Shown piece by piece: positions 1-64,000 of a stretch of 64,000 nt of DNA; the first letter of the stretch is position 1, and every line of letters starts with the position of its first letter. Under the pieces are notes generated by a model that saw only the letters and a program-made list of their open reading frames with translations, did no database searches and was not told where the DNA came from. Both the position numbers and the translations under genes were made by a program. The DNA lies in NCBI GenBank assembly GCA_021234155.1, contig JAJEKV010000001.1, positions 16,437,491 to 16,501,490 of the forward strand, written 5' to 3'. The stretch is from Isoetes taiwanensis (taxonomy: Eukaryota > Streptophyta > Lycopodiopsida > Isoetales > Isoetaceae).

Positions 1-1400
1 CCTCCAGCACCCCCATATACATCATGAGGCCCAAACATGGGCCAATAATGGGGTCTCAAATAAAGAATCACCTCACATGGGGTGTCCATGGGAGAGACCC
101 TTCCCATGGGGGTCAAGAAAAATACAAGTCCACCATATAATTTTTCATTTTTTTTTGGACACCTTGTACACCTCAGCTGAAACCTCCTTCAAAACTGGCC
201 TGTTTTCTTGTGATTTCAGCCCCACAAGACCATAAACTCCACAAATGAATTCGGATATGCCAAATCCAGCCTCGGAGCCCTTCTTCTTCGTGAGTAGCTT
301 CCACAAAACTGCCCATTCAGCCCCCGAGATTGGCCAATGGGACTTACAAAAACCTCGTTAGATGACGAATAATGGCAAAACCGACCCCTTCTAAGCCAAA
401 ATCCGAGCACATATGAGGGGATAATCATCTTGGGCACCTCCTTGAAGCTCCATCCCCTGTTTTCCATGGCAAATCAGCTCCTCCATCACCCATTTTCACC
501 AAAATCCTGCTGAAAATCTGCGGCAACAACCCCTTTCTTGGCCGAAACTTCAAACCTCAATATCTTGAGCAAATCTTCGTCAAATCCATCAAGAGATGGT
601 TCTCCGGATTGGTTTGGAGATGGCGCTTCCAATGGTGGCTGCTGCAGCTCAAGATCATGCTTGGAATGAGCACTGATCGATGAAGAATGGGCTGAAGAAA
701 ACACAAAATTAGAGATGAAGGGCGTGAAGGGCTATGAAGGGCGCGCCCTTCAAGCGCCTTTCAAGCGCCCTCCTCCTCCAAGCGCCCTATCACTTAGGGT
801 TCGATGTGGTGTAGGGAGTCATGTGTGAACCCAAAAACAACTAGCATGAGCCCTGAGAAATACGAAGGAAAAAACATGAGAAAATCACCAAGGAATACAT
901 GCCAACTCCAAACAACTCCAATCAGAGAACCAGAGGAAGGCAAATCATCGAAAAAGAGGAAGAACGTCAGACACAAGTAAGCATCCACGCAACACTCAGC
1001 TCAGCGATGCCTACAGATGAAGAAGCAAGGGTAGAGAGGGACGTCAGACGCCATGCATCCACGCAGCCTACCATGCACAAGAACAACCAAATGGGGGGAC
1101 GGGGAAAACCCACACTCGGGAGAGGGTTACAGATAAAGCAAAGAAGCACGGCCCCACTTTCCCCAAACAGGATCCAGAACATCCAAGAACAACAAATCAG
1201 GATGCTAGATGGGTAACAAGTATAATCATATTCCAACCACATCGGACCCTAATGGTTCCAAAAAGGGCCCCAGGCACTGGGGTCAGAGGGGGTGGAACCT
1301 TCCTCCTCTGAGAGCTAAGTCGCCAAGCTACAACAACTAACGAGCCTTGTGCCCCCTCCATCCCTTAAAGACGGAGGGGGGGAACAAGCTAAGGGACTAG
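1..1400. repeat. Dispersed non-coding repeat R1, copy a
   Basis: About 165-830 matches 23936-24620 closely, and 800-1400 matches the modules at 24560-25870. Shared blocks include the stretch around 430-720 and the GC-rich palindromic block near 740-790, followed by a TTAGGGTTCGATGTGG motif. Short minus-strand open frames inside are similar between copies, but they do not resemble any known protein and are broken differently in each copy. The similarity is therefore read as DNA-level repeat homology. Positions 1-164 resemble the DNA just left of the Penelope-like element (25990-26060). The family is unidentified; an LTR or a LARD-type non-autonomous retroelement is possible. Confidence 0.6.
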
Positions 1401-1469
1401 AGCTCGGGCGAGCATGTTCGCGAGAGCAAACCATGCCAGCAAGGCAATCATGTCTACGAGAGCAAACAT

Positions 1470-1690
1470 GCTTGCACGAAAAAACCCTATTTTTATTTTT
1501 ATTTTTATTTTTATTTTTATTTTTTTTTTATTTTTTTTTTTTCTCTGGGAGAAGGGGGGCAGAGGGGGGGAGAAGAGAGAGGCGAGAGAGAGAGAGAGAG
1601 AGGGGGGAGAGGAAAGGCGGAGGGGGAGAGAGAGAGAGGGGGGGCAAGAAAAAAAGAAGAAGGGGGGGAAAGATAAGACACACGAAGAAG
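1470..1690. repeat. Low-complexity tract: (TTTTTA)n then GA-rich
   Basis: A run of TTTTTA units (about 1485-1545) is followed by a purine-rich GGGGAGAGAG stretch to about 1690. Open frames across it encode only phenylalanine/leucine and arginine/glutamate runs and are not genes. Confidence 0.9.
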
Positions 1691-2038
1691 GAGCCTGGAG
1701 GGGGGGTTGGGGATTTTACCACCCCACCTATCAAAAATCAACAACTGGTTTGAACACCCACCTATGACAAAACGGGGCAAACCCAATAGGCCAAGGGCCC
1801 AATAATAAATAACAAAGGGTGACAAAAAACCAAAACTTGGCTCCTTCCCACTGTGAGCCCCAAGAACTAAAAATTATTTTTATTTTTTATCCTTGGGCCT
1901 TGAGCCCCTAACCACATGAAGTTGGGCCAGGTGACTATCCAACATGTCAACCATTTGGAGGTGGAAGTAAGAGGCTAAATCTTCCCCTTGTAAGAAATAA
2001 GGGCGGATCCTCCAGAGTTGGCTAAATGATAAGATGTT

Positions 2039-2100
2039 GGAATCGAACCACCGGTCAGAAATAGCTGGGCCAGCCCCCCTACCATGATGTCAGCCCGGGA
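2039..2100 (-). repeat. tRNA-like (SINE-type) promoter boxes
   Basis: On the minus strand 2049-2039 reads GGTTCGATTCC, an exact match to the RNA polymerase III B-box consensus. About 40 nt upstream, a stretch ending in CATGGTAGG resembles an A box. The spacing suits a tRNA-derived SINE head. No cloverleaf is obvious, so it is not called as a tRNA gene. The flanks from 1700 to 2600 otherwise show no gene. Confidence 0.35.
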
Positions 2101-2109
2101 GAAGGTGAT

Positions 2110-3015
2110 GTAAATGCTAGGTGACATTTGTAGATTTGGAGGGGGGGCTCTCTAAAAAGAGAGCTTGGGAGCTTGGCCAGCCAAAACTCATGCCTTAGGC
2201 CATACTCGAGCCTAGGACTTACTGTCATGAAGATAGTTCTGCTGACCACTTTTGCACTCTTTTATCATTATAGTGATAATCATGTATCTCCTTAATTGCA
2301 TGTGGTTTCCTCCTGCCCATGCATATTAGGCATGCAAATTAAGCATGCAAGAGCATGCAAGACAGGGTTCGAAATTGGGGGGTTCGACCCTTAAAAATCC
2401 GACCATTTCAAAAAATTTCCGATAGCCAAAAAATATTCCCGGCGTTTTTTCAGGCTATTTTTGGAGAAATTTCTAAGGATTTCCGACAAAGTACACTATA
2501 ATTTCATGTATTTCCGGCAGCCTTGAATGTAAGCAGGCATTTTTAATGGTTAGGGCAAATTCTAATTTCGAACCCTCAAGTGCATGCGTGAAAGTTGTCG
2601 CATGTGGCCCACCTGGTTCATGAAGAATTCTAGTTACTGGCCGAGTTTTATTTCCTGCTCTGTTTTCTGCTCTGATTACTCCTGGGCCATTGTTGCGCTT
2701 CAAGCTCCCCCTGCCCGGATTAGGACGGAGCTATTGCCATGGCCGGCTCAGTTAGAACTGACCTTTTCACATAAGGATTGCTGTTTACTGTTGTTCTACC
2801 TGTGAAAACTCTGAGTACTAATGAAATCCTTGATCTTGTGTAGCTGGGGAGGATGGAGGCTGCCCACTATCACCAGATCTTATTTGCAGGAGCGAGGGGG
2901 TTTGCTTATGCGGCATGGAAGTGCACTGACCCCTGTTTTGCCCCTGTTTTTTGTAGAGCTCAAGAATCCAAGCTGGGGGAGTCCAGATCCACTTAGGTTG
3001 GTTCTATCTCCCTTG
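2110..3015. other. No gene; LINE 3' UTR and flank
   Basis: No supported ORF. The right part is probably the 3' untranslated region of the minus-strand LINE. I could not find a clean poly(A) tail or target duplication, so its 3' end is undefined. The left part holds unassigned AT-rich DNA. Confidence 0.5.
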
Positions 3016-6000
3016 CTACGTACAAAAGGATGGGCTCCAGGTTTCAATCCATTTCCTGGCCTCTTCTTCTTTCTTATCGTCTCTTTTTTTTTTTTCCAGG
3101 ATCCATGCATGCTGAGCTGCTATGGTTGTTACTATGTTCGTCCGCTGCTCCACCATAAGCATGTTCATGGGCATCTCCCTTTGTTCGAAAAGCTTGACTG
3201 TGTAGCATCTCCAAATGGACCAGACTGTGTAAGTTCTCAGAACATTCCATACTTCTTGATCATTTTTTGTGCCATTGACCTGGTATGGTCCTGCTGTTTC
3301 ACTAAGCATGGGTTCTAAGGTTCCTTCCCAGCTCCAGGTTGACACGTTTTGATCATAAGCCATATCATCTTCTCGCATACCTGTGAGGACCATGTGCCAT
3401 GTGAAGCTGCTCCTCTAGTTGGTGGTTATCAGATTATGCCAAATCTTTATTGTCTTTCTCCATATATTTTTGGCTTGTTGGCATGACCAGAATACATGTT
3501 TCTGTGTTGCAGGTTCTCCACACCACTTGCAATCATTATAGGCTGGAGGATGTCCCCTTACATATTTCCTGGGGATTGCACTCTTGTTTGCCATGAGCCA
3601 AGCTAAGTATTTGACTTTAGCTTGACAGCCATTGTTCCAAATGAGCTTGAGCAGTCTTTCTTTTTTTATATCTCTTTCAATTCCCAACGTTAAAGCTTTC
3701 TGAAATAGTTTGGATGCTTCATTCTCTTGTACAGCTTGCATGATTCTACCTATCTTTGGGGTGAAGGAGAAGAAGTCATACTGTCTAGCATTGCCAAACT
3801 TCCAGCACCACATACGGGGATCCCATTCCAGCTCAGAGGCATTGCAGTTCCTGAAGATCATAAGATTTACAGGTAGGTCTTTTTCTACTTCTGGGTCCAA
3901 GATCATTTCCTTGCCTTTGAGGTCCAGTACCCTTATCTTTCTCCATTGTCTTTGGGTTGCTTGAGGGATGTTTTGTATGTCAGCTACCACTTTTTGCTGA
4001 ATCACGCCTAGATCATTGGCTATGAATTTGTACCCTCTGTTTTCTAAGGTAGAGGGTTGGAACCATACCTCTTTTTCATTGTTTCTGTTGGGTGTTGGGG
4101 TCCAATGCCACTTTTCCTGCCATGCAGCATTTGGTTGAGTTAACTCTGCCCACCCATCCTTTACTGCCTGCATTAAGATTTCGACATCACTAACAATTCT
4201 TTTTCTCTTGCAGGGTCCCAGGACTTGGATGATTTTTTGGAGGGTGGCCTCCCTTGTTGGCATGACGATCTTGTCTAGATCCTTAATAAGCCTGATGCCC
4301 TTTTCATGGAGCCATCTCCATCCTGCTTTATATATGTCCTCGCCTAGTTGTTGTCCCCTAAATTTTATTCTAGAGTTGTGATAAAGAAGCTGTTCAGAAA
4401 CTGATCAGGAGATGTGTGTTCCAGTTGCATCAACATTGGTTTGAAATGCTCCCATAAGTTAAACAATCCAGCTGAAAAACCCTGCAGACCTTTAGCATTT
4501 AGAGGGCAGTTAGCATAGATCCAAAGGGGGTCAGGGTGCCATTTCATTCCCTTTTTCCTGTTGGGAGTTGCCTTGAGGAGCATATGTCTAAAAAGTATTT
4601 TCCAAGGTTGTTGGCCAGGTGAAAAGGCTTTCACAAATAATTTGAAAAGCAAGGCTTTAGCCTGTTTGACTGGATCAATCAGTCCCAATCCCCCTCTGTC
4701 CCTTGGCAATATGACATTTTTCCATCCCACTTTGGAAGCTGGGTTCATAATTCCTGTTTTGCCCCTCCAGAGGTATATTCTAATATATTTTGTAATTTCC
4801 TCTAAATAATTCTTTCGAAGTACCCAGCCACTTGTAAGGTACCACAGGGCCCCTAATATTATACTGTTTATAACAGTGACTCTGGCGGGGAGGGAAAGGC
4901 CCTTATTGGCCCATTCGGCAAGATGATTCTTTATTAGGGCAATCATATGAGTTTCTTGGTCTGTTTTATTGATATCAGGTCCAACTTGAAACCCCAGGTA
5001 TCTCACTGTCTGATTCTGCTCCAGCCACTTGAATCCCCTATCAATACCCCAATTTGGCCTTTGCTTGCTGGACACCCATATTCCATAGGATTTTTCCCAG
5101 TTAATTGCTGCTCTAGCTGCCAGGCAAAAGGTGGAAAGGCAAGTTTCCATTTTATCCAAGTTCCCAACTGTGCCCTTAATGAACAAGGCTGTATCATCAG
5201 CAAATTCACATTCCCTAAGGTCCATGTCCTGAGGAGTTAGGTCTCTTAGGAATTCATTGTGGTTGGGAAGCTCTAGGCCCTGGGGACCCTCATTGCTGGC
5301 TAGGTAATATCCTAAGGCCTCGGTCATTAGAATGAAAAGGGCTGGGGCCAGAGGGCAGCCCTGTCGGACTGACCTATGCAATAGAATCTGCCTGCCCATG
5401 TAGCCATTGATGCAAGTTCTGCTTTTGGTGCCCCTATAGAGTATCGAGGCCATGGATATGAACCTGTTCGAAATGTCCAGCTTAGCCATGACTTTCTCCA
5501 TGAAGAACGTTATGTCATAAGCTTCCTCAAAATCCAGCAGGATGATTGCCAAGTCTTTTCTGGATTCCATTGCCCACTCTTGGGCTAGCTTAAGTGTTGC
5601 TATATTCTCAAAAATCAGCATTCCTTTCACAAATCCTGTTTGGGAGCTTCTGGTAATGCCTGGGAGGATATCTCTAAGTCTTATAGATAGAGTTTTTGCA
5701 ATGATCTTATAGATGGTGCACATCATAGAAATCGGGCGCCAATTTTTTAACTCTGTTAGATCTCCTTTTTTTGGGACCAATGTTATACATCCCTCAAGAA
5801 AGTCCTGATCCCAATTCCCTTGCTCCATGGCATTGTTCCATGATTGATGGATGATATTGCCTATCCATTCCCAGTTTTTGAGAAAGAAAGAGGGGTGGAT
5901 ACCATCCATACCTGGGCTCTTTTCCTCATTCAATTCTTTCAGGGCCTTTTTAAGCTCATCTGTAGAGAAGGGTTTGGTCAGTCCTATATTCAGAAGGGTT

Positions 6001-7378
6001 TGGTCAGTCCTATATTCATATCTTCACTTAATCTTCTTGGGACCTTATCCAAAATCTTTTCAATTGCCTCCCTTCTGCTATAATCTATTGGGATTGCCTC
6101 AAATACTTCCTCGAAGTAATTGTCAACCATATCCTGCATTTCAAGCTGGTTAGTTACCAATTGCATGTTTTGATTTTTTAACCCCAGGATGGGAGGAGTG
6201 ACTGATTTGCCTTTTAGAGCTGTGTAATGTGCATGGGACAGTTTCCTCTCATTCAAAAGCCACGAGACATTACTCTTTTCAAAGTAGTTTAGGATTTTGT
6301 CCTGTTCAACTTTTATTATTTCCTCTTTGATCCTTTCAACTTGTCCCCTGGCCCATCCATTGTTTGGGTCTCTTTCAATCATGTTGGTGGCAGCAGCCAA
6401 ATTATTTCTGAGTGCAACTTCTTTGCCAAACAACTTCCTTTTTAGATCTGATTGCATCAGTCTAGCTTTCTTAGAAATCCATTGAATTAGTCCAGCCAGG
6501 CCCTGCTCTTGATTTAATTCCCAATGTTCAATGGCTGATCTCTGAAGTTCAGCATCCTCAGCAATTGATTTTCTGATGCTAGCTTTACGCCTTTCCCCTT
6601 CAATGTTAATATTTCTATTGAGGTATATCAGGGGTCTATGGTCTGAGAAGTCAGAGAATTCCGTCCTTATTTGTAAACCTCCACCCCTGTTGCAAAACCA
6701 GTCTGTGGCATAGATTCTGTCAAGTCTTTCTTGTACTTGCCTGGCATTGGAAACCCAAGTGAATCTGGGGTAATGTGGTGTGAAGTTTTCATGTAGGTAA
6801 CAATCAGTGATGCCAAGGTCAAAGCACATCTCATACCACATGGTTTTTTCCGCTTCAGTCATCTGGAGTTCATTGCTGCCTCCCAATCTGTCCTGGATGT
6901 CTTCAAGCATGTTAAAGTTCCCAAGGATCATGAGGCCCTGCAGATTGTCAGGTATGAGCGGAAAAATTTGTTTCCACATTGATACTCTAAGTTCAGATTG
7001 TCTACTAGGGGTATACACATTCAAAATTCCAATTTTTTCATTATCATGTTTGATTACGACAAGTTGAGCCCTTCCTGGGTACAAAATTTGGTGGCTTTCC
7101 ACCAGGGTGGTTCATTTCGGACCAACAACCAAAAGGGTGCCTCCACCTGCTCTAGATTCTATGATAGTGGCAGGATTCCAAAAATGTTGCCCTGAGGCTA
7201 TCTTCCTTCTTTCATTTCTGTCTGCTATTTTGGTTTCTTGTATTGCTAATATGTCAAATTTCCCTGATTCAGCTTCTATTTCTTTTATGTGCAGTTTCAG
7301 CCTATCCAATTTGGTGACCCTGTTATCCCTTGAGCTTATTCCCTGCATGTTCCAAGTCAAGAAGTTGAGGCTCGTCAT
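3016..7378 (-). pseudogene. LINE ORF2: EEP endonuclease / RT / zf-RVT (broken)
   Basis: The start at 7378 gives an EEP endonuclease with LTWNMQGI, AIQETK, a YTPSR block and SDHRPLI. The usual GDFN motif reads GNFN, so a catalytic Asp appears lost. RT motifs follow: NWRPISMM, LLDFEEAYD (A), RQGCPLAPALF (B) and FADD (C). The C-terminus has a zf-RVT pattern (CKWCGEPATQKHVFWSC) and a final W-rich segment. Breaks are an in-frame TGA at 7114-7112, a 26-bp tandem duplication around 5965-6016 that shifts frame, a frameshift near 4375, and an in-frame TAG at 3417-3415. In the family this protein nicks target DNA and reverse transcribes the element RNA; this copy cannot. Confidence 0.92.
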
Positions 7379-7504
7379 TTAGGCACATTTATCCCTCTAC
7401 TTCTGAGGGTTTGAGGCTTGAACCAAAAGAATCCTGGTTTGGGGCCATCCCTGGGATTCCTTTCACCAATCAGCACCATGAAGTTGGTCTTTTCCTTTGT
7501 GGCT

Positions 7505-8008
7505 TCAATTGTTCTCAGCCTCTCGGGGCCATCCAGTTAGATCAATCATCATGTTTGTGGCCATTTCCATTCTTTCCTTTTCATTTTGTGGCAGCATTAC
7601 TATTGGGAACTCACATGAGTTTTTTTCCGCTAGCCAATGCTTTTTCCCTTTGTAGTACCATTCATGTGTTACAGCTAGAGTGTACTGCAACATTCCAGTC
7701 CGATCAGCTTGGCTTATTACATTTTGCAGGTTTTTATCTACTCCATCTGGATTAACAGCTGCAGGATTGAACTGGATGGTACTAACCATTTTGTTGTCTT
7801 TTCCTTGAGCAGGGGTGCTGTTAGTTGCTTCTCCAGCTGCTGCTTTGCTGAGCACACTCGTTTCAGGGAAGTTTCCTTCTTTTTGAACCTTATTGAATTC
7901 CATGATGAGGTCTGTTGCAGTGTTCTCATTGAGGTCCATATCTTTCACCTGTTGCTTATCCTTCCGGATCCATTGTTTGGTGACCCTTGGTTTTTTGGCT
8001 CTTCTTTG
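7505..8008 (-). pseudogene. LINE ORF1, 3' part
   Basis: This C-terminal part of ORF1 follows the Gypsy insertion site and reads to a stop at 7505, 127 bp upstream of ORF2. The open frame seems to start at 8245, but the bases from 8009 up belong to the Gypsy LTR, so that N-terminus is an artefact. The segment is rich in charged and amide residues and has no catalytic motif. Joining the two halves with one CTTTG removed does not restore a single frame, so there is at least one further frameshift. Confidence 0.7.
8004..8008. repeat. Target site duplication CTTTG (left)
   Basis: The 5-bp direct repeat matches 19061-19065 immediately outside the two LTRs, as expected for integrase-mediated insertion. 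Confidence 0.9.
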
Positions 8009-8588
8009 TGTTTGGGGTCTGGGTTCGGGAACTCCTGCAAGACAGCCCTCTGTGAGGACCTTTGTATCTAACAGGAGAATCCGGGGAACTATGTCACGCG
8101 GGATTTGCAAGAAGGGAACAAAAAAAAGGAAACAGAACAACCAAAATGAGAGGAAAATGATAGGCTTCCTTGATATCAATGATGAACATACATGAGCTCT
8201 CGCAATGGAGAGAAAAACTGAAAGGAGACAAGACTCAAAACTCATCTAGAACTCATGTGCGAGCTCTAGTCATATATATAGTACAATGGCCTCTGGCCCA
8301 ATATAGACACTCTGACTGATCTCGGTGCCGACTCCTGGAAGGAGGCCTGATTTGCAGGAATGCTGGCGGTGCCTCTTGAGGTGCCTGGAATCATGCTGAC
8401 GCTGACGCGGTGACGGGCCGTCACTTCTCTGAGCGGCGCCTCTTAGGCTGAGGAGGCTTTGGGCGTATGGTCTGTTTGCTTGGTCTTAGTGAGACCTTTG
8501 ACGACCGACCGGGGACTGTGGATCCTTGAGCTTGACCTGGTCCGTTGTATGCATGAATAGTCCTGTACCAGGAGGCACAGGACTAACA
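8009..8588 (-). repeat. Gypsy 3' LTR
   Basis: 580 bp with terminal TG/CA. It matches 18493-19060 but carries many substitutions and small indels. The polypurine tract abuts its inner side. Confidence 0.93.
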
Positions 8589-8600
8589 CTCCCCCCCACC
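8589..8600 (-). promoter_or_regulatory. Polypurine tract of the Gypsy element
   Basis: The minus strand reads GGTGGGGGGGAG directly before the 3' LTR. This is the usual primer site for plus-strand DNA synthesis. Confidence 0.8.
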
Positions 8601-9523
8601 AAACGACACTCGTGAGTGAAGAAAAGGAGGAAGTGTTTCGAGGGTGGGAAGCCATCTGTCTCGAAAGTGATCCTCACGGGAGTGAGGATCGCACCATTAT
8701 GATACCGCCAATGAGATCCCGTGTTTGAAGAGCGGGAGGTGTGTTGAGGCCAAGGGCGGGATCTCGCATCAATAAAAATCGAGATCTTACCATGTCTTCA
8801 AAGGGCGATGGGCGCCGGAGGTAACGAACTCGACATTCCATGAGGAGGCAGTCCGGAGGCCGAAGGCGCGACACCGGCATTCGGATTGCAAAGTGAAAAA
8901 ATTAGGCCGGCCGATTTAAGAGCCGAGCAAGATGCATTTGAGAGCAAAGACAAAAAACTCGCTTGAAGATGGATCAAGGATCGGGTGAGGTGGTGGCATT
9001 CCAGAAGAAGGTGTCAAGACCATGAAGCGCATCACCCGGGGCGCTACCAACCACGCTCATTAGCAATATAGATCCATTCGTGGTGGTATCAAGAGTGGCA
9101 CCCTCCTCCCAATGGGAACGGCCGAACAAAGCGGGGATCCCACCGAGATCCGTCGAGATCCGAGGGGGGAGTCCATCCAAAGATGGCCATCCATGACCTT
9201 TGTCCAAAAGGGAGCGCCAATCGAAGTCGAGAACACAGGGCATGGAGGAACACCCGGGGAAGCATAGGGAGAAGGAACCATGCCCGTGGGCGTGGGTTCT
9301 TGAAATGTCTCCCTAATTGGATGACAAGATCCGGGATCAAGTGCTTGACACCAACGATCCCAAAGAGAAGCAGAGAGTTGAGAGTTGATGGGGAGGGCTA
9401 TCCCATCCCGTGGGGACCGGTCTTGCTATCCAACGAGCCCTTAATTGATTATAACTGCGAGGTCTTTGCGCATATAAACTTGTGCATAGGGAAGATCCTC
9501 GGGATGTCCCGAATACTTCCTTA
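8601..9523. other. Gypsy internal DNA between extra ORF and PPT
   Basis: Several short overlapping minus-strand frames occur here (9340-8674). None is long or recognisable, and they may be decayed C-terminal parts of the extra ORF. No other feature seen. Confidence 0.5.
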
Positions 9524-11659
9524 TCATTTGCGGGCCTCCGCTTGCCAGAGAGGTAAATGATTGGCAAGCTCAGGCATGTACTCCTGATGAAGAGTGTGGG
9601 TCTGAGCATGATCAGCAAGGTAGGGGTTGTTATCCTGAAGCAACCATTGCAAAGTGGGGTCACCCTGAAACATCTGGCGTCGCCCATCCCGAAAGTTTTC
9701 CTGTGTATCCCCCAGGTAAAAATCATGAAAAAGGTAGGCCATGGGCTGAACAACTCTGAAAGTGACAAAGTCTGGATCATCGCAGTGTATGAGATCAAAG
9801 ACCAAAAGGGCACAGCATAAACCTTTGTCCTCAATGGTGAGTTCCGGCCAGATCCTAAGAAAATCTGCATTGCGCAGGGGAACATCCACAGGTCCATCAG
9901 CCGCATGCCACTTCAGAAGGAATAGGTGGCGGCGGGCAACCACATAATCATGATAGGAGGAAGGAACTGGGAAGTCAAAAGGCAGTCTGGTGACAATGGC
10001 GTGATGGCCGTCGAGTTTTGCTTGAGCCTCATCAGCAGACTGAATAGCTTGCTGCAGCTGTTGTTCAAGGTCACGGATCCGGTTGTCCTTTTCTAGCAGC
10101 AGGCGTGATTGGTCACGGACCCATTTCTGCGAAGTGTTGACCTGGGAGGAGGATTGCCCTGGTGTATTGAGACGAAGCACGGCAATCTCCGCGTCATCAA
10201 GAATCTTCTGTTTCTGCACCTCTGTAAGCTGATCTTGAAGAGAGGTGAGCTTAGAGGTCTGTGTAGAAAGCTGAGCCGTCAAGGAGGCAATTTGAGCGTC
10301 CCGCTCTGTAAGGTTTTGAACTTGAGTGCTGTAATTGTCACAGAGCTCAGAGTACAAGGCATCGAGCTTAGAAATATCTTTGTCCTTGGCACCCAGAAGA
10401 GTGTCTTTGGACTTGTTTTGCTCCAACAAATTACGAATTTGGATTGGGCCGAGCACAGTGTGATCTGCAAGTTGGCTGACCTGATCCCGTGCACTTTTGA
10501 GATCCGTATGAGCACAGAAGAGAGCTCAGCGGCTTGTCTTGAAGTTTGGTCTCCAAAGTTGCAACTTGGGCGCGCGGGCGACTTGAAGGTCACGGTGGAC
10601 CACATCCGAGGCCTCTAGTGCCGCTTTGAACCCCGCTCATAAGAGCTTCCCGGGATTCTTGTAACTTAAGAACAAAGCGGCTTTTGAGCATCCTGGCGAT
10701 CTTGATACAACAAAATTTACGAGGGTGTTGTGGTGGTGGAGCCCCATTGCACGGTTTGTGATGTTTGGGAGATATGGTGTGAACTGGATGGTGTAGGCCG
10801 AGGAGGAGAGACAGTGACATGGGAGTGCGGATTTTGGACATGACCCGGTGGAAGGCGGGCGTGAAGTGCCAACTTTGTGAGTCCAGGGAAGGGACCGAGT
10901 GGAATTATGAGAATTTTGTGGTGTGGGAGGAAAGTAATGACGGATGATGGCTTGAAGGTGACCTCCCACGAAAACTTCAAAATGGAAGTGGCAACCGGAA
11001 GGCGGTCCACTTCTTGGAGAAGACGGTAGAAACAAAGAATTGGGGCCAATCTATGTGGTGGTTGGAGTGTGTAGCAAAGGAGCACCATATTATAGAAAGG
11101 CTTATTGATATGGGTGTTCTTGATAGAATACCCAAGGAACTTTATCGCCAGAAACTTAACAAAGGTTTCGTGAGGCTTATCTATATTGGTCAGGCGATGC
11201 ACATTGGCATGATAAGGAGGTGCACCAAACTCTGTGACATCCAGATCCTGTATGGCAGACCATGATAAACAAGGGGTTTGTAAGGGAATATGGAATACCT
11301 CGGAAATCAAATGTTGAGTCAGCGAAATGGTGGTGCCATCGACTACCGCGGGTGTATCCATGCGAGTCATTAACGATATTGGCGATGAACCGCCGGTTGG
11401 TCGATTTGGAGCCTGGAAGTTCCATTTGAGAGAATTCGTAAAGCTTTTGGCGTTCAGCGACTTCTCGATTTGGGCCAACAAGGGCAGCTCGGAAAGTGGG
11501 CGTCAAGAAGGATACAGACTCGAAAAGAGCCGGGTCCCTGGGAGCAGTAGCTTGAAGTGTAGAAAATCTTGGTGCAGCCATGGTAAAGATTTGCAGAAAA
11601 GAAGAGTGATTCAAAGGCGGAGGACGAAAGCCAAGAACGAAGGCGCAGAGGAACGACAA
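9524..11659 (-). pseudogene. Extra ORF after integrase (aORF) with coiled coil
   Basis: Three minus-strand frames form one probable protein of roughly 700 residues broken by frameshifts: 11659 to about 11300, 11481-10717 (254 aa) and 10456-9524 (310 aa). The middle part has a PAVVDGTTISLTQHLISEVF-type block that resembles the plant-transposon-protein domain known from third ORFs of Athila/Tat elements (family inference, unsearched). The last frame begins with about 150 residues of heptad-like coiled coil rich in Leu, Gln, Asp and Lys, then a globular tryptophan-containing region. There is no signal peptide or transmembrane segment, so an envelope role is not supported. It lies in the usual position of such ORFs, 0.86 kb past the integrase. 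Confidence 0.6.
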
Positions 11660-12071
11660 AGTTTAGGGCGCGCAACTGGAGGGGAAGAGGTATGATGAGG
11701 GCGAAACTGCAACCGTTGATGGTGCCAGGTGTCGAAAGATGCCAAGGATGAGATTGAGAGGCAAAAATTTGGCTAAGTCCCCGAACAACTTAAGGGAGAA
11801 GAAATGAACGGTGGAGATGGGTCGTGAGAGAATGAGCGGATGTGACAGGTGGCCAAAGGACACAGTTTAATGTTGGACGGGTATAAAAAGAAGCAAGGGC
11901 ATTTAATGCTGGCAACTCGAAGTGGGATATCATTAAAACGAATGTGTCAGAAGGTACCCTGGCTAGATATGCGGCGGGAGAAAAGATTTTCCGTTTAGAA
12001 AGAGCCTTGCATTGCAAACACGTTGGCAAATTTCTGATTGGTCCACGTCGACTAGCAGTTCCTCGGTGGGC

Positions 12072-12079
12072 TATATAAG
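12072..12079 (+). promoter_or_regulatory. TATA box upstream of the antisense ORF
   Basis: TATATAAG lies on the plus strand, opposite to the element's own direction, 30 bp before the ATG of the 88-codon ORF. A second plus-strand TATAAAAAG lies near 11881. Confidence 0.45.
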
Positions 12080-12108
12080 ACGAACCGGGAGTGAACTGAA
12101 GGCATTCT

Positions 12109-12375
12109 ATGGCGCTGAGCATGGCTGCTGCTGGTTTGAACGAAAACTGCACTATGCCCACCAATTGTCAGGAGTGGATCACCTGTAAAATGAACTGTCT
12201 GGATCTCTGGCGCTGCCACAACCGTGGCGTGCGAATGGATGGCTGGTGCTCCGGGATGGCTGAACATCCCGACCCGATGACCAACGGGATGGAGGTGGTT
12301 CTGCACCTTCGCTGGGACCCTGAGCAGAACCTCTACCATCTCCTCCGCATCACCTCTGCTCCGAACCCGGAGTAG
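12109..12375 (+). CDS. Antisense ORF inside the Gypsy element, 88 aa
   Basis: An intact frame on the strand opposite to gag-pol, in the gap between integrase and the extra ORF. The product has several cysteines (around residues 14, 20, 26, 32 and 47), a hydrophilic middle and an EVVLHLRWDPEQNLYHLLRI segment. It has no known domain. A TATA box precedes it, and AT-rich DNA with a TTTTGTAAAAAAATAT stretch follows about 100 bp after the stop. Antisense ORFs at this position are known in some plant Gypsy elements (Grande-type). It survives intact while neighbouring gag-pol is shattered. The opposite strand also carries a 139-codon frame, so chance is not excluded. Confidence 0.45.
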   Translation: MALSMAAAGLNENCTMPTNCQEWITCKMNCLDLWRCHNRGVRMDGWCSGMAEHPDPMTNGMEVVLHLRWDPEQNLYHLLRITSAPNPE

Positions 12376-12516
12376 AGGGTTTTTCCTCTTAGGTTTGTAG
12401 TAGAGGGCTCTGAGCCCGTTTTTGTATATAGGGCAGTGCCCATAGCGGAAGTAGCTGGGCTGTGCCCACATTTTGTAAAAAAATATCCACTATAATATAA
12501 TATGCCGCCTTTCTAG

Positions 12517-13600
12517 TCACTTTCTGTGGTATTTGCTTCTTGAACTCAGATCTGTTTGTTGATTGTCGCCTTTACGTGTGATGAAATGTTTTGAGGCTAA
12601 ACCATTAACCAAGGTAGGTAATGGAGTGCCATCTAACTCTGCCCGGTTGGAAAACGGGTCGACCACTTGAACAATTTGATAAGGGCCAAGCCAACGAAAC
12701 CGAAGTTTACGGGAAAATTTTTGTACAGGAATCATAAAGAAGAACCAAATCGCCTTCTTTGAATGTTTTTGTCTTCGACACGTTTGTCATGTAAAGATTT
12801 TTGCAAGCTGTTGTCCATGAAGAACACGAATATAAGCATCCCTTCGAAGTTCATCCAACCTGTTCTAATTGATAGACCCTTTCTTTGAGTGCGGCCGAGG
12901 TGGATTATGAGCGGTAGCGGTTGGAAACGGAGTGTTGGAAGGATGTATTCAAAGCGGCATGAGAGCTTCGACCATAAACCAATTTGAAAGGAGTGTGACA
13001 CGTAGCAATTTTGAAACAAGTATTGTAGGCCCAAAGAACAGTAGGAAGTTTTGTTTGCCAGTCTGTGCGTGAAGCGTCACAAATTTTCTTGAGAATGGTG
13101 ACCAGAGTTTTGTTGGTGCTTTCTGCCAAACCATTACCTTGAGGATAGTAAGGTGTGCTCTTGTGATGATGTATCGAGAGATAATCCACGGCTCCTTGAT
13201 AGTATGATTGATGAAATGTACACCACGATCAGCGACCCACTCAGGTAAGGGCAGCAATCGCTGCGATGATTTGTTGATAAAGGACCCTGGCTGTGCTTGC
13301 TGCAGTGTTGTCTGGAAGTGCACAAGCTTCCGCCCATTTGGTAGCGTAGTCAGTGAGAACCAGAATGTAACGGGCACGGGTGTGCCGCGCAGGAGGATCT
13401 ATGGGTCCCACAAAGTCCATTCCCCATTTGGTTGAAGGGAAGTGGCGTGGCGATCGGCGTCAAAGGAAGAGCGTCCACGGGCGTCGGGTCGTCCCACACG
13501 CCGGCAAGCATCACACGCGGCGGGCGTGGGCGTGGCGTCTTTGAAGAGTGGGCCAAAAATACCCGCTAGAAGGATTTTGCGTCGTGGGTGTCACCATGAA
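12517..13600 (-). pseudogene. Gypsy integrase (broken)
   Basis: The core domain is seen as ADRGVHF followed by an STPYYPQGNGLAESTNKTL block (around 13150-13100) and LPTVLWAYNTCFKIATCHTPF. The C-terminal domain around 12735-12517 reads RKLRFRWLGPYQIVQV. The frames shift several times in between. In the family this enzyme inserts the cDNA; this copy is non-functional as written. Confidence 0.88.
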
Positions 13601-13799
13601 AATGACCACCACCTAGCCCTTGATGAGCTTCTCTAACAATATCCGGAACTTCATGAGGTAGAACACGCCGTCGAAGGATGGTGTCCTTACCCTTTTGTAG
13701 AGATGTCCCGCAACCATGGTGTAGTCACGGACCTCAGCGGGAGAAATTGATGTCGACAGGGATTGCCGCTTGGCGAGAGAGCGTCGCTGTCTTCACGGT

Positions 13800-14411
13800 G
13801 GAAGAGCACCCGTGAGAAGGTACTGCTGAAAATCATGGAACCAATGTGGTGTGGCCGTGACTAAAAAAGAGTTGAGCGTCGGGAAAGGCGTCCCGAGACT
13901 CCGTTGAGGGATCATCCGTGGTGGATGCGTGAAAGATAATCCGATCGACATGAGATTTGCCACCTTTATGAACAATTTCAAAAGGGCAAATTCTTGAGAA
14001 GAAGGACCCAACGAGCAATGCGGCCCGTGGGCGGGACTTGTTGATCAAATAAAGGAGTGCTTGGTGGTCCACAAAGAACTTGATTTGACCGCCAAAAGGT
14101 AGTGACTAAGCGTGGACACGAGAAAATGAGACCCAAAGCTTCACGCCTGTGGCGAGAATAGTTGCGCCGCCAAATTGAGTTTTCTCCTGGCGTGGCGATT
14201 TGGTTTGTCGGTTAAGCATCATATTCTTGAGAAAGAACAGCTCAATAGCAAACGCCGAGACATCTACATGAACATGAAAGGGCTTGTCCCATTGAGGAGG
14301 AACAAGAACCTGTGTGCGAGTAAGCAAAAGCTTCACCGTTGAAAGCAAAGATCCTTTGGAATTCCAAGCCCGTGGATTCGCCACCCGTGAGTTTATGAAT
14401 GGGATCTGCAA
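13800..14411 (-). pseudogene. Gypsy RNase H (broken)
   Basis: PPQWDKPFHVHVDVSAFAIE (about 14310-14255) matches the start of a Ty3-type RNase H, and a DHQALLYLINKSRP block lies near 14070. The frame is broken between and after these blocks. Confidence 0.82.
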
Positions 14412-14419
14412 TGGCCGCT

Positions 14420-15060
14420 AGTCTAGGTATGAAGGTGGAGTAATAATTGACCTTACCCAGAAAGAGCGTGTCTCCTTGATATTGGGCGGGTGCTTGAGCC
14501 TTGAGCACACAATAACCCGATTTTGGCGGGATCTCGTGGTGATACCCGCTTTGCGACAACGTGGCCTAACGAGGAACTCCCCGAGGTGACGCAAAAGGTG
14601 CATTTCTCAGATTGAGACTAATGCCGACTCATCACATTTCCGGAAGACGAGTTCCAATTTATCCAAATGGTCGCCATGGAACCGTAGGCGGAGAAGTCAT
14701 CTTGAAAGATTTGTAAGATCGGGATTTTCCTTCATGAAATCATGAAAAACGAGAGCATGATGCGTTGAAACGTTGATGGAGAGTTTGATAATCCAAAAGG
14801 AACCACCTTGTAGGCAAAAAGTGCCCCACGGGTGGTGAAAGTAGTCTTGAGTTGATCGGATTCGCGTGATTGAGATCCGATTGTAGCCGAAAAAACCATC
14901 CATGAAGGAGTACATCTCATGTCCAAAGAACCTCTTCCAAACTCAGTCTGCGTGAAGGAAGTGGAAAGTGATCACGCCCGTGGCCCCGATTGAGTTTTCG
15001 GTGAGTCCACACGCACGCGGATCTTACCATTGTGTTTGAGGGCAATGACGATGGGGCTCA
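14420..15060 (-). pseudogene. Gypsy reverse transcriptase (broken)
   Basis: MYSFMDGFFGYNRISI (about 14915) is the motif-A region (usually DGFSGYNQI). YKVVPFGLSNSPSTFQR (about 14810) is motif B. The catalytic box at 14707-14693 reads FQDD where YxDD is usual. The connection region near 14500 reads NYYSTFIPRLAAIADPIHKL. At least four frame changes occur. Confidence 0.88.
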
Positions 15061-15589
15061 CCCATTTCGAAATGTTTGACCTCATAGATCAAACCCCGCA
15101 GCAAGAGTTTGTCAATTTCCGCCTTGGACGCGATCACGGTAATTAGGGTTGAGCCCATGATCGCGTTGCTAAACGGTCGTGCATCGATTTGGTAGGAATG
15201 GTGAGTTCCCCAAGCTTTTGTTGATTCCCCAAGATCTCAGAGCTCCGTGCTAAAATGTGTTTGAACTTTTGAAAAGCTTGATGACCTGATTTTCGATAAG
15301 GGGCTGGAAGATTTGCGCCAAAGTCCGGACGGGCCGATTGTTGCCAACGTCCACGATCTCGACTTCTGGAGTCTGAATATGGGGTATCACTTCAGTATCC
15401 TGGACAATGTGTGCGGGAGGTTGAAGCATAACAGGATGCGTGGCACTCTGCGTGGTGAAAAAGAGAGGTGGCTGAGTTTCATCCAGCAGAGGTTGCTTCA
15501 TGACAGAGTGTACATCAACAGGTGTTGCAGGAGGTTCCGCATCTGAAAAATGATCAACACGTTGGATTCTATTGCACGGGCCGTAAGGG

Positions 15590-16320
15590 TCAAGCAAAGC
15601 GACCACACACGTCCTGATCAAGAGTCATTTCTCCCCAAGGATCGGATATTCGGGGTAGGATGACGAGACGGCACTTTCGCAGGTGGAGCTCGAACTTGAT
15701 AAATATTCCGAGCTTCTTGAAATCGTAATGCGAGAGAGGGTTCCGCATGTTCAACGTAAATGATCCCGCCTGCTTCCAAGTCCATGGTGGCATTGAGGTG
15801 ACCATCGGTGATGACTAACCGTCCGCGGGCCCAAGAATGGATACTCTTGGCCCGGCGGAGAAAAGGTCTCGCCGACCAACATTTCATAATCACCGGATCT
15901 TCGCCACCTTCCAAACTCCAAATTCCATGGGGAATCTGGAGATCACCTATGTTGATGTGAAGAAGAGGCGCCGCCTTGAGGTTCGGGTGATATGGCCATT
16001 GGCCAATTTGATGTCATATGGGGCACACGAAAAAGTTGTTTGATGCCCATTTGTTTTGCGAGTTTATCCGTGATGAGATTGATCAAGCGCTACCCCGGCC
16101 AATTTGAACATGATTGACTTGTTGATTGCCCACCGTGGCATGCACCGTGGGTGTAGAGGTAGCAACAGCCCCAACTAGAACAGTCGGGAGTGGTAACCGG
16201 TCCTTGAGAGCGGAATGAAGTTTCAAAATGGTTGCCAAGCTTAAAGGAATCTTGATCTTGGCGAGCTCCTCTTGGAGTTCCGGAGGCACATGAGAAAAAG
16301 GATCTCACCGGTTCCACGGG
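15590..16320 (-). pseudogene. Gypsy aspartic protease region (broken)
   Basis: Around 16100-16086 the minus strand encodes IGRGSA where this lineage has IDGGSA, followed after a frame change by NLITDKLAKQMGIKQ. That fits the active-site strand of a retroviral-type protease whose catalytic Asp has been lost. Downstream frames to 15590 are unassigned linker to RT. Confidence 0.6.
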
Positions 16321-16983
16321 TCCGGAGTGCGTGGTAATGAAGCGGCAACTTCTTTGAGTAAGTCAACCTCAGCAATATTGGGATATGTCCGAGAGCGTAG
16401 AGAGGCCGAGATGTGGAAGGTGTATCGTGGCGTTGTTGAGCTCGTGGTGGCATGAACATTTGCCAAGGTGCGCCTTCAAAGCAGCTTGCATGAGGTTCAA
16501 AATGCTTTGGCGAACTTTGGGCATGACATGTGGCATGAGTTTCTCCAAGTCAGGTGCAAAGTGAACCTTTTTTTCGTCCTCATGAGGAATGGTGTCAACT
16601 GCAAAGGCAGGTTGCGTGCCATTTGGAATAATGGTCAAGGGACGTGATGCCACAGTCCGGGCGTGAAACTAAACCAACCCAATTTGATGGCTGGACCGGA
16701 GGATTAAGTGCCCGAAAAATTTCCTCCCCGTGCTTGTTGATCCAGCTGAGGTTGATTTGCTGGAGCTGGTTGATAGCGTGATTGCTGAGGCGCTCTTGGT
16801 GGCTTCTTAAGAACTGGTCTCGGGCCTTGTTTGCCATTAGCAATCCAGAGTTGGTAAGCCGTGAGGCGGACTGATGTGGTCTGATTGGTGCCAGGAAGCT
16901 GTACCTGAACTTGTGGAAGTTGAGGGCACGCCGTGGTGGTATGACCCCATTCTTGACGCGATAACACCGAAGCTTTAGAAGGA

Positions 16984-18040
16984 TCAAAAGGAGGACGGGG
17001 TTGGGTCCCCGTTGTTGCTCCCCTGCTCGATAGAGTTGAGTTGGTTGCACCTGAAGTGGTGGCTGCTGATAGTGCGATTGTTGCTGAGGTGTGGTTTGCA
17101 CTTGATAAACCAGTTTGTTGCGGAAAGGTGTGGGATGAGTGCGAGTGCACTCTTCCGTGGCATGATTGCACATGTTGCATCTCTTGCAATGAGGCGGGCC
17201 ATTGGTGGAGTTGCACTCATTTGCCAAGTGGCCTTGGTATTTGCAATATATGGCACCGTGATCCGACCGCTACCGTGGATTGGCGTGTTGAGGCTGGACA
17301 GCCGTCTGTGGAACCATAACAGGGGGAATGAAAGGGAGCTCCTGAAGAGCCACGCCACGGGAGGATACATTGACGGAGTGATTGACAAGATCAATAGCCT
17401 GCTCCAAAGTCTTGGACGCAGTATTCCGTCATGAGAGTAATAGTCGGAGGAAGTCCTTGGAGAAACCAGACCAAAATCCGGCTCGTGTTTGGGTACTCCT
17501 TGAGTTTACCGGCGAGAATGTGAAGTCGATCGCAAAAATCCCTGCGGAACTCTGTGGGCTCTTGTTGAAGTTCATTGAGTTGCTTGAGATGAAGTTGATC
17601 ATCATCCGTGGTTCCATAATGAGAAAGAAAAGCGCTTCTCATTTCGGACCCGATCTTGTTTCCAATGGCTTTTGTTGGACATGAGCCATTGATGAGGAGA
17701 GCCACCAGGTGATGGAAAAGATGTGGAATTTCAGTTGAGGTTGCGCATGACCATTTAGGACAGCTAGAGCCTCAAATTCTTCCATGTGGGCCCGAGCACT
17801 CTGGTCTAAGGGTTTGCCTTTCGTGTTGCCAAAGGTGGGATAAGTCGGTTTAGTCCGAAAGGTAGATGTGAAAGTGCTTGGCTGGACAGAACAGCCGATA
17901 TAGTGAGGATATTGAGGTTGAGTTGGAGGTGGCATGGTGCCCGAAGGACCCCGATGAAGGGGTGACTGCGGTTGAGGAACCGGGGTCGCCTCAGCATTGG
18001 TTTTGAGATCCGTAAGGTTGTAAAACGTGAAGGGCAAAGT
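16984..18040 (-). pseudogene. Gypsy gag with zinc knuckles (broken)
   Basis: A proline/threonine-rich N-terminus (18037 on) precedes a gag domain with FRRDFCDRLHILAGKL and ILVWFLQGLPPTITLM (17705-17391). Two nucleocapsid knuckles follow: a defective first one (YCKYQGHLANEC, second Cys missing) and an intact CX2CX4HX4C at 17188-17147 (CKRCNMCNHATEEC). Frameshifts separate the parts. Confidence 0.85.
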
Positions 18041-18492
18041 GGGAAATGTAGGGAAAGGATATTCCCGGTAGGCGCAAAAGAGACTTGTGGATATCCGTGC
18101 CCACCCGGGAGATGATGGTTGTGAAGGAAGAGGCGATGGCCCGGCGAATGATGGATGTAGGCATGTTCAAAATGAAAGTACTGCTGAGAAGGTTGAGCCC
18201 GATAGGGCTCCCCGATAGTGATGAGGTGACCGAGGTTGCGAAAGCAATGTTTGCACGCCAGCGGGAACCGGACGAGACAGACACGAGGGGTTGGTGGTGC
18301 CGACCGAGCCCTAGACCGCAGATGGCCTCCCCTCTATGTCATAAGCGTATCCATACATGTCGCGAATCAGCTTCGACGCCGATGGCGCCCAAGCGAGATG
18401 CCGTTCGAGAAAGGAGTTCTTTCCGCATGAAATTCCTATGCATATGGCGCATGTAAGAAAGTAGGATTGAATCGCACCTCAAGCAATGCAGG

Positions 18493-19060
18493 TGTTTGGG
18501 GTCCGGGTTCGAACTCCCGCAAGACGACCCTCCGTGAGGACCTTTGGATCTAACAGAGAACCGGGAACTATGTCACGCCGGATTTGCAAGAAGGGAACAA
18601 AAAAGGAAACGTAACAACCAAAATGAGAGGAAAATGATAGGCTTCCTTGATATCAATGATGAACATACATGAGCTCTCGCAATGGAGAGAAAAACTGAAA
18701 GGAGACAAGACTCAAAACTCATCTAGAACTCATGTGCGAGCTCTAGTCATATATATAGTACAATGGCCTCTGGCCCAATATAGACACTCGACCGATCTCG
18801 TGCCGACTCGAAGGAGGCCTGATTTGCGGAATGCCGGCAATTGCCTCTTGAGGTGCCTCGAATCATGCCGACGCCGACGCTGTGATGGGCCGCCACTTCT
18901 CTGGGCGCCTCTTAGGGTCGAGGCTTTGGTCAGAGTATGGTGCAACCGCTTGGTCTTCGGCGGAGCCTTTGACGACTGACCCGCTGACTGTGGATCCTTG
19001 AGCTTGACCTGGTCCGTTGTATGCATGAATAGTCCTGTACCAGGAGGCACAGGACTAACA
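18493..19060 (-). repeat. Gypsy 5' LTR
   Basis: 568 bp, TG...CA ends, paired with 8009-8588. The sequence just inside it (minus strand from 18492) does not begin with TGG, and I recognise no primer-binding tRNA. Confidence 0.93.
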
Positions 19061-19065
19061 CTTTG
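19061..19065. repeat. Target site duplication CTTTG (right)
   Basis: Pairs with 8004-8008. Confidence 0.9.
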
Positions 19066-20280
19066 TGATCCTTCAATTGAGGTTTCCCTGTCTTGTAAAA
19101 CAGGCTCCTGGCTTTGTTCATTCTTCTCCTGTTTTGTGGGGCCATAGCCTGCAATGCCTTAAGCTCCTCTTTTGTTGGTGTACTGAGCTTTGCTGCTTTC
19201 ATTCCAGCCAGCAGGAGAATGTTTGGACTGTGACCCTAGTTTTGCTTTTAGGTATGGGCAGTCCCTTTTCCAGTGGCCATCCTCCTTACAGTAGTTGCAG
19301 ATTATGCTCGAGTTTAAGACCTCAATGTTGATGATTCTGCCTGCTACTGCAATTGCTTGAGGGATTTTATCTGGGTACTGGGTGAGAATTGTGACTTTGG
19401 CTTTTCTTCTGATTCCCTGTTGCCCTATGTTATCCAGACCAAAGAGCACCTCTCCAAAACTGCTTATAGCCCTTGTCATGACACTTGGGATTCTGAGTTC
19501 CCCCGGGATGTTGGACAGCAGAATCTGAACTTCTTGCTCCCCTTTCATCAGTTTTTCCCCCTTCTGAGGGTCAAAATTTTCCATCCAAGGGAGGATGGTA
19601 GCTCTATTTCCTCTTGAGTCAATTAATCTTTTCTTTTCCAGAACATTTTTAACCTCTTTGCAGTCATTCAAAACAATCTCAAACCATGCTGGGCTCAAAG
19701 AGGTACACCTGATTCCTGTGGCAGTTGACATTTGTGTATTGAACCATTTGAGCACTTCTTCTGCAGGCATCCAGGTAATGGAATGTTTTAAGAGAATGGC
19801 ACAGTTTTTGAGCTTTTGAGCTTCCATTTCAATGAGGGCCAACTCTGTGTCATCCAATGTAGTTGACAAAATTTCATTCTCCTTGGCCTTAGCCTTTTTT
19901 TCAGCATTTCCCTTACTCATTTCCTGAATATTGATTTGTTGTGGCAGGGGGGTCGTGCTTGATCCAGCACCATTCTGATTGAGCACCTTTGCAGATTGAG
20001 GGAAGCTGATCTGTTTATTTTGCTTTTGGACCTCAGCTTGAGCAGATCCCTGTTGTTGACTTGACTTGAAATTCTGTTGTTGTATCATCAAATTGACACT
20101 AAGGTCTACTGCACCAGGTATTGCACTTGGAGTACCTTCTGAGTTTTCGGCGCTTTGGTGATGTTTGGCCTTTTTTTTGGACAGGTTGACTGGATTTGGC
20201 TCTACTACAACTGATGCTGCCCTGTTCGTTTCTTCATTGGTTTCTTCAGACAAGAATATTTCTGCTGCTTTTTTGCCCAT
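19061..20280 (-). pseudogene. LINE ORF1, 5' part with zinc knuckle
   Basis: The start at 20280 opens a 373-codon frame. It has a low-complexity Gln/Asn/Lys-rich N-terminus, then an RRM-like region (WMPAEEVLKWFNTQM to VTILTQYPDKIP) of the DUF4283 type seen in plant LINE ORF1 proteins, then a CCHC knuckle CNYCKEDGHWKRDC near 19290. The frame shifts around 19180 and continues as EELKALQAMAPQNRRRMNKA up to the Gypsy insertion point. The family role is to bind element RNA in a ribonucleoprotein. Confidence 0.85.
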
Positions 20281-20419
20281 ACTGGATGTTTATAAGTTTA
20301 GCTCCGGGAAGAGTTGGCAGTGAGATATCTCGTGTTCTGCTCCTTTATAAGTTACAGATGCTTCAGGCTTGAGGATCCACTGCATGCCTGTGGCATTAAT
20401 ACCTGGCTCAAACTTCAAC

Positions 20420-21376
20420 TCAGGCAAGGTCTTCAGAGGTTACAATACCAAATAGGTCTGCAGGGGTTGCAGACGATACCCCATAGTTCTGGGCTGCAGG
20501 GGTTGCAGCCATTACCTCGGTTGAATCGAAGAGGTCTGCAGGGGTTGCAGACAATACTCCATTGTTCTTGACTGCAGGGGTTGCAGTCCTTACCCCAGGA
20601 GAATAATCTGGAAGCTTGCTTCGGGTCTGTTCACTGTGGCTGGGACCTTCCATTGCTGCTCTGTTGTTTTTCTTGGTTAGCCAGCAATATTTAGAAAATG
20701 CCACAATGTCGAACTTTCTGTAGACTACAATCTCTTTTCCTTTTGCATCCACCTCATCCTTCTTCTTTTTTTCTGTAGTTCTACCCGAGCAATCTCCCTT
20801 TTGAGCAGCTGTTGCTTTCATTTTTGCCTCTTGATATTCTTTGTAGGCCACATGAAATCCCTTTGTTTTGTCCTCATATCTTTTTCTGCTAAACCCTTGA
20901 GCTCTTGGATTTCTTTAACTTTGCTCTTCTTTGATTTTTTCTGCTTAGTGCCGGTCTGTATCAGAGGTTGCTCATCGCTGTCTTCATACTTCATAGGATT
21001 TTCCTTTTCCTCCTCAGTCGAGAGTCCATTATTAACGGTGAAGGCCAACCAGCTCTTGCTTTTTTCTTGCTTTTCCGCTTAACAACAAAGTCTGAGTCCC
21101 GAGCTTCATCAGAGTCATTGCTAACATTCGGACTTCCATTGAGTTTTCTTTTTTCCCCTTTGCTGCCGCTTTTGATCCTGATCCCGAAGCTCCTGTCTCC
21201 TTGTTTTTCTTATTTCTTGGGGAGGATCTTATGACAATCGACTTTTGGCCTTCAGCCTGACAGGGGATTATGTGCCCTTTGCCTCTAAGCTCGCCGGATT
21301 TTGATCTTTCGTGCTCCTTGACGTGCTTGCATTTACTTCTGTTCATAGCTATGAGCATGGCACTTGCGCAGGCCAT
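20420..21376 (-). pseudogene. LINE 5' ORF (ORF0-like), lysine-rich, frameshifted
   Basis: Three abutting minus-strand frames (21376-21032, 21048-20818, 20851-20420) look like one lysine/glutamate-rich protein of about 310 residues with two frameshifts. The C-terminal end is a fourfold repeat (ATPA...NGV/SATPADLF) encoded by tandem DNA containing CTGCAGGGGTTGCAG. No known domain. Its position just before ORF1 suggests a leader ORF or the original ORF1 N-terminus. Confidence 0.5.
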
Positions 21377-22033
21377 TCGAAACAGGGAAACCGTTGAGTA
21401 GCTTATGACTGAAGATCTGATTACTTGGGCTCACTGATTTACAACGGGAGCTTGCAATAATCTTTTAGGTGCTCCGTCAGAGTACCCGCGGGGCCCGAAA
21501 TGGGGCAAATCCGATCTCAATCGAAAGCTTGCAAGTAGATGAACTAGAATCCGTCGAGAAATCTTAGAGCGCCCTTAACGATTCGCTGATTTTTGCTGCC
21601 AATCAAACCTTGGCCCAATGAAGGGCAAAATTAGGCGAAATGGAGCTTAAACGAGAGCGCTTAAGCCGCTTGCTTTGAATCTGCAATCCAATCACCCAGC
21701 CACGATGTCTGAATCAAGAAAAATCCCTGTTAGATCAAGCACCAAGTCTCCTTCCTTCGAATGACGTTTACGGACTGAGCGGGAGACTGGCTCTCAGGTA
21801 CCGTGAAGGTACCAGTGACAGGGGACCGTTGGCTGAGGTGTCAATTGGGGGTTGGCCATTGCAGGCCACCCGTACCTAGAACAAGCGTGTAGAGGGAATG
21901 GACGGGAGAAACAGGGGGGGGAGGGGTGACGGGCGGGGAAGAAGGGCTGTGAAGAAAGGGGGGGAAATAACGAAGGGGGGAGAACGATGGCGCTAGGCGC
22001 CAGCGCCAAGGGAGAGGGAAATCGGGTATCACT
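21377..22033. other. No gene; G-rich tract and LINE 5' flank
   Basis: No supported ORF. About 21900-21990 is a G-rich tract with many GGGG runs. The right end (GCGCCAGCGCCAAGGGAGAG and TATCACTTAGAGTTCGAT) resembles the 3' end of R1 repeats. Confidence 0.5.
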
Positions 22034-22310
22034 TAGAGTTCGATTCCGGAGAGGAAGCCTAAGAGACGACTACCACATCCAAGGAAGGCAGCAGGCACGC
22101 AAATTACCCAATCCGATACAGGGAGGTAGTGATAATAAATAACAATACTGGGCTTCTACAAGTCTGGTAGTTGGAATGAGTGAGTACAATCTAAATCCCT
22201 TAACGAGGATCCATTGGAGGGCATGTCTGGTGCCTGCAACTGCGGTAATTCCAGCTCCAATAGCGTATATTTAAGTTGTTGCAGTTAAAAAGCTCGTAGT
22301 TGGATCTGGG
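22034..22310 (+). rRNA. 18S rRNA fragment, decayed (copy 1)
   Basis: Matches the plant 18S segment from the GATTCCGGAGAGG helix through the 530-loop region (GGTAATTCCAGCTCCAATAG) to AGCTCGTAGTTGGA, roughly residues 370-640. Universally conserved bases are changed: the 530 loop reads GTGCCTGCAACTGCGGTAA instead of GTGCCAGCAGCCGCGGTAA. A 4-bp GTGA duplication is present, and C to T / G to A changes dominate, as expected for methylated silent DNA. It is a pseudogene fragment, not a functional rDNA unit. Confidence 0.9.
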
Positions 22311-23025
22311 GGTGGAAAGTTTGTCTTATGTATCTCAGATTTACTAATTTGTATCATTGGCATATAGGGCAAATTGGATATAAATGATGATTTTGAAAAA
22401 ATTGACATATATGACAAATTTGACATATATGATAAATATGAAATATATGACAAATTTGATATAAGATGACAATTTTGACAAATGACAAATGACATTTGAT
22501 ACCTATGAGAAATATGACAAATGTGATATATATGACAAATATGACATGTATGATAAAAATATATGATACGTTTGACATAAGAAAAAGACATATGACGTTT
22601 GATACATATATAATGAATAATCATAATTAATAAGTAGAATAGGGAATGGTCTCCATGTTTTGCACATTTGAGAAGCAAACTGCCCTAAGTGTCCAAAAAT
22701 AAACACGCTCGTCAAACCATCAAAGGTTTTAGATACCAATATTTCTGTGGCACATGGAGGCTTTATTCTTTTCAGCTAACATGGACTGCTTAAACCAATT
22801 TGTAGCTTTTTTCTATTCAGTTAGCATTCTTCAGATTGCATTGTTGCTCTATTCAGTTGCATTTCGCGATGTTGTTGAAGATCATCACAACAACGCTAAC
22901 AAAGCCAGAGACCAACATAGGAGCACATGAACCAATTGATGTAACCAGTATATGGCCCCGCTAGAAGACCATAATTCCCTAATATGATCTTAACTGAATA
23001 GTTCATGTGATGTTTACTTAAGAAT
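22034..23025. repeat. Paralogous segment, copy 1 (uninterrupted)
   Basis: The 18S fragment, an AT-rich stretch with GACAAATATGA/GACATATATGA-type repeats (22330-22620) and about 400 bp of unique-looking sequence are repeated in the same order at 42371-42980 plus 48798-49214. This copy lacks the 5.8-kb insertion and preserves the empty site near 22625-22645. It stops at 23025, where R1 sequence begins. Confidence 0.9.
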
Positions 23026-26000
23026 GGGTGCCCACCTCAGCTGTAGGGCACTTGCCACGTGCCAATTCAGCCTGCCACTGTTGACCTGTCAGCCACCCAA
23101 GCATGCCAGCATGTCCTGCTTTCGAGATCAAACTCAAAATCGGTCTATTTTTTTATCAGAATTTCCAATTTCTTCAATTCCGAGCTCCCTACTCCAAATT
23201 GAGATCTGAAAATTTGCTACATGGGTCGGCCCATGCTTCCGAATCCATCCATGTAAAAAGCCCCATCAGATCTTCTCTAGTTTTGGACCCATTTCAAAAA
23301 GACAGTTTCTGTGGGGAATAGAAAGTCTTCAATTGCTCCCCCAATTCTCAAAATTGGCTAATAAAACTTCTTCTATAGATTAACATGGCAATTCCGAGCA
23401 TGAATCAATCAAAAGCCCCATCAAATTCAGCCTAATTTGGGCTTAATTAGATCCTCTGTTCTGCTGTTCTTCCCCAAATCCGAGACTGTCATAAACTAGG
23501 CTGAACAATCCCAAATAATATAGCTTTTAGGTTGATCTAGAGCAGCAAATAGACCATCCTAGGGCTTAAACAACAAATTTACCTACTCCAATGAAGCAAA
23601 ATTGATCAAAGAATCAACAAACCAACCGGGATTTACAATCTTGAAGTGCCCATTTTCTGATTTTCTGATATGGGCAGCCCCTAACCTATTTTGAACTCGA
23701 ATTTGGTGCTTCCTTCCTTGAATCCTGGCTGCTTCCTAGCTTTAAATCCTTCCCATGACTCCATTCTTGCCTCCCAACATCCCTGATACTCCCAAAATCC
23801 TTCAAAAGGATCCAATATTGTGGAGTGAAACCGACCTTTAAGTAGAAAGACTTTTAGGATCAAATTTCAGCAAGAAAGGTGAGAAAGCTTGGGGCTATTC
23901 CATGAATCATGCTTCAAGGCTCTCCACATCTATGATTTCAGCTCAAACCTCCTTCCAAACCGGCCTGTTTTCTTGTGATTTCAGCCCCACAAGACCATAA
24001 ACTCCATAAATGAATTCGGATATGCCAAATCCAAAATTTTCTTCTTGAGTAGCTTCCACAAAACGCCCATTCAAATTCCCCCCCCCTCCCCCCTCCCCCC
24101 CGAGATTGGCCAATGGGACTTACAAAAACCTCGTTAGATGGCGAAGAATGGCAAAACCAACCCCTTCTAAGCCAAAATCCGAGCACATATGAGGGGATAA
24201 TCATCTTGGGCACCTCCTTGAAGCTCCATCCCATGTTTTGCATGGCAAATTAGCTCCTCCATCACCCATTTTCACCAAAATCCTGCTGAAAATCTGTTGC
24301 AACAGCCCCTTTCTTGGCCGAAACTTCAAACCTCAATATCTTGAGCAAATCTTCGTCAAATCCATCAAGAGATGGTTCTCTGGATTGATTTGGAGATGGC
24401 GCTTCCAATGGTGGCTGCTGCAGCTCAAGATCATGCTTGGAATGAGCACGGATCGATGAAGAACGGGCTGCAGAAAATACAAAATCAGAGATGAAGGGCA
24501 TGAAGGGCTATGAAGGGCACGCCCTTCAAGCGCCCTTCAAGCGCCCTCCTCCTCCAAGCGCCCTATCACTTAGGGTTCGATGTGGTGGGTAGAGTCATAT
24601 CTATCACTTAGGGTTCGATGTGGTGGGTAGAGTCATACAACAATCCCAGAGAATCCCTAGCATGTGATCCTGAGAGAGAATGAATCAAAGAAGACCGACC
24701 AAAAGCATGCAAACATCAACCCGGAAACCAGAGGGGATTTCCACTCGACCTAAGGAAGGACATCAGGCAAACAGCCTATGCAACACAACAGGACTAGGAA
24801 AACCATATCCATAAAACCATACGCCAGGAAATGAAGAACATCGGACGCAAGCATCCACGCATCATACCAAGCTATGGCAGGCAAAAGAGAGACCAACGGC
24901 CTGGAGAGGGTTACAAGAACATCATGCAAGCACTCGCACATAGAACACCTCATGCCAAACCAAGAAGTCGGAGGGTGCTGAATGGGTATAAAATATAATC
25001 ATCCTCAGAACCACATCGGACCCTAATGGTCCCAAAAGGCTCCCCCAGGGGGGAGCCAATAGCCCAGAGGGGGTGGGACCATCCCCCACTGCTCGACATG
25101 CCAGGAAAGTAGCATCCAGACCTTAGGCAAGGAAGGAGAGGCTACAAGGCTCGGAGAGATTTTGGGGTTCGATGTGGTGGGTGGAGTCATAACCAGAACC
25201 CAAATATAACTAGCATGTGCCCCTGAGTTGACTAACAAATATACATGAAGCATCAGGATAGCGGCACACCTAACTCCGGAAACCAAAGGAAGGCACTCCA
25301 AACAGTCAAGGGAAGGACGTCAGACGCGGGAGCTAATCTACGCAACACACTCGACTGGGGTACCCACAAACCAAGAAATGCAAGCACAAGGACAGAGAGG
25401 AACGTCAGACGCCATACAGCTAATCCACGCAACACACCAAGTGCAAGCATCGACCGGGGGGTGGGAGAGGGAACCGACTCACGGGAAACTCGGGAGAGGG
25501 TTACAAGATATCAGCATATAACACGCACTCACCCCCCAAAAGGATCCATCACAACCCAAGAAATCAAGCCGAACTCGGACTCGACACCAAACCAAGACCA
25601 AACCAAGACTGACTGCTCAGGATGCTAGATGGGCCAAAGATGTAATCATACTCTAACCACATCGGACCCCAATGGTCCCAAACTTTCCCCCCGAACCGGG
25701 AGGTCAAAGGAAGTGGGACCTTCTCCCTTTGATTGCCAAGCCGCCAAACTATGGTCCAAAGGCGCCAATATACCCTTCCTCTCGAAGAGGGGAAGGGCGA
25801 ACATGTTAAGGTGACGGATGTCACCAAGCTAAAGACCTAAGGAACGCCACTTTGCCCCTCCTCCCTTAAGGAGAAGGGGCTAGAAATGTACCCCCCTTTT
25901 TTTTTTCCTTGCCCCCCTTAACCCCGATGCATGAAAGCCCTTGCCCTCTAATGCCATGCACGACACATGTACGGAAAATGAAAAGGACACAAGGCACAAG

Positions 26001-26075
26001 AGGAAGGTGCGGGGCTTCGTACCTCCAGCACCCCACCATATATTTTTCATTTTTTGTGGACTGAATAGACATTTT
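23026..26075. repeat. Dispersed repeat R1, copy b
   Basis: This is the longest R1 copy. Its left part (CACTTGCCACGTG..., two blocks with AAAGCCCCATCA, 23250-23450) matches 33540-34100 and 41119-41570. The middle (23936-24620) matches copy a and 41980-42360. The right part contains tandem modules starting with GGGTTCGATGTGGTGGGT near 24583, 24611 and 25165. No protein family is recognisable. The right end merges with poly(T) before the Penelope-like element. Confidence 0.65.
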
Positions 26076-27676
26076 TTTTTTTTTGTGATCTGAATAGACA
26101 TTTTCTTTAAACTTGATATGGCAAATAAATGGTAAAAGAACTACCCGTAGATGATTCTAAACATGCGTACCAGGAGTGACTGGTAATACATCTAAAAATA
26201 TGGTCCAGTCTACACCATACAAAAAAAATAATAGGCACAAGCTCAATTACGTCTTATCTCTAGGATTTAATGGTGATTAGAAGGGAAAGTGCCCCCCTAA
26301 GTGACGAGAAATGAATTTACTAGGATTGGATTAGACGGCCGACGAAATTTATGACGAAGATTTAAGGTTCTGACCTAAACAGTATGGCAGACCCTCGAGC
26401 TGATAAAGGACTTTGCAGGTCACATAGGACCAAAAATATCTTCTAAGATTATGGCGGGTAACTGAATCATGGGTTTTAATTCAGATGGCTGGACTGATAG
26501 CCATAGTTCTGAGGATGAGTTTAGATGTAGAGACGGAGAGGGAGCTTCTGTGGTGCAAAAATTCTGAAAAACTTGAGCAACTAAGTATGAATAGGAGAGG
26601 AGGCGGTCGGAGCTTTGACTCCAAAAGAAGTTTCGATGATAGCAGAGGTGGATACAATGCTAAAAGAGGCGGAGGTTTTCACCGAAACCCAGGTGGTTAC
26701 TTCAGGAACAACAATAACGAGCAATATGTTCCCGAGACACAACCAAATGAGGATGATATTGATTCCGAAAACGAAGATCTACAGGTAAAAACGAAGATCT
26801 ACTGGTAAAATGAATTACCAAGAAAATGCATAAAGGAGCAGTCTATAAGCTGGACGGATTTGCTATCATATATTTGTTCTAATCTATACGTTGATTATTT
26901 TACTATCATACATCGGAATTATTTTGACTGTACATTTTTAGTAGATAGTCTGATATCAAGAGCAAAGGGTACATTAGGTGAAGGGCGAAGAGCCAAGAAT
27001 CACCTAATGTACCTTTTGGCCCTTGGGTCGTTACCGAGTCTATCGCTAACGTTCTCATGATTGGCTGCAGGTACGTGGTGATTCTTCTCCTAATGTATCA
27101 TCTTTGCTGTTATGGTGTTCTACTGGTCGAAACGGATGTACTGGTCTATATTTACTACACTGTGTAGTAGCGGATTTAGCAGTAATAAAAAATTCATAGT
27201 TTGGGCAAACTTGTGAACAGCCCAATGACAAAAGTATAAGGTTGACGGGTAAGATTAATTTTACTCCTTGTTAAACATTGAACACGTTGAAATAACAATC
27301 AAATGTGGAGCATTTTTTATAAGTAAAGTTCACACATAATACAGGTACGTTTTGCTGTGCATTTTAGGATGTTTTAATGGCAAACACGTTAAACCTTATT
27401 TTATAAGAATAACGTGCATTATGGAATGACTGTCCTAATGATCTGAACATCCCATGGAGTGGAAAAAGTTTTTGTTTTCAAAAAAATGATGATTGAGTCG
27501 GTAGATTCAAAAAAGAGTGTCAATAGTTTCTGAACTTGTTATCCATAGATTGTTGTACCAGACTCAAATCTATCTAGATCTTTGGATGGAATGATAAAAC
27601 TATGGAGGGATTGACCAAAGTAGTATGATGTGCTAGTAGGATTGTTGTCCAGACTAGTTATGTCCGGGTTTTTTTT
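26076..27676 (+). repeat. Left direct repeat (pLTR-like) of the Penelope-like element
   Basis: 1601 bp matching 31913-33510. Differences include loss of 5 bp near 26512 (breaking the RGG exon frame), an extra 20-odd bp near 26985 that creates a perfect GTACATTAGGTG/CACCTAATGTAC hairpin, and loss of TATCTCCAG near 27350. Confidence 0.9.
26466..26804 (+). pseudogene. RGG-box first exon, left copy (5-bp deletion)
   Basis: Equivalent to the intact 32306-32650 frame but frameshifted by a 5-bp deletion about 45 nt after the ATG. From about 26530 it regains the ETERELLWCKNSEKLEQ frame and encodes RRGGGRSFDSKRSF, RGGYNAKRGGGF and an acidic tail. A GT at 26805 (CTACTG/GTAAAATG) is a plausible splice donor. 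Joining 26804 to 27734 (AATAACAG/GAATGG) preserves phase and reads into the 502-codon frame through Trp-Asn-Gly. The exon is therefore probably exon 1 of ORF1. A downstream Met (about 26587) could still start the protein. Confidence 0.6.
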
Positions 27677-27733
27677 AGACACTTCATTTCTCTAGTTTAA
27701 CTGGAGTTGCATCGTATCTATTGGCAATAACAG

Positions 27734-29252
27734 GAATGGACTATTGAATGGTATGTTACACTCACAAAATGGTATAACTCAGGAGGAGGCACAAGCGGAC
27801 AATATTGAGTTTGTACCTCCAGTATGGAATAGAGACCTTGGACCGATTGGCTATGCTACAAGCAGGATTACATGTCCAAGCTATGCCGTACAGACGGTAT
27901 TATGTTGCATCAAAAACCACCAGGTACACATACAGTTACTCGAAAAGGAGGCGGCCAGGAAGCCGGAGGAATTATCTGCTATTTCACATTTAGGTTTTAA
28001 TGAATGGTTGGAGTTAGTTCCCAGGCTTAATAGGCTTGGTGAGGATGGGGACGAGATCAGCAAGCTCATTGAGGATATATATGATAGCCTACCTACTAAA
28101 GTATATCACTGCACTATGGAAGAGGATAAGACCAAAAATCAATTCTTCAAAGGGGTGCTAGCTTTGGAAAAAGCCAATAAGATTAAAAAATCCAGCCTTA
28201 GTGATGTGATTATTCAAAAAACAGACACTTGTACTGATCAGGATGATGAAGATGACCCCTTTGGGGAATCGCTCCTGTCCGAACAAGATAAAATTGACAT
28301 CGGTAAAAAAGGAGCCAGCAGTGGTAATGGGGAGGATGATAAAGACTTCAGCTTCACTTTACACAACTGTCACCTTTTTCCCATTATTTCAGAAAGACTT
28401 GTTGAAAGCCACGCCATATTCTGTAATCAAGGGATCTGGAGAACAAAGAACTTTGGAGCCTTAGCCCCCATTAGCCGGGCCTCATGGATCATGCTCGGGG
28501 GGATTACACCCGAACAAGAAAAAATGGCTAAAATAGCAGCAAAAAAGATGGAAAAGATAGTGTACAAGGAAAAGTTTAAACTGAGAATTGATCATCGGTT
28601 CTTTGATAAGAAATGTAACAAGGATACGTCCATATATGTAAGGCAAAAAGGACATATGGCATATTCTACAATTACAAGGGATCCCTTCTACATCAAAAGA
28701 GTTTGGCGAAGCATGTGCCCATATTTCAAGTGCGTATGTGAACCCAGGGTGAAGGGTAATGCTTGTAAGGACAACATGACTTGGATTGACCATGCTATCT
28801 GGTACATGTTTAATAACCTAGACCACATTTTCCCTGATATGTCAGTTGTGGCGCAAATGGTCTCAATGAGGAAGTTTATGAAGACTACTCTAAGGGACAG
28901 CATAATCGCATACATTTCGTATTTGGAAGTAAGAAATACACTTATTACCATGACAATGATGCTGGCCACAGATCCATGGGCAGACCTAAAAATTGGCTTC
29001 CCTGTGTGTAAAATGGCAACTATATGCGAGAAAAGCATAAAACCAAAATCATTCATGAAAGATATGGAGGCTGGTTCCAGTAATGTAGCGGAAAGAAAGT
29101 CAAAACAGTTTAAACCCAGAACACCGTCGTATGGTACAGTTGCAGGTTATGCTCCACCGCGTATCACGGTGTTACCTGGACAAAGTGGCTCTAGTATGGC
29201 TGATAACTCCAACATTGAGCAGATTGGTACTCCAAGTGCCATGGGTGGCTGA
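27734..29252 (+). CDS. Penelope-like element ORF1 (main exon), unknown family
   Basis: About 502 codons open to TGA at 29250-29252; the first ATG in frame is 27753. No recognised domain. Visible features are an acidic linker (DQDDEDDPFGE, around residue 165), a WRTKNFGALAPISRASW block, a lysine-rich EKMAKIAAKKMEKIVYKEKF helix, a Cys-rich MCPYFKCVCEPRVKGNAC segment that could bind metal, and a basic, Ser/Pro-rich tail. It lies directly upstream of the RT, so a nucleic-acid-binding or gag-like role is a guess. Probably spliced to the RGG exon. The open frame over 1.5 kb implies recent selection or youth. Confidence 0.7.
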
Positions 29253-29620
29253 GTCTCAAAGCAAAGACAAGAGTCAAATGTCAGAGATGGGGATGGTGTC
29301 GTCCAACAGCTTAAATATGACAAATAGATATTGGTACTGTCAATTACAATAACTTTTTCCTTAAGAAATCTTATCACTCTTTAATGACATTTTGTATAAT
29401 GACTTGAGTCGTTGTATGAATCATACGATAGAATATTTTGAATGGTCTTTCTAAGTTATGAAAGTACCTATTGACAAGTGAAGCTGACATGCCATTGTCC
29501 ATGTCATGCTATTACATACTGCTACTCCAGTTTTGAAATTTAAAAAAAAAGGAGTATAGACATGTACAAGTTGACCATGACACCAATCAGATATTACGAT
29601 ATTTATATCTAAATAAGGTA
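29253..29620. other. ORF1-ORF2 spacer
   Basis: AT-rich, no ORF. A splice-acceptor-like TATATACAG ends at 29638, in phase with ORF2, so the mRNA for ORF2 may begin translation or join there rather than at the ATG at 29621. Confidence 0.5.
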
Positions 29621-31705
29621 ATGTTTGTTTATATACAGATTGCTAGGGTAATTACCAAGGATTGCCAAGGCAGGTTTCATCTGCTGGAGAATAAACAAAA
29701 GAGCAAACGAAAAGTAGTACATTGTTTCTTTCTGTCCAAAGTAATGGACAAAATATGCATTCCAAAAATAATACACAGACATATGACTAAATGCCTAGGG
29801 GAAATAGGTGAGCAGATTATGAATCTGACCATGTTCTCATGGAGATACACTGAAAGTTTGAAAGAAATATGCTACAAACCATATTATATTTTTGCACAAG
29901 ATGTGGAGGCAATATGCCCATGCAGTAACCCAAGTCTAAAAGAGTTTATAGATCCCAAGATTGGGCACATCAGAACTACGGATCTCAAAATTGTTAAATG
30001 CAAAAGTCTTAGAAACCTTTTTAGTAAAGGACTTGGGCATATACCAGACAAACCATTAATATGGAGAGACCTAAAAGCAGAACTGAGAAAGGTATGCAAC
30101 TCTATCTTTGAGTGGCACAAATACCAGTTCTCTGATATAAGTGAAAGTGACAAGATTGAAGTGATTAATGGGATACTTGAGCAAGCGGGCTCTGAAATAA
30201 AAGATGCATGTGACACAAGTATGGCTATAAGATTCCCACTAAATGACCCCGTTGTCATAAAGAATATCGAATGGCTGACAAAGAACCTTTACATATCCGG
30301 GGTTAATAAGGCATCCAATAACCCATCCTTTATATGCCCATATCACATAAAAGACATGGCCTTTAAAAGGCTTGGCAGTGAGGATTTTATGCCTTTGGGT
30401 AGTGAAAAGGAGAACCTATTAAAGGACCTCAATAAGGTAATAGAAGAGTATATTAAAGGCATTCCGGAAGAGCCCGGTAAATTACCATATCTGTTAGGCT
30501 TATTCAAGGCCCACAAATCTGAATATAGATGGATTACTAATGCCCATGGCACTGTGTATACAGAATTGGCAGAGATCATCACAGTTGTACTTAATGAGAT
30601 ACTGAACTTATGGCCCGAAATATCAAAAGATATATGTGCTAATATCAGCACTTTTGTGGGTAGTAAATTAAATGTCAACTGGATTGTTAATTCAATATAT
30701 GATGTGACAGTCAACTTATCCACAAGGATTGAGGAGGTGTTTGTAGCAGACATCACTAAATGTTATGAGAGCATATCCTTGCTTGGGGACCATGGTATCT
30801 GCAGTACCAGTGAAATGGTAATCAATGCTGCCTGGAACTATATGAAGAACAAAAATAAGAATTATGAGCTATGGATAAAACATTCCAGCGGAGGTAAGGT
30901 GACAACTAAATGGTTTAAAACAGCCCCAAAGGGAAAATGCTGGTCTATGATGAGCAAGAAAAGGTTTACTATGATAAATAACTGGCTGTTAGAAAATTGC
31001 TATGTCCAAATGGGGAAAGGGATATGGCAGCAAATCATGGGTATACCAATGGGATTTGCATGCAGTCCTAATTGGTGCAATATATACCTTGCATGGTTTG
31101 AATTGGAATTCATCAGAAACTTAGCAAGGCAAGGAAGTTTTGATGAGATTAAGAAATTTAAGCATGTGTTCCGTTATATGGACGATCTCCTCGCCATCAA
31201 TTGTCCTAACATTAAGAGATTCCTTAGTAAGGATGGGCTGGAGAACGGGCAACGAGTACAAATATATGACCTTAACATTTTGGACATTAAGGAAGAAACT
31301 GGATACACGGAATTTGCTCCAGGAATACAATTTGGTAACCAAGCAAACTTCCTTAATATGACAATACGGGTTTATGACAGAGCATTAGGCTTATTTCAAA
31401 CAGTAAAATATGATAAAAAGATGGCATTACCTTTTGACTCTATTAGATTTGTACATGCACATAGCTGCAGGCCATACTTCCAGGCTAGGAATGTGGTCAT
31501 ATCACAGATTATGCCATGTCTATATGTAAACACTAACCCAAGTAAAGCTGCAAAGGATATTATGGACCTAATTCAACAGTTTGTGTCCAATGGATTTGAT
31601 GAAGGAGGGATGAAGAGAAGAATTATTAAATATATCAAAGCCAGCGATTTCCCTGGGATTAAATTTGACGTCAATACCGTAATGCAAATGATCAAGGAAT
31701 ACTAG
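29621..31705 (+). CDS. Penelope-like reverse transcriptase, endonuclease-less
   Basis: 694 codons. The N-terminal region has a CPC motif and HIRTTDLKIVKCKSLRNLFSKG, resembling the CxC and following segment of Penelope-like proteins. The fingers region reads LPYLLGLFKAHKSEYRWI. RT motifs: VADITKCYESI (A), MGIPMGFACSPNWCNIYL (B) and FRYMDDLLAI (C, catalytic Asp pair present), then a thumb with FVHAHSCRPYFQARNVVISQ. The protein ends soon after the thumb, with no GIY-YIG domain. In the family, the RT primes on DNA 3' ends; endonuclease-less members are known to use telomere ends. All catalytic motifs look intact. I cannot place it in a named clade without a tree. Confidence 0.85.
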   Translation: MFVYIQIARVITKDCQGRFHLLENKQKSKRKVVHCFFLSKVMDKICIPKIIHRHMTKCLGEIGEQIMNLTMFSWRYTESLKEICYKPYYIFAQDVEAICPCSNPSLKEFIDPKIGHIRTTDLKIVKCKSLRNLFSKGLGHIPDKPLIWRDLKAELRKVCNSIFEWHKYQFSDISESDKIEVINGILEQAGSEIKDACDTSMAIRFPLNDPVVIKNIEWLTKNLYISGVNKASNNPSFICPYHIKDMAFKRLGSEDFMPLGSEKENLLKDLNKVIEEYIKGIPEEPGKLPYLLGLFKAHKSEYRWITNAHGTVYTELAEIITVVLNEILNLWPEISKDICANISTFVGSKLNVNWIVNSIYDVTVNLSTRIEEVFVADITKCYESISLLGDHGICSTSEMVINAAWNYMKNKNKNYELWIKHSSGGKVTTKWFKTAPKGKCWSMMSKKRFTMINNWLLENCYVQMGKGIWQQIMGIPMGFACSPNWCNIYLAWFELEFIRNLARQGSFDEIKKFKHVFRYMDDLLAINCPNIKRFLSKDGLENGQRVQIYDLNILDIKEETGYTEFAPGIQFGNQANFLNMTIRVYDRALGLFQTVKYDKKMALPFDSIRFVHAHSCRPYFQARNVVISQIMPCLYVNTNPSKAAKDIMDLIQQFVSNGFDEGGMKRRIIKYIKASDFPGIKFDVNTVMQMIKEY

Positions 31706-31787
31706 AAGGTACGCCTAAAATGGTACTTAATATTTGAAAAGGATTTAGTGTTATAATAATACATGAAGCTGTATGGAGCAAACTATA

Positions 31788-31895
31788 GGGTTGTAAAAGA
31801 CCCCTACTGTAACAAGTAGGGGTCTGCTCACCCTATTAGTTACAGTATTAAATGATCTCATTCTATTTGAGTAAAAACAGGGGTCCTTTATAACC
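31788..31895 (+). ncRNA. Structured RNA element after the RT ORF
   Basis: An outer stem pairs 31789-31805 with 31879-31895 (15 of 17 pairs). An inner perfect 10-bp hairpin pairs 31799-31808 with 31815-31824 over a GTAACA loop. The loop region 31805-31813 (TACTGTAAC) is also perfectly complementary to 31839-31847 (GTTACAGTA), allowing a pseudoknot or an alternative fold. It sits just before the right direct repeat, where an RT-recognition or processing signal would be expected. Confidence 0.55.
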
Positions 31896-31912
31896 TTACG
31901 GCAGGAGGTAGG

Positions 31913-33500
31913 GTTTTTTTTGTGATCTGAATAGACATTTTCTTTAAACTTGATATGGCAAATAAATGGTAAAAGAACTACCCATAGATGATTCTAAACA
32001 TGCGTACCAGGAGTGACTGGTAATACATCTAAAAATATGGTCCAGTCTACACCATACAAAAAAAATAATAGGCACAAGCTCAATTACGTCTTATCTCTAG
32101 GATTTAATGGTGATTAGAAGGGAAAGTGCCCCCCTAAGTGACGAGAAATGAATTTACTAGGATTGGATTAGACAGCCGACGAAATTTATGACGAAGATTT
32201 AAGGTTCTGACCTAAACAGTATGGCAGACCCTCGAGCTGATAAAGGACTTTGCAGGTCACATAGGACCAAAAATATCTTCTAAGATTATGGCGGGTAACT
32301 GAATCATGGGTTTTAATTCAGATGGCTGGACTAATAGCCATAGTTCTGAGGATGAGTTTACACCAGATGTAGAGACGGAGAGGGAGCTTCTGTGGTGCAA
32401 AAATTCTGAAAAACTTGAGCAACTAAGTATGAATAGGAGAGGAGGCGGTCGGAGCTTTGACTCCAAAAGAAGTTTCGATGATAGCAGAGGTGGATACAAT
32501 GCTAAAAGAGGCGGAGGTTTTAACCGAAACCCAGGTGGTTACTTCAGGAACAACAATAACGAGCAATATGTTCTCGAGACACAACCAAATGAGGATGATA
32601 TTGATTCCGAAAACGAAGATCTACAGGTAAAAACGAAGATCTACTGGTAAAATGAATTACCAAGAAAATGCATAAAGGAGCAGTCTATAAGCTGGACGGA
32701 TTTGCTATCATATATTTGTTCTAATCTATACGTTGATTATTTTACTATCATACGTCGGAATTATTTTGACTGTACATTTTTAGTAGATAGTCTGATATCA
32801 AGAGCAAAGGGTACATTAGGTGAAGGTAATGTACCTTTTGGCCCTTGGGTCGTTACCGAGTCTATCGCTAACGTTCTCATGATTGGCTGCAGGTACGTGG
32901 TGATTCTTCTCCTAATGTATCATCTTTGCTGTTATGGTGTTCTACTGGTCGAAACGGATGTACTGGTCTATATTTACTACACTGTGTAGTAGCGGATTTA
33001 GCAGTAATAAAAAATTCATAGTTTGGGCAAACTTGTGAACAGCCCAATGACAAAAGTATAAGGTTGACGGGTAAGATTAATTTTACTCCTTGTTAAACAT
33101 TGAACACGTTGAAATAACAATCAAATGTGGAGCATTTTTTATAAGTAAAGTTCACACATAATACAGGTACGTTTATCTCCAGTTTTGCTGTGCATTTTAG
33201 GATGTTTTAATGGCAAACACGTTAAACCTTATTTTATAAGAATAACGTGCATTATGGAATGAATGTCCTAATGATTTGAACATCCCATGGAGTGGAAAAA
33301 GTTTTTGTTTTAAAAAAAAATGATGATTGAGTCGGTAGATTCAAAAAAGAGTGTCAATAGTTTCTGAATCTGTTATGCATAGATTGTTGTACCAGACTCG
33401 GATCTATCTAGATCTTTGGATGGAATGATAAAACTATGGAGGGATTGACCAAAGTAGTATGATGTGCTAGTAGGATTGTTGTCCAGACTAGTTATGTCCG

Positions 33501-33510
<10 letters not shown>
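31913..33510 (+). repeat. Right direct repeat (pLTR-like) of the Penelope-like element
   Basis: 1598 bp copy of 26076-27676 carrying the intact RGG exon, followed by poly(T) to 33538. Confidence 0.9.
32306..32650 (+). CDS. RGG-box protein exon, intact right copy, 114 aa
   Basis: Starts MGFNSDGWTNSHSSEDEF and continues through an acidic/charged part, RRGGGRSFDSKRSFDDSRGG, RGGGFNRNPGGYFRNNNNEQ and an acidic tail ending VKTKIYW. Gly/Arg/Asn-rich composition with RGG repeats is typical of RNA-binding, low-complexity regions. In this right copy nothing lies downstream to splice to, so it is either a short independent protein or a passenger copy of ORF1 exon 1. Donor GT at the final Trp codon is conserved with the left copy. 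Confidence 0.6.
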   Translation: MGFNSDGWTNSHSSEDEFTPDVETERELLWCKNSEKLEQLSMNRRGGGRSFDSKRSFDDSRGGYNAKRGGGFNRNPGGYFRNNNNEQYVLETQPNEDDIDSENEDLQVKTKIYW

Positions 33511-33538
<28 letters not shown>

Positions 33539-33540
<2 letters not shown>

Positions 33541-35240
33541 ACCTGGGCACCTGCCACGTGTCCACTCTTTAGCTGTCCCATCAGCCCAACAGCCACTAGA
33601 TGCCATCATGTGAGGGCAATAACCACACACGTGTATGCCCCTGGCCGTCCCATCATATACAAAGGCAAAAGTAGGAGGGAGGTTTGAACCTCCCTCATTA
33701 TGGCTCCAAGGCCCTAAGGTAGGTACCCTGTACCAACTGGTCAGAAGTACCATCATTACACTTTTGTTCCGCCCTGCCCTGTTGAGCCAAGAATAGGCCC
33801 GAACTGTCACAAAATAGTGAAGAATCTAATTGGGCAGCCAGATCTTCAAATTAGGTTCTGATTTTTTCCTGGCTAGGTCGGCCTGCTGGTCCGAATTCAA
33901 TTATCCAAGAAGCCCCATGAGATTTGCTTGCTTATGGGCTTAATTGAGATTTTCCTCTTCTGTACCCAAACCTGTAACAAACCGCCCCAATTTCTTGATT
34001 GATGCTTCCAATTCTTGGTCTTCATGGTCAGATTATCTTCTCTATTGTGCCCACATGAAAAGCCCCTTCAAATTGATCCTAATTTGGGCCGAATTGAATC
34101 TTTACCTCTGTTTTTGTCAAGAATAGCCAAGAAGTACTTACAGACCTGATTTCTTGTTGATTTTGGCTCATATTTCATGATTAATCACCCAATACTAGCC
34201 TCTTGTGGTCGGAACTGATGCCCAATGCCTATTAAAACTGAAAGCCCCTTCAAATTACCACGATTTTGGGCTTGATTGGAAGAACAGGCCTGCTGCCCTC
34301 CATATCCCTGCTCCCGAACTGTAAAATCCGGGTTAATCCCCTGTTTCCTTGAATCTTTTCTAGATGGGTTACTCAATCCTTGTTCCTATGGTCTATCTAA
34401 GCCCTGTAGTAGCAAAAGCCCCTTGAGATTTGAGTGGAAATGGGCTCCAATCCGGTCTGAACCTTGATTACCACAAGAACTTCTGCTACAGCCCGAAAAT
34501 CACTGCCTAAATGCTCTGGATCCTTCATTCCAGCCTGGTTAAACCCTTCCACAAGCTCCCAAGAGAGTATACTACCTTTCTTTGATCCTCCAGCATACCC
34601 AAATCCTCAAGAAACACTCCACAGCCCTCCAAATGGGGAGATATTACGGAATGAGACCAACCATTTAACAAGAGAACTAATGGCTTAGTTAGGACAAAAT
34701 TACAGCATGGAAATCCACAAGTAAGGCAGCAAAACCTCGATTTTTCATGGAAGAACTTCCCCAAAACTGATTACAAAGAGATTCATACCTTTGTTTGAGC
34801 TCAAATCACTTCTAGGCAGGCCCAAGATGGGCTGTATCAGCCCCAAACTAGACTGAAATCCCCTGCAGCTGGCTGCCCCAGCCAGATCCTCATCCAAATC
34901 CGACTTCTTCCTTTAGATCCAAGCCCCTTTTTCGCCTCCCACGGATCTTTCTTAAAGCTCCAGCTATGGCAGCCCAACCCCTTGCTGAAAACAGCCAAGA
35001 ATAGGCTCCTCCGAAAGCTCTAGGCATGGCGAATCCATGGCTGAGGGCAAGAGCAAGGCTAGATTCAAATACGAAGCATGGATCAAGCGAGAAAACGGTG
35101 GGAAAGCACAAACCGTGTTTTCTCCCCCAAGGCGCCCAAGGGGAGAGCGCCTTGGGAATGGGAATTGGGAATTAGGGTTCGATGAGATTTTGGGGTTCGA
35201 ATTATTCAATTATCATGAAAAACCCACAAATACAAATGTG
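33539..35240. repeat. Dispersed repeat R1, copy c (diverged)
   Basis: Begins GCACCTGGGCACCTGCCACGTG and carries the AAGCCCC blocks near 33913, 34058 and 34244, each followed by a line similar to the other copies. It ends near a GCGCCCAAGGGGAGAGCGCC palindrome and ATTAGGGTTCGATGAG. It abuts the poly(T) tail of the Penelope-like element. Short frames inside are not genes. Confidence 0.55.
33681..33743 (-). repeat. tRNA-like boxes within R1 copy c
   Basis: The minus strand has TGACCAGTTGGTACAGGG (A-box-like) and, about 45 nt later, GGTTCAAACC (B-box-like), the spacing of a tRNA-derived pol III promoter. The following GAGGGAGGTTCAAACCTCCCTC is a good T-arm-like hairpin. No full tRNA cloverleaf is evident. 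Confidence 0.4.
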
Positions 35241-35399
35241 TGTCATAGTGCTTCGTAGTAGGCGAACCCCCACCCTACTACAGCCCCACCAGAGCACAAC
35301 CAAAGAATATCCCAAATACAACTAGTGGACGTCTCCCCCCCAGTCTACAACCAATACTACTAATACACAAAAGGACACACAAGCGTGCCTAATGGCCAC

Positions 35400-35990
35400 A
35401 CGGCCTCCAACGATGTCCTAAGACATCCAAATGGCCTCACGGCCTCCAATGAAGTACACAAATGGCCCTAAGGCCTCCAAATGGCTAAAAAGCCCAAATA
35501 CAGCTCAAGTGGCCCTGATGGCCTCCACATGGCCTCACGGCCTCCAATGTAGTGCTCCAAATGGCCCTAAGGCCTCCAAATGGCTAAAAAGCCCAAATAC
35601 AGCTCAAGTGGCCCTGATGGCCTCCACATGGCCTCACGGCCTCCAATGTGGTGCTCCAAATGGCCCTAAGGCCTCCAAATGGCTAAAAAGCCCAAATACA
35701 GCTCAAATGGCCCAGATGGCCTCCACACGGCCTCCTCACTACCTCAATGTAGTGCTCCAAATGGCCCTAAGGCCTCCAAATGGCTAAAAAGCCCAAATCT
35801 TTGCTCAAATGACCCTCATGGCCCAAATACTACCTCCACCCTCCAATGATGTGCTCCAAATGGCCCTAAGGCCTCCAAATGGCTCAAAAGCCCAAATCTT
35901 TCCCAAAGTGCCACACGGCATCCAATGGCCCGAAGGCCCAAATCCTGCTCAGAAGGGCCTGAAGACACCTCACGTGTTGCCCAAATAATG
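35400..35990. repeat. Minisatellite, 99-bp period
   Basis: ATGGCCCTAAGGCCTCCAAA recurs at 35462, 35561, 35660, 35761 and 35860, a period of 99-101 bp. Each unit contains shorter GGCCTC/CCAAATGGC sub-repeats. Because 99 is divisible by three, a repetitive 118-codon frame exists (35431-35787), but this is expected from the period and does not show coding. Confidence 0.9.
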
Positions 35991-36082
35991 CCAAATAAGC
36001 TCCCGAAATGACACATCACAAGTGTCACCAAATACTACTCTCAAACTCCCCTGCTGGGAGAACAAAAACTGCAACTCAAATT

Positions 36083-36086
<4 letters not shown>

Positions 36087-36113
<27 letters not shown>
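36087..36113. repeat. Poly(T) run
   Basis: About 30 consecutive T bases. It could be the tail of a retroposon on the minus strand, but no partner structure was identified. Confidence 0.7.
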
Positions 36114-36289
36114 CAAATCCTACTGTACCCCTGCCACATAATCCCAATTCTGCTGACTACATCTGCCACCAATCAGCCTAGAAATCTGCCATCTCATCAA
36201 GTCATAATAACCTAGTTGACCAATGGCCCAACCCCCCCGGTTAGCCTGATCGGCTCCCAAATGGAGTTCGGGGCCATTTAGGGTTAAAA

Positions 36290-36790
36290 AAGCGAACCCG
36301 AGAAATTCGCTTACGCCCGAACCCGTGGATTCGCCCATGCGAACCCAAGAAGTCTAGTTGGCGATGAGGTGGCGCTACCCACCGGGTTCGCCCAAGCGAA
36401 CCCGAACCCGAGTTAGGCTTGAAGGCGGGTCGGATCGGTGTCAGGCGGGTCGGATCGGTGTCGGCGTGCGATCTTGCCGGGTTAAGCTTAAAACCGAGGT
36501 CAACCGGGCAGATAAATCCACGGGCGAGCGCCCACCGTGTTAGTACGGGGGTGCCTGTGTATAGTTTATTCATTCGCTGGGCGCCCCCCCGGTCTAATCG
36601 GCGTCGTCACATCGTCACCGCCGTCGGTTGCCAGATCGATACCGGGTTCGCTTCAGCGAACCCGAATTTTTCGAACACAATTCCTAGGCCAATTGAAATT
36701 TTCGGCGAATTCCTAGGCCAAACCTCTTCTTTTCAATATTTGGCAAGGGGAGGAAGGAATTTTTGGTTCGCCTGCGAACCCTTATTTGAG
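36290..36790. repeat. Cluster of GTTCGC...GCGAAC hairpins
   Basis: Perfect short inverted repeats occur at 36384-36403 (GGGTTCGC/GCGAACCC, 4-nt loop), 36644-36663 (same stem, different loop) and 36765-36780 (GGTTCGC/GCGAACC, 2-nt loop), with imperfect versions near 36298 and 36330. There is no gene here. Confidence 0.75.
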
Positions 36791-36889
36791 CCAACATTTG
36801 AGCCAATATTTTTGGCTCACGCTTCATCCGCCAACCGCCATCCGCCAACTTCGTCAAGGTTCCAAGCTATAGTGATTTGGTGCGCCTTT

Positions 36890-37090
36890 TTTTTAGTACT
36901 TGATATTGATTAGAAAGATATTGATATTGATACATATTGATACTATTGATAATCATTAGAAACATATTGATATTGATATTGATGTTGATACAATTAGAAA
37001 CATACCGATTCTACTACTTGATTTCATCGATTGTACTATTAAAGATATTGAATCTATTACTTATTTCCCATTCAGAAAATAAAAATTATA
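36890..37090. repeat. AT-rich GATATT microsatellite-like DNA
   Basis: Irregular repeats of GATATTGATA and related hexamers. No gene. Confidence 0.7.
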
Positions 37091-37259
37091 CACTGATTTT
37101 GTCCATGCTGAGGACGTGACAATTTGATGCAACCACTTGCATCATTATCTGCACGCTCAGCATCGTTTCATCTTTATTTGGCTCGTTGAGCCATTCTACC
37201 AATCGTTACGCAGGAACGCCCGGGCGTCAAGGCAATCGAGAGCTCCCTTTCACTCATCC

Positions 37260-37515
37260 TTGCGGCGATGGTGAAAGGAGGCGCGGAGAAGCTGGGGGAT
37301 TGCTGCCCCGCGAGGGAGGAGGAGGAGGAGGGTCAATGGAGACGTCCCTTGGAGGAAGAGGAGGAGGAGGATTGCCGCTAGAAGGGACATACCGCCCTGT
37401 GTGGTCTTTAAATGCCTGGGACCATTATAACGAGATGGGCAAGAAGATTGGAGGAGGAGGAGGAGGAGGAGGAGGAGGAGGCTAGACTTGAGGAGGAGGA
37501 GGAGGATTGAGGGAT
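37260..37515. repeat. GGA/GAGGAG microsatellite
   Basis: Interrupted (GGA)n runs, longest at 37448-37480 and 37488-37505, leading directly into telomere-like DNA. Confidence 0.85.
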
Positions 37516-37533
37516 GGACTTATATAGTGGATG

Positions 37534-37564
<31 letters not shown>

Positions 37565-37625
37565 CGGGGTTAGGGTTCGGGTTGGGGTTAGGGTTGGGTT
37601 GGGATTGGGGTTGGGGTTGGGGTTG
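37534..37625 (+). repeat. Interstitial telomere-like repeats
   Basis: A mixture of TTAGGG, TTTAGGG, TCGGGG and TTGGGG/TTGGGATT units on the plus strand, more decayed to the right. It could mark an old chromosome end, a telomerase-repaired break, or capture of a telomeric RNA. Confidence 0.8.
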
Positions 37626-37817
37626 CAAACCACACATTAAGGTTGACATGACAACTAGCATGGAAGTAATAAAGCATATGGATTTGGATTTGGATTCAAA
37701 TGCTATTTGTTCTATTTGTGTTTTGTGAAGACTCCAATGCATCAATAGGTTTGTACTTTCGGGCTTGCGTTAATGTTCACCTGCACCTCGAGATCTCTAT
37801 TCGAGACCGCCGAGAAC

Positions 37818-38620
37818 CATGTCTTATTCGGATGCCACCCCACCAGTTGGCATGGAGGAGCGTCCCCTGCCGTTTGGCCTACAGAGCGGCGCCAGTCTTC
37901 CCGGACGCATCGGTAGCATTATAGAATGGTACCCCAACTGACATTGTCTGAACCCGCCAGGTTTGTTGTGTGTGCTTGTTAACCGTATTCGGTGTTTTGT
38001 GGCGGAATACCATGGCATTTGGTGCCTCGTCCGCAGTGGTCACGCCGGGTTGAGAGCGCCGGGCCCCAACAATTGCGCAATATGTCGTGGATTTGCACAA
38101 AGACTGGGTGCAATCACTATGCCGACAGATACGCCGTGACCCGGATTTCGGTTTGACGCTGATGTTTGAGCATGGGGCCACCACCGTTCTCCACCACCTG
38201 ATCTTTGGTGGCCCACCGGCCATTCTCCGGCCACGGCCCTGAACGACACCGCCAGATGCGGTAGGGTGGTGTCCGAAAGGAGAGGGCAAATAAACGTCGA
38301 AAGATCCCGCCAAAGCCAGCTTTATGTTGGAGGTCACAAGACACGGGGAAGCGAGGCAAGCAAGCAAACAACAATGCGGCTACAACATGTCCTAACCCCG
38401 TGAGGCCTTGGCCTTTCCCGAGGGCCCTGGACGCCATGTTCCACGAGGCTGCCACAAAGACAAAGTGAGGGCCCAGAGGATGCAAACCCTTTATGAAGGT
38501 TGCATTAGAGCCGAGCCGGTGCCACGCGAGTGGAGTCCCGAGGAGGACAGGACCGCACATGCCCTTCTCAATGATCGGGCCATTGCAATGAGGATGGCTG
38601 GTCATTTGCCCACGTAGCAG
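37818..38620 (+). pseudogene. GC-rich coding-like fragments, unrecognised
   Basis: Three plus-strand frames look protein-like. 37818-37940 is ATG-started and ends IGSIIEWYPN. 38078-38242 reads VVDLHKDWVQSLCRQIRRDP and GATTVLHHLIFGGPPAI before its stop. 38408-38617 ends with REWSPEEDRTAHALLNDRAI, faintly like a SANT/Myb helix. They are in different frames with stops between. They may be captured or decayed gene exons. No function is assigned. Confidence 0.3.
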
Positions 38621-38706
38621 AGGCGCTAGTCGAAGCTCCTCGGGATCCTGGAGTCTCGGCCTGTTTCTGATCGGTATATGACTCCGCTCAAAAGGGCTCC
38701 GCCTGG

Positions 38707-39903
38707 TCATACGTATTTTCGCGGTCCCCTAGTCTTGCGATATCCCACGCAACGTGTCATTCCAATGCTTCTAAGCTCTTGTCGCGGCCGACCGCATGGC
38801 GATTCGGGATGCCTGCATGCATGGACCAATCCTCCCATGGGCATTTGTGAAAGGGTCATGGCGAGTGTGTTCTGTGCGCACGTATATTCGTGCACCACGC
38901 TCGATGCAGCACCATTTCCATCTACTTTCACTGTCCGCAAGCGAAACAAGCATCCTCTACGGTCGCGGCCGTCCCTCGATTGCCTATCCCCCTTGGAGTG
39001 CCCCTCTTCCGTGGTCGCTCTCCATCGGTGGCAGGCATAGTCATCCACAACCTCACCCGTTCCAGCCCGCACGCGGTGATGCCCGTGGACCAAACGGACA
39101 CGATGTGTAGTTTGTAGCTCAATCACCCTTTGCTCTAGGCTGTCCATGGTGGTCTCTTCACAGTAGTTGAAGTCACTGTCCTTCATGGTGCGGCCACCTC
39201 TTGCCGCACGCCAAGACGCTTCCATGCACGCCAAGATGCGTATTCTTGCGGGACACCATGCCGTCTTAGGCCGACTTCCCAATCCTCTGAAATCTTTTGA
39301 AGAGTGGCAGTGGGGGAGCGATGGGTGCTTCCATTCAGGTGACCCCTAGCAACTAGCTGCCTCCAGAACTCCACGTAAGGGACTAACTTGTGGGGCCCGG
39401 TTACCCCTAAGGTACAACCAACCTTGCTTGGATTAAAACGGACTCATCGTCAACTGCAAGATCCTGACAATATGCTCTCCATCGGTGCATCAGCCGAACA
39501 TGGTTCTCGACGGGTGCCCTCCCGCTTCTCTGCGGGACCGGGGTAGGCGGGGATCGGCAGCACTTATTTCGGACGGATGGGGAACATAGTGTTCTGTAGG
39601 CACAACCTCATCAATGCATACACACACTCGTTGAATGCGTAACCACCAACCCGAGGTGCACCACGGCCATTGTCTTTGGGTCCGGGTAGAGACCTACCAA
39701 TTCATGAACAAGTTCTTGGGGATCTTGGGTGGGAGTAACTTGTGAAGTGGATTGGCCAAAGGGTTCCACCCATCGTCCGTATCGTCCCTTGGTTTCCTCC
39801 TCGACATTGTGTCATCCCCGGTGTCATGAAGACCATAATCACTATCATTTTCATCCCAAATCGACTCACCGAGTCGTTCGGTGTCTACACCGCCATTCTC
39901 CAC
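38707..39903 (-). pseudogene. Possible MULE/FAR1-type zinc-finger remnant
   Basis: An acidic N-terminal frame (39903-39694, MENGGVDTERLGESIWDEND...) is followed, after stops, by a 191-codon frame (39282-38707). The latter has FNYCEETTMDSLEQRVIELQ, DDYACHRW and RRGCLFRLRTVKVDGNG, then VVHEYTC. The order Cys-His ... GC ... H-x-C recalls the zinc-binding segment before MULE/FAR1 transposase domains. No catalytic DDE domain is visible, and GC-rich DNA readily gives chance frames. Confidence 0.3.
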
Positions 39904-39954
39904 ACTCTACTAGGAAGACAAATGAGCGTCTATCACAACACGAACCTAAAAAAT

Positions 39955-40130
39955 TGCCTCGGTAAAAGTTGCCTATGGTAAAAACAAATAGCCTATGGTT
40001 AGAACTATGGTAAAAAAAACTTCCCATGGTAAAAAATGCCTATGGCAAAAATATGCATGTGCTAAAAATATCCTATTCTAAATGTCTATTGTAAAAATGG
40101 CCTATGATAAATGCAAAAAAATAAGGCCTA
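39955..40130. repeat. Degenerate tandem repeat (GCCTATGGTAAAAA)n
   Basis: Roughly 14-20 bp units with a CCTATGGTAAAAA core, repeated about eight times with decay. No gene. Confidence 0.75.
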
Positions 40131-41070
40131 TGCTCAATATTGAGAATGCAAAAGGATATGAGACATATATGGAGCGCGATTTTGTTTTAGCGCAGTAGCA
40201 GCATGCTATAGCACCAAAGATCGAAGCACCATACCCCCAAACGATATGAGCATACAACGTCTCGGCGCGCATAAATAGCCCTTAGGCTCGTATAAGGATT
40301 CGCCCAGGCGAATAGTTCTTTCTTTCTTGGGCTTTAAAAAAAAACTTGGGCATTAAAATTTCGGGGTTAAAAAATACTCCCGCATTTGAAATTGTGGGGG
40401 CATGGTGGCCCCCCCAGCCCGACCGACAAGCCTCCACGGGTTAAACTTAAAGCGAACCCTACCGCCACCCCGACGCCGTGTTCGATAATTGGGGGCATGG
40501 TGGCCCCCTGCCCGGACGATCATCGACGGGTTACCTCGGGGACCAACTTTCGCCAGCCTAAGAAGACCACCCTGTTCTCCAAAAGAACAAAGTCCACTAG
40601 ACCCCAGCCAGACGCCACGCCAGCGACATCACGCCTCACCACGCGACGCCACGTCAAGACGCTGCGACACCCGCCGCCCACCGGGCGCTAAGCGCCCACC
40701 GGCGTGACAGATCCGCCATGTCACGCTGTCGACGCCGACGAGACGTCGCCGCGACGCGACGTGTTCGCGACGGACGCCGCATGGTCACGCACTTTGCGCC
40801 GTCATGACTCGACGCCGCAGGCGAACGCCGCAAATGTCCATTCTTTGTTGTGAAGGTGGGCCCACGCGTCGGCCCCCCCAATCGGGATGACACGACATAC
40901 CGCGCCCGCCACCAGCCTAGTCACCATGGTTCAATCCCAACAATCTAGTCATCCGTCAACAAATGCCACCAACCCTAATCACCATATGTTCAAGACTTGG
41001 GTCACATCTCACCAACCAAAATTGAGTACCCATGTAAGGAAGGTACTCCCACCAAAAGAGGGAAGAGGTA
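40131..41070. other. No gene; GC-rich CGACGCC repeats and hairpins
   Basis: Contains an ATTCGCC/GGCGAAT hairpin at 40298-40313 and two GGGGGCATGGTGGCCCC blocks (about 40395 and 40490). 40590-40830 is dense in CGACGCCACG-like repeats. Open frames here follow composition only. Confidence 0.6.
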
Positions 41071-42370
41071 GGTGGGGGAGAATTCAAACCCCGGGTCCCT
41101 TTCCCCGCATAAATCCAAAGTGTGCCACCTGCCATCATGAATGCTGCCACCATAATCATCATGACAACCCTAGGATCATCCAAGATCATGCCAAGAACAC
41201 CAAGAACACTCTGATTTTTCAAATACTGCTACCCCGATTTCAATTTCTTGTAAATCGGGCATCCAAACTCCAAATCTTGATCCGATTTTTTCCTACATGG
41301 GTCGGCCAGCCCTTAGAAGACCAAATCTCCAAAAATCCCCATCAAATCAGCCATGGTTTTGGACCCATTTCCAAATTACTATTTCTGTGGCAAATTTTCA
41401 AAGTTCGATTTCTCAATCCCTACTCAGAAATAGCAACCCAAACTTTTCCCAAAGCTTCACAAGGCAAATCCGCCCATATACAACCAAAAAGCCCCATCTA
41501 ATTCATACTCTATTGGGCCAAATCATCAAAACTAGTTGCTGTTTTTCCAAGAATACTAGACTGTCATAAAAAATCAGCAACTATACCAAGCTTTTCCAAA
41601 CAAATAAGTGATCAAATCACTTAGCAAACTCGTCCAAAGCTTCAAGAACTCATTCCTAAACCTCATGAAGGAAAAAATAGAGCAAATAGCAGCAAAATAG
41701 AACCAAACCGACCTGATTTTCATGCATTAGAACTCTGTTTTCCCAAGATTTCAGCCCCCATAGACTTTCTTCACCTCCAAAGCACCCCAAACTTGATGAA
41801 TCTCGACCCGACTGAGCTCCTTCTTGGTGTAGGCGACCCGACCAGCCCATTTCAACCCTTGAATTACGCATGAAAGCCACAAAAGGTAAATGGGTCTTAC
41901 AAAATCAAAGCCCCGGCCTCAAAGAACCTCCAACCTAGTCCAAATACTTCAAATCCGAGCACCAAAGTGATGAATACTCGCCATGGGCACCTCCTTGAAG
42001 TTCTTACCCCTGTTTTCCATGGCAAATCAGCTTCCCCATCGCCTATTCTTCTTCAAAACCTGCTGGAAATCTACTGTAACAGCCCCAAACCTGGCCGAAT
42101 CTTCAAAACCCAATAACTTGAGCTACACTTCGTCAAATCCATCAAGGGATGGTGCTCCAGATCGGTCTTGACATGGCGCTTCCAATGGTGGCTGTTGCAG
42201 CTCGAGATCATGCGTGGAATGAGCACGGATCAAGCAAGAACAGGCTGGAGAAAACACAAAATCAGAGTTGAAGGGCATGAAGGGCTGTGAAGGGCGCGCC
42301 CTTCCAGCGCCCTTCAAGCGCCCTCCTCCTCCAAGCGCCCTCCTGGGGAATTACGGGAATTAGGGTTTGG
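41071..42370. repeat. Dispersed repeat R1, copy d
   Basis: Matches copy b in order: GCCACCTGCCA near 41125, CTACATGGGTCGGCC near 41295, AAGCCCCATC near 41495, CTCCTTGAAG near 41990, and the terminal GGGCGCGCCCTT palindrome near 42295. It is joined directly to the second 18S fragment. A GAATTCAAACCCC stretch at 41080 is a weak pol III B-box on the minus strand. Confidence 0.65.
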
Positions 42371-42640
42371 GGTTTGATTCCGGAGAGGAAGCCTGAGAGA
42401 CGGCTACCACATCCAAGGAAGGCAGCAGGCACGCAAATTACCCAATCCGATACAGGGAGGTAGTGATAATAAATAACAATATTGGGCTTCTACAAGTCTG
42501 GTAATTGGAATGAGTACAATCTAAATCCCTTAACGAGGATCCATTGGAGGGCATGTCTGGTGCCTGCAACTGCGGTAATTCCAGCTCCAATAGCGTATAT
42601 TTAAGTTGTTGCAGTTAAAAAGCTCGTAGTTGGATCTGGG
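42371..42640 (+). rRNA. 18S rRNA fragment, decayed (copy 2)
   Basis: The same roughly 270-nt segment as 22034-22310, with the same broken 530 loop (GTGCCTGCAACTGCGG), but without the 4-bp GTGA duplication and with GGCTACC intact at its start. The two copies therefore share a common decayed ancestor and then diverged. Confidence 0.9.
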
Positions 42641-42956
42641 GGTGGAAAGTTTGTCTTATGTATCTCAGATTTACTAATTTGTATCATTGGCATATAGGGA
42701 AAATTTGATATAAATGATGGTTTTGAAAAAATTGACATATATGACAAATTTGACATATATGATAAATATGAAATATATGACAAATTTGATATAAGATGAC
42801 AATTTTGACAAATGACATTTGATACCTATGAGAAATATGACAAATGTGATATATATGACAAATATGACATGTATGATAAAAATATATGACACGTTTGACA
42901 TAAGAAAAAACAATATTAACAAATGACATATGACGTTTGATACATATAATGAATAA

Positions 42957-42980
42957 TTATAATTAATAAGTAGAATAGGG
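42957..42980. repeat. 24-bp target site duplication, left
   Basis: Identical to 48798-48821. The paralogous uninterrupted sequence at about 22622-22645 carries it once. Confidence 0.92.
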
Positions 42981-43715
42981 CCATAGGAGCCCTCCTCTTT
43001 ATTTCCAAATAAAAAGATACAACATATTGTTAAAATACTTCCAACAAAAACCCTTATGCCCACCTTTTTGGGTGTACAAGAATAACCTTTTCAAGTGTAC
43101 AGGAATAATCAGCTACCATTAGACAAATTGATAACAACAAAGTTATAATGAAGATTTGTAAACCTTCATCTCCATCATTTGCAACGACGACCCCAACCTT
43201 GCACAAGACGCCACACCCAGAGTGAGGAATAAGTGCATCCAAGCTAACAAACCTCGATCTGTAACCTGCAAAAACCACCAATCCAACATCCACTGGCACG
43301 AGGGCCAATCCTCCAATGCTTGGCCCACAAGGAATCTTTATGAACACCAGCACAGTCACAAGTCCAAATCCATATCCATCTCGAGCATATCTGCAGAAAG
43401 AAAACAACGGAACACCTGGCATGAGGAAATGAAACACCTGGCACGAGGACCTCAATCTTGGCACAAGGACCACCACATCTTTAACACATGAGGGCCAACC
43501 ACCACGGCGCAAGGGCCATTAACATCGTCATCCACTTAAAACCCAAGACTCAAGACTTGAGACTTGCCACAACCACGCTGCTTGGCATGAGAGCCCCAAA
43601 CCCGTTGCGCAAGATAGCATAACAAGATCAAGAAGACAACAACAAAACAATCAACATGAGCAAACTAAGACATCGACTAAAAGAAACTTCAATAGTGCAG
43701 GGCTAAACAGCTTAA

Positions 43716-43881
43716 ATGGGGGAGGGGGGGAGGGGGGGTAGGATAGGCAACCACAAAGGGAGAGGCTCAAAGACGGCTGATGAAAATGAAAGAGCTGGAA
43801 AAGGCTATAAATACTCTAAGGGAACTCCCTCAACTAGCCTCAAGAAGCGGATTTATCTGCTAATCTTGAAACGCAGATAAA
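43716..43881 (-). repeat. Internal copy of the promoter-like block
   Basis: Nearly identical to 48636-48796, from the G-rich AGGGGGGTAGGATAGGC through GCAGATAAATCAT. It lies 735 bp inside the left end, so this is not a simple LTR pair. Confidence 0.85.
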
Positions 43882-46800
43882 TCATACTTCTAGAGCCTAG
43901 TTGCACTCAACCAAACAACCAAGCTGAAAAAAGAGGCAGAAAATTAGGAAATTGAATGACTAAACTAAGGGTATCATGTCATCGCTTAAAAAGAAAAAGA
44001 GGCAACGAAAAATGACGAACCGCATAACTACATAACTACAAGGTCCAACACAAGCACGCAAATAACTGTAAGAGACCCTCCAAAGGAGCACTACAAATGC
44101 AATTCATGTAACAAAGCCCGAAGGGCCACCAACTAAAGATGCCTCTCACATCAAGCATGTAAGGAACAACTCTAGAGCAAAACTAGGAAGAGTGAGTTGA
44201 AAGGACTAACAAGAAGTGGACTAACAATTACAAACTCTAGAAAACAAAAGTATAAGAGTTAAGGACTCAAATGGGCATGATATGACATGTACACAACTCT
44301 ACAAAGGGATGAAGGCATGTGACTATGCTAAAGGTGGACATAAGGCTCAAAAGACAACTAGTTTGAACAATCTTGCATGAACCACCACAAGATTGGCACA
44401 AGAGTCGCACGAGGGAACATCGACGCAACTCGTAATTAACAAGCACAAAGCCACATACTGTGCTAGCAACGTAAGCTTAAAGGACCATATTACCATTAGC
44501 AGATATTGGAAAAAGCTAGGCTATAGTATCAAAAATAAAATGTGATGCATAGACGAAGCTCCAACTGTGATAAAACACCATCTAAAAATGCATGACAAGA
44601 TGCAAATCATTCCCCCAAAGCCCAACAAACTAACCCAAACGAAGATGCCTCCTGTATAAAGCGCGTAACTATCAATTCCCAAAGAAACAGACGAGCAAGC
44701 TGGAAAGGTCAATAAGCAGTGAACTAACAATTAAAAACATTGCAAACCAACGTGAGAATCACACAAGAACGAACTGATAAACCTTAAAAGGGCATACCAC
44801 ACCAAATTACCAAAGCTTCAAGATCGCTACGGCGCAACCAAACTAAACTATGGAAAACCAAAGAGGGCCTTCAAGGAAAGCAACTCCCATCCCAAAATGG
44901 TTACTTGATCAACTAGAGTGGAATCTGAATTAAAAGGGTTAAAATCCTGTCAACCTAAAATAAATAGGCTCCCTAAATTGTTGCCTTGCCCATTAAGACC
45001 ACACACATGCAGTAAATTGTGTTACTATACACATACTTCACACTCTTACAATGTGGACACTTGTAGGCGATACGATGTAGCAACTTGAACTAGCTCTTAA
45101 CGTGGTCAAGAAAATGCCATCACCTTAGACCACATCTAGTATGCCTATAAAATGGTCCTAATTGGGTGCAACTACCCATGATAGAAAGCGGTAGACCAAG
45201 TGACCAAAGGAGGGAAGCTCAACTTGGGGACGGCTCTCCCATAGACAAAAACATAAACTTAGGGTGCAAGCCATCTATAAGGGTAAAAAAGTCCCCAAAA
45301 TTACACAAACATGGTGCAAATAAAACAACTAACATTGCAATAAGATGCACATGGTAACGTTGCAATAAGATGCACATTTGAAGACAAGGACCTAACTTAA
45401 TTGGAAAACGACTTAACTGAGCAATACTAAAATAACTCACATGACAACCTAAAGGAGATTTAAGAAAGAGACTAAAATGTAAGAAAAGGAATCGACTAGA
45501 AAAGCAAAACCTGGAATGGACCTAAGGAAAAGGACAAAAATTGACGAAGGAGACCAAACCACCCCAAAATTTATGTTGCTTATTAATTTTATCCACAAGC
45601 AAGCCTAATGTCTAGGAACATATGCCATGCACAACTAACCATTCATGAAAACACACTGAATACAACTCGGGTCCTGCATACTCCCTGCTCTTGATAGAAC
45701 AAATACAATGCACTACTCTAAAACTTTAAATGCTGAAAATGAAATTGCCAAAAGCAAGAAACACTACCAGCTACACTCCAGCGACCCACTGTCAACGTCT
45801 TAAGGTAGCAAGAAGGCAAAGCCTGGTTCACGGCAATAGACCGGGCTTCCATAAAGATGTCCATAAAGGTAGCAAGAAAGCAAAAAACTGGTTCACCACA
45901 AAATGGCACCAAATGGCACCGAGCTTCCTTAAAGCTGTCCAAGGACTTAGAAGTCATACCCCTGCGTGGACTCACGAGCAAACAGATTTCCAACCATTCC
46001 ATGAGCAGAAAGATGTGCCACTAGAAAGATGTGCAACCGTTCTAATAGTTATCTAAATGCTAGAAAGATGTTCAATCATTCCATGAGCAATATGATGTCC
46101 AGCCGTTTCAATTGTTATCTAAATTGCCAGCAGCAACAAGACCATTGGATTAAAAGCCTAAAACCTTTTTAGAAGCTTTTGTAACAGATCTAGACAATTG
46201 ATTAGTATAGTGGCCGAACCTGTAAAGACTTGCGTTATACCCATAGAACTAAGAGCTGCAACACCTCAGCTGCAACACCTATATGCTACAACTATATCCA
46301 CTATCTGGCAGTCTGGTAGCGTATAGTGGCAAATGAATGATCAAGACCAAATAATGAAGACCTCCGACCTCCATCAAATAACCTGTTGAAAAGAGTTTAA
46401 CAATCGTCTAGGTTTACAGTTAGACTGGCTAGATCTACTCTTGTTAATACATGATTTGCAGTGAGAACCAAATCGAAATACGAAATAAAGGATGCTCCAA
46501 GATTTGATAGACTTACCTCCATAATTGATTAGACTCATCTACGATCGACTTGTAGAGAATCACCCATCTAAGTAGTAAATGGTACAACAAATACAACAGG
46601 AACCACCCACCAAGTCCACAAGCAAACATGCCCAAAGGCTTTAGACATACAATGAATACTACATCACAAGACATCGCACAGGAATAGAATCATCCAGACA
46701 TAGGAGCTTACAAGACAACTAGAGATCATGCAAAAGGCTAGTTGCTGCACCAAATGGCTGTATAAGAGAAAATGTAGTAAGAAAATACCAGAATATTGTC

Positions 46801-48635
46801 AACAAGCAAATGATTTTCAGGGAGACCAGCTGTCAAAACAAGATCACAAGATGACTAGGCAAAGAAAGAACTATAGAAAGTTGGTAAAGGGTGGCTAGCA
46901 TACACAGTAGTAAACTGGAAGGTCAAGCGTAGAATCACACAAAGGTAAACTTCCAAACAGAAACCTTATTACCAATACCTTCAAACGATCAAACCCCTGT
47001 CACTGCACTATGAATCGCGATCCTCTGCATGTGCACATTGCATTAGCTTCAGAAATGAGTAGAACAGAGCTCAAATATATAGCATCCGAATCCTATGCCT
47101 TTCAAGAAAGTTCCAAGATAAGTCGTAAACAATACAACATGCATTCTCCACCAAGTTCACAAAGAAACACGGTTTCTCAAAGGCTTTAGACGTAAAGCCA
47201 TGGCTAACCTAGGACTACCATGACTGAGGAAAACAAGAGCCCCCGACCAAATATCATGAGAAAAAATAAGGACTTGTAGCTGCACAAGAGCGAAAAAGGT
47301 AATTGCAATTGCATAGTGCTAAAATTTGAACTTGGAACACAGGATAGCAGAGTCAAAACAAAGCCAGGGCTTGACAGAGATGTTATTGACCAACAACTAT
47401 GAGAAAAATATAGAAAACTAAATAGAGCTAGAGTGGGAACCCTAAACGATAGTCGAAAACCAAAATAAAGCCAAAATTTGACAGAGCTACCATTTGAATC
47501 CAAAGAGTGACATAGTGGAGAGCAAGACAAAGCCAAGATTTGGCAAAACTAGGATTTAAACTTGGGTCTACCAACATAAAATAGAAAAAACTAATTTACA
47601 AGTCATAGGTCACAAGCGGAAGAACAAGAATAAGGAAATCAAAACTGCACTAAAGTAGCAAAGTAGCAAGCAACAACACATCTCTTGGATAAAAGCATAA
47701 TTGTGGTTGAATGGAGGCAGTCACATGGCAAATAGGTGGACAAGATGCCTCCCTGGGAAGAACATGCCCTGATCGTTCTCCCGCTGCATACTGGTTTTAC
47801 AAACATCACGTTAAAAATGCGGGCTTGCAGTGCACAGACCGTGCCCACATGAAATTCTAAGGACTGAAACGCAGTCGAACTCAGATCTACACAACAAGGA
47901 AGGGAAAGAGCTCACCAACAACAAGAACCAGCTGCAATCCTACCATACACTGGCGACAAGCATACTCTCGCTTCCAAAACTGTAGCACCATATGCTTAGA
48001 ACGCCCGAGAAAATCAACCGCCCAAAAATGCTAGCACGAACTCTGCAATCAATATAGGCTGCCATGCACCCGCTTCTGTAAATAAACTACACATTCCAGA
48101 ACATCCACTCTGCATCACTACTGCAGGCACACCGAATGGGGAAAACTCTGAAGCGAATCATGGTCCAAAAAAGCGAAATTTACGACCCAATCCAATACTC
48201 CATCCAACAACCACTCAGACTGGAACATCAAATGGCTACAAAGCTCTAAACTCTACGCCACAAGCACAGCCCAGAATATTGGAAACCATCTAGAAGACAT
48301 CCAAAACGACATCCCAGAGAAACCCATCCAGCAATAGAGCCTGGCACGGTTAGCCCTATCCAGCAAGCGAACCCTTGAGTTCCAGACTTCTCATCCGAAA
48401 TGGCATCAGAGGTTAACCTAGCAGCAGAGAAAACCGAGAAGAAAACATGCAACACAATAAAACAAAATAAACGAAATAACCCCTCGGCCGAAACTAGATT
48501 GCTGGAGATAAAATAAACGACATAACACCATTAAGCCCTTCGGCCAGAACTCTATAGGCAGAGAGACCGCCACGGAGGGAAGCGCATAAAGACATCAATA
48601 AACTAGATCGAACGGATTTAAGATAAAACTAACGG

Positions 48636-48796
48636 GCAGGGGAGGGGGTAGGATAGGCGACCACAAAGGGAGAGGCTCAAAGACGGCTGATGAAAATGAA
48701 AGAGCTGGAAAAGGCTATAAATACTCTAAGGGAACTCCCTCAACTAGCCTCAAGAAGCGGATTTATCTGCTAATCTTGAAACGCAGATAAATCATG
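48636..48796 (-). promoter_or_regulatory. Terminal promoter-like block with TATA motif
   Basis: On the minus strand the element would begin here. TATTTATAG lies about 75-80 bp from the terminus (plus strand CTATAAATACT near 48715). It is followed by a C-rich tract and is duplicated internally. Confidence 0.45.
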
Positions 48797-48797
48797 C

Positions 48798-48821
48798 TTA
48801 TAATTAATAAGTAGAATAGGG
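48798..48821. repeat. 24-bp target site duplication, right
   Basis: Pairs with 42957-42980. Confidence 0.92.
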
Positions 48822-49214
48822 AATGGTCTCCATGTTTTGCACATTTGAGAAGCAAACTGCCCTAAGTGTCCAAAAATAAATACGCTCGTCAAACCATCAA
48901 AGGTTTTAGATACCAATATTTCTGTGGCACATGGAGGCTTTATTCTTTTCAGCTAACATGGACTGCTTAAACCAATTTGTAGCTTTTCACGTCTCATATT
49001 TCTATTCAGTTAGCATTCTTCAGATTGCATTGTTGCTCTATTCAGTTGCATTTTGCGGTGTTGTTGAAGATCATCACAACAACGCTAACAAAGCCAGAGA
49101 CCAACATAGGAGCACATGAACCAATTGATGTAACCATTATATGGCCCTGCTAGAAGACCATAATTCCCTAATATGATCTTAACTGAATAGTTCATGTGAT
49201 GTTTACTTAAGAAT
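48822..49214. repeat. Paralogous segment, copy 2 (right part)
   Basis: Continues the similarity to 22646-23025 and then diverges at GTTTACTTAAGAAT, the point where copy 1 runs into R1. In this copy the sequence continues into AT-rich, possibly original flanking DNA. Confidence 0.88.
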
Positions 49215-49571
49215 CCAAGGGAAAAAGTAGTCAAGCGGGTGAAAAATAAGCTTGAACATCTAGCTTCTTTTGTACTGCCTTCCATCAGTGACTATAGATT
49301 TACATTGTTTCCTTCTTGTGATTCTTTCTTACTTTTCTTTGTCTTTTCCTTTTTTGTGGCACTAGATCAGTGAAGTTATCCCTGCTTTACTTGGACCTTT
49401 TTGGTTTGTGATATTTTTTTACTTGAGGATGTTATACCTGTTTTGAAAAGTTCATGAACAGATAGAGCTACATTTATTTTATCACAGTACATGACCTAGT
49501 GCACATCACTTAAGAGGCAATAATATCTTCCTCATGTGATATAGTGCTTTAGTATTTCCATTGATTTTTTT

Positions 49572-50097
49572 TTGTTAAAGAGTGCTCTAAAATGCATCGA
49601 CTTGAATGCTCCCAGCCAATCAAGTTCTTGGAAATTTGCATCCCCCGGTACGAGTGCAAGTTTGGGCGTGATGGAGAGTAGCAGCATTATTAGTTCTAAC
49701 AAAATGCAAACCCACAATTTAGGTCTTAATGACGCGATTATAGATTCTGCTACTTTACCTTTGGATATGTCAAGTTTTGAGGCTCAACCTCGTTCATTGA
49801 TGGTGCTTTGCAAATCCGAGGTAACTCTATTCTTTCTTTTAATGCAGGAAAGTTCAAACTAGTAAACTAGACTTAGCTTAGTTTCAGAGACATTTATGAT
49901 AATGACAGGGAAAGCATTCCATTTGGGTGTACCTATATGGTGAAAATGTAGATTTTGTTCCCCTAACATTCAAAGCAGGATTTTCTTATACTGATATAAC
50001 TCCTCCATCTGTGACAATGGTGTATCAGATTCAAGAAACACGGGTTGTTGGAAATATTCATATCATAATCCAGGGTTCATATTCTGTTGATACAGTG
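49572..50097 (+). pseudogene. Two exon-like frames, unrecognised gene fragment
   Basis: 49572-49817 encodes a Ser-rich stretch (SALKCIDLNAPSQSSSWKF to SMVLCKSE), ending at a GT donor (GAG/GTAACTC). About 49912-50096 encodes HSIWVYLYGENVDFVPLTFK and TPPSVTMVYQIQETRVVGN, framed by ATGACAG and a GT after GATACA. The protein-like sequence and bounded splice sites suggest real exons, but I do not recognise the family. No start or stop context is visible. Confidence 0.4.
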
Positions 50098-52290
50098 TGA
50101 GAATGAGACAACCATGTGATTAACTTACAGGTGACTATATGTTGCAGCAGGTTGCAAAATTACAGTTAAAGGTTATGAGAGCATGATTTAAAACTAGTGG
50201 TCTATATGACACTATTAGATTGAATGGTTAATGATAAATTCTAGTGGTCTATAGGACACTAGTACATATGCAGGAGATATGGTCTATATGACATTATCAG
50301 CTTGAATGATTGAATGATGATAAACTCTAGTGGTCTATATGACACTAGTGAATATGCAAGAGATATTGAGTTAATGGCTAAACCATTAAAGGAGACAAAC
50401 AAGCCTAAGGTAATGGTCTTTATTTGTAAAGTTGACTTTTAAAGAAATTACGGTCCAATCATTGTGGAGCCAAAGAAGATTCAAAACTCGGTCCAATGTG
50501 AGGATGTCGAGTTCGATTCCTGTGGTAGGACGGTTAGGCTTAACCGCAGGAACTGTCTGATAACGATGTATATAAGATGTACAGAATAGGTTGATAGGTG
50601 AGTTTTTTGAGATCAATCGATTAAAGGGGAAAAACGAAGTAAAGGTTTGTATACTGATTGGGAATTAGACATTGAAATATTTTCAATGGTCATGAAGAGG
50701 ATAGTGCATGTAATGTAAAGTTCATTTGGCTTTACTATGAAGACTAATGCATATATGATATATTGAGGATAAAGACACTTAGTTATGCATTACTTGAATA
50801 AGTCTAGTTTTGAAGAGAATCAATATGAATTGCTATCATTATAAAGGTGATGACATGATTCTGAAGTTGTGAATTATTGTGAGTTAAGTTCTTGTTGAGA
50901 ACATGATTGTTAACATCATAATTATTTGATTGTTGGCATCTATTTTCTGACACGGGTATCTCCACAGGTATTACCACGTTTTCTCACATAGTAAGTACAT
51001 AATAATAAGTAATACATACAATGTTGTTAAGTACGTCAAAATCCGTACGTTTAAAAAACATTTTTAGAGATTTTTTAAAGATTTTTAAAATTTTTGGAAA
51101 AAATCTTTAAAAACGTATTTCATATAAAATACGTTAAAAATCCTTAAAAGCCTTGAAAATCCTTAAAAATCTTTAAAAGTCCTTAGATTGCGGTTTTTTT
51201 AATCCAAATATATGATATTCTTGAAGATATTTATCTTTGTATATGAAATTTTTTAAATTTCTTAACCTCTTTAATAATATTTTTCTCAACTTTCTTAAAA
51301 GGTGCATGGCAAAACTGCTATGATATCTTTGTACTTGAACTTAATAGTTTCTAATAGCAACATAAGCTTCTGATTTTCTTTGTGGCATGCTAAGTCTTGT
51401 AACTTGTAGCAAAAATGTGTATTCTAACAGTAGCAAACATGTCCAATAAAGCAGCGCAAAGAATGTGCAATTTTTTTATTTTATTTTTTTGGCCATACCA
51501 AATCATAAAAATCCTTTAAAAAACATGAGAATTTTTATAGAGGTACTTTAAAAATAAAAAACGGGTTTTTTAACAATATTTTTAACAAAATTTAGACTTA
51601 TTTAAATCTAACATATAGATTTCAAAAATGCCATGATAATATTATTCCTTTTTTTTTTTAAATCTTGTTGATTTTAATAGCTTTATTAGGTTATTAAAGT
51701 ATAAAATTGATATTTATTTATAAAGAAAGAATTATATATGATTAAAATATTTTATCTTTTCTAAATTAAGCTTTGGATTGATTTAATTAAATGATATAGT
51801 ATACTAAAATATAAATCTATTATATAATTCGTTTCAACCTAAAACTTTTTTAAAATATTCTTAAAAGTGCTAAGAACTTGCAAATTGTAAAACCCTCTAA
51901 TAGTATTAATCAATTGCTTATCAAACCATCGGGTTTATAACTTAAATTATCCTGACTGCCAAGTTTTAAATTTAAATCACTAGAAATTGAAATTTTATAT
52001 TCTAGAAATCTGTAATTCTAACTACACTCAAGTGAAAATTAGTTGAAAAAACAATTTTATGCTTTGATACTTATATAACTAAAACTTACAAAAATTATTA
52101 AATTTAAGAATGATAAACATTACCTATAATCTTTTAATGACATCCTTGAAGTGCTATATATTAAATCTGAGTAAGTCCAATTTTTGTTGAATATATCATA
52201 AGTACTTTTTTTGTCCCAACTCTAGCTTTGCTGTACATCTGTTTTTGGCTTACTCATCAGACATGCGAGGTGCGGGCTGTGTCATAGCCT
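50098..52290. other. AT-rich intergenic DNA, nothing recognised
   Basis: Contains imperfect tandem copies of a GGTCTATATGACACTA motif (50200-50350) and a very AT-rich region (51000-52150) with repeated CCTTAAAAATC-like strings. No supported gene, RNA or element. Confidence 0.6.
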
Positions 52291-52393
52291 ATATATACAT
52301 AAGACATCTTCATGACGGGGGGGTCCATCCCGCGCGGAGAGAATATGTGAGACAGGTATCAGGGCTAAAAAAATTGTAAGTGCAATTACAAAA

Positions 52394-52708
52394 GTGAAGG
52401 AGAAGACCGCCCAAGTTTTCTATCGCATAAGAGAGGCGATCAAGGCAACCGCACAACAAAAGACGCCAAAAGAATACCTTGCAGAGATTAAAGCAAGGCA
52501 GCTATGCAAGTATGACAGCTCAAGCGGACTATCTTTCAATCACTACCATGACCGCTCGCCTGCCGCCGTCGTGCGGGCAGCGTGCAAGGCTGATGGTAGA
52601 GACATGGATTTTATAGTCAAGCGTCATAGGAGGCGGTCTTTTCCCCTCAATGCCGAGGAGTTATCATCTTTCCGTCCCGACAAAACTTTTCTAGAGACCT
52701 TTCGCTGA
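52394..52708 (+). CDS. Isolated ORF, about 104 aa, unrecognised
   Basis: A frame of markedly higher GC than its AT-rich surroundings, ending TTTCGCTGA. It has an amphipathic basic N-terminus (AQVFYRIREAIKATAQQKTP), then SFNHYHDRSPAAVVRAACKA and a basic cluster KRHRRRSFPLNAEE. The first in-frame codon usable as a start in the open part is GTG at 52394; there is no clear ATG, so it may be an exon. A TATATATACATAAG sequence lies about 100 bp upstream. Function unknown. Confidence 0.35.
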   Translation: MKEKTAQVFYRIREAIKATAQQKTPKEYLAEIKARQLCKYDSSSGLSFNHYHDRSPAAVVRAACKADGRDMDFIVKRHRRRSFPLNAEELSSFRPDKTFLETFR

Positions 52709-53084
52709 TTGAGTGAATCAGTGTTATAGGGCTCCACAACAAAAATCTAGACTTATGGAGAAGGATATACAATAAAGCCAAGTTTGAATTTCTTTCTATA
52801 GTTAAAAGCAATTTAGAGCAGAGCTCCTAAGTTTCCCATTATATCTCTACTTGACCAAACAAATCTGTTATTTGACAGTGCATTCCAGGGTAATGCTGAA
52901 TATAGCTGGAATAATCATGAGTATATGCTATATGAAAAATCAAAGCCCTACATGGTTAGATGGTCTTTGTCGAGTTGGTGCAGCAAAATTGCAGGACAAA
53001 TTTTCACAGAAATTTCTGGCATCAGAAAGGCAAGCGGGCGGCCAAGCCAGGAAACAAGCAGTTAATTTAGCTGACCTATAGAAT
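52709..53084 (+). other. Exon-like tail, uncertain
   Basis: A 76-codon frame (52851-53081) ends with KFLASERQAGGQARKQAVNL and a stop. It could be a 3' exon of the same unknown gene, but there is no supporting homology. The frame ends just before the LTR element at 53090. Confidence 0.25.
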
Positions 53085-53089
53085 GATAG

Positions 53090-53666
53090 TGATATGGTGG
53101 TGCTCGGGGGAGCGGTTTAAATTATGTTTTTAAATTAAGATGTTCTATGGCAGGCAATAAATTTCTTAAGCAATGAACCATTGGTTATTTAATTAAAATA
53201 TGAGCACAGCTGATAACGGGTCACAGACCCTTTCCGTAGAAGCAGCCCGAGATCATATAGATCTCCAGTAACTGGAGATAAAAAGGTAGATCTAGCCTTG
53301 TCAAAGGGCGAATCTCTGATATTTCTAGCCGAAACCCTGATTGAATGATTGCTTACCTTTGTTAAGATATTTTTGAGTTGGAAAAAGGTCATTTTGGAAA
53401 TGTCCGATCTGTGCTTATAAAAGCATCAATTTCTCTTATTTCTGATGTAGAACTTCTGAGTCTTAGTGTAATCATCTGCCTTGCCTGCAGTCAGAGTTAT
53501 TGATCTTGTATTGAACTTTTGGATGCGATTGAGAAGGCAAGTTAACGATTTCTTGCTGAGCCTGGACCCGGTTGGGTGGAGAACTTTGGGCTAAAGGCCT
53601 GGTTTTAGAATAGTTAATGATTACATGTTTGATTTCTGATTTCTGGCTAACTCATGAACTGTATCA
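53090..53666 (+). repeat. 5' LTR of the non-autonomous element
   Basis: 577 bp, same as 55229-55873 apart from an internal deletion near 53115 and scattered substitutions. GCTTATAAAAGC near 53415 is a likely TATA box. Confidence 0.9.
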
Positions 53667-53668
53667 AG

Positions 53669-53680
53669 TGGTATCAGAGC
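53669..53680 (+). promoter_or_regulatory. Primer binding site, initiator Met-tRNA
   Basis: TGGTATCAGAGC lies 2 bp after the 5' LTR and is the standard complement of the plant initiator tRNA-Met 3' end. Confidence 0.92.
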
Positions 53681-54939
53681 TGCGTTTCTTTCACATGGAG
53701 CTTGTGGGTAGGTTTTCTTAGATAGACCAGCTTGAATAGAATGTTTGGAACTGTCCCTGGACGGATTTACATGCTTAGCTACTAAATGAGATTCAGCTCT
53801 TCTTAAGATGATATAGAAGACAGAAACTAGAATACGATTTTACCTCTCCGGCTCTTGAAAAGAGCAGGCCGCAAACTGTTTCCTAAGCCCTATGACGCAT
53901 GTGGATCTAACCGAAGCCAAGTCCTAATCCATTTTGCTAACCCTTATGCTAGATTTCGGTCTGTCTCTGGAGCAGAGGAGCCGCTTTGAGGCTGTATTTT
54001 TCCTGCACTAAATTTCAATGTTTTAAGATAATAAACCTTTTGAAATTCGAAGCTCTAAACGCCGTTGTTTGAATGAAAGTTTTTTTTTAAGAATTATTTG
54101 ATGCCTTGGAGGATTGTTAATAAGGTTTGAGTTTTCGGTTATTAGTACTTGGCTTACCCAACTTCTTTGAGAGGAATCCTCTGCACGGAAATTTATTTGA
54201 GAGTCAATTAATCATGAAACGAAGTGTTGCGTCTTGGTTTCCTTAGCTTTAGGGCTGAACCGTTTCTTTAAAGTGCGATTGAGTATTATTAAATATGAAG
54301 GAATTATTGAACTAAGCCCCTATTAAAGATAATATTCTAGTTTTTAAACTGTAGTCATAACGGACTAACTAACTTGATGCCGTCAGAACCATATATTGAC
54401 AAGTTAGCAAACAAGGGAGCCATAACAATTAATACTACTGAAATAAAGGGTCGTACCACGTTTTATTTGAAGCTGTAGAGTCATTAGTGGTTTAAATATG
54501 TGTTTGAAGGAGAAGAATCCTTAGTTAATAATTTGCAGTCATGATGGATTGAAGGACATGTTAATGGCATAAACAGCAAATCAGAGGAACCACATTAATT
54601 AGGATGGGTTTGCTAGTCTAACAGTGTTCGTTGAGTTATCGCAGAACATAGACATTACGATGTAAATGAACATCTTGTGGAGGAGTATGAGCGAACTTTG
54701 CAAGTTATCTGCAATTCTTTATCTATGAAAATATACAAAGGTGTCAAGTCCTCTAAATGAATTGAGGCCATTTCTAATAGAATTGAAATGAAAGTCCTTA
54801 TCGATCAACAGATTAAAGACCTCTAAATGAACTGAGGCTATTCTTAGTAGAAACGGGAAATTTTTAGCCTGAAGGGCTGGACTTGAAAATTTTTAGCCTA
54901 AAGGGCTGGACTTGAATATTTCTGATTGTGGATTCAATC

Positions 54940-55185
54940 AGGGTTGCAATCATGGATTTGGTTGTGGTAGATATTTCTAGTTGAGCATTCAACTAGGGTT
55001 ACAACCATGGATTTGGTTGTGGTAGATTGTCTAGTTGAGCATTCAACTAGGGTTGCAACCATGGATTTGGTTGTGGTAGATATTTCTAGTTGAGGATTCA
55101 ACTAGGGTTGCAACCGTGGATTTGGTTGTGGTAAATATTTCTAGTTGAGGATCCAACTAGGGTTGCAACTATGGATATGCCATAT
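54940..55185. repeat. Tandem repeat inside the LTR element, 54-56 bp unit
   Basis: Units starting at CATGGATTTGGTTGTGG recur at about 54951, 55006, 55060, 55114 and 55170, with GATTCAACTAGGGTTGCAACC in each. They occupy the region before the PPT. Confidence 0.85.
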
Positions 55186-55213
55186 AATTCCTTGATCGAG
55201 GACGATCAATCCC

Positions 55214-55228
55214 GGGAAGGGGAGGAAT
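55214..55228 (+). promoter_or_regulatory. Polypurine tract of the non-autonomous element
   Basis: GGGAAGGGGAGGAAT directly abuts the 3' LTR. Confidence 0.85.
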
Positions 55229-55873
55229 TGATATGGTGGTGCTCGGGGGAGCAGTTCAGGCCAATGCATCCAGAATTAATATTAGTGATTAGTTTGTCAA
55301 GGATAGTCTAGATCCTAAATTATGTTTTTAAATTAAGATGTTTAGGCTATGGCAGGCAATAAATTTTTTAAGCAATGAACCATTGGTTATTTAATTAAAA
55401 TATGAACACGGCTGATAATGGGTCGCGGACCCTTTCCGCAGAAGCAGCCCGAGATCATACTAGATCTCCCGTAACTGGAGATAAAAAGGTAGATCTGACC
55501 CTGCCAAAGGACGAATCTCGAATATTTCTAGCCGAAACCCTGATTGAATGATTGCTTACCTTTGTTAAGATATTTTTGAGTTGGAAAAAGGTCATTCTGG
55601 AAAAGGCCGATCTGTGCTTATAAAAGCATCAGTTTCTCTTATTTCTGATATAGAACTTCCGATTGAGTCTTAGTGTAATCATCTGCCTTGCCTGCAGTCA
55701 GAGTTATTGATCTTGTATTGAACTTTTGGATGCGATTGGGAAGGCAAGATAACGATTTCTTGCTAAGCCTGGACCCGGTTGGGTGGAGAGCTTTGGGCTA
55801 AAGGCCTGGTTTTAGAATAGTTAATGATTACATGTTTGATTTCTGATTTCTGGCTAACTCATGAACTGTATCA
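55229..55873 (+). repeat. 3' LTR of the non-autonomous element
   Basis: 645 bp, full-length partner of 53090-53666. Confidence 0.9.
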
Positions 55874-55878
55874 AATAG

Positions 55879-57165
55879 GACCTGGATCGAGATCCAAACC
55901 GTCTATATTGGCCTTATCTCGGCCGTTAAACTTGTCAATGTTGTTTTGGCAAATTTCTACGTGTGCGTGTGTGTAGCATTTTCTTTGAATTATAAATGTT
56001 CTAGGGTGTGCCTTGAGCTACGCCCTAGATCCGACGACCAAGAATATTTTGCCTAGATCAGATGGATGGGCACGACTATGGTTCGAATTTGGTCTTTAGG
56101 TCGGGTTTTGTGCGGAGGGTTTTTGTGCAGGTGCAGTTCAGTTTGTTGGTTGTAGCCTGGCTATGGCTTGCAAACCCTAGAAGAACTTTGCTGCCCAGCA
56201 TGGTCCTTTTGGTAGAAACGCATGGTGGCAACATAATATCTACTTCTGGACACGAGATAGCTGGAAGTACAAACCCAGAAATTGTTATAGCAAATGGTGA
56301 TGCTGAGATTTGCCCTCAAAAGACCCCAACGATCTTAAACTGATCTTTGCTTTGGCTATGGCAACCAGATCCTTCAATTTGCAGGCAAATAACAGGTATT
56401 TTGTTTTTGAAGTTCAAAATCACCATGCTCATCCTTATGATGTCTTTAACATCATAGGGAATATATTGTTAACATCATGGGGAACAATGATGAGTTATAT
56501 ATTGATAACATGGGGAATGTAAGAACAAGAACAAATACATCAGGAGGCATCCATGCAAGTATTGAAGACTCTTATTAACGTCGATTGCAAGATAAAATAG
56601 ACCAAGTCAATTGTCAATATGCACAATGCCATTTTATGGAAAGGACTAGGCTTTGACTGTTCTTATTTAGCAGGGAGGGATCCCAATTGTACTAAGAGTT
56701 GAATTTAAACCGACATCAACAATTACAGTAAGTGAAGGTTGAGGCAGCATTTGGATTTTGCCAATAAATCTTGCGTGTTAACAAGTCCTCTTTAACAGAA
56801 AAATCAAAAGACCGAAAGTGATGATGAGCATGAGACAAAACTAAGGGCCCAGGGAGGCATGACCCTTGTGTTGTTTCAAGAGGTATATTAAAACAACTTG
56901 TTTTATTAATAGCTAAGTCATGCTCTGCATCTGCAGCTGTTCCAATAGTTGAAGCTATGGTGGCTTTAGTTCTGGTTGATCAACTGCTTCAGCAATATGT
57001 GCAATGCCAGTTTTTACCGTTACATTTTGTCATAAGTGAAAGAACCATAAGGCAAAAAGATAAGACTCATGCAATTGAGCACCAAGCTACATGTATTTAG
57101 GGCATTAACAGATGGAGTTGTTTTGGTGCCCATAATTAAACCCTACTAAATCTGTAGGGTTTAGG
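55879..57165 (+). other. Intergenic or intronic DNA with one exon-like frame
   Basis: A 93-codon frame (56062-56343) contains LVETHGGNIISTSGHEIAGS and NPEIVIANGDAEICPQ after a CAG at 56199, which could be an exon. It matches no family I know. The rest (56350-57165) shows nothing recognisable. Confidence 0.3.
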
Positions 57166-57169
57166 CTTT

Positions 57170-57535
57170 GGCAGCCTTCCCTAAATGCGGTTGACGACAA
57201 GCTGTCTTAACGATGTCAGTTGGCCTGAGCATGCCTCATACAACTTGTATATCGCATTTTGCAAATTCATAATGGTCCCCACCAACTGCCTCAATCTGTC
57301 CCACAACTTATTCCAAGGCACAATATCAAAAGCTTTTGCAAAATCCACAAAGTGGCAGTACAGGTCTTGCATGCGATTCCTGCTATCCTCGACCAAAGTC
57401 CACAGAGTAAATATCAATGGGGAGTCGGAATCCTGCCTACTTGAAAGCTCACATCTCTGCTATCTCTACTCATATTGTCAGTTGTTGCTCGAGAATGCCG
57501 GCCAACAGTTTGGCAAAGAGTGAACCAACTAGGGA
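57170..57535 (-). pseudogene. LINE family 2 RT fragment (C), antisense
   Basis: The minus strand reads LVGSLFAKLLAGILEQQLT (57535 on), then, with stops, VEDSRNRMQDLYCHFVDFAK and AFDIVPWNKLWDRLRQL (RT motif A region), ending at YKLYEACSGQL. This is close to the fragment at 59517-59700, so it is the same LINE family, 5'- and 3'-truncated. Confidence 0.8.
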
Positions 57536-57934
57536 TAGGTTTAATACTTCATACGTTTTACACTTATACGTATAATTCATATGATACGACACTATTTTGA
57601 AGTATAATATGACAAAAAAAGAAAATGGCGTCGAAAAAATTCCGCGTATGCAAAACACACTAAACCGCGTACTTGAAACGTATGCGAAAAAAAAAAAAAC
57701 TGTGTTTCAACTACACAACAAAAAAAAAAAAAGGTTATGGTCAGCGATGAAAAATATGTTTTTCACATCAAAAATACATATTATTCGACTTTATATATCG
57801 GGAATTTTAGTTTTCATATGTATAGAACCTATCCCTGGAACCAACCATTAACTGATAGGACCCCTTTCCAACTTCAATAGATCTCTTTTCGAATTTTAAA
57901 CTGTAGCTAACATTTTTTAAACTAGCCAATAAGC

Positions 57935-58357
57935 TAATATCTAGCATTATAACAGGGGGTTATTTTTATAGTTTTATACGCTTTTTCACATGGTTTTTCT
58001 ATGATTTCGACGTTGTATTCGTGAAGACATACTAAATAGTATTTCTAGAGTGCGCTTGTTTTGGGTCGTTGATTTGGGTTCGATGAAATAATCCAGCGGT
58101 TGATACTGTCACTGCATGCATATGTATCAAGCCCCAATAACTTTTACCCTCTAGATTCTTGTGTTGCTGGCGGCCAGGATTCTTCATGACATGAAGATAT
58201 TGTAGGTAATGGTTTTTTATTCTGGTTTTGGTTTACAATAATAGTTCTGCTTATGCTACACCATAGTCTGAAGCAAAAAGTATGAGCAAAAGTCTGGCTT
58301 TGAATCATTCAGGTACTCTCTACATCCTTCTGTCGTTTGTGCTTCTAGTTCTGACCC
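57935..58357. repeat. Direct duplication, left copy (about 0.42 kb)
   Basis: Matches 62424-62831, from AATATCTAGCATTATAACAG to GTGCTTCTAGTTCTGACCCTA, apart from an 18-bp difference near 58300 and single changes. The ends are not TG/CA. Together the copies flank LINE A/B and the gag remnant. Confidence 0.88.
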
Positions 58358-59406
58358 TAGTTAGCAATTTGTTAACTAATCTTTTTGCATCTATGTTGGA
58401 GCTTAAAATAAGCAAATGGGCTGATGAACAAAAGGCTAGAGCACATTTGCCAAGCAGGCTTCAGGCCGGAACATTCGACCATTGATCATCTGGTGACATT
58501 ACGTGCTGTAATGGAAGGAGCAAAAGGTAAAAACAACGAAAGATACTTAGCATTCATTGGCTTGGCGAAGGCATTTGACAGTGTTAAAGGGCAAAATCTA
58601 GCTAGCAGGTTGGAACATTTCATGTGCCCATTGAACTTTGCCATGCAGTATCATGTATGTATGAACAAGTCCTCATTCAGCTTTCCGTTCCATTTAACAA
58701 GAGCAGATAACTAGTATCACTGGAGTGAAACAAGAATGCCCTTGTTTGCCGACATTATTTGGTTTGTATATTGATGAAATAGAAGACTGGCTACAAAGGC
58801 AAGGAGGTGTAGGAGCAAATATTTATGGTTATGTAATCCAATTACTACTTTATGCAGATGACATAGTCCTTATCTCACATAGTGCTGCAGGACTTCAACA
58901 ACATCTAGATACATTAAATGAGTTTTGTATCCAGAGAAGTATGCAAGTAAACATAGATAAATCAAAGACGACGGTAAATGATACTAGGATTCAACCAAAA
59001 TTTACAATTTATGGAAGAAATCTCGAACAGTCTGGACAATACAAGTATTTAGGTATTGAAGTATCAGATCATAAGTGGACTGATGCAGTACAAAATAGAG
59101 TCATAGGTGGCTTAAGAGCCTTATATGCTATGTTCCATATATGCCGTCAAAATAACATATGCCACTGGCATTTCAGAAGCTTAATTTACAATGTGCAAGT
59201 ACGAACGGTGGTGCTATATGATCGTCAGGTCTGGGCTCCGGATCTCTCTCAATATCTTTGGAAGAAAGTAGAGCAAATACAGAAAAGATTTCTATCAGAG
59301 GAGCTTGGTGTAAAGGCTCAGACACCTTATTGTATGTTGTTGGCTGAAGCTAGTATGCTACCATTAGAGGCAGAAGCCTTATGTCAGACATTGGACTATG
59401 TAAATA
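58358..59406 (+). pseudogene. LINE family 2, copy A, 5' part (RT)
   Basis: Starts inside the RT: NLLTNLFASMLELKISKWAD (58360 on), then QAGFRPEHSTIDHLVTLR in a shifted frame. Next come GLAKAFDSVKGQNLASRL (motif A, usual Val-Asp replaced), VKQECPCLPTLFGLYIDEIE (motif B, usual RQGCPLSP) and LLYADDIVLIS (motif C). A YKYLGIEVSDHKW segment and thumb-like region follow. It is cut at 59406 by copy B and resumes at 61248. The element is 5'-truncated and inactive. Confidence 0.88.
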
Positions 59407-61086
59407 GAATAAGAGAGCTCACTCCAGACCAATTGTCGGGCTGGGCAGAGGCAGCAGAGGTGCGGGCCCTCACTCAGGCAGGATTTAGACCCCGGCACTC
59501 AACCATTGACCACATATTCACGTTGCGAACTCTGATTGAAGACAGCAGGAACCGCCGTCAGGATCTATATTGTTGCTTTGTGGATTTTGCAAAGGCGTTT
59601 GACACTGTGCCTCGGGAAAAACTATGGGCAAGACTGCAACAGCTGGGGGTTCCTGTAGATTTGCAGAATGCAGTGTATAGGCTATATGAAAGATGCTCGG
59701 GTCGGTTGCAGCAGACAAGCCAACCATTTGATAGTAGTATCGGGGTTCGTCAGGGATGCCCTCTCTCCCCAACATTGTTTGGGCTTTACATTGATCAATT
59801 GGAGAGCTGGCTTGCTGATAATGGGGGCGATGGAGCTCACCTTCTCTATCAGATCATCAGACAGTTAATATATGCTGATGATGTGGACCTCCTAGCTTAC
59901 ACACCAGCAGACATGCAACGACATCTCGATGCCCTGGACACATTCTGCCAAGCGACTGATATGCGCGTCAACCTGGCCAAGACTAAGGTGGTTTTCATAT
60001 CATCTTCCCTCCTTCAGTTACCAAGGCCAGAATGTGGAAGTTGCATCCACATACAAGTATTTGGGAGTGGAGTTTCCTTCTACTATGCATTGGGACACAT
60101 CCATACGACTACGAGTGACGGCAGGCTGGAAGGCACTATATGCAATGCAAAACAATAGTCATAGAGCGGAGTTGTATGATTGGGCCCATCAGTCACACCT
60201 GTTCAAGGTCTTAGTAGAGCCTGTCCTTTTATACGGGGTGGAAGTATGGGGCCCAGTAGTATCACTTGCTACTTGGAATGACTTGGAGTAGGTCCAGAAA
60301 GCCTTCTTAGTACGAGCACTAGGGGTGAAGTCCACAGTCCCATATCAAATTCTACTGCAGGAGACAGGATTCTTGCCTCTTCAGAGGGCGGCCCTTGATC
60401 GCCACATTGTCTATTTTCAGAAGGTAATCAATATGGACGATGCTCGTCTCCCTAAACTAGCTTATATCATGGCAATGGGGCCGCAGCGCCTCAAGGCCTG
60501 CTGGAGGGAAAAGAGAGCTCAATGGTTGGCTAGATGGAATGTGCAGGAGCACAGGTGCATACATGTGCAAACAGAGGCAGATCGCCATAGCTTGAGGCAA
60601 TATCTTGATGCTTGCTTCCTCAGCAAGCTTTGGGATGCCAATGCCCTTGAACATGTCAAGACAGCACACTATCAGCGCCACATAAATCCCACATTGGAAC
60701 GAGGCCCGCAATGCTACCTGCGTACCCATTTGCCCATGAAAAGGCGGAGACTCATTGCCTCCATTCGCACACATCTTCGAATTGAGACGGGTAGATGGAT
60801 TGGTGAGCCACGCTAGGACAGGCTCTGTCAATGCTGCCAAATGGGAGTCATTGAGGATGAATCTCATACCCTTCAAAGTTGCCCAGCATATGATCAAATT
60901 CGGACGCGCTATGCTGAATTGGTCAGGCCTGGCCAGCCGTTACATGTGACATTGAGCACACCATCCGTACGGGTGCTGGGATCATACCTTCAGGAGGTTA
61001 TGGACATGCGAGATCAGCTATGTCCTCGGGCACACACTTGACATGTATATATACATTGATGTATACTTGTACAGTTTGACAGCATT

Positions 61087-61157
61087 CTTATTACTGCCAC
61101 GGTTTTTCCCTCGAAAACCCTTCGGGGCGGGGGTTTTTTAACCCGGACAGTAATAAG
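61087..61157 (+). ncRNA. 3' UTR stem-loop of LINE copy B
   Basis: CTTATTACTG (61087-61096) pairs perfectly with CAGTAATAAG (61148-61157). Inside, AAAACCC and GGGGGTTTT form a second stem. It lies between the ORF and the tail, where LINE RTs of stringent type recognise their RNA. Confidence 0.6.
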
Positions 61158-61212
61158 TTTGTTGCGCTCCTTGTGGGTCCCATAGGCCGATTGGCCTCAG
61201 TGGACGATAAAA

Positions 61213-61240
61213 AATCATTCTCATTCTCATTCTCATTCTT
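61213..61240 (+). repeat. LINE tail (ATTCTC)n
   Basis: Four to five ATTCTC units close copy B instead of poly(A). Microsatellite tails mark the 3' end in several LINE clades. Confidence 0.8.
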
Positions 61241-61247
61241 TTTTAGT

Positions 61248-61810
61248 TATGTAACATACACGTGAGGTTGGTTGGTTTAATCAAGTGGTCAAGTGGGCAG
61301 AAAGGTGGAATATTATAATCCAATTGATGTTAGGCAGTTTGTGCAAACCAAAGTGCTAGATAAGCTTTGGACATTACGAAAAGATGGAGATGCCAAGAAG
61401 AAATTTTACAAAAATGAAATAAATGCTATGAATATGTATAAAGAGCAGGAATATCTAAAATGTGATATCAGAAGGGGATTACGCAAATTAATCTCCCAAA
61501 TTAGGCTGAGCTCTCATCATCTTGCAATAGAGACAGGGAGATGATAGGGCATCCCCCGCTGCGAACGTCTTTGCCCATGTTGCATAGTAGATCCGTGTGT
61601 TGAGACTGAACATCATACATTTTTCATGTCCGACTATGAACATATCAGGGAGTGCTTTGGTATAACCTACGATACCTTATAGAGTCTATTACATCACTCA
61701 CCGAGTCACCTCGGAAATTACATAAGTGATGTATTAAAAGAAAGGGCTGATACTATAACTTTGTATGAGCACATGAGTGTTCTTGAAGCTAATGGCACTT
61801 TTGATTAGCT
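61248..61810 (+). pseudogene. LINE family 2, copy A, 3' part
   Basis: RRGLRKLISQIRLSSHHLAI and ETGR, then a stop, then ERLCPCCIVDPCVETEHHTF and an end at 61808-61810. This corresponds in order to the C-terminal part of copy B (RTHLRIETGRW ... CQCCQMGVIEDESHTL). It completes copy A after the nested insertion. Confidence 0.8.
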
Positions 61811-61919
61811 TATAACATATCAAATAACTTGTTTTGTAATAGATGTCATATAGATTGGAGGGTCTTTACATGACAAAGCAATAAATTATTTATTTATTTA
61901 TTTTAATAAGTGATTGAGA

Positions 61920-62423
61920 AAATTTCAAGAAGGAGTTTGAAGCGCAATACCTGCCTTCAGATTACTACCAATAATCCAAAGAGAATGGGGTCATATTCAG
62001 CAAAAAGAGAAGGAGACTGTGAATGATTTCACTATGAAATTCAGTCATTTGGCTGTGCAGATGAATAACATGGACGCTCAAGAATTGACGAGGAAATACA
62101 TCAACGGATTACGCATGGATATCTTCAGCGAAGTTAGTTACTCAAGATCCAAGGACTTAAGATATGCCATAACCATCTGCTGCTTAGTTAAAGATTAATT
62201 TGAAAGCAAAAAGAAGTTATGCATGACATCCATACAACAGCCCAGATGATGAGAATGAGGGGACACAGAAAAAGAGAAAGGAGATAGATGTGGATCTTTT
62301 GAGAATGCATCTGAGCAAAAGAAAGGAAGTATGGTTAAGTCCAAGGGATATACGATGTTTCTGTTGTGGTGGAAATCACGATCAGAAGTATTGTCCTGAA
62401 AATAAAGTTATTATAAGGTCTGA
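61920..62423 (+). pseudogene. LTR-retrotransposon gag remnant
   Basis: FKKEFEAQYLPSDYYQ, then in another frame REWGHIQQKEKETVNDFTMK and LTRKYINGLRMDIFSEV, typical of plant Gypsy gag domains. A zinc knuckle at 62356-62394 reads CFCCGGNHDQKYC (spacing CX2CX3HX4C, one residue short of consensus). Stops and frameshifts are present. No LTR or pol part is seen. Confidence 0.75.
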
Positions 62424-62831
62424 ATATCTAGCATTATAACAGGGGGTTATTTTTATAGTTTTATACGCTTTTTCACATGGTTTTTCTATGATTTCGACGT
62501 TGTATTCGTGAAGACATACTAAATAGTATTTCTAGAGTGCGCTTGTTTTGGGTCGTTGATTTGGGTTCGATGAAATAATCCAGCGGTTGATACTGTCACT
62601 GCATGCATATGTATCAAGCCCCAATAACTTTTACCCTCTAGATTCTTGTGTTGCTGGCGGCCAGGATTCTTCATGACATGAAGATATTGTAGGTAATGGT
62701 TTTTTATTCTGGTTTTGGTTACAATAATAGTTCTGCTTATGCTACACCATAGTCTGAAGCAAAACGTATGAGCAAAAGTCTGGGTACTCTCTACATCCTT
62801 CTGTCGTTTGTGCTTCTAGTTCTGACCCTAA
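62424..62831. repeat. Direct duplication, right copy (about 0.41 kb)
   Basis: Copy of 57935-58357; afterwards the sequence diverges toward the WRNIP1-like locus. Confidence 0.88.
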
Positions 62832-63152
62832 TATCGTCGATCATTGCGTTGATTTTCTAAAAGTGATAGTTTTTCCCCGCTTTTTGTCTCGTTGGTCCTC
62901 CCCGCTCCCAAGAAAACCACCGTGCATATGCCTAGAGTTCTTCGGAAAAAGGGGTTAATGATTACGAAGCTAACAAAGAATTTAGGGTTCAGGGTTTTTA
63001 GCAGACAATGCTTGATGGAGTCGCCCGATAGCTATATGGAACACATGAATTTTACGTCACCGGATAAGCCAGAATGGCCTTCTCCATCTATTTGTGTAAG
63101 TTCATACTGTCATTTTCTCCATTCGGTTCCTCATCTGTCTCAAAAATTTACA
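62832..63152 (+). other. Possible 5' exon of the right-edge gene
   Basis: A frame containing MESPDSYMEHMNFTSPDKPE ends at a strong donor (TGT/GTAAGTTC, 63095). An acceptor-like AATTTACAG at 63145-63153 precedes the WRNIP1-like frame. The protein sequence itself matches nothing I know. Confidence 0.3.
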
Positions 63153-64000
63153 GTATGTCATATGCTAGTATGCCGGGGGTGAAGAAATGGGAAGGGGGCA
63201 CAAACATGCATGAATTTCAGCGGTTATTGGATGAGGCAAGGCAGGAGAAAAGGTATGGGCGTTCTATCTTAATCTTGGTGAAATCCCTTTTTAGGTAAAG
63301 CAAACAAGAGCAACAGCAGCTTGTTCCTCATGCGAAATCTAAACAGGTTGTGATTTGCTTGTCTATGGTGAAAAATCCTTACAGCGTTATAATTCCAGAC
63401 TTGTTAGCATATTTCCAGTATTCAGTACAAACAAGCTGCGGTTATGCCACTTGAAAAAAATTGTTAAGAGGGCTATGAATGACAAAGAACAGGGTGTCCT
63501 TCGTAAACTTGCTGAAAGTTTAGTGGCAGACGTGAAGAGTGAGAAGAATGGAAGAGATTCTCTTATTCTGGTTCCAGATGGAGATGCTGCAGTGGTTTTG
63601 AATGTATTAGAAATGGTTCTATCAGAAGCCATCTACAAGAATAATAACTCAATGATGCAACTTTCTGGTCCTGCTGCAATGACGAAAATATCTGCTGAGA
63701 GAATAATGGAAAAACTGAGGGAATTAGCATCAAATGATTACAGCAGACCTTTCAATAGAGGTAATGGCAATGGCATGGTGCCACAGTACGCGAAAAAAAG
63801 TATCTCTGTCACTCTGGCTGATATTCAAGAAGCTTTATATCGATCTAGGATCTGCTGTAGGGAAGATGCAAGTAAAACAAATGATTCAGAAAGCAGATTA
63901 TTTGATGCACTGAAAAAAGCCATGAATGATTCTGATGTTAATACAGCCATATATTGGCTTGCCAGGATGCTTGAAGATGGTATGAATCCTATATACTTGA
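63153..64000 (+). pseudogene. WRNIP1/RarA (MgsA)-like AAA+ ATPase, broken and partial
   Basis: The order follows the family. MHEFQRLLDEARQEKRYGRS precedes the Walker B strand, where ILFVDEIHRFNK is expected but LILVKSLFR, then a TAA (63296), is found. QEQQQLVPHAK and KNPYS follow (sensor 1 area). After a frame change, 63343-64000 is open: LKKIVKRAMNDKEQG, DGDAAVVLNVLEMVLSEA (lid), SVTLADIQEALYR, and DALKKAMNDSDVNTAIYWLA of the MgsA C-terminal domain, running off the window. The expected SRCRVF (arginine finger) reads VSIFPVF. These losses favour a pseudogene, though unrecognised introns could explain part of it. The family acts at stalled replication forks. Confidence 0.65.

Follow-up and report, generated by a model that had tools for sequence, protein, structure and literature searches.

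The element and its family in the host genome

The window (the whole stretch of 64,000 nucleotides that was analysed) comes from the 1.66 Gb genome of the plant Isoetes taiwanensis, in agreement with the plant or algal lineage inferred in a preliminary description of the locus, and carries a retroelement on its forward strand, to which all coordinates refer. Two long direct repeats (LTR/pLTR) bound the element, the 5' one (26077..27676) with T-runs at its start and end and the 3' one (31914..33510) with a T8 at its start, and the ORFs listed are ORF1 (27744-29252, 502 aa) and ORF2 (29621-31705, 694 aa). The repeats, the 502-codon ORF, and the 694-codon reverse transcriptase (RT) are all as that description had them. 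LINE-like ORFs are also present in the window.

The further copies that the description had proposed to look for were found; our search of the plant's own genome, in which 64 of 4865 candidates were scored, yielded 67 matching pieces, counting the window, and the window element belongs to a diverse family. Of the 20 copies examined, 18 have ORF1 upstream of ORF2 (exceptions, L025 and L027) which, together with the number of pieces, is indicative that the layout is not due to chance. Tandem arrangements occur in three of these 20 copies (L009, L016, and L017), and in L017 the frame is shifted downstream of both the exon 2 and the exon 3 acceptor. L025, devoid of ORF1, of the first ~235 RT residues, and of a detected 5' repeat, looks like a 5'-truncated insertion.

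The two repeats of the window copy differ by 14 substitutions and 4 gap events over 1580 aligned sites (K2P 0.9%), which makes it a young copy; the description had suggested that it may be recently active. The accompanying claim that both main frames are open holds for the ORFs as listed, but the copy is young and damaged in three places: compared with its 3' counterpart, the 5' repeat has a 5-nt deletion that throws exon 1 out of frame; ORF1 stops at a TGA (29250-29252), ahead of the conserved end of the family (TAG, 29325-29327); and the position after ORF1 that is a GT donor in relatives reads AT.

Gene model and predicted splicing

From the conserved splice-like sites across family copies, we predict a gene model of three exons, which is new here: exon 1 is RGG-rich and lies inside the repeat, and it is followed by ORF1 as exon 2 and the RT as exon 3. 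Exon 1 (26469..26784), with its RGG/Gly-rich N-terminus, lies in the 5' repeat, is frame-shifted in this copy and ends in CAG|GTA; its peptide has the same endpoint in relatives, and an uninterrupted coding copy lies in the 3' repeat (32306..32626). Exon 1 was found in 17 of 21 loci, which supports the two-exon ORF1 proposed earlier. Predicted intron 1 (26785..27782), placed by donor and acceptor conservation, is followed by exon 2, the ORF1 body (27783..29252), by a region predicted as intron 2 in relatives (29328..29638; its donor place reads AT, not GT), and by exon 3, the RT (29639..31705, 688 aa when read from the predicted splice site). The starts given for the listed ORFs (TTG and ATG) fall within predicted introns. 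The predicted exons join in one phase, the end of exon 1 and exon 3 both being phase 0. The RT exon is without a conserved start codon, yet it is under selection from the splice site onward.

How the RT would be expressed has an alternative answer, namely readthrough of the ORF1 stop, which is in frame with exon 3 once spliced. The conserved YDK-stop at the donor and the phase 0 of exon 3 would suit readthrough, but in the basal copies L035, L036, L040, and L041 the ORF1 stop lies away from the donor while phase 0 of exon 3 is kept in three of them, where recognised. As the end of exon 1 is likewise in phase 0, skipping of exon 2 needs no readthrough, and we consider readthrough unlikely.

ORF1 itself gave no Pfam match in the window copy, no Pfam domain is common to its 17 family members, and no known fold was found. 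The extra large ORF1 had been taken as the mark of a little-described lineage; however, Penelope-like elements (PLEs) that have two ORFs and lack an endonuclease were known before, in the part of the literature consulted (PMC6431247), so that a large ORF1 by itself is not new.

Reverse transcriptase and enzymes not found

Pfam RVT_1 was detected in the window ORF2 (E 6.3e-5, below the curated cut-off) and in 23/23 family ORF2. In a Foldseek comparison of the predicted RT structure (mean pLDDT 55.7) with solved structures, telomerase RTs ranked first, although with low TM-scores to TERT (0.10-0.23), and LTR-type RT ranked far below. This ranking makes a Penelope-like assignment, as first proposed, the likely one, the RT being placed by structure ranking. 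A putative invertebrate PLE-type RT sequence matches the RT over its full length (420 columns, 28% identity).

RNase H, integrase, and GIY-YIG were absent among the Pfam matches at E <= 0.1 in 23 ORF2 and 17 ORF1 members, consistent with the endonuclease-free element first described, although a very diverged GIY-YIG domain may escape a Pfam search. No protease match was found in the family. A DIRS-like element was considered and rejected, the ORF1 and ORF2 members having no Pfam match to a tyrosine recombinase.

Repeat edges and insertion site

Family repeats are 1.6-2.7 kb long. In the window, a partial tandem duplication of the repeat's first ~29 nt marks the 5' edge (26042..26108), a T8 the junction of the 5' repeat with the internal part (27669..27676), and a T36 run the 3' edge (33503..33538). 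Across the family, the T8 is exact at 14 of the 16 repeat/internal junctions listed, with 7 T at the other two, and T-runs stand at all outer edges measured (13 on the 5' side and 10 on the 3' side). At the 5' edge they are 13-30 long in all 13 loci measured, which were chosen for having a repeat pair, and behind them the 5' repeat begins at one common position; 8 of 21 loci have no measured 5' repeat start. Four loci carry an extra A after the T-run.

At one resolved locus, the empty site is an interstitial T7-8 tract and the filled site carries T28 and T15; the 5' side has about 20 additional T. No telomere repeats were seen by eye in the ~40 nt next to the 13 5' and 10 3' measured ends. Attachment to chromosome ends, mentioned earlier for endonuclease-deficient forms, is not supported by these edges or the empty site. 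The T8-edged repeats and the insertion into a T7-8 tract at this one locus are new here.

Repeats group by locus and not by side in five loci of one subfamily, which is indicative that the two repeats of one copy are each other's closest kin, another finding new here, and were made together at insertion; gene conversion may be another source of this likeness. Just inside the internal part, aligned copies have a short hairpin at a primer-binding-site-like position (27690..27706), whose paired letters co-vary as judged by eye, and a purine-rich tract abuts the 3' repeat (31900..31913) at a polypurine-tract-like position. Both are conserved in the family.

Conserved folded RNAs

Inside predicted intron 1, a covarying RNA of ~230 nt, also new here, was modelled from the family alignment (26922..27151, 63 base pairs). 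Compensatory changes occur in 15 of the 63 pairs, and the fold was confirmed in a held-back distant copy. The 3' repeat holds a copy 20 nt shorter (32764..32972, 208 bits). A very conserved 3' region (31784..31848) would form a hairpin and possibly a pseudoknot, with sequence conserved and little covariation. No hammerhead ribozyme match was found in 12 kb of the window or in six loci, a search in which minimal variants can be missed.

Proposed replication cycle and alternatives

Taken as a whole, the observations are probably best explained by an endonuclease-deficient Penelope-like retroelement family with the following cycle. Transcription would start in the 5' repeat; ORF1 (exons 1 and 2) would be an RNA-binding, gag-like protein, and the RT would be translated from an mRNA that splices exon 1 directly to exon 3 or, with lower probability, by readthrough. 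The intron RNA may pick unspliced RNA for copying, spliced mRNA being without its 5' copy. The T8 ends would pair with short A/T tracts where the DNA is already nicked or broken, or where the enzyme of another element has nicked it, and DNA synthesis would begin there.

How the repeats arise can be conceived in several ways. Ordinary PLE pseudo-LTRs, in which tandems are transcribed and inserted by target priming and the repeats are tandem left-overs, are possible but doubtful. The tandems in three of 20 copies, the apparent 5' truncation of L025, and the eight loci without a measured 5' repeat start agree with such left-overs; the common repeat start behind the T-run in 13 loci (selected for a repeat pair) and the clustering by locus in one subfamily do not. 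Alternatively, the template could be an antisense polyadenylated RNA whose poly(A) tail pairs, LINE-like, with the 3' end of a T-run at the target, again a tentative reading. The element would then begin with sense-strand poly(T) because of this pairing, and introns would be kept because antisense RNA is unspliced, an idea earlier put forward for Penelope to explain its retained introns, in the part of that work consulted (PMC3846280). The 5'-edge T-runs of 13-30 in 13/13 loci, as opposed to the T7-8 of the empty sites at one locus, the about 20 T beyond the target plus two T8, and the LINE-like ORFs of the window favour it, but slippage or untemplated addition on T8/A8 ends gives the same tract, and a tail leaves the extra A in four loci unexplained. 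LTR-retrotransposon-like copying of sense RNA, with minus-strand priming immediately internal to the 5' repeat, plus-strand priming from the purine tract, both repeats renewed through strand transfer and the T8-ended product joining T tracts by microhomology, would account for repeats made together, the conserved hairpin and purine tract, and the T8 at most junctions; with no RNase H or integrase match and LTR-type RT so far below telomerase in the structure ranking, it is unlikely. It is similarly improbable, though conceivable, that a retrovirus-like cycle arose independently on a telomerase-type RT, with genomic RNA marked by the intron RNA, repeats renewed by strand transfer or polyadenylated antisense copying, and an endonuclease-free element entering short T tracts through end pairing, possibly at nicks that LINEs have made.

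The family bears on how PLEs copy themselves, on their retention of introns, and on the way in which forms lacking an endonuclease insert outside telomeres. The Isoetes family is large and has young copies, an identifiable empty site, and a covarying RNA, whose place in the intron would tell genomic RNA from mRNA; with these, the replication cycle becomes testable in one plant.

Relation to known elements

Endonuclease-deficient two-ORF PLEs are already known, and the Isoetes family is probably a variant among them. By description, it resembles the endonuclease-deficient PLEs reported from Selaginella, Pinus, and Picea (PMC9033089, consulted in part) in plant host, PLE-type RT, and lack of endonuclease, but its measured edges are T tracts, whereas spike moss elements are telomere-associated according to the portion consulted of PMC12477314. 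With Athena/Terminons of bdelloid rotifers it shares a PLE RT to which no endonuclease of its own is fused, the presence of at least two ORFs, and head-to-tail copies. Terminon ends, however, have hammerhead ribozymes and telomere repeats in reverse complement (PMC6431247, in the part consulted), whereas the Isoetes family ends in T8 without a ribozyme match, and attachment to telomere repeats as in Athena-type PLEs was seen at none of 23 edges or the one empty site. Canonical Penelope has pLTRs, introns, and part of its coding sequence inside the repeat (PMC3846280, same portion); the Isoetes family shares the pLTRs and the coding part inside the repeat, as well as the tandem arrangement that accompanies pLTRs in PLEs, and would share the introns if spliced as predicted. 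It differs in that no GIY-YIG was found, in repeat length (1.6-2.7 kb), and in its separate ORF1.

Naiad/Chlamys-type PLEs carry an N-terminal GIY-YIG, unlike the Isoetes family, in which none was found; the likeness to them lies in the alignment of the RT with the putative invertebrate PLE-type RT noted above. LTR retrotransposons and retroviruses differ in RT type, in the RNase H, integrase, and protease for which we found no match, and in the T8 repeat ends, with no short target duplication seen beyond the T-run; with them, nevertheless, the family shares repeats apparently made together, a gag-like plus RT layout, predicted splicing, an RNA element located 3' of the first donor, and a purine tract before the 3' repeat.

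Family and window copy

From our search of the 1.658-Gb I. taiwanensis genome (the window lies at G000:C907:16437491-16501490) with ORF2 of the window copy, 67 matching pieces of 52-100% identity, counting the window's own and some copies as two pieces, were obtained from 64 scored out of 4865 first-look candidates. We retrieved 20 copies with 10 kb each, 13 with about 4.3 kb, one 2.1-kb piece, and four short empty-site sequences. In 18 of these 20 copies ORF1, often interrupted, precedes ORF2; it was not found there in L025 and L027. Tandem copies were found at L009, L016, and L017. In stretches of both ORFs pN/pS was about 0.05-0.13, with only 2-5 unsaturated pairs per stretch.

This family is likely an endonuclease-deficient PLE whose layout resembles that of a retrovirus and which carries a conserved RNA in a predicted intron. 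According to the sections of the papers covered, endonuclease-deficient PLEs are known from Selaginella, Pinus, and Picea (PMC9033089), those of Selaginella are telomere-associated (PMC12477314), and two-ORF PLEs of 4-6 kb that lack an endonuclease were already known, as were Terminons, which carry hammerheads as well as telomere repeats (PMC6431247). Hammerheads occur in PLEs (PMC11722881), which also have pLTRs, and an antisense template has been proposed (PMC3846280). The portions covered of the literature on PLEs (plant, telomere, ORF1, intron, Isoetes, Selaginella) name no such family.

The positions of the direct repeats, ORF1, and ORF2 in the preliminary description were borne out, with the 5' repeat at 26077-27676 and the 3' repeat at 31914-33510, both on the plus strand. 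The two repeats differ by 14 substitutions over 1580 sites (K2P 0.9%), equivalent to ~0.6 million years at an assumed, unmeasured rate of 7e-9 per site per year; judged by its repeats, the window copy is young. Its exon 1 in the 5' repeat has, compared with the 3' repeat, a 5-nt deletion that shifts the frame. Its ORF1 stop is premature, and its second donor position reads AT; RT frames free of internal stops exist in other copies. ORF2 gave a weak Pfam match to RVT_1 (E 6.3e-5, under the family cut-off), and ORF1 of the window copy gave no Pfam match. A conserved Cys pattern around CPYxKCxCxPxxxGNxCK was noticed in an alignment of the ORF1 protein (A2), for which no fold match was obtained. 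The window copy carries, at its 5' edge (26042-26108), a partial duplication of the initial ~29 nt of the repeat.

Predicted exons and RT translation

The predicted exon 1 is RGG-rich, with a peptide ending in LQ|V (the bar marks the exon end), and was detected in 17 of 21 loci (missing in L015, L022, L024, and L028) as well as in the distant copy L042. The letters CAG|GTA were read directly in both window repeats and in L021, and were deduced from the peptide in the other loci. Exon 2 begins at an in-phase acceptor in 15 of 17 alignment rows (exceptions L015 and L017). Among 21 loci inspected, 17 had the conserved ORF1 end, directly followed by GT in 14; the exceptions (L012, L026, and the window copy) carry AT at this predicted intron-2 donor. 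In a second, overlapping set GT was found in 13 of 19 (exceptions L012, L029, L035, L036, L040, and L041). A scan restricted to phase 0 found an exon 3 acceptor in 17 of 19 loci; that of L020, missed there, is present in the 21-locus inspection, and in L017 the frame is shifted downstream of the acceptor.

Purifying selection acts on the initial 35 codons of exon 3, with pN/pS of 0.08, 0.14, and 0.18 over three distance classes (18, 5, and 64 non-independent pairs). Because this start is selected though a Met of any kind occurs within it in just 11 of 26 loci, the RT would most simply be translated from an upstream exon: either exon 1 is joined to exon 3, or the ORF1 stop is read through. Of these two routes, exon 1-exon 3 joining is favoured by the basal copies (L035, L036, L040, and L041), whose ORF1 stop is not at a donor.

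A structured RNA in predicted intron 1

A block of ~230 nt at 26922-27151 (plus strand) is still alignable between copies where the remaining repeat no longer aligns. Its folding has a z of -5.0 (0/200 shuffles as good), and 15 of 63 pairs are changed on both sides, compared with 7.1 in shuffles (0/500) and 2-5 when slid, as counted over 17 rows with one repeat per locus, several from one subfamily. Additional pair types gave a weaker signal (39 vs 35.3 in shuffles; 19/500). The model from these 17 rows detects the block at 140 bits (E 8.6e-31) in L042, a copy of 57% RT identity kept out of model building. Relative to the window, L042 has 9 pairs double-changed yet paired, 9 broken, and 3 gapped, and 48 of its 51 core pairs with letters are standard. 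No Rfam family matched the block, and an alternative local hairpin had no covariation support. Since the block sits 3' of the exon 1 donor, its 5' copy would be absent from spliced mRNA, and the intron RNA may mark the genomic RNA. A partial match to the model (49 bits) was seen at L013:129-251, outside that copy's repeats.

Junctions, insertion site, and origin of the repeats

With junction patterns set to 6-14 T, the junction of the internal part with the 3' repeat is exactly T8 in 18 of 20 listed places (T9 and T10 in the others), and that of the 5' repeat with the internal part is T8 in 14 of 16 (T7 in the others). Immediately 5' of the 3' repeat lies a conserved purine tract (L024 unaligned), and upstream of this, at 31784-31848, a strongly conserved 65-nt hairpin, to which a pseudoknot may be added, is near-invariant in most of 19 rows (L024 unaligned; the loop of L017 differs). 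A small hairpin immediately internal to the 5' repeat has paired letters that co-vary by eye. Of 21 loci, those with a usable edge carried T13-T30 at the outer 5' edge (13/13) and T7-T36 at the outer 3' edge (10/10, one at its stretch's end), and by eye no telomere repeats were seen beside these 13 5' and 10 3' edges. In L010, L011, L014, and L023, an additional A separates the 5'-edge T-run from the repeat, whereas the internal T8 in the 3' copy has no such A. A SINE-like sequence with a tRNA-type B box lies at 33539-33790 on the minus strand (extent estimated), and the T36 run that borders the element on its 3' side may include the poly(A) of this sequence.

The single resolved case, L014, is an insertion into a short T tract. 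A search with its two flanks joined returned 62 matching pieces (from 40 scored out of 307 candidates), four of them 90-95% identical over the full query. At the empty junction, three of these four have T7, T7, and T8, and the other has a T-rich tract with interruptions. The filled site has T28 before the element and T15, equal to T8 + T7, after it; therefore about 20 T are new, at the 5' side. At this one locus, they are consistent with an antisense RNA whose poly(A) tail was copied or with slippage at a T8/A8 end. A 99% match to the L014 left flank lies some 14 kb from it (G000:C1027:13143721-13143862), upstream of a further RT copy on the same strand, which may reflect a local duplication.

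A tree was built from 12 repeats of one subfamily, drawn from 7 loci. Five of these loci have both repeats, and in 4 of them the two are each other's nearest neighbours; in the fifth, L012, the pair groups at 88/86 and L025 comes next. Divergence inside a single locus was 0.7-5.0% (12 loci). This pairing and these divergences indicate that, in this subfamily, the two repeats of a copy are made together, in the fashion of LTR elements; gene conversion is an alternative explanation for their likeness. Counting against a precise cycle, L025 looks 5'-truncated: it has neither ORF1 nor the first ~235 RT residues, and no 5' repeat was detected in it.

Other features of the window and loci

On the minus strand, 3415-7102 contains LINE-like ORFs that are fairly open and, judged by eye, encode RT and endonuclease-like sequence, and another LINE-like RT ORF lies at 58725-60158 on the plus strand. 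A long ORF at L027:8568-9998 resembles a PPR protein; taken together with the LINEs, it is indicative of a land plant as host. A degenerate TAGGGT tandem array is found at 37534-37624, not adjacent to the element.
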